Shown piece after piece: positions 1 to 21,702 of a stretch of 21,702 bases of DNA. Position 1 is the stretch's first letter, and the number at the start of each line of letters is the position of its first letter. The stretch is taken from IMG/VR virus record IMGVR_UViG_3300044722_000009, positions 1 through 21,702 of that record; one strand, given 5' to 3'. This DNA is from a virus. The notes beneath the pieces are model-generated. The model was given only the letters and a program-made list of their open reading frames with translations. It had not been told where the DNA came from and searched no databases. A program made the translations under genes and the position numbers.

Positions 1-181
1 GGACCTGAGCGGCGCGGACCTGAGCGGCGCGGACCTGCGCGACGCGGACCTGCGCGGCGCGGTCCTGCGCGGCGCGGTCCTGCGCGGCGCGGACCTGCGC
101 GGCGCGGACCTGCGCGGCGCGGACCTGAGCGGCGCGGACCTGCGCGACGCGGACCTGCGCGGCGCGGTCCTGCGCGGCTTC
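1..181 (+). repeat. Twelve tandem 15-bp units encoding pentapeptide repeats
   Basis: Twelve head-to-tail 15-bp units fill the start of the window. Each is a small variant of GACCTGCGCGGCGCG and encodes (D/V)L(R/S)(G/D)A. There is also a higher-order period: units 2-5 and 9-12 are almost identical 60-bp blocks, differing only in the last unit. Such near-perfect nucleotide identity, beyond what protein repeats need, points to recent unit duplication by slippage or unequal exchange. The array continues off the left edge, so its full copy number is unknown. Confidence 0.95.
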
Positions 182-541
182 CGCCTCGACCTGTGGGAGA
201 TCCTTGACCACGCGCCGGCCGAGGTCGCCGGCCTACGTGCCGCGCTCGTCGATGGCAAGGTCGATGGCTACGTGTACGAGGGTGAGTGCGCCTGTCTCGT
301 CGGCACGATCGCGAACGTACGGGGCTGCAAACCCGAGGAGCTCGCGGAGATCGGCATCCCGAAGGACGCCGCGCGCCCCGCCGAGGGCTGGTTCATGCCG
401 ATCCGCAAGGGCGACAGCGCGTTGCCGGAGAAGCCGGATGAGTGGGTGTCGGAGGGCGTGTACAGGGCGACGCTCGCGGTCGACTGGATCGACGAATGGG
501 TCGCGTCTCGCACCGCGATCGCGAAGGCGCTGGCGGCATGA
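2..541 (+). CDS. Pentapeptide-repeat protein, 5' truncated by the window
   Basis: The reading frame is open from base 2, so the start lies outside the window. The visible 179 residues are twelve pentapeptide repeats (roughly residues 1-60), which as a family fold into a right-handed quadrilateral beta-helix. A non-repeat C-terminal domain of about 120 residues follows, containing ECACLVGTIANVRGC and ending VDWIDEWVASRTAIAKALAA. Pentapeptide-repeat proteins include DNA mimics that act on gyrase (Qnr, MfpA), but many have no known function, and nothing here proves DNA mimicry. The C-terminal domain is acidic and Trp-containing and I do not recognise it. The stop overlaps the next start (ATGA), so the two genes are probably co-translated. 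An ATG at 272 would give only the C-terminal domain and would ignore the in-frame repeats. Confidence 0.85.
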   Translation, partial: DLSGADLSGADLRDADLRGAVLRGAVLRGADLRGADLRGADLSGADLRDADLRGAVLRGFRLDLWEILDHAPAEVAGLRAALVDGKVDGYVYEGECACLVGTIANVRGCKPEELAEIGIPKDAARPAEGWFMPIRKGDSALPEKPDEWVSEGVYRATLAVDWIDEWVASRTAIAKALAA

Positions 542-1149
542 GCATCGAAGTTGTCACAGGCGGGGAGGTCCTCGCCGCGGTCGCGACGGTCGACGTCGAC
601 CAGCTCCCGGCGCTGCGGACCGCCGCCCAGCAGGGCGTCAGCCTCGCCGAGCAGGCCTCCCGGATCGTGGTCAACGATGCGATCAGCGCGGAGACCGCAA
701 CGGCGTTGCTCGGGCAGGTCGTCGCGGCGCGCCGGCACGCCGAGCAGCAGCGCCTGAGCCTCACGCGGCCGTTGAACGAGGTCGTGAAGCGGATCAACGC
801 GGCGGCTTCGCGGACGGTACGGCCGCTCACCGAGCTCGAGGCCGGGTTGAAGCGCAAGCTCCTCGTCTACCAGGCCGCGCAGCAGCGCAAGGCTGAGCAG
901 GAGCGTGCGCGGCTGGAGGCGGAGGCTGAGCGCCGCCGCGCCGAGGAGGCTGAGGAGCGCCGCCAGATCGAAGAGGCGACACGGGTCGAGCGTGAGGCCG
1001 CTGCGCGCGCGGCGGCGGCAGCTGAGACGGCGGCGCGGCACGCACGGGATGAGGAGGTTCGCCGGGAGCGCGAGGAGGCGGCCGCGGTCGAGCAGGAAAA
1101 GCGTGACGCGATCGCCGCGGCCATTGCAAGGCGCGAGACCGCCCGATGA
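538..1149 (+). CDS. Coiled-coil phage protein of unknown function
   Basis: A 203-residue protein. The start at 538 is chosen because it overlaps the previous stop as ATGA; the frame stays open upstream to 442, but that part runs over the pentapeptide gene. The N-terminal 100 residues look helical and ordinary in composition. From about residue 110 to the end the protein is almost pure charged coiled coil, rich in Glu, Arg and Ala (for example QQRKAEQERARLEAEAERRR). Proteins of this shape occur in early phage operons near recombination or replication genes. I cannot assign a function. A Gam-like or structural coiled-coil role is possible but unsupported by any specific motif. Confidence 0.8.
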   Translation: MSIEVVTGGEVLAAVATVDVDQLPALRTAAQQGVSLAEQASRIVVNDAISAETATALLGQVVAARRHAEQQRLSLTRPLNEVVKRINAAASRTVRPLTELEAGLKRKLLVYQAAQQRKAEQERARLEAEAERRRAEEAEERRQIEEATRVEREAAARAAAAAETAARHARDEEVRREREEAAAVEQEKRDAIAAAIARRETAR

Positions 1150-1358
1150 CCGACGAGCAGACGTTCGAAGGCTACGTCCTGAAGGTCGAGTTGGAGTTCA
1201 TCGCGAACCCGCGTGGTGCACGGGCGATCAGCTCGCAAGCGGCTGAGGTCAGGGACGCCGCGGTCGCGGCTATGCGCACGGCCGTTGAGGATGCGGGTGC
1301 GACGGTGCTCAGGACGGGCTACGGGTGCCTGCCGCTCGTGCCCGGGACCGACACATGA
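1146..1358 (+). CDS. Small conserved-looking protein, unknown function
   Basis: A 70-residue protein beginning MTDEQTFEGYVLKVELEF. It starts on an ATGA overlap with the upstream stop and ends on another ATGA overlap with the helicase-methyltransferase gene, so it is translationally embedded between two convincing genes. It has an N-terminal beta-rich segment and a central helix (AAEVRDAAVAAMRTAVEDAG), then ends [13 protein letters not shown]. No catalytic motif, membrane segment or metal site is visible. Its position suggests an accessory to the downstream fusion enzyme, but this is only inference from order. Confidence 0.7.
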   Translation: MTDEQTFEGYVLKVELEFIANPRGARAISSQAAEVRDAAVAAMRTAVEDAGATVLRTGYGCLPLVPGTDT

Positions 1359-3943
1359 GCTACACCGAGTTCCTCGCGGCGAAGGCGACCGTCGCGACCG
1401 TCGACGGCTTCCCTGTCGACCTGGACGAGATTCACCCGATCTTGAAGCCGCATCAGCGACTGATAGTGCAGTGGGCGGTTCGCGGCGGGCGCCGCGCGAT
1501 CTTCGCCGCGTTCGGCTTGGGCAAGACGATGATCCAACTCGAGGCGCTGAGGCTGATCCTCACGCGGGCGGGCGGCAAGGCGCTGATCGTCTGCCCGCTC
1601 GGGGTGCATCAGGAGTTCGATCACGACGCCGCGATGCTCGGCCTGCAGCTTCACCGGATCCGCACGACGGCGCAGGCCGAGGCGCTGCCCGCTGGGGTGA
1701 TCGCGATCACGAACTACGAGCCGGTCCGCGACGGCAAGCTCGACCCGAACGTCTTCACCGTGGTCAGCCTCGACGAGGCCGCGATCCTCCGGTCGTACGG
1801 CTCGAAGACCTACCAGACGTTCCTGACCTTGTTCGAGGCGGTGGCCTACCGCTTCGTCGCGACGGCGACACCGTCGCCAAATCGCTTCAAGGAGTTGATC
1901 CACTACGCCGCGTTCCTGGGCATCATGGATTCGGGGCAGTCGCTCACCAGGTTCTTCAAGCGCGACTCGACGCAGGCGAACAACCTGACGCTGCTGGAGT
2001 CCCAGGAGCGCAACTTCTGGCTGTGGCTGGCGAGCTGGTCCGCATGGGTGCAGTCGCCGGCAGACCTGTGCGGCTGCGGCTGCCACACGGCCGCGGCCGT
2101 TAACGGGCCCGGCTGCGAGGCCTGCGGCTGCTCGGAGTACGTGCTGCCCGGCCTCGATGTGCGCGAGCACGACATCGCGATCGATCACCGTGAGCGCGAG
2201 AACGTCGAGCGCCACACCGGCCAGCACTATCTGCTCGCCGACAGCGCCGTGAGCTTGCAGGCGGCCGCGCAGGAGAAGCGCGCGTCGATCCCCGCGCGCG
2301 TGCAGCAGCTCGTGCAGATCCTCGACGAGTACGAGGCCGCGGGCGAGCTCGACGCGATCATCGTCTACTGCCACCTCAACGATGAGCAGCGCGCGATCGA
2401 ACACGCCCTCACCGACAGGGGCGTGTCGTTCTCATCGATCGACGGGTCGATGCCCACCGAAGAGGTCGAACGGCACCTAGCCGAGTGGAAGGCCGGCCGG
2501 ACGGTGGCGCTGGTCGGCAAGCCGGTGATGCTCGGCGTCGGCGTGAACCTTCAGCGCGCCAACAAGATGGTGTTCGTCGGGATCGACTACCGCTTCCACG
2601 ACCTCTTCCAGGCGATCCACCGAATCCTGCGGTTCGGGCAGACCCGCCGGTGCGAGGTCCACTTCATCTTCGTTGAGTCTGAGCGTGAGATCCGCATCTC
2701 GCTGTTCGCGAAGTGGCGTCAACACGAGGAGCTGACCGCTGAGATGAGCGACCTGATTCGCGAGCATGGCCTGTCCCGAGCGAGCGTGCTGGACGCGCTG
2801 AAGCGGTCGCTTGGCGTCGACCGCGTCGAGGTGTCCGGGGAGGGGTGGCGGCTCGTCAACAACGACTGCGTCCCGGAGGTCGCGTCGCTTCCGGGCGACA
2901 GCGTCGGCCTGATCGTCACGTCCATCCCTTTCAGCAACCATTACGAATACTCGCCGGCCTACGAGGACCTCGGCTGCACAGAGAGCAACGAGCACTTCTG
3001 GGCGCAGATGGACTACCTCACCCCGGAGCTGTTGCGGGTGCTGCAGCCGGGTCGGATCTACGCCTGCCACGTCAAGGATCGCATCCTGTTCGGCAACGTA
3101 ACCGGCGCCGGCGTGCCGACGTCGTCACCGTTTCACGCCGAGGCGATCATGCACGGCCGCGCCCACGGCTTCGACTACCTCGGCATGGTGACCGTCGTCA
3201 CCGACGTCGTCCGGGAGAACAACCAGACCTACCGTCTCGGCTGGTCAGAGCAGTGCAAGGACGGCACGAAGATGGGCGTCGGCTCACCCGAATACGTCCT
3301 GCTGTTCCACAAGCCTCAATCGGATCGGACGCGCGGCTACGCCGACGAGCCGGTCGCCAAGACGAAGACCGATTACTCGCGTGCCCGCTGGCAGGTCGAC
3401 GCGCACGCGTTCTGGCGCTCCTCCGGGGACCGGCACCTGACGACCGACGAGCTCGCGGCGATGGGCCCGGACAAGCTCGCGAAGGCGTTCACCGAGCACA
3501 CGCTCCAGGGCGTCTACGACTACGAGTCGCACATCCGGATCGGTGAGGCGTTGGATGGCCGTGGTGCGCTGCCGTCGACGTTCATGGCGGTCGCGCCCGG
3601 TTCGCACCATCCCGACGTGTGGCATGACGTGAACCGGATGCGGACGCTGAACGGCGAGCAGTCGGCGCGGGGCCTCGTGCAGCATCTGTGCCCGCTGCAG
3701 GTCGACATCGTGGACCGGCTGATCATCCGGTACAGCAACGAGGGCGAGCTCGTGCTCGACCCGTTCTCCGGGCTCGGCACCGTCCCCGTCCGGGCGCTGG
3801 CGCTCGGCCGTCAGGGCCTGGGCGTCGAGCTGAACGGCGGCTATTTCCTTGACGCGGTGAAGTACCTCGAGGCTGAGGAGCGCAAGCACGCGATGCCCCG
3901 GCTGTTCGACTCGCTCGACGTGCCTGCGGCTTCGACCCGCTGA
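1355..3943 (+). CDS. SF2/SNF2-type helicase fused to beta-class DNA methyltransferase
   Basis: An 862-residue two-part enzyme. The start at 1355 is chosen by its ATGA overlap with the previous gene; the frame extends upstream to 1325 with an unlikely Arg-rich N-terminus. Residues 1-460 form an SF2 ATPase: Walker A FGLGKT at 53-58, a DEAA box at 140-143 (DEAH in most relatives), motif III-like TATPSPN near 170-176, and [11 protein letters not shown] at 419-429 with the motif VI arginines. A Cys-rich insertion at about 239-259 (CGCGCH, then CEACGC) could bind zinc. Residues 490-862 form an amino-methyltransferase in beta order: catalytic motif IV TSIPF at 522-526 comes before the AdoMet motif DPFSGLGT at 802-809. 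SIPF replaces the usual (D/S)PPY. No nuclease domain is visible, so it is probably a translocating self-modification or anti-restriction enzyme rather than a complete restriction system. That role is inference. Confidence 0.9.
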
Positions 3944-3951
3944 CCGCCGTA

Positions 3952-4236
3952 TTGCGGCTCGTGCGGCTGATCACGGACGGTTCGCGCGGTGCGAAGTGCG
4001 CTCACTGCGGGCTCCCTTCGAGCGTGTCGGACGACTGGCGCAACACGCAGCCGGGCTCCGGCGAAGTGTGTTGGCTGGTCTTCGATCCTGAGACAAGCAA
4101 GTACCGGCGGTCGTGCGAGGGCGATACGACTGGTTACGCCTACGGCCGCGACCCTGAGACGGGCGCGACCGTCGGCCGCAACGACCTATGCCCGTGCGGG
4201 TCGGGGCTGAAGTGGAAGCGCTGCCACGGCAGGTGA
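3952..4236 (+). CDS. Small SEC-C motif zinc-binding protein
   Basis: A 94-residue protein if started at the TTG at 3952. An in-frame GTG at 3961 would remove three residues and is equally plausible; neither has a clear Shine-Dalgarno sequence. The C-terminus, [20 protein letters not shown], is a textbook SEC-C motif, with zinc ligands Cys80, Cys82, Cys91 and His92. The motif was first described at the SecA C-terminus and is found in many small proteins. An N-terminal CAHCG at 16-20 and further cysteines at 40 and 55 may form a second metal site. It directly follows the helicase-methyltransferase, so it may be an accessory of that enzyme, but its function is unknown. It closes this operon; a new promoter follows. 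Confidence 0.8.
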
Positions 4237-4260
4237 GCTCCGGAACGCTATGCGCCTAGA

Positions 4261-4301
4261 GGTTGCACAGTCAGGGCTGTCTTGTGCTACCTTTGGTCGC
4301 A
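4261..4301 (+). promoter_or_regulatory. Phage promoter with flanking inverted repeat
   Basis: An extended -10, TGC-TACCTT (hexamer 4288-4293), is followed by TGGTCGC and a likely start point at about A4301. A -35-like TTGCAC lies at 4263-4268, 19 bases upstream. The -35 and -10 are part of an imperfect inverted repeat: GGTTGCAC at 4261-4268 against GTGCTACC at 4284-4291, with one mismatch and a 15-bp gap, which suggests an operator. It would drive the operon starting at 4328 with a short leader carrying an SD. The core matches the promoters near 9618, 10814 and 11026. Confidence 0.65.
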
Positions 4302-4327
4302 CAGCAACCTATCCGCAGGAGATGGCG

Positions 4328-4645
4328 ATGACGATCGACGAGGCCATAGTTCACCTCGATCCACAGCACGTCCGAGACGTCCTGAACTCGGGTGTCGCGC
4401 ACGACGAGCACAACACCCTCGGCCTGCACGGCCGCGGCGTCACAGCGTCGATGGCCAACGACTTCGTGACGCAGCTCGCGTACGTCAAAGTCATGGTCAC
4501 GGAGGAGGCCCTTGTGCGGCAGGCGTGCCGGCCGCTGGACGAGCTCCGGGAGGCCATGCTCGAGGGGTCCGGCCGCGCTATGGCCGAGCTTGCGCGGCGC
4601 GGCCTGCCGCTGCCGATGGTTGATCGTGAGACGGCGTTCCTGTGA
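4328..4645 (+). CDS. Hypothetical phage protein, first gene of the small-gene operon
   Basis: A 105-residue protein beginning MTIDEAIVHLDPQHVRDVLNSG. ATG 4328 is preferred over the upstream in-frame ATG at 4250 because a promoter lies between them and AGGAG at 4317-4321 sits six bases upstream. Another in-frame ATG at 4322 lies too close to that AGGAG. The protein looks mostly helical, with a central HGRGVTASMANDFVTQLAYVKVMV segment and a C-terminal helix. No known domain or catalytic motif is recognised. As the promoter-proximal gene of a long operon it may be strongly expressed early, but this is inference. Confidence 0.75.
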   Translation: MTIDEAIVHLDPQHVRDVLNSGVAHDEHNTLGLHGRGVTASMANDFVTQLAYVKVMVTEEALVRQACRPLDELREAMLEGSGRAMAELARRGLPLPMVDRETAFL

Positions 4646-5055
4646 GCACCGCGGACACGAGCGTCGTGCTTGTGATGAGCGCGATGGCCGCCAACGATCT
4701 ATGGGTCCGGGCGCACGTGCCGGTCATGACCGACGCCACGGGCGCGTGCGAGCTCCGCGACGCGCTGCGGGGCCTCGAGGTGACGGAGGCCGGGGAGATA
4801 CGGGTGCGGTGCGACGAGGCTGCGTTGGCGTTCATCCGAGCGGAGGCGCCCGAGATCGCGCGGCGGTGGCCGGAGGTCTTCGGCGATGTCGAGGTGCCGC
4901 GTACCGCCAGGCTCGCGATGGTCTGCGCCAACGTCGTTGGGCAGACGGTCGCTGGAGTCGAGGTCGACCGGCACGGCGGCCTGCGGCTGGTGTTCGAGAC
5001 CGGCGACGCGTTCCTCGTCGGGCCGGACGGCTCGTTGGATTGGCGGGCGGCATGA
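4642..5055 (+). CDS. Hypothetical phage protein
   Basis: A 137-residue protein starting at a GTG that overlaps the previous stop (GTGA). Residues 1-25 look like a beta-rich start (DTSVVLVMSAMAANDLWVRAHV). A middle segment has EAPEIARRWPEVFGDVEVPRTARLAM, and the C-terminal part looks like a small beta-sandwich (GGLRLVFETGDAFLVGPDGSLDWRAA). No signal peptide, membrane helix or metal motif is evident. I do not recognise the family. Its stop overlaps the next ATG, so translation is probably coupled to the membrane protein that follows. Confidence 0.7.
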   Translation: MSTADTSVVLVMSAMAANDLWVRAHVPVMTDATGACELRDALRGLEVTEAGEIRVRCDEAALAFIRAEAPEIARRWPEVFGDVEVPRTARLAMVCANVVGQTVAGVEVDRHGGLRLVFETGDAFLVGPDGSLDWRAA

Positions 5056-5213
5056 CCGGGTTTGGTGGGCTGCTCGTCCTGGTCGGTGCGGTCCTTGCGT
5101 TGCCGCAGGTGTTCACGGCGGCGCCGGCTCAGGTCGTGTTCTGCGTCGGGGTGTTGTTGGCGATCGCCGGAGGCGTGCTGCTCGTCGATCACGCTCCGCG
5201 CCGTCACCGCTGA
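5052..5213 (+). CDS. Small two-helix membrane protein
   Basis: A 53-residue protein with two hydrophobic segments: about residues 5-20 (GGLLVLVGAVLALPQV) and 26-44 (AQVVFCVGVLLAIAGGVLLV). A positively charged tail, APRRHR, probably stays in the cytoplasm. It starts with an ATGA overlap on the upstream gene. Small two-helix proteins in phages include holins, antiholins and superinfection-exclusion proteins. The location in an early operon, away from any lysin, argues against a holin. Its function is unknown, but membrane location is well supported by composition. Confidence 0.7.
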   Translation: MTGFGGLLVLVGAVLALPQVFTAAPAQVVFCVGVLLAIAGGVLLVDHAPRRHR

Positions 5214-5264
5214 GCCAGGTCCTTGTGATGCGCGTAACCCCATTCGTCAGGAGGACAGCCGCCG

Positions 5265-5591
5265 ATGGCAATCGTTGAGGTGAGCCAGCCGAGCCAGCCG
5301 CGTCAGGCACTGGACCGCGCCAACAAGGTGCGCGCGGCCGCGGCAGAACTGAAACGAGAGGTGAAGGCCGGGAAGCTCACGGTCAGGCAGGCGCTGAGCG
5401 ACGAGCGCGCGGGCGCGGTCACCGTGATTGATCTGCTCAGGTGCCAAGCGGGTGTGCGCCTTTACACCGCGGCCAAGCTGTTGGAGGCCAAGGCGATGGA
5501 GGATCCGGCAAACCGGATCCCGTCCTCGAAGCGGGTGCGTGATCTGACGGACCGGCAGCGCGGCCTGATCGCCGAGTGGTGCGAGTCGTGA
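5265..5591 (+). CDS. Phage-encoded actinobacterial-type integration host factor (mIHF-like)
   Basis: A 108-residue basic protein. The start is fixed by a strong AGGAGG at 5249-5254, ten bases before ATG 5265. The layout matches the mIHF/sIHF family of actinobacteria: a long basic N-terminal helix (ALDRANKVRAAAAELKREVKAG, about 14-36), then TVIDLLRCQAGVRLYTAAKLLEA resembling the family's LLxALPGVGxxxAxxLM segment, then RVRDLTDRQRGLIAEW resembling the RRLRGLGxRQRxALL signature. The family binds and bends DNA without much sequence specificity and was found as a host factor for mycobacteriophage L5 integration. A phage copy could shape packaging, recombination or transcription. The family's glycine-containing turn is altered here (QAGVRLYTA), so DNA-binding details may differ. 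Confidence 0.8.
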   Translation: MAIVEVSQPSQPRQALDRANKVRAAAAELKREVKAGKLTVRQALSDERAGAVTVIDLLRCQAGVRLYTAAKLLEAKAMEDPANRIPSSKRVRDLTDRQRGLIAEWCES

Positions 5592-6106
5592 CCGAGGTGC
5601 AGCGGCGCCGCGACGGCCGTGTGCAGTCCTACCCGGTCGCGACGATGAGCCGCGCCAGGGAGCTTCACGCCGCCGAATGGACGCCTACGGAGGTGCGCGG
5701 CCTGCTCGAGCAGGAGGGGCATCCGGTGCCGTCGGTGAAGACGTTGCAGAAGTGGTTTGACCCGAAGTACGGGGCGCGGCAGCTTGCGAAGGCGCGGGCG
5801 CTGGCCCGGGCGAAGCGCGCGGAGACAGCGGTGTTCAGGTTGCCGTCGAGCCGCCCGGAGTACCAGAAGGCTTTCATGGTTGTGCTGCGTCGGCAGGGCC
5901 TGTCGTACAGGGACATTGCGGTCGTGGCGTCGATCGTGTTCGGTGCGCGACTCAGCGCTGAGCAGGCTAGGTATCGGATCACTGGCAAGGTCAAGGAGCC
6001 GCGGCGTCGGCAGCGCGTTGGCCGGTGTGGGTGCGGTGCGCCGCTTCCGTATTCGGGGATGGGGCGGCCGCGGAAGAGCTGTGACGAGTGCCGGGCGCGG
6101 CGATGA
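5588..6106 (+). CDS. Helix-turn-helix plus zinc-ribbon DNA-binding protein
   Basis: A 172-residue basic protein if started at GTG 5588, which overlaps the mIHF stop (GTGA); in-frame GTGs at 5576 and 5579 are possible but overlap more. The N-terminal part has an HTH-like segment, SRARELHAAEWTPTEVRGLLEQEG, then VPSVKTLQKWFDPKY. A second helix-rich section follows (RQGLSYRDIAVVASIVFGARLSAEQARYRIT). The C-terminus has four cysteines arranged CGC...CDEC in GRCGCGAPLPYSGMGRPRKSC, typical of a small zinc ribbon. It is likely a DNA-binding regulator or a recombinase-like accessory. I cannot name a family. It resembles resolvase-type HTH proteins only in general outline. Confidence 0.75.
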   Translation: MTEVQRRRDGRVQSYPVATMSRARELHAAEWTPTEVRGLLEQEGHPVPSVKTLQKWFDPKYGARQLAKARALARAKRAETAVFRLPSSRPEYQKAFMVVLRRQGLSYRDIAVVASIVFGARLSAEQARYRITGKVKEPRRRQRVGRCGCGAPLPYSGMGRPRKSCDECRARR

Positions 6107-6279
6107 AGCCGCCGCCGCGGGAGCTGGTCGTGCGTGCTGAGCCGCGGGCGTGCGTGGACTGCGGCCGCGCGATCCTTCCGGGCCACCTCTATCTGGTCGA
6201 GGGACCGCGGCATGTGGCTTGTCGGCCACCGGCACGGCTGGACGTCGAGAAGCTCGCGAAGGCGGCACGCGGACGATGA
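6103..6279 (+). CDS. Small zinc-ribbon protein
   Basis: A 58-residue protein starting at the ATGA overlap with the previous stop. CVDCGRAILPG and a later HVAC supply three cysteines and one histidine, enough for one zinc site. The N-terminus, KPPPRELVVRAEP, is flexible and Pro-rich, and the C-terminus (ARLDVEKLAKAARGR) is a basic helix. Many phage and host small proteins have this form, and I see no specific family. The next gene again overlaps by ATGA. Confidence 0.65.
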   Translation: MKPPPRELVVRAEPRACVDCGRAILPGHLYLVEGPRHVACRPPARLDVEKLAKAARGR

Positions 6280-6581
6280 AGGTCTACGCGATTGCGGAGC
6301 CAGTGCGGCGGTCGGTGGCCGTGTACGTCGAGGTCCACGAGGACTCGGAGGGCGTGCGGCACTTCGAGACGCTCGCGGGTGGTGCGGCCAGGATTGTGGA
6401 GGTCGCGCCTGGTGCTGAGCCGCCGATGTGGGCGCGCGTGCCGGAACGGATCGCGGCTGCGCTCGCGGAGGCGCTTGCGCCGCGGCCGGTCGCGACTGAG
6501 CGTCATCTCGATGATGCGATCGCGTTGCGGGACAGGCTGCTGACGCTTGTCGAGAAGGCCCACGATGGGTGGAAGCCATGA
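6276..6581 (+). CDS. Hypothetical phage protein
   Basis: A 101-residue protein beginning MKVYAIAEPVRRSVAVYVEVHED. It starts and ends with ATGA overlaps. The first 50 residues look like a beta-sheet domain and the last 50 are helical (RIAAALAEALAPRP, then DDAIALRDRLLTLVEKAHDGWKP). No membrane, metal or catalytic motif is visible. The C-terminal helical part could mediate oligomerisation. Its function is unknown. Confidence 0.7.
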   Translation: MKVYAIAEPVRRSVAVYVEVHEDSEGVRHFETLAGGAARIVEVAPGAEPPMWARVPERIAAALAEALAPRPVATERHLDDAIALRDRLLTLVEKAHDGWKP

Positions 6582-6937
6582 CCGACGATGCGCTCGTCGA
6601 CGGGCTACTCGGGCTGATGGCGGAGCGCGACCGCTTGGAGGTCGAGGTCGCCGAGTTGCGCGCGCGGCTCGCCTTGGTGCCGGCCGAGGCCGACGTCGTG
6701 CGGCGGGCGTACCGGCGCGGCTACCTGACCGGCCGAGCTGCGCAGCGCCGCGGTGAACCAGCGGTGACGAACCCGGAGCGCCAGGCCCGCGGCTGGGTCC
6801 GTCAGGCCGTCGTCGGGCCGGAGATCACGCGGCTGCATGACCTGGGGCTGAGTGCGCGCGAGGTCGCGGCAAGGCTGGGCGTGAGCGCGGACTACGTGCG
6901 CCATCACCTCGACGTGGCGGCCTCTCGTGGCGCCTAA
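6578..6937 (+). CDS. Coiled-coil and helix-turn-helix regulator-like protein
   Basis: A 119-residue protein from ATG 6578 (ATGA overlap); an in-frame ATG at 6569 would add three residues. The N-terminal 35 residues form a short coiled coil (LMAERDRLEVEVAELRARLALV). The C-terminal 35 residues contain a convincing HTH, ITRLHDLGLSAREVAARLGV followed by SADYVRHHL, similar to sigma region 4 or resolvase-type HTHs. The middle is basic (RRAYRRGYLTGRAAQRRGE). The arrangement suggests a small DNA-binding protein that dimerises through the N-terminal coil. Which promoter it controls cannot be read from the sequence; the dyad-containing promoters at 4261 and 9590 are candidates. Confidence 0.7.
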   Translation: MTDDALVDGLLGLMAERDRLEVEVAELRARLALVPAEADVVRRAYRRGYLTGRAAQRRGEPAVTNPERQARGWVRQAVVGPEITRLHDLGLSAREVAARLGVSADYVRHHLDVAASRGA

Positions 6938-7490
6938 CCCGCGTCGGCTCGACGCGCGCCTCGACGAGCTGTACGCGAGGCTGCCAGCGCTGAAATGCCG
7001 CGGTGTCTGTTCGGACTCGTGCGGCCCGATCGAGATGAGCGTCCGTGAGCGCCAACGCGCTGAGACCGAGGCTGGTCGGCCGCTGACGTGCGAGGCAACA
7101 GGCGCGACCTGTTCGATGCTGACCGCGGACCGTCGCTGCGGCGTCTATGAGGTCCGGCCGCTGATCTGTCGGCTGTGGGGCATTATCGAGTCGCTGCCGT
7201 GCCCGTACGGCTGTGTGCCTGAGGGCGGGTATCTCCCGGACGAGGATGGTTGGCGGCTGCTGCTCGCGGCTGATCTGATCGGCGGGACCCCGAGCCGTGA
7301 GGAGTTCCGGCGGCTCATGGACGGCGTCGCTGCGTTCGATGCGCTCACGCCGGATGAGCGTCGCCGTGTCGCGCGTGACTGGTCGCGGGAGATGGTGCCG
7401 CGGCCGACCTTGGAGGGGCGCGCGGGCGCGCTGCCCCGGTCAATCATCGAGCTGGGGTTCCGGCGCGATGCCCACAACAAACGGAGATGA
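6927..7490 (+). CDS. YkgJ-family cysteine-cluster protein
   Basis: A 187-residue protein starting at GTG 6927 and overlapping the upstream gene by 11 bases. It contains nine cysteines in the N-terminal half, at 24, 28, 32, 55, 62, 71, 81, 92 and 96. The spacing in CRGVCSDSC and the CGVYEVRPLICRLWG block are characteristic of the YkgJ/UPF0153 cysteine-cluster family, in which CGIYExRPxxCR is the hallmark. The family is thought to bind a metal, zinc or an iron-sulfur cluster, and most members have no known reaction. The C-terminal half, with EEFRRLMDGVAAFDALTPDERRR, is helical. A metal-binding enzyme of this kind in a phage operon is uncommon but not unknown. Family assignment is fairly firm; the role is unknown. 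Confidence 0.75.
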   Translation: MAPNPRRLDARLDELYARLPALKCRGVCSDSCGPIEMSVRERQRAETEAGRPLTCEATGATCSMLTADRRCGVYEVRPLICRLWGIIESLPCPYGCVPEGGYLPDEDGWRLLLAADLIGGTPSREEFRRLMDGVAAFDALTPDERRRVARDWSREMVPRPTLEGRAGALPRSIIELGFRRDAHNKRR

Positions 7491-7491
7491 G

Positions 7492-7809
7492 ATGGCCGAA
7501 GATCACTTCGAGGGCTGGGCGATCCTGGAGCTGATGGGGCACCGCCGGCTCGGCGGCTACGTCACCGAGACCGAGCTCGCAGGACAAGGCGTGCTGCGTC
7601 TCGACGTGCCGCGGCCGCTGCCGTGGCAGCATGGCGAGGGGCCGTGGGTCGCGACGCAGTTCTATTCGCCGTCGGCCTTGTATTGCCTGACGCCGACGAG
7701 CGAGGACGCCGCGCGCGTGGTCGCCGCGCATAGCCAGCCGACACCGGTGCAGCGATGGGAGCTGCCGGTCGGCGGCGACGATCCGTTGACCGAGGACGAG
7801 ATGCTCTGA
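7492..7809 (+). CDS. Conserved phage-type protein of unknown function
   Basis: A 105-residue protein. ATG 7492 is chosen because GGAG at 7483-7486 lies five bases upstream. The sequence is rich in aromatic and turn residues: FEGWAILELMGHRRLGGYVTETELAGQ near the start, then ATQFYSPSALYCLTPTSEDAARVVA. The first 50 residues look like a beta domain and the TQFYSPSALYCLTP stretch looks like a conserved core. I recall similar short phage and plasmid proteins without assigned function. No membrane or metal motif is seen. The stop overlaps the next start as TGATG. Confidence 0.75.
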   Translation: MAEDHFEGWAILELMGHRRLGGYVTETELAGQGVLRLDVPRPLPWQHGEGPWVATQFYSPSALYCLTPTSEDAARVVAAHSQPTPVQRWELPVGGDDPLTEDEML

Positions 7810-8201
7810 TGGCGGTGGAGCCTGCCCCTAGCGGTCGGACAACGCGCCGCAAGAAACCCAAGCAAGCAGCGACACCGGCGCCGCTGACGGCGTACGTCGT
7901 GCTGAAGGCCCTGCAGGCTGATGCCAGCGCGCGCGTGTCTCTCGGGCTCGACGTCGGGCTGGCGACGGCGTGGCTGCCCGTCCTCAACCAGACCGCCGAG
8001 CAGGGCCCGGACGGCCACGTCCGCGTCGTCATGGCCGCGAATCGGGACAAGGCGATCGAGGCCGTCACAGGCCCCGACGGCCCGGACATCGTGGAGGGCT
8101 CCTATAAGGCCGTGGCCTTGTCGTCGTGGCGTGGCGGCGTGACGACGCGGCGGACGATGAAGAGCGACCGGTTGCCGCTTGAGGAGGCGCTGAGCGCGTG
8201 A
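7809..8201 (+). CDS. Hypothetical basic phage protein
   Basis: A 130-residue protein from ATG 7809, which overlaps the previous stop (TGATG). The first 25 residues are a disordered basic tail (RTTRRKKPKQAATPAP), and the rest looks globular, with a helix (TAYVVLKALQADAS) and a C-terminal YKAVALSSWRGGVTTRRTMKSDRLP segment. The basic tail could bind nucleic acid. I do not recognise the family. It is followed by another GTGA overlap. Confidence 0.7.
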   Translation: MAVEPAPSGRTTRRKKPKQAATPAPLTAYVVLKALQADASARVSLGLDVGLATAWLPVLNQTAEQGPDGHVRVVMAANRDKAIEAVTGPDGPDIVEGSYKAVALSSWRGGVTTRRTMKSDRLPLEEALSA

Positions 8202-8461
8202 GGATCCTGGTGCAGATGACCGACGGCCGGACGGTGCACCTGCTGGAGCGTCGCGCGGACTTCCTGACGCTCGTGACCCGCAAGCCGACCGAGGCGCTGG
8301 ATGCGAGGCAGCCGATCGCGGCGCTGACCCGGCGGCACGTCGACGGTGGCTTTGAGCCGTCGAGGTTGTTGTTTCTGCGGGCGTCGTCGGTGGCGCAGGT
8401 CGAGCAGGTGTTGCCCGCGATGGACTGCCCGGCGCCCGCCGACAAAGCGAGCCTGGTGTGA
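8198..8461 (+). CDS. Small hypothetical phage protein
   Basis: An 87-residue protein from a GTG overlapping the upstream stop. It starts with a likely beta hairpin (RILVQMTDGRTVHLLE), followed by basic helical sequence and a C-terminal segment with a single Cys (AMDCPAPADKASLV). There is no signal peptide, membrane helix or recognisable motif. Its reality rests on high coding-like GC3 and the exact GTGA overlaps at both ends. Confidence 0.6.
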   Translation: MRILVQMTDGRTVHLLERRADFLTLVTRKPTEALDARQPIAALTRRHVDGGFEPSRLLFLRASSVAQVEQVLPAMDCPAPADKASLV

Positions 8462-8820
8462 GCGACCCGGCGAGCGGTGTCTGTGCGCACGCGCCGACGT
8501 GGGCGGCCTCCTCGTCGTCCCCGACGATCAGAGAATGGCAGCAGGGCACCTGCGCGACCTGCGGCGCCTACGCGAGCTATTACGACGGCGGATGGCACTT
8601 CGGTGAGCCGCCGCCGCTCGTGCTGCAGCTCGCGGCCGAGCGTGACCAGCTGCGCGCGGTCGTGGCTCATGTGGCTGGCCTCGTGGTGCAGGACGAGGAC
8701 GGCTACTCCAAGGTCCACCTCAGCGTGATCGAGGACGCGCGCGCTGTCCTCGCGCCGCGTCGAAAGGGCTCACGTGAAGCGGCCGCGCTCGCTCGTGGAG
8801 TAGATTCCGGGGTCGCATAA
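8458..8820 (+). CDS. Small Cys-containing hypothetical protein, end of operon
   Basis: A 120-residue protein from a GTGA overlap. CAH near residue 9 and CATCGAYASYYDGGWHFG near 32-49 could form a zinc site, after which the protein is helical (LQLAAERDQLRAVVAHVAGLVVQ). Its TAA stop at 8818-8820 coincides with the 5' edge of the TPP aptamer, and a likely promoter for the riboswitch lies inside its last codons. Its transcript therefore runs directly into the riboswitch unless terminated. The function is unknown. Confidence 0.65.
   Translation: MSDPASGVCAHAPTWAASSSSPTIREWQQGTCATCGAYASYYDGGWHFGEPPPLVLQLAAERDQLRAVVAHVAGLVVQDEDGYSKVHLSVIEDARAVLAPRRKGSREAAALARGVDSGVA
8801..8817 (+). promoter_or_regulatory. 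Probable promoter of the TPP riboswitch transcript
   Basis: TAGATT at 8801-8806 fits a TANNNT -10. It is followed by CCGG and then GGTCGCA at 8811-8817, the same heptamer that follows the -10 in the promoters near 4288 and 10814. A start point between about 8813 and 8817 would put the RNA 5' end exactly at the aptamer. No convincing -35 is seen. Confidence 0.45.
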
Positions 8821-8905
8821 CGGGAGCCCGCGCACGACGGGCTGAGAGGGCGCGAGCCGACCGTCAACAGCTGATCCGGGTAATGCCGGCGAAGCGAGGG
8901 TTGTC
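8815..8905 (+). promoter_or_regulatory. TPP (thiamine pyrophosphate) riboswitch
   Basis: The sequence has the conserved thi-box blocks in order. P2 is probably ACGG (8820-8823) with CCGT (8861-8864). The P3 hairpin pairs 8825-8830 with 8838-8843, leading into the invariant CTGAGA at 8842-8847. A GNRA-capped hairpin, GGC-GCGA-GCC, lies at 8849-8858. CTGATCCGGG at 8871-8880 and TAATGCCGGCG at 8881-8891 form the pyrophosphate-binding half, with CCGG pairing CCGG. This layout is what actinobacterial thiC leaders look like. Differences from consensus are AACAGCTGAT for GAACCTGAT and GAAGCGAGGG for GTAGGGA. The AGGG at 8897-8900 is both the aptamer 3' end and the likely SD for ATG 8906, so ligand binding would most simply block translation initiation. 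Confidence 0.85.
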
Positions 8906-8944
8906 ATGCCGCAGGACCCAATGCAGCATCTCGCCGTCGAGTAG
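8906..8944 (+). CDS. 12-codon leader ORF directly under riboswitch control
   Basis: MPQDPMQHLAVE and a TAG stop. Its ATG lies five bases after the AGGG formed by the 3' edge of the TPP aptamer, and its stop is two bases before the GTG of the DNA-binding protein at 8947. It is too short for a stable domain and most likely links riboswitch-controlled initiation to the next gene by reinitiation. Whether the peptide itself matters is unknown. Confidence 0.5.
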   Translation: MPQDPMQHLAVE

Positions 8945-8946
8945 CC

Positions 8947-9558
8947 GTGGCCCCGAAGGTATGGACGCGCGACGCGATCGTCTCAGCAATCCGGGACTGG
9001 GCGGCAGACAACGGCCGCCAGCCAAAACGGACCGACTGGACACACGCAGGAGCCAAGCCGGACCATCCGAACGGGATGACCGTCGTCCGCGAATTCGGAT
9101 CGTGGAACGCGGCTATCGAAGCCGCCGGGTTCGTCCCGGTCCGCCGCGGCCGGGCAAGCCGCGAGTGGACGCAGGACAACATCGTCGAGGCGATCCAGGC
9201 ATGGGCGGAGAAATACGGGCAGGCACCTACCGTGAGGGCGTGGTCTGGCAGCACGCCGAGCCATCCTTCTCAGAGCACGGTCGTGCGGTCGTTCGGATCC
9301 TGGTCGGCCGCGATGCACGCGGCGGGCGTCCCGGTCCGCGGCCGAGGAAGGCCAGATCAGAACCTGTCCAGCCGCCGCGAGTTCTTGGCGGTAACCGGGA
9401 TCCTCCTGGACCGTGCGGTCATCGTCGTGGCCTGCCCTGTTTGTGGTGAGGAGATGCCGGAGGGCGCCGTGTGCGTGCATGACGGGGCGGCTGTGGAGGC
9501 GGGGGAGATGGAGGCGCATGAGGCGGTGGCACTGCGAATCATGCTCAGGCCCGACTGA
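8947..9558 (+). CDS. DNA-binding protein with two HNH-associated repeats and a Cys/His finger
   Basis: A 203-residue protein from GTG 8947, chosen because the first repeat begins right after it and no in-frame ATG lies before residue 44. Residues 6-61 and 74-127 are two copies of one module: WT(R/Q)D.IV.AI..WA...G..P, then TVVR.FGSW.AA..AAG. This matches the homing-endonuclease-associated repeat (HNH_repeat type), a helical DNA-binding module usually found next to HNH nucleases. No HNH nuclease domain follows. Instead the C-terminal part has CPVCGEEMPEGAVCVHDGA with Cys163, Cys166, Cys176 and His178 as a possible zinc site. It is probably a transcription regulator or an endonuclease derivative reduced to DNA binding. 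It is the only sizeable gene between the TPP riboswitch and the next promoter. Confidence 0.8.
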   Translation: MAPKVWTRDAIVSAIRDWAADNGRQPKRTDWTHAGAKPDHPNGMTVVREFGSWNAAIEAAGFVPVRRGRASREWTQDNIVEAIQAWAEKYGQAPTVRAWSGSTPSHPSQSTVVRSFGSWSAAMHAAGVPVRGRGRPDQNLSSRREFLAVTGILLDRAVIVVACPVCGEEMPEGAVCVHDGAAVEAGEMEAHEAVALRIMLRPD

Positions 9559-9589
9559 GCGTCCTCGCGGTTAGGCCTACGCGGCCTCT

Positions 9590-9630
9590 GGTAGCACAAC
9601 ACGACCGCGGATAGTGCTACCTTCGCGGCG
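9590..9630 (+). promoter_or_regulatory. Promoter within a perfect 8-bp inverted repeat
   Basis: GGTAGCAC at 9590-9597 and GTGCTACC at 9614-9621 form a perfect inverted repeat with a 16-bp gap. The right arm contains the extended -10 TGC-TACCTT (hexamer 9618-9623). GTG 9630 lies six bases after the -10, so the RNA probably begins at or next to that codon. The same arms, with one mismatch, frame the promoter at 4261. A shared repressor or activator binding both is the simplest reading. No terminator is seen between 9558 and here. Confidence 0.6.
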
Positions 9631-9680
9631 TGAGCATGCTATGCCCGCCCCGGCTGGAGGCCGATGCCGGCGCCAAGTAA
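9630..9680 (+). CDS. Possible leaderless 16-codon mini-ORF
   Basis: GTG at 9630 sits at the predicted transcription start of the promoter above. The ORF reads MSMLCPPRLEADAGAK and stops at 9678-9680, inside the next gene, whose ATG is at 9664. It could be a leaderless leader peptide that delivers ribosomes to the overlapping gene, which itself has GGAGG only three bases before its ATG. Evidence is positional only. Confidence 0.35.
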   Translation: MSMLCPPRLEADAGAK

Positions 9681-10125
9681 ACGGCCGTCGCCGCCAGCCC
9701 GCATGGTGGCGCTCCTCGCGATCGAGAAGCAGCGCCTGCGCGCCGAGAAGGGCGAGCTCGACCGTCGTGACTTCGACGCGGCGTGGGAGGCGTGCTGGGG
9801 AGTCATGGTCGCGGAGCGGGCGTGGCCGCACGCCACCGTCCACCGGCGGGCGTGGCGGCAAGCGATGGTCGCCACGAGGCGGGAGTGTCGAGCCGCGTTC
9901 CTTGACCAGCCGACCGCGTTCGCGTTCGCCGCAGACCGGCTACGTGAGGTGGCCGGCGGCATGTGCCTCAGCCTGGGCCCTGATCAGGTCGGCAAGGCCC
10001 TCCTCGCGGCGATCGCGTACGTCGAGGTCGACGAAGAAGACGGTCGCGCCCTTAGCCGCGCCTCGACCGCGGCACACGCCTTCGTGACCCGGCCCCAAAC
10101 CCCGACAGAGGGAATCGCCGCATGA
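9664..10125 (+). CDS. Hypothetical helical phage protein
   Basis: A 153-residue basic, largely helical protein. The start at 9664 has GGAGG at 9656-9660, unusually close; an internal ATG at 9703 (MVALLAIEKQRLR) is the alternative. It contains several Trp residues in WEACWGVMVAERAWPHATV and a C-terminal helical region. No catalytic, metal or membrane motif is visible. It overlaps the ParB-like gene by ATGA, and the pair likely forms one transcription unit ending near 10775. The function is unknown; partner of the downstream DNA-binding protein is only an inference. Confidence 0.65.
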   Translation: MPAPSKRPSPPARMVALLAIEKQRLRAEKGELDRRDFDAAWEACWGVMVAERAWPHATVHRRAWRQAMVATRRECRAAFLDQPTAFAFAADRLREVAGGMCLSLGPDQVGKALLAAIAYVEVDEEDGRALSRASTAAHAFVTRPQTPTEGIAA

Positions 10126-10775
10126 GCAAGCACAGCAAGACCGCGGCCGTGCCGCGCGAACGAGAGTGGCTGAACGGCGCCGAGCGCGCGCGGCTGAAGA
10201 AGCTCGTGGACTTCGTAGAACGAGGTCTCCGGGTGCCGGCGCAGATCGGGCAGGCCCTCGTCGAGATCCGTGACGACAGGCTATATCGCGAGTCCGGTGC
10301 GACGTTCGATGACTTCTGCAAGCAGCTGTTTGGCCTGAGTCGGTCCCGGCTGTACCAGCTCATCGACCTCGTCGAGATCCGCGCAGTCGTGTCCACCACG
10401 GTGGACTCTCCGGCGCCAACGAGTGAGCGTGTCGCTCGCGAGCTGACGCCACTGCGCGAGCAGCCGGAGGCGATGCGGGAGGCGTGGGCAGAGGCGACCG
10501 AGAAGCACGGTCCGGAGCCGACCGCGGCTCAGGTCCGTGACGTCGTGCGTGGCCCCGAACCGCCCGGCAGCGACACGAGGTTCTCGACGATCGAGGACGC
10601 GAACGCACTACTGCTTCTCCTCCCGGCAGCCGACCAGATCGCGTGGCCTACCGAGCCCGGCGACGTCGCGGCTATGGACGAAGAGGTCAAGCGGCTGAAG
10701 GACACGGCGACGAAGCTCGACGCTTCGTGGCGGCTGCATAAGCGTGATCTGCGCGGCATGCGCGCTGTGCGCTGA
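10122..10775 (+). CDS. ParB/KorB-like DNA-binding protein
   Basis: A 217-residue protein with an HTH region. ATFDDFCKQLFGLSRSRLYQL (60-80) has the helix-turn-helix pattern, preceded by a helix AQIGQALVEIRDDRLY (40-55). A second block, PTSERVARELTPLREQPEAM then TAAQVRDVV (99-142), resembles the segment following the HTH in ParB/KorB-type and DUF3102-like mobile-element proteins. The N-terminal ParB CTPase motif is absent, so it is a DNA-binding regulator rather than a full partition protein. It ends with a basic tail. It may act at the neighbouring dyad cluster at 10946-10996, but that is conjecture. Confidence 0.7.
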   Translation: MSKHSKTAAVPREREWLNGAERARLKKLVDFVERGLRVPAQIGQALVEIRDDRLYRESGATFDDFCKQLFGLSRSRLYQLIDLVEIRAVVSTTVDSPAPTSERVARELTPLREQPEAMREAWAEATEKHGPEPTAAQVRDVVRGPEPPGSDTRFSTIEDANALLLLLPAADQIAWPTEPGDVAAMDEEVKRLKDTATKLDASWRLHKRDLRGMRAVR

Positions 10776-10811
10776 AGGTCCGAAAGTTCTCCCTCCCGCG
10801 ACCAGTCTTAT

Positions 10812-10827
10812 GCTACCTTTGGTCGCA
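10812..10827 (+). promoter_or_regulatory. Promoter reading into a terminator
   Basis: TGC-TACCTT (hexamer 10814-10819) followed by TGGTCGC and a likely +1 at A10827. From TGCTAC through TGGTCGCAC it is identical to the promoter at 4286-4302, the longest such match in the window. There is no inverted-repeat left arm here. The nearest strong feature downstream is the hairpin terminator at 10863-10895, with no plausible coding start between. Confidence 0.65.
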
Positions 10828-10897
10828 CTTCCCCATTCCCTTCCGGGGGAGCCTTAGGCACTACGAAAGCCCGCGCGCCCAACGCGGGCTTTCGTGC
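10827..10897 (+). ncRNA. Candidate ~70-nt small RNA
   Basis: The interval between the promoter at 10812 and the terminator at 10863-10895 would give a transcript of about 70 nt. It holds a possible hairpin of TCCCC (10830-10834) with GGGGA (10846-10850) and then the terminator stem. The G-rich segment 10845-10849 looks like an SD, but no start codon follows within range before the terminator. It could be a regulatory small RNA, or a transcript attenuated under an antitermination system. Existence rests on promoter and terminator recognition only. Confidence 0.5.
10863..10895. terminator. Strong bidirectional intrinsic terminator
   Basis: ACGAAAGCCCGCG at 10863-10875 and CGCGGGCTTTCGT at 10883-10895 are perfect reverse complements with a 7-base loop. 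The AAAGCCCGC/GCGGGCTTT layout is the classic form that works from both sides. It would end the ParB-like operon as well as the short transcript from 10827. Confidence 0.8.
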
Positions 10898-10945
10898 ATT
10901 CAGGGTGGATGCGCGGCCACGGTGCGCGGCTAGCTTGATGGTCGA

Positions 10946-10996
10946 CCCTGCAGGGGCCGGTGGCCACCAGCGGCGGCCCGTCTCCCCGGCGGGCCG
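10946..10996. promoter_or_regulatory. Cluster of three DNA dyads
   Basis: Within 51 bp lie CCCTGCAGGG (10946-10955, perfect palindrome), GGTGGCCACC (10959-10968, perfect palindrome) and CGGCCCG/CGGGCCG arms (10974-10980 and 10990-10996, 9-base loop). They sit in noncoding DNA between the terminator and the next promoter. They could be operator sites, part of an origin, or a second weak hairpin. High GC raises chance palindromes, so confidence is limited. Confidence 0.45.
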
Positions 10997-11023
10997 TCGT
11001 TCGTCCAAGTAGCCGCGGCTAAC

Positions 11024-11039
11024 GCTACCTTTGGGTGCA
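11024..11039 (+). promoter_or_regulatory. Leaderless promoter
   Basis: GC-TACCTT (hexamer 11026-11031) followed by TGGGTGC and then ATG at 11039, seven bases after the -10. The transcription start would be the A of the start codon. No SD lies upstream of the ATG, consistent with a leaderless message. The core is nearly the same as at 4288 and 10814. Confidence 0.65.
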
Positions 11040-11236
11040 TGAGTGGTGACGCCGCGGCTAGTGAGAACATCGTCCGGTTGGACGATTGGCGCCGCCGACG
11101 GGAGACGGCGGCACCAATCCAACCAGCCCCGGCCGTGAGCGTCCCGGTGTCGTCGAATCCGGCCGTCATGTCGTTCGAGGTCACGAGCTCAACGTGCGGG
11201 GCGTGGCAGTGGCCAGCAGGCAACGGGCTGCCGTGA
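11039..11236 (+). CDS. Small hypothetical protein, leaderless
   Basis: A 65-residue protein starting at the ATG placed exactly at the predicted transcription start. NIVRLDDWRRRRE at residues 10-22 is a basic helical segment of a kind often seen at the N-terminus of phage and host regulatory proteins. The rest is Ala/Pro/Ser-rich and probably disordered, ending CGAWQWPAGNGLP. No fold is recognised. Its GTGA overlap with the next gene supports it as a real translated frame. Confidence 0.65.
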   Translation: MSGDAAASENIVRLDDWRRRRETAAPIQPAPAVSVPVSSNPAVMSFEVTSSTCGAWQWPAGNGLP

Positions 11237-11508
11237 GCGCCCGCCGGTATCTCGTCATCGTCCAGGCGGAACGCGGCTACGCGGCAGCAGGCGAACTGGA
11301 GCCCGCCCCGCCGAATGGTCCTGGGCAGCCGATGATCCACACGGCGGTACTCGAGGTCGATTACCAGGATCTCGAAGCTGAGCGCGACAGCTACTGGCAG
11401 GCGCTCGTGGACATCGCAGGCTACGAGGGCTGGGAGGCCAGTGACCCGGCTCCGAAGGCGATGGGCGACATCGCGCGTGCGGCACTCGAGCAGGCCGCAC
11501 GGCCGTGA
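11233..11508 (+). CDS. Hypothetical phage protein
   Basis: A 91-residue protein from GTG 11233 (GTGA overlap). It begins with SARRYLVIVQAERGY, likely a beta strand, and later has LEVDYQDLEAERDSYWQALVDIAGYE and a C-terminal helix (AMGDIARAALEQAARP). It is Tyr/Trp-rich and acidic. I do not recognise it. Nothing suggests membrane or metal binding. Confidence 0.6.
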   Translation: MSARRYLVIVQAERGYAAAGELEPAPPNGPGQPMIHTAVLEVDYQDLEAERDSYWQALVDIAGYEGWEASDPAPKAMGDIARAALEQAARP

Positions 11509-11552
11509 GCACGCGCGGCAGGCTAGTCGTGACCGCGGGCGGGGGACGCTAG
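11505..11552 (+). CDS. Possible 15-codon linker mini-ORF
   Basis: GTG 11505 overlaps the upstream stop as GTGA. The ORF reads MSTRGRLVVTAGGGR and ends with TAG at 11550-11552, two bases before ATG 11555. It spans nearly the entire gap between two genes. It may only keep ribosomes moving to the next start. There is no independent evidence of a functional peptide. Confidence 0.35.
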   Translation: MSTRGRLVVTAGGGR

Positions 11553-11554
11553 CG

Positions 11555-12148
11555 ATGCCGGCGCGCGACGCGACGAAACCACCGGGCTACTACTGCGACG
11601 CGGCACGCCACAAGAACGACTGCCCTAAGACGGGCTGCTCGGGGTGTCTGCCGCCGTGTTCGCAGCGTGCGGGGTGGGGCACCGGCCATCCGAAGGTCGG
11701 GCGGTGTAAGCGCCACGGGGGGACTACGCCGAATCACAACACGGCGGCTGAGCGGGAGCAAGCGAGGCTGGCGTGCGAGCTGTTCGGCCTAGAGATGGCG
11801 GACCGAGACCCGGGGGAGGTGTTGTTGGCGGAGGTGACGAGGACACGCCGGTCGATCGCGTGGCATGAGACGGAGATCGCGCTCGCGATGGTTGACGCCG
11901 ACACCGTATTGGCGGATAAGCGGTTGGTGGGGTGGGCGGCTGAGCGCAAGCACCTCGCGGATGTGACGGCAAAGGCGTTGCATGCGGGGGTGGCGCGGCG
12001 GACGCTGGAGTTGCAGGAGGACATGGCGCGGCAGTTGGCGGCGGTGATGACGCGGTATACGGAGCTGCTGGGGTTGGATCCGGGGGATGTGCGGGTGCGG
12101 GAGGCTGGGCGCGGGGCGATGCAGCTGATTGCTGGCGGTTCGGCCTGA
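11555..12148 (+). CDS. Probable small terminase subunit (HGG-motif protein)
   Basis: A 197-residue protein. ATG 11555 follows a GGGGGA about nine bases upstream; the frame is open back to 11441 but overlaps the previous gene. The N-terminal 60 residues are Cys-rich (C14, C23, C28, C31, C35, C51) and end in CKRHGGTTPNHN, the C-x-x-HGG pattern seen in many phage proteins placed just before the large terminase. The remainder is helical, with ELFGLEMADRDPGEVLLAEV and a long C-terminal helical region, fitting an oligomeric DNA-recognition subunit. The small terminase call rests on this motif and on lying four genes upstream of the large subunit. A zinc-binding regulator is the alternative. Confidence 0.55.
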   Translation: MPARDATKPPGYYCDAARHKNDCPKTGCSGCLPPCSQRAGWGTGHPKVGRCKRHGGTTPNHNTAAEREQARLACELFGLEMADRDPGEVLLAEVTRTRRSIAWHETEIALAMVDADTVLADKRLVGWAAERKHLADVTAKALHAGVARRTLELQEDMARQLAAVMTRYTELLGLDPGDVRVREAGRGAMQLIAGGSA

Positions 12149-12161
12149 GCGGGTCCGCAAG

Positions 12162-12222
12162 GTGCGTGCAGTGCGTGCAGTGCATGCACATGCTGGCCGG
12201 GTCGGCTCGTAGAGTGCATGCA
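12162..12222 (+). promoter_or_regulatory. 9-bp iterons over a leaderless promoter
   Basis: Three direct repeats, GTGCGTGCA (12162-12170), GTGCGTGCA (12171-12179) and GTGCATGCA (12180-12188), are followed by a fourth GTGCATGCA at 12214-12222. The third unit extends into the palindrome GTGCATGCAC. TAGAGT at 12210-12215 fits a TANNNT -10, six bases before ATG 12222. The three-unit cluster covers the expected -35 position and the single unit covers the -10 and start. Ribbon-helix-helix repressors commonly bind such short iterated sites, and the first gene is one. Confidence 0.65.
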
Positions 12223-12554
12223 TGTCGTTTGTGCAGGTTCGGATCCCCGCCGAGCTCCGTGACCGGATCGATGGTGTCCGGCCATCGAAGGTGTCGCGGG
12301 AGTCGTTCGTGCGGGCGTTGCTCGACGACGGCGTACGGGTGTTGGAGGCGGCGCTGAGCGAAGCGAAAGGGGTTGCTAACGGGACGCAGGCTGGCCCCGC
12401 CCCTGTTCTCTTGACGAACCCTCAGAAGGGGATCGCCGTCGAGGGCGTTAGGCCAGCAGCGTCGCCTCGAGCGCCCGGCCGCGCGAACATCGTCGGGTCG
12501 CCGTCGCTTGAGCGGTTCGCGGCAGGCGCGGCCAAGAACGGCGGCAAGCGATGA
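12222..12554 (+). CDS. Ribbon-helix-helix (CopG/Arc-type) regulator
   Basis: A 110-residue protein. The first 45 residues fit a ribbon-helix-helix fold: strand SFVQVRIP, helix AELRDRIDGVR, turn PSKVSRES, helix FVRALLDDGVRVLEAA. RHH proteins act as dimers that insert the strand pair in the DNA major groove and often bind tandem repeats. The C-terminal 60 residues are low-complexity and probably flexible. The start at 12222 overlaps the fourth 9-bp iteron and has no SD, consistent with a leaderless message. Autoregulation through the iterons is the natural inference. Confidence 0.8.
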   Translation: MSFVQVRIPAELRDRIDGVRPSKVSRESFVRALLDDGVRVLEAALSEAKGVANGTQAGPAPVLLTNPQKGIAVEGVRPAASPRAPGRANIVGSPSLERFAAGAAKNGGKR

Positions 12555-12733
12555 GCCTGCCGTCGGCCGCGGGCACTCGCAGGACGTACTTCGTCGACCG
12601 CCGTGACGTCGTCGCCCGGAAGGCACGGGTCGGCTGGTGGGTCAACGGCCAGTGGTGTCCAACGCGAGCTGTTCGTGACCACCGGATCCGGATGCTCGGC
12701 GGCCGCGCGCCCGCGGGCGGTGGCGTTCGATGA
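12551..12733 (+). CDS. Small basic hypothetical protein
   Basis: A 60-residue, very basic protein from an ATGA overlap. It contains a central VGWWVNGQWCPTRAVRDHRIR segment and a Gly/Ala/Pro-rich end. It could bind nucleic acid by charge alone, but no motif is recognised. It ends on an ATGA overlap with the next gene. The evidence is mainly gene packing. Confidence 0.55.
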   Translation: MSLPSAAGTRRTYFVDRRDVVARKARVGWWVNGQWCPTRAVRDHRIRMLGGRAPAGGGVR

Positions 12734-12945
12734 GCGACGGCAACGACCTCGCCAAGGCGGGCTGCACGCACGACGTTCGCCTCGTGCGGGCGGACGCCGG
12801 CGCGGTGTTCTGCGGGACGTGCGGCGCCGCTCTCGAACCGACCGCGGAGGACCTGCGGCGGCTGGCTGAGTCGCCGCCGGAGCCAGCGCACGTGCCATAC
12901 GACGCCGATCCGCGCACGGTAGCTGGTGAGGATGACGGGCCGTGA
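12730..12945 (+). CDS. Small zinc-ribbon protein upstream of terminase
   Basis: A 71-residue acidic protein. CTHDVRLVRADAGAVFCGTCG supplies Cys12, His14, Cys28 and Cys31, a zinc-ribbon layout. The C-terminal 35 residues are acidic and Pro-rich. Its stop overlaps the GTG of the large terminase. Small zinc proteins sometimes accompany terminases or HNH endonucleases in packaging modules, but no such function can be shown here. Confidence 0.6.
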   Translation: MSDGNDLAKAGCTHDVRLVRADAGAVFCGTCGAALEPTAEDLRRLAESPPEPAHVPYDADPRTVAGEDDGP

Positions 12946-14618
12946 GCGTCGCGCCATCCGTCTGGAGCCTGGCGGCCGACTACTTCGACCCCCCCGAAGA
13001 CGACGGCAGCGACCGCGAACTCGCACTGAAGTGCAGCCGCGACCTCCGCGTCCTGATCCGGGAGGCATGGCCGCTGTTGGAGCCGGCCAGGCCGTTCGTC
13101 GGGTCGTGGCACATCGACTGCGTCGCCGAGCACCTCATGGCCGTCAGCGCCGGCGAGATCCCGCGGCTGATCGTGAACATGCCGCCAGGGTCGACTAAAT
13201 CGATGCTGGTATCGGTGTGCTGGCCGTCGTGGGAGTGGCTGCTGAGGCCGCATCTGCGGTGGCTGTGCGCTTCGTACGCGCAGAAGTTCGCGCAGCGTGA
13301 CAGCCTGCGGATGCGTCGCCTGATCCGCAGCAGGGGCGGCCGGCAGGACGGCGGCCTGTTTCAGCGCCGCGGATACCAGGGCGTGCTGGCGTTGCTGGGG
13401 CAGGGCTGGCAGCTTGAGCCCGACCAAGACGCCATGAATCTGTACGCGACGACGGCCAGCGGGATGCGAATGGCGACGTCGGTCGGCGGGGTCGCGACGG
13501 GAGCGCACGGTGATCGCGTCATCGTGGATGATCCGATCAACGCGAAGCAGGCCCGCTCTGAGAGTCACCGCGAGGCCGCGAACGTGTGGTGGGACGAGAC
13601 GATGACGACGCGTTTCAGTGATGCCGGTGCCGCCGCGGTGATCGTGATGCAGCGCTTGCACCAGACGGATCTGACCGGGCATCTGCTGGCGCAGGACAAC
13701 AACTGGCATCACCTGTGTCTCCCGGCCGAGTACGTGTCGGGCCACCAGTTCACCTATCCGGCGAAGGTAAAGCTGGCCTCGGGTCGCGTGATCGGCGGTG
13801 ACCCTCGCACCGAGCCGGGCGAGCTACTGGAGCCGGTGCGGCTCGGTCCGCAGTTGTTGGAGGAGCGTCGCCGCAGCATGGGTGCGTTCGCGTTCAGCGG
13901 CCAGTTTCAGCAGCAGCCGGCGCCGGAGGGCGGCGGCATGTTCAAACGCCACTGGTGGCGCAGCGGCCCCGAGAACGGCTGGAAGCCCGGCTTTCACCGT
14001 TACCTCGACCTCGGCTTCGACCGGCAGATCCAGTCGTGGGACATGGCGTTCAAGGACACGAAGACATCCGACTTCGTCGTCGGGCAGCTGTGGGGCTTTC
14101 ATGGCGCGGACTGCTACCTGCTGGCGCAGGTCCGTGGCCGCTTTGACTTCGCCGCGACGTTGCACGTCGTCCGGGCGCTCACCTTGTTTGAGCCGGCCGC
14201 GACGGCCAAGCTCGTCGAGGACAAGGCGAACGGCACAGCGGTGATCAGCGCGCTGCGACGGACCATCCCGGGGCTGATCGCGATCGAGCCCCAGGGCGGC
14301 AAGTACGTTCGTGCTTCAGCGGTCTTGCCGCTGGTTGAGGCGGGGAACGTAATCCTGCCGGCCGCGGACACCATCCCGTGCCCCGCCGGCTATGAGGACG
14401 AGGGCGGCGAGTGGCATCCGCTGGTCCCGACGACGGTCGCTGACTTCATCCACGAGCACGCGATCTTCGCTGCGGGCGCGAACGACGATCAGGTCGATGC
14501 GTTGTCGCAGGCGTTGACGTGGGCGAACCCGCAGCCCAGGGGGGATGTTGAGCCGCAGCCGCCTGGGTCGCCGCACGAGGGGTCGGTCATGGCCGGCGTG
14601 ATGACGGAGAGGTTCTGA
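12942..14618 (+). CDS. Terminase large subunit
   Basis: A 558-residue DNA-packaging motor with ATPase and nuclease halves. The Walker A region is MPPGSTKS at 80-87, a deviant form common to phage terminases, here with STK where many have HGK. Walker B is DRVIVDDP at 191-198. The C-terminal RNase H-like nuclease has acidic residues in QSWDMAFKD (Asp367), LVEDKANG (Glu426/Asp427) and NDDQVDALSQAL (Asp515/516, Asp519). Length and motif order fit the Terminase_6C-type family. The start is a GTG overlapping the previous stop. The ATPase cuts and pumps DNA into the prohead through the portal encoded downstream. Its 3' end converges on a minus-strand gene. Confidence 0.93.
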   Translation: MSVAPSVWSLAADYFDPPEDDGSDRELALKCSRDLRVLIREAWPLLEPARPFVGSWHIDCVAEHLMAVSAGEIPRLIVNMPPGSTKSMLVSVCWPSWEWLLRPHLRWLCASYAQKFAQRDSLRMRRLIRSRGGRQDGGLFQRRGYQGVLALLGQGWQLEPDQDAMNLYATTASGMRMATSVGGVATGAHGDRVIVDDPINAKQARSESHREAANVWWDETMTTRFSDAGAAAVIVMQRLHQTDLTGHLLAQDNNWHHLCLPAEYVSGHQFTYPAKVKLASGRVIGGDPRTEPGELLEPVRLGPQLLEERRRSMGAFAFSGQFQQQPAPEGGGMFKRHWWRSGPENGWKPGFHRYLDLGFDRQIQSWDMAFKDTKTSDFVVGQLWGFHGADCYLLAQVRGRFDFAATLHVVRALTLFEPAATAKLVEDKANGTAVISALRRTIPGLIAIEPQGGKYVRASAVLPLVEAGNVILPAADTIPCPAGYEDEGGEWHPLVPTTVADFIHEHAIFAAGANDDQVDALSQALTWANPQPRGDVEPQPPGSPHEGSVMAGVMTERF

Positions 14619-14622
14619 GAAC

Positions 14623-14648
14623 CTCGACGGCTACGCGTCACCGTCGGG
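14623..14648. terminator. Possible convergent hairpin between terminase and cargo gene
   Basis: Arms at 14623-14630 and 14641-14648 pair over eight positions, including CGACGG with CCGTCG and one G-U pair, around a 10-base loop. It lies where two convergent genes meet and overlaps the 3' end of the minus-strand gene. There is no U-rich tail, so termination is plausible but weakly supported. Confidence 0.35.
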
Positions 14649-15291
14649 TGCTGAAGACCTCGACGGGTTTGCGGACCCACGGGAAGTTCGAATCCTTGCC
14701 TCCGCGCACGTAGCGCTTGTTCGTATCGAATTGCAGGATCCAGTTGCCGCGCTGAGGCGCGAACGGGAACAGCTGGCGCTCGCGCGTGCGGCGAATCAGG
14801 CCGCAGGTGCCAACAGCCGTGCCCAGGCGAACGTCGCGCCGCGCCTTCCCGCTCGGTGAGACGTAGTGCACGTACACGGCGGGATGGGAGCGCACGAGGC
14901 CGAAGCCGTTGACGGAGAAGCGCACCTTCAGCGTCTTCGGATTGCCCTCGGCGGGCGAGAAGTTGGCGAAGACCTTCGTCGCCCGGTAGCTCGTCGTGGC
15001 GATATTGAGCGAATCGTTCGCCTCGAGCACGTAGAGCTGCTCACGCGCGGTGCCGGTCAGCTCGGGCGTCTCGAACTTGCGCTGAAACGTGCCGTTGGCG
15101 TCGGTCTCGGCCGTGCCGAGCGGCTTGCCGTTGCGGGTCACGCTGACCGGGCTCAGCGGCGTGTAGCCAGCGCCGGAGAGGACGACCTCGCTGGTCTCCT
15201 GAAAGCAGCTGCGGTTGGTCTCGAGCGTTGCCGCGGACGCCGTCGCGGGAGTCGCGGCGAGGATCAGCGACAGGATGGTGAGGTGCCGCAT
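14638..15291 (-). CDS. Secreted protein of host type, likely cargo (moron) gene
   Basis: A 217-residue exported protein on the minus strand, opposite to all neighbours. The start at 15291 is chosen because it begins a clean signal peptide, RHLTILSLILAATPATASA, with likely cleavage near Ala20; the frame remains open to 15426 but would bury the signal. The mature part looks all-beta: an early ETNRSCFQETSEVVLSGAGYTP segment resembling an Ig-like domain, then VYVHYVSPSGKARRDVRLG and NWILQFDTNKRY. Only a few cysteines are visible, including one at residue 29. I recall similar exported beta proteins in Solirubrobacterales. The gene has its own likely promoter and splits terminase from portal, the hallmark of a moron, so it may be expressed in a lysogen and alter the cell surface. 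No function is claimed. Confidence 0.8.
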   Translation of the reverse strand: MRHLTILSLILAATPATASAATLETNRSCFQETSEVVLSGAGYTPLSPVSVTRNGKPLGTAETDANGTFQRKFETPELTGTAREQLYVLEANDSLNIATTSYRATKVFANFSPAEGNPKTLKVRFSVNGFGLVRSHPAVYVHYVSPSGKARRDVRLGTAVGTCGLIRRTRERQLFPFAPQRGNWILQFDTNKRYVRGGKDSNFPWVRKPVEVFSTRR

Positions 15292-15299
15292 TGGCGGCG

Positions 15300-15305
15300 A
15301 AGGTA
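15300..15305 (-). promoter_or_regulatory. Leaderless-type -10 of the cargo gene
   Basis: On the minus strand TACCTT occupies 15305-15300 and the ATG begins at 15291, eight bases later. There is no SD between, so the message is probably leaderless. The same hexamer serves the + strand phage promoters. No clear -35 is seen. Confidence 0.5.
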
Positions 15306-15396
15306 CCTGATGGTCATGGTCGGCCGCGACGGTCGACGCGCTGTCGTGCCCGGCCGGGCCCGTCGTGCCGATGGACGAAGGGGCCCGGGGCGCTCT

Positions 15397-15410
15397 TAGC
15401 GTTGGTCGCG
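15397..15410 (+). promoter_or_regulatory. Leaderless promoter for the portal operon
   Basis: TAGCGT at 15397-15402 fits TANNNT and is followed by TGGTCGC, then GTG at 15410. The TGGTCGC discriminator is identical to those at 4294-4300 and 10820-10826. Transcription would restart here after the minus-strand insertion. No SD precedes the GTG. Confidence 0.55.
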
Positions 15411-15889
15411 TGAGCACGGTCAACATCGTGGCGCCGGTCTACGACTCGCGGCCGGACACTTGGCAGCACATCCACACCGTCCAGGCCTACCTGAGCACGG
15501 TCATCGCCTCCCTGCAGGTCCGGGCGCTCGAGCACGACCAGTCCAAGCTTGAGTCGCCCGAGGTCGAGGTCTTCGACGCCGTGACGCCGAAGCTCCGAGA
15601 GCTCAGCTACGGCAGCGACGAGTACACGGCGTCGCTAGCCGAGATGGGCGAAGGCCTCGCGCATCACTACGCCGTCAACGACCACCACCCAGAGCACGGC
15701 GACGGCACCCTCGCGTGGATGACGCTCCCGCAGATCGTGGAGATGCTGTGTGACTGGAAGGCCGCGACGATGCGCCACGCCGACGGCGACCTTCGCCGGT
15801 CGATTCAGCAGAACGCGGATCGCTTCGGTTACGGCCCTGAGATGACCAGGTTGCTGCTCAACACGGCCACGACCTATGGGTGGCTGTGA
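15410..15889 (+). CDS. DUF5662-like, HD-type predicted protein
   Basis: A 159-residue protein from GTG 15410, placed right at the predicted transcription start; an upstream in-frame ATG at 15365 would add 15 residues and precede the -10. His-rich motifs recur: HIHTVQAYL near the N-terminus, LEHDQSKLESPE, then HHYAVNDHHPEHGDG and WKAATMRHADGD. This order (H...H-D-x-SK...HH...NDHHPEH...D) is what I know from DUF5662 phage proteins, which resemble HD-domain metal phosphohydrolases. A nucleotide or phosphate hydrolase is possible. It sits between terminase and portal and overlaps the portal start as TGATG. Confidence 0.7.
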   Translation: MSTVNIVAPVYDSRPDTWQHIHTVQAYLSTVIASLQVRALEHDQSKLESPEVEVFDAVTPKLRELSYGSDEYTASLAEMGEGLAHHYAVNDHHPEHGDGTLAWMTLPQIVEMLCDWKAATMRHADGDLRRSIQQNADRFGYGPEMTRLLLNTATTYGWL

Positions 15890-18030
15890 TGCCTCGCACG
15901 GATCTCGCGCGGGCAGCCGCGACCGTCAAGGCCGCGGCGAAGGGCCCCCTCGACCAGAAAAGCTCGATCGTTCCCGAGTTGTCCGGGCCCGGCGGCGGCC
16001 TCCCGGGCTGGTCGCATTTCATGCCCGACGAGCGCGAAGTAGCCGAGCGGTGGAAGGGCCGCCGGCGCATCGAGACCGTCGAAGAGATGCTCAACCACTT
16101 CCAGGTCGCGGCATGCTGGCAAGCCATCCGGCTGCCGACGCACCGCTACATCGTCGAGCTCGACCCGATGGACTGCGACCCCGTCGTCGTCGACCTCATC
16201 GCCTCCGACCTCGACGTGCCGTTGAAGGGCGGCCCGGACGAGCAGCGCCCAGGCCGCAGAGCCAACCGCTTCTCCGAGCGACGTCACCGCGACCGGGCTA
16301 TCGACGGTGGCCTGCCGTACGGCCACGCGGTGTTCGAGCAGGCCGGCCGTATCGACCAGGCCGGCGACTGGCGCCTGACCGATTTGGCGCCGGTGCCGCA
16401 GTGGACGATCAGCGATCCGAACTCGTGGGAGATCGACCGGCACGGCCGACTGATCAAGGTCATCCAGCACGGCTGCACGCCACCGGTGGAGATTCCCGTC
16501 GACCATCTCGTGACCTTCACGTGGCAGGGCGCCCCCGGTGACCCTCGTGGCCGGTCGGTGCTGCGGCCGCTGACGGCCGCGTTCGTGATGCACGACCGCA
16601 CGATGCGCGTCATGGGCATGAGCGCGGAGCGCACCGGAATGGGAATCCCTGTCGGCCGGGTCCCGACCGGCGCGGTGCTCGGCGCGAAGGAGAAGATGTC
16701 GGCGTTGCTCGCGGGGCTCGCGGCCGGCCACGACACGAACCTCGTCCTGGAGACCGACGAGGACATCCACAAGTCGCTGATGCTGATGGGCGTCACCGGC
16801 CAGACCCCGGACCTCGTCGGGATGCTGAAGTACTACGACGAGGCGATCGCTCGCGCGACGCTGGCCATGGTCATCCAGCTCGGGCAGACCGCGACCGGGT
16901 CGCGGGCGCTCGGCGGCACGTTCGACGACCTTCTGGCGATGTATCACGACGCGGTCATCGACTGGTACTGCGACGTGATGACCGAGCAGCTCGTTGAGCC
17001 TTGGATTGACCGTAATCGCGGCGAGGACGCGCCGGCACCGAGGTTGGTGTGGCGTCGCCGCGACGACGCCGGCGCGCCCGCACCGGGCGGCAGCGCTGAG
17101 GCTGTCGCGCCCGCGCAGCCAACACCCGCCGTCGCAGCTACCCGCCGCGCGCCGACCGCCGCAGCACGTCACGAGCGCCGCGCGAAGGCCGCGCGCGCCG
17201 CGTTCGCGACGGTCGCCGGCAGGGACCTGCGGCGTGACCCGACCGAGGCCGAGCTCGCCGCAGCAACGGACTTCGCGCAACTCGAGCAGCACTTCGTCAC
17301 CGCCCGGGACGACCTCGCGGCCGTGCTCCTGCGTGACCGTGACGAGCTCGCTCAGGCGGCCGTCGACGCGATCGCCGGACTGACGACGGTCGACCCGCTC
17401 ACGTTGGGCGCGACGCTGGGGCCGCTGCTTGAGGAGCACGCGGCCGGGATGGACACGGGGCCGTTGGTGACGATCCTGACGGCGGCCGCGGACCGCGGCG
17501 TGCAGCAGGTTGTCGGGGAGGCTGCGCGGCAGGGCGTCACGCTCACCGCAAGCATCGACTACGAGGCCCGCGCGGAAGGTGAGGCCCGCGATCTGCTGAG
17601 GCGGATGGCGGTCCAGGTCACCGAGACCGCCGCCGCCGCTGTTCGGGTGTCCGTGCCCGTGCAGGCCGCACGCGGGCGGCTGCGTGACAGGTTGCGGCCG
17701 GCGCGGCTGGCGACGGTCGAGGCGGACTTCGTTGCCGAGCAGCTCGCGACGCTGACGGCGGCTCGGGCTGAGGAGGCCGCGGCGGGCGCGGCGTCGAGGG
17801 CGAACGGCACCGGCCGGTACGCGGCGATGGATGTCGCGCCCGTTCAACGCTGCTACGTCAGCGCGCTGCTTGACCAGGCGGCGTGTGATCCGTGCGTCAG
17901 CCGGGATGGTGAGGAGTTCGCTTCGGTCGCGGAGGCGCAGGCCGAGTTTCCGTATGGGCCGAATCCGGCGTGTGAGGGTATGGAGCGTTGTCGTTGCACG
18001 ATCGTCGCTGTGATGGAGGGCGAGGTCTGA
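15889..18030 (+). CDS. Portal protein fused to Mu gpF-like minor head protein
   Basis: A 713-residue protein. ATG 15889 overlaps the previous stop (TGATG); GTG 15880 is possible but overlaps more. Residues 1-395 are a portal domain of the Mu gp29/DUF935 type, with a typical segment SFVTWQ-like VDHLVTFTWQGAPGDPRGRS and the stem/wing region LGQTATGSRALGGTFDDLLAM. An Ala/Pro-rich linker, about 395-430, leads to a helical domain ending RCYVSALLDQAACDPCVSRD then AACEGMERCRCTIV-like sequence, the Cys-rich end of SPP1 gp7/Mu gpF minor head proteins. In Mu and most relatives these are two genes. The portal forms the dodecameric DNA gate; the gpF-like part helps start head assembly. Fusion makes their stoichiometry one to one. 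Confidence 0.85.
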   Translation: MPRTDLARAAATVKAAAKGPLDQKSSIVPELSGPGGGLPGWSHFMPDEREVAERWKGRRRIETVEEMLNHFQVAACWQAIRLPTHRYIVELDPMDCDPVVVDLIASDLDVPLKGGPDEQRPGRRANRFSERRHRDRAIDGGLPYGHAVFEQAGRIDQAGDWRLTDLAPVPQWTISDPNSWEIDRHGRLIKVIQHGCTPPVEIPVDHLVTFTWQGAPGDPRGRSVLRPLTAAFVMHDRTMRVMGMSAERTGMGIPVGRVPTGAVLGAKEKMSALLAGLAAGHDTNLVLETDEDIHKSLMLMGVTGQTPDLVGMLKYYDEAIARATLAMVIQLGQTATGSRALGGTFDDLLAMYHDAVIDWYCDVMTEQLVEPWIDRNRGEDAPAPRLVWRRRDDAGAPAPGGSAEAVAPAQPTPAVAATRRAPTAAARHERRAKAARAAFATVAGRDLRRDPTEAELAAATDFAQLEQHFVTARDDLAAVLLRDRDELAQAAVDAIAGLTTVDPLTLGATLGPLLEEHAAGMDTGPLVTILTAAADRGVQQVVGEAARQGVTLTASIDYEARAEGEARDLLRRMAVQVTETAAAAVRVSVPVQAARGRLRDRLRPARLATVEADFVAEQLATLTAARAEEAAAGAASRANGTGRYAAMDVAPVQRCYVSALLDQAACDPCVSRDGEEFASVAEAQAEFPYGPNPACEGMERCRCTIVAVMEGEV

Positions 18031-18077
18031 TGCGGCTCGCGGCGATTAACGGGCCCGGGGCGTCGGCGGCCGGATGA
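18030..18077 (+). CDS. Possible 15-codon linker mini-ORF
   Basis: ATG 18030 overlaps the portal stop (TGATG), and the ORF, MRLAAINGPGASAAG, ends in a TGA that overlaps the next ATG at 18074. It spans the gap between two genes exactly, with a perfect overlap at each end. It may serve only to couple translation. Confidence 0.4.
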   Translation: MRLAAINGPGASAAG

Positions 18078-18277
18078 GTCCGGTGGGCCGTGTCCGGTTT
18101 GCGTGGGTGCTGCTCGTGACGAGTCTCGCCGGGTGGCCGCTGTCGATGCTGACGGTCGCGAAGGACGAGCCGCCGTTCGTGTTGAGCTTGTCGTGGCTGG
18201 CGATCGCGTTGACCGCGGTGGATGTGCTGTTCACGTCGGATGTGCGCCGCCACGTGGACGACGACGGAGAAGCCTGA
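18074..18277 (+). CDS. Small membrane protein in the head operon
   Basis: A 67-residue protein with two hydrophobic segments: about 9-26 (FAWVLLVTSLAGWPLSML) and 35-53 (FVLSLSWLAIALTAVDVLF). A charged C-terminus, DVRRHVDDDGEA, follows. It starts with an ATGA overlap on the mini-ORF and ends in TGATG with the next. A membrane protein between portal and protease is unusual. It could be a superinfection-exclusion or holin-like protein, but no lysin is in view. Confidence 0.6.
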   Translation: MSPVGRVRFAWVLLVTSLAGWPLSMLTVAKDEPPFVLSLSWLAIALTAVDVLFTSDVRRHVDDDGEA

Positions 18278-18342
18278 TGGCCGCGGGCGACACGATGCGG
18301 GGCCGCCGCGTTGAGCGGGCCGGCGTCTGGCGGGAGGTCTGA
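18277..18342 (+). CDS. Possible 21-codon mini-ORF
   Basis: ATG 18277 overlaps the previous stop (TGATG), and the stop at 18340-18342 overlaps the next ATG in the same way. The peptide, MAAGDTMRGRRVERAGVWREV, is basic. Having TGATG on both sides makes translation likely, but a role beyond coupling is unknown. Confidence 0.45.
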   Translation: MAAGDTMRGRRVERAGVWREV

Positions 18343-18572
18343 TGGTCTGCGCGACCTGCGCCGCGGCGGAGCGCGAACGTCAGCAGGCAGAGAACGACCT
18401 GCGCGCCGCGTACGACCGGATGCCCGCCTGCACCATGCTGGACATCGCCGACCTGCAGGCGCGCGCGCTCGCGGCTGAGCGTCAGGGTGACGAGGCCGAG
18501 GCGGTCCTGAACTGGGCGCTCGTGCGCGAGCTGGCCGCGCCATACGACCCGGCTACGAGCGCGCATGTCTGA
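18342..18572 (+). CDS. Small helical Cys-containing protein
   Basis: A 76-residue protein from ATG 18342. CATCAAAERERQQAENDLRAAYDRMPAC at the start supplies three cysteines (CxxC and one more), and the rest is helical (DLQARALAAERQGDEAEAVLNWALVREL), resembling a single TPR-like hairpin. It overlaps the protease start by eight bases. It is probably a small accessory of head assembly by position; no family is recognised. Confidence 0.6.
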   Translation: MVCATCAAAERERQQAENDLRAAYDRMPACTMLDIADLQARALAAERQGDEAEAVLNWALVRELAAPYDPATSAHV

Positions 18573-20157
18573 CTCGATCTTCCTGTCGGGCGACCAGGTC
18601 CCGCCCTACCTCCGCGGCGTCGAGCTCATGACCGCGGGCATGGAATGGCCCGCGATGAACGGCCCGGTGACGGTCACGATGGAGCACATCGCTGACGCGA
18701 TCGTCGCGGCCAACGAAGACCCCCACATCCAGCCGCCGAGGATCAAGCTCGGCCACACGTCGCCGCTGAACGGCGACCACCCCGACTACGACCCGTTCGC
18801 GGCAATCGGCGACGCCGAACCGTCGTTCGGCGTCTTCACGAATCTCCGTGCGGCGAACGATGGAGCCGTCCTGCTGGGCGATGCGGACAACGTCATCGCG
18901 TGGCTAGCAGAGTCGGCTCCGAGCACGTATCCAAACCGGTCCGCGGAGGCCAACTGGGACGTCGCGGCGGCCGACTTCGATGTGCAAACCGCTGGAGGCA
19001 AGCGGTATTCCATGGTGGTCACCGCAGTGAGCTTGCTCGGTGTCTACATCCCCGCTATCGGCGACCTCGAGGACCTCACGACGCTCATCATGGACGGACC
19101 AGCCGCACTCCAAGCAGGACAGGCCCCAGCGGCCGCTGCAGCTGCGCACGACGCGGCGTTGAGCGTGTCGACGGACACCATCCGCCAGCGCTTCAACTTC
19201 GACTGGGCGATGGGCGAGAACGACGCTGAGCCGGACACCTACTGGTGGTGGGCCCGCGACGTCCGCGTCGACGACAACGAAGTCATTGCCGACGACGACG
19301 AGGGCAACCTCTGGTCTGTGCCGTTCGCCACCGACGGCGCCGACACCATCACGTTCGGGCAGCCAGTCGAGGTTCGTCAGACGTTCGTGCCGGTCGCAGC
19401 GTCGGCCAGGGTCGCGTCGTTTTCGCGGCCGTCGAAGCCTCAGCGGCCGCCGGCCGCCGCAGGAACCACACCCGCCGCGACGGAGCGGCCCAACACCGAA
19501 GAGGTGGAGTCCATGACCGATCAGGTCCGAGAGTTCCTCGTCGGCCAGGGGCACGACCCTGAGCAGGCGACGGCAGAGCAGATCACGGCCGCGGAGACGT
19601 ATTGTGCGGCGTTCCCGGCTACGCCAGCCCCGGAAGGCGCCGCCGGCGCCGGCGCCGTCGGCGCTGAGGGCGAGGGCGAGACCGAGACCGAAGGCGCGCC
19701 GGCTGCCGACACGGAGACCGAGGGCGCGTCGGAGACGGACCGTCAGCCGGTCGCCGCGGGCCGCCAGATCCCCGAGGGCGCGGTCATCATCGACGCCGAG
19801 GAGCTCGCGCGGCTCCGTGCCGGCGCCGACGCTGGCACCCGGCTCGCGACCGAGCAGGCCACCCGCGACCGCGACCGCGTCATCCTCGCCGCCCGCGACG
19901 AGGGCCGCTTCCCGCCGTCCAGGCTCGCGCACTACACGCGGATGTTCGACGCGGACCCGGAAGGCACCACGGTGCTGCTGACCGCCGACGAGGACAAGGG
20001 CGGCCTCGCGAAAGGCACCGTCCCGCTGCAGGCTCGCGCACAGGTGCCAGACCCGGAAGCCGCTGGCCTCCCGGCCTCTGGCGAGCCGCTGCCGGACAAC
20101 GTGTCCCTGCTCAATCCGTCCGAGCGTGCCGCGCTGAAGGCGCGTCGCGCCGTCTAG
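18565..20157 (+). CDS. Mu I-like prohead protease with C-terminal scaffold
   Basis: A 530-residue protein. The N-terminal 190 residues resemble Mu gpI-type prohead proteases: PPRIKLGHTSPLNGD (about 52-66), then AIGDAEPSFGVFTNLR, and TAVSLLGVYIPAIGDLEDL near 152-170. The catalytic residues are not assigned with certainty, although the His in LGHTS and a Ser in the AVSLLG region fit the family. Residues about 205-280 (Trp-rich, WWWARDVRVDDNEV) look like an inserted domain. After an Ala/Pro/Glu-rich low-complexity stretch, 300-400, comes a helical C-terminal segment rich in charged residues, typical of scaffolds. In Mu the scaffold gpZ is made from an internal start of gene I, and a similar in-frame start is present here at 19513. 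The protease is expected to cut the scaffold and itself during prohead maturation. Confidence 0.75.
   Translation: MSDSIFLSGDQVPPYLRGVELMTAGMEWPAMNGPVTVTMEHIADAIVAANEDPHIQPPRIKLGHTSPLNGDHPDYDPFAAIGDAEPSFGVFTNLRAANDGAVLLGDADNVIAWLAESAPSTYPNRSAEANWDVAAADFDVQTAGGKRYSMVVTAVSLLGVYIPAIGDLEDLTTLIMDGPAALQAGQAPAAAAAAHDAALSVSTDTIRQRFNFDWAMGENDAEPDTYWWWARDVRVDDNEVIADDDEGNLWSVPFATDGADTITFGQPVEVRQTFVPVAASARVASFSRPSKPQRPPAAAGTTPAATERPNTEEVESMTDQVREFLVGQGHDPEQATAEQITAAETYCAAFPATPAPEGAAGAGAVGAEGEGETETEGAPAADTETEGASETDRQPVAAGRQIPEGAVIIDAEELARLRAGADAGTRLATEQATRDRDRVILAARDEGRFPPSRLAHYTRMFDADPEGTTVLLTADEDKGGLAKGTVPLQARAQVPDPEAAGLPASGEPLPDNVSLLNPSERAALKARRAV
19513..20157 (+). CDS. Probable scaffold protein from an internal start
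   Basis: ATG 19513 is in frame with the protease (residue 317) and is preceded by AGGTGG at 19502-19507, five bases upstream. The product, about 214 residues beginning MTDQVREFLVGQGHD, would contain the Ala/Glu-rich linker and the helical C-terminus but no protease. This is the Mu gpI/gpZ arrangement, in which a separate scaffold is made in excess. The call rests on in-frame SD plus ATG and analogy to Mu. Confidence 0.5.
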   Translation: MTDQVREFLVGQGHDPEQATAEQITAAETYCAAFPATPAPEGAAGAGAVGAEGEGETETEGAPAADTETEGASETDRQPVAAGRQIPEGAVIIDAEELARLRAGADAGTRLATEQATRDRDRVILAARDEGRFPPSRLAHYTRMFDADPEGTTVLLTADEDKGGLAKGTVPLQARAQVPDPEAAGLPASGEPLPDNVSLLNPSERAALKARRAV

Positions 20158-20167
20158 GAGCCCCGCG

Positions 20168-20548
20168 ATGCCCACCTGTTCACCGATTTACGATCCCGGC
20201 GAGGCGTTCACGGGCCGTGCGACCGGCGCGGCCGTCACCGGCTGCCGGATCCTGACTGTCGCGGCCACGAAGACGGACGGCCAGCCGACGCCGATCAAGC
20301 ACTGCGGCGCCGCCGACAAGCCGATCGGCGTGTCCGCGGCCGACGCGGCGCAGAACGCCACCACCGCCGTCTACCCGCCTGGCATCGTCCTGCCGGTCCT
20401 CGTCGGCGGGACCGGCGCGACCGCCGGTGCCAACGCCGAAGTGATGGCGACCGGCGTCGTGCAGGACCAGGCGTCCGGCACCAAGGTCGGCGTGTTCCTG
20501 ACCACCACGGCTGCCGCGGGGTTCGCCCTCGTCCAGCTCCAGTTCTGA
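20168..20548 (+). CDS. Head decoration or stabilising protein
   Basis: A 126-residue protein between protease and capsid. AGGAG before ATG 20168 gives a normal start. The sequence is all-beta in character, with many Gly, Ala, Thr and Val residues: GRATGAAVTGCRILTVAATK, IGVSAADAAQNATTAVYPPG, VLVGGTGATAGANAEVMATG and GVFLTTTAAAGFALVQLQF. This resembles DUF2190/lambda gpD-like decoration proteins that bind capsid threefold sites. Position and length fit strongly; direct sequence identity to a named family is inferred. Confidence 0.7.
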   Translation: MPTCSPIYDPGEAFTGRATGAAVTGCRILTVAATKTDGQPTPIKHCGAADKPIGVSAADAAQNATTAVYPPGIVLPVLVGGTGATAGANAEVMATGVVQDQASGTKVGVFLTTTAAAGFALVQLQF

Positions 20549-20563
20549 GAGGGCTGAGCGACC

Positions 20564-21544
20564 ATGCCAACCATCCCCGTCGCCGGCCTTCCCGTCGGCA
20601 CCGGCGCGACCGTCAGCAGCGACACCTACACGGTCTCGTACCTGCTGAACAACCCGCGCGTCATCGATCGTCGCCTCGGTGAGGCGGTCGACTTCGATTA
20701 CTTCGCCGACCAGATCCTGCCGAACGTCGGCACGAACGAAAGCGGCGTCATCATCTTCCAGGAGTGGGACCCCCGCTACACGGTCATGGACCGCAAGGCG
20801 GAGGAGCTCGCACCGGATACCGAGGTGCCGCTCGCGTCGGGCTTCGAGGGCGAGCTGAAGATCGTCCGTGCGGTCGTCGACGGCCTCGGCTACTCGGTGA
20901 CCGACGACCAGCGGCGCCGGAACCTGCGGTTCGTCGTCGATCGCAAGGAGCGCGCGCTCGCGCACTCCATCGCCGACAACTTCAACCTGCGGGCGGTCAC
21001 GGCGGTCACCACGGCGATCTCAGCGGCTTCGCGGACATTCGCGGCCACGGACTGGTCGGCGCTCGTCACGGACGGCGCGACCCCGGACCCGCTCGCGGAA
21101 TGGCCGCACTCGACGCTCGCGCAGATCAACGCGCAGCAGCGCATCGACCGGATCCCGTGGCGCTACGACGCCATGATCGCGCACCCGATGGACATCTGGC
21201 GGCTGTCGACCATCTACCTCAAGGACTCGGTCGGCGGCATGACGATCGTCGGCGACCAGCCGACGTTCCAGGTCGACCAGCTGCGGGTCCTCGCGATGAA
21301 GCTCGGCCTGTCGCTGATCATCAGCGACAACACGGCCACGGTGCCGCGCGGCCGGCCGATCCTGTTCTCCCGCGGCAACGTCGGCGGGACGGCATGGGAG
21401 CTTCCGATCACGACCGAGGTCGTGCCGGAGCGCCGCCGTCGCCGCGATGTCGTGCAGTGCACTGGTGCCGCGGCGTACTTCGTCGATAACCCGTACGGGC
21501 TGCTGCAGCTCACCGGGGTCGCGACGGCGGACGGCGGGCCCTGA
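20564..21544 (+). CDS. Major capsid protein
   Basis: A 326-residue protein directly after the decoration gene, with GAGGG 10-15 bases upstream of ATG 20564. It starts SYLLNNPRVIDRRLGEAVDF, then has the polar FQEWDPRYTVMDRKAEELAPD segment, a long helix region VVDRKERALAHSIADNFNLR, and AMIAHPMDIWRLSTIYLKD, which is a common pattern in HK97-fold capsids of the Mu/E-type group. It ends GAAAYFVDNPYGLLQLTGV. No N-terminal delta domain is obvious, consistent with a separate scaffold. The protein forms the T-number shell. Confidence 0.8.
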   Translation: MPTIPVAGLPVGTGATVSSDTYTVSYLLNNPRVIDRRLGEAVDFDYFADQILPNVGTNESGVIIFQEWDPRYTVMDRKAEELAPDTEVPLASGFEGELKIVRAVVDGLGYSVTDDQRRRNLRFVVDRKERALAHSIADNFNLRAVTAVTTAISAASRTFAATDWSALVTDGATPDPLAEWPHSTLAQINAQQRIDRIPWRYDAMIAHPMDIWRLSTIYLKDSVGGMTIVGDQPTFQVDQLRVLAMKLGLSLIISDNTATVPRGRPILFSRGNVGGTAWELPITTEVVPERRRRRDVVQCTGAAAYFVDNPYGLLQLTGVATADGGP

Positions 21545-21546
21545 TC

Positions 21547-21702
21547 GTGAGTCCGCTCGTTCAGGTGATCGGCGTCGGGGCGCTCCTGCGTCCCGAGGGC
21601 GACGATCGCTACCGGCCGTACGCGCACGGCGACCGGGTTGCTGTTTCCGAACAGGACGCGGTGGCTCTCGTGGCGCAGGGTGGCGTGGCGGTCGTCGACG
21701 AC
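21547..21702 (+). CDS. Hypothetical head-region protein, 3' truncated by the window
   Basis: GTG 21547 follows the capsid stop by two bases and the frame stays open to the window end (52 codons seen). It begins MSPLVQVIGVGALLRPEGDDRYRPYAHGDRVAVSEQDAVALVAQGG. A short post-capsid gene with such a HGDRVAVSEQDA.ALVAQG pattern resembles small head proteins of phages, in which the chain ends after about 60-80 residues. With the end missing, the function cannot be stated. Confidence 0.55.
   Translation, partial: MSPLVQVIGVGALLRPEGDDRYRPYAHGDRVAVSEQDAVALVAQGGVAVVDD

Follow-up and report, generated by a model that had tools for sequence, protein, structure and literature searches.

TPP riboswitches, which are among the best-known RNA sensors, belong almost entirely with thiamine genes and usually, if not obligatorily, control thiamine synthesis or transport. 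What, then, is a TPP aptamer doing inside a block of phage genes? The DNA analysed here, called the window throughout, is a 21.7-kb IMG/VR virus record with a G+C content of 69%, and its recognised genes, all on the plus strand, include those for a helicase-methylase fusion, a terminase, a Mu-type portal, a head protease, and a major head protein. A first-pass annotation, made from the sequence by itself, had reported no thi gene near the aptamer, and indeed none is recognised anywhere in the window; nor is an integrase. The host is probably an actinobacterium, judging from the G+C content and from a gene at positions 5265 to 5591 whose product resembles actinobacterial integration host factor (NF041260; 39.7 bits, against a cut-off of 60). 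The fusion protein, encoded at 1325 to 3943, joins an SNF2-type helicase to a DNA methylase and has more than 400 relatives in IMG/VR.

A cmscan of the window against all 4227 Rfam families gave a single convincing element, a match to the TPP model RF00059 that covers all 105 model positions (Table 1); when the record is searched with RF00059 alone, the E value is 4.8e-11. The thi-box blocks, the P2, P3, and P4 pairing, and the GNRA hairpin of actinobacterial type described in the first-pass annotation are all borne out. CTGAGA occupies positions 8842 to 8847 and CTGATCCGGGTAATGCCGGCG positions 8871 to 8891, the UGAGA of J3-2 and the P5/J4-5 block are exact, the P3a loop is the GNRA tetraloop GCGA, and helices P2, P3, P4, and P5 all pair in the covariance alignment, single mismatches aside. 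Three of the five pairs of the closing helix, P1, are broken in the Rfam register, and alternative pairings of the flanks, without covariation support, are possible. The aptamer stretch folds no better than shuffled versions of itself (z = -0.03 and -0.75). We regard it as confirmed, from its sequence, that an aptamer of the TPP class and of actinobacterial type lies within this phage gene block.

Table 1. Positions in the window of the TPP aptamer, its parts, and the neighbouring features.
Feature	Positions	Strand	Basis or remark
Preceding phage ORF, unassigned	8458..8820	+	Stop codon inside aptamer match
Candidate -10 element TAGATT, weak	8801..8806	+	Read from sequence; fits TANNNT
TPP riboswitch aptamer (RF00059)	8810..8914	+	Full-length match, 50.6 bits, E 2e-7
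P2 (8820-8823/8861-8864) and P3 (8826-8830/8838-8842)	8820..8864	+	Pairing in covariance alignment
UGAGA (8843-8847); P3a with GCGA loop (8849-8851/8856-8858)	8820..8864	+	Covariance alignment
P4 (8870-8872/8893-8895), P5 (8876-8879/8886-8889), conserved CUGAUCCGGGUAAUGCCGGCG block	8870..8895	+	Covariance alignment
Shine-Dalgarno-like GAGGG at aptamer 3' edge, directly after P4	8896..8900	+	Placed as in actinobacterial thi leaders
12-codon ORF (MPQDPMQHLAVE), in the place of the thiC start of host leaders	8906..8944	+	Sequence
GTG-started gene, 203 aa, two HNH_repeat domains	8947..9558	+	Pfam PF18780, 79.4 bits, E 2.4e-22
Following phage gene	9664..10125	+	Homologues in L009, L012, L024, and L184-L186, relatives without the aptamer

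The match lies 3.7 bits under the RF00059 gathering score of 54.3 bits, and the first-pass annotation had named a sub-threshold score as a reason to doubt the element. To place this number, 12 TPP leaders from actinobacterial records in a plasmid collection served as controls; 11 of them precede annotated thiC, thiO, thiS, or thiamine-transporter genes, the exception being a Nonomuraea record with almost no gene table. These leaders score from 49.7 to 65.5 bits, and four fall under the gathering score, among them a thiC leader at 49.7 bits and the leader of a thiS operon at 51.6. The window thus sits at the low end of the ordinary actinobacterial range, and because the cut-off also excludes a third of the control leaders, we read the match as TPP class. 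The shortfall itself stands, but it loses its refuting force since genuine leaders score the same.

Conservation was assessed over the 52 columns that are kept in at least 10 of 11 aligned actinobacterial leaders, 46 of which are retained by the window aptamer. Two of the six departures together make up the outermost P4 pair, where every one of the 11 references has C-G and the window has G-C, so that pairing is kept; a pair-keeping double change of this sort is expected by chance about 1 time in 20, on a rough estimate, and therefore suggests, without proving, selection on the structure of the core. As the aptamer is known from one phage sequence, covariation among phages cannot be read. Two further departures, at positions 8867 and 8868, fall in J2-4, where they could alter folding or binding of the ligand.

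The closest known system is the actinobacterial thi leader, as found in Nonomuraea (L174) and before the Tsukamurella thiO (L175) and Rhodococcus thiS (L176) operons. Shared with these are the ACGGGAG...GACCGUC P2, CUGAGA, the AAUGCCGGCGAAG block, and an aptamer 3' edge that carries a purine-rich ribosome-binding site, with an ATG soon after. In contrast, the window has a weaker P1, a flipped outer P4 pair, a differing J2-4, and, as the target, a 12-codon ORF and an HNH_repeat phage gene in place of a thi gene.

The arrangement downstream agrees with what had been read earlier, namely, a Shine-Dalgarno sequence at the aptamer 3' end, a 12-codon ORF, and then a protein with two HNH-associated repeats. 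The ATG at 8906 lies 12 nt from the reference base, within the range of +10 to +19 seen in the reference leaders. The short ORF ends with the stop codon at 8942 to 8944, and the GTG of the HNH_repeat gene follows 2 nt later, preceded by a poor Shine-Dalgarno sequence of its own. The 203-aa product is a probable DNA-binding protein. Pfam assigns it the HNH-associated repeat alone and NCBIfam assigns it nothing; we find no HNH nuclease domain with either and hence do not class it as an HNH homing endonuclease. A search for related solved structures returned none, and an AlphaFold model of the protein was left aside (pLDDT 38).

The probable promoter that had been placed at the aptamer edge is not borne out by a scan for sigma-70-like sites, which gave none; only TAGATT fits TANNNT there, as a possible -10 element. 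The pattern TA..YT followed by GGTCGCA is present three times in the window versus 0.08 expected, a count that is biased because the pattern was devised after the site had been seen. The gene starting at 9664 has its own promoter-like GTGCTACCTT.

Among records that share the terminase, the portal, or the 9664 gene (G001, G003, G006, G018, and G098-G100, among others), none has a TPP match. Searched for in ten records, PF18780 was present in G097 only, a record that came up through its HNH_repeat and is no syntenic relative; a search of IMG/VR gave one HNH_repeat relative, which is distant and without a TPP element. As both the aptamer and the HNH_repeat gene are missing from the nearest relatives, they look like a lineage-specific acquisition, confined to this lineage within the set of relatives compared. 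The first-pass annotation had proposed that absence from syntenic phages would count against the element; the absence is real, and it reads as an acquisition in one lineage rather than as a sign that the element is spurious. The right-hand junction, on the 9664 side, is conserved in G003, while the left-hand junction is not recognisable there. An exact empty site in G003 was sought and rejected, the left-hand gene match being too weak (BLASTP does not detect it, and its score is reached by 8 of 1000 shuffles). In G003, a cysteine-rich protein with an HNH_repeat-like stretch, seen by eye, is encoded upstream of the 9664 homologue (L183, 1665 to 2207), with no TPP element.

The sequence is best explained by descent from a host thi leader, the history that the first-pass annotation had offered as simpler, and the interpretation of that annotation as a whole is partly supported. 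We slightly favour the view that the captured actinobacterial leader is an OFF switch that works on translation of the short ORF and, by coupling, of the HNH_repeat gene. This phage lineage would have captured the leader of a thi operon and placed it before the HNH_repeat gene, and the RNA would bind TPP of the host. TPP would close the aptamer and hide GAGGG, lowering initiation at the ATG at 8906, in the way put forward for TPP leaders of actinobacteria; the OFF sign is what we infer. The HNH_repeat gene would follow the short ORF by translational coupling, given its poor Shine-Dalgarno sequence and its start 2 nt after the short ORF's stop, and the probable DNA-binding protein would be made mainly when host TPP is low. 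More tentatively, and with somewhat less confidence than an even chance, the phage may read the vitamin B1 state of its host through a host-derived riboswitch and so set the level of a DNA-binding regulator.

In favour of the OFF switch are the full-length match within the control range, the 46 conserved columns, the P4 flip, the thi-like spacing, a folding cost within that of the references, and the joint absence of aptamer and HNH_repeat gene from relatives. Against it are the poor P1, the J2-4 changes, the single sequence, folding that yields no sign, and the promoter that was not found. Another reading is a relic, in which a host thi leader arrived with acquired DNA and is now decaying; it would no longer be a useful sensor of TPP and would at best supply the gene with a leader and a ribosome-binding site. 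The poor P1 and the two altered J2-4 bases make this a serious rival and the main one, and the flipped P4 pair, the relatives without the element, and the lack of a second phage with it in our scans are also compatible with decay. However, UGAGA and the block at 8871 to 8891 are intact, the remaining core helices form, and P4 still pairs despite its change; an unconstrained 105-nt RNA would be expected to have lost more. On balance, we hold a relic to be unlikely. Less likely still is a working aptamer of opposite logic, in which TPP frees the Shine-Dalgarno sequence and the gene is expressed at high TPP. At most transcript lengths tried, the aptamer takes about 6 kcal/mol to form (3 to 14 in the references), and enforcing it raises Shine-Dalgarno or AUG accessibility at some lengths; the sign of this change varies with transcript length, in the window and in real leaders alike, so the calculation carries little weight. 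Folding was accordingly discarded as a guide to the sign of the switch, being uninformative for real thi leaders too.

Two further readings are very improbable. The phage might carry host THI-box sequence as the attP with which it integrates at a TPP leader of its host, a reading brought to mind by several integrated IMG/VR elements that end inside a THI box. Those elements hold a partial box at their border, whereas the window aptamer is whole and lies inside a gene block, and no integrase is recognised in the window; we therefore rate an attachment site as a distant prospect. The elements in question end within the box in their first ~100 bases (L121, L123, L132, L137, L148, and L153) or at positions 1 to 160 (L141). 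The former six look enterobacterial, one of them (L123) with terminase and capsid genes, and the first long reading frame of L141 looks like an integrase. In these elements, the 3' half of the TPP riboswitch, which is conserved, looks as though it had served as an integration site; they have in common with the window that mobile DNA touches TPP riboswitch sequence. A chance match or an assembly chimera would be in keeping with the score under the curated cut-off, and is just as hard to credit. The E value of 2e-7 over the full-length model rules out a chance match, and the actinobacterial signature also speaks against one; phage genes flank the aptamer closely, so that a chimera would need both joins within ~0.8 kb.

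To see how unusual the locus is, 2.9 million IMG/VR contigs were scanned with two patterns for the THI-box core, which miss some TPP variants, followed by covariance searches. Only three records (L002, L005, and L006) carry TPP elements above the cut-off, and the genes after them include those for an NMT1/THI5-like protein (L002) and ThiC (L005 and L006). Three fecal scaffolds in a phage collection also carry TPP elements, each leading into thiamine-related genes: hydroxyethylthiazole kinase and thiamine phosphate synthase, a YkoF-family protein and an ABC permease, and a thiamine transporter. The window has the only full TPP element in the scanned virus records without a thiamine-related neighbour, and the IMG/VR scans gave no second phage with a non-thi TPP aptamer. 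A search of 84,980 genomes for a TPP element and an HNH repeat at fixed spacing returned seven pattern matches, five of them real TPP elements and none with an HNH repeat, which is weak negative evidence because the pattern is narrow. Apart from short chance matches, BLAST searches of INPHARED for TPP elements turned up nothing but fecal scaffolds that are unverified and fragments of Salmonella or E. coli.

No publication describing phage gene control by a TPP riboswitch turned up in a literature search. Riboswitches, whatever their class, are reported to be uncommon in phages, and glutamine types are cited as examples (PMC9004378). The glutamine riboswitch before the tmRNA of marine phage Melnitz and its relatives (PMC9004378) resembles the window in that a phage metabolite riboswitch is predicted to stand over a gene unrelated to synthesis of its ligand. 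It differs in class, in target, and in belonging to marine phages of Proteobacteria, and it recurs in relatives, whereas the window is a single record. What we describe is a known RNA class in what appears to be a new setting, odd in its place and plausible in its function. If the switch does govern a phage regulator, it would tie host vitamin status directly, and in a testable way, to the control of phage genes, and would clearly exemplify the rewiring of a riboswitch to a new target.

Other repeated sequences were noted in the window. The motif GNGCTACCTTNG recurs upstream of genes, at 4284 to 4295, 9614 to 9625, 10810 to 10821, and 11022 to 11033; with one mismatch allowed, there are five matches versus 0.61 expected, and two copies extend to TGCTACCTTTGGTCGCAC. 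The copy before the 9664 gene is also kept in G003. GNGCTACCTTNG is a putative phage promoter or operator. GCTACCTT sites are repeated in the window. A 13-nt perfect inverted repeat with a 7-nt loop (ACGAAAGCCCGCG/CGCGGGCTTTCGT; 10863 to 10895) is terminator-like but has no T run. In the gap that separates the HNH_repeat gene from the one after it, a perfect 8-nt inverted repeat (GGTAGCAC/GTGCTACC; 9590 to 9621) overlaps the repeated motif and is a possible operator.
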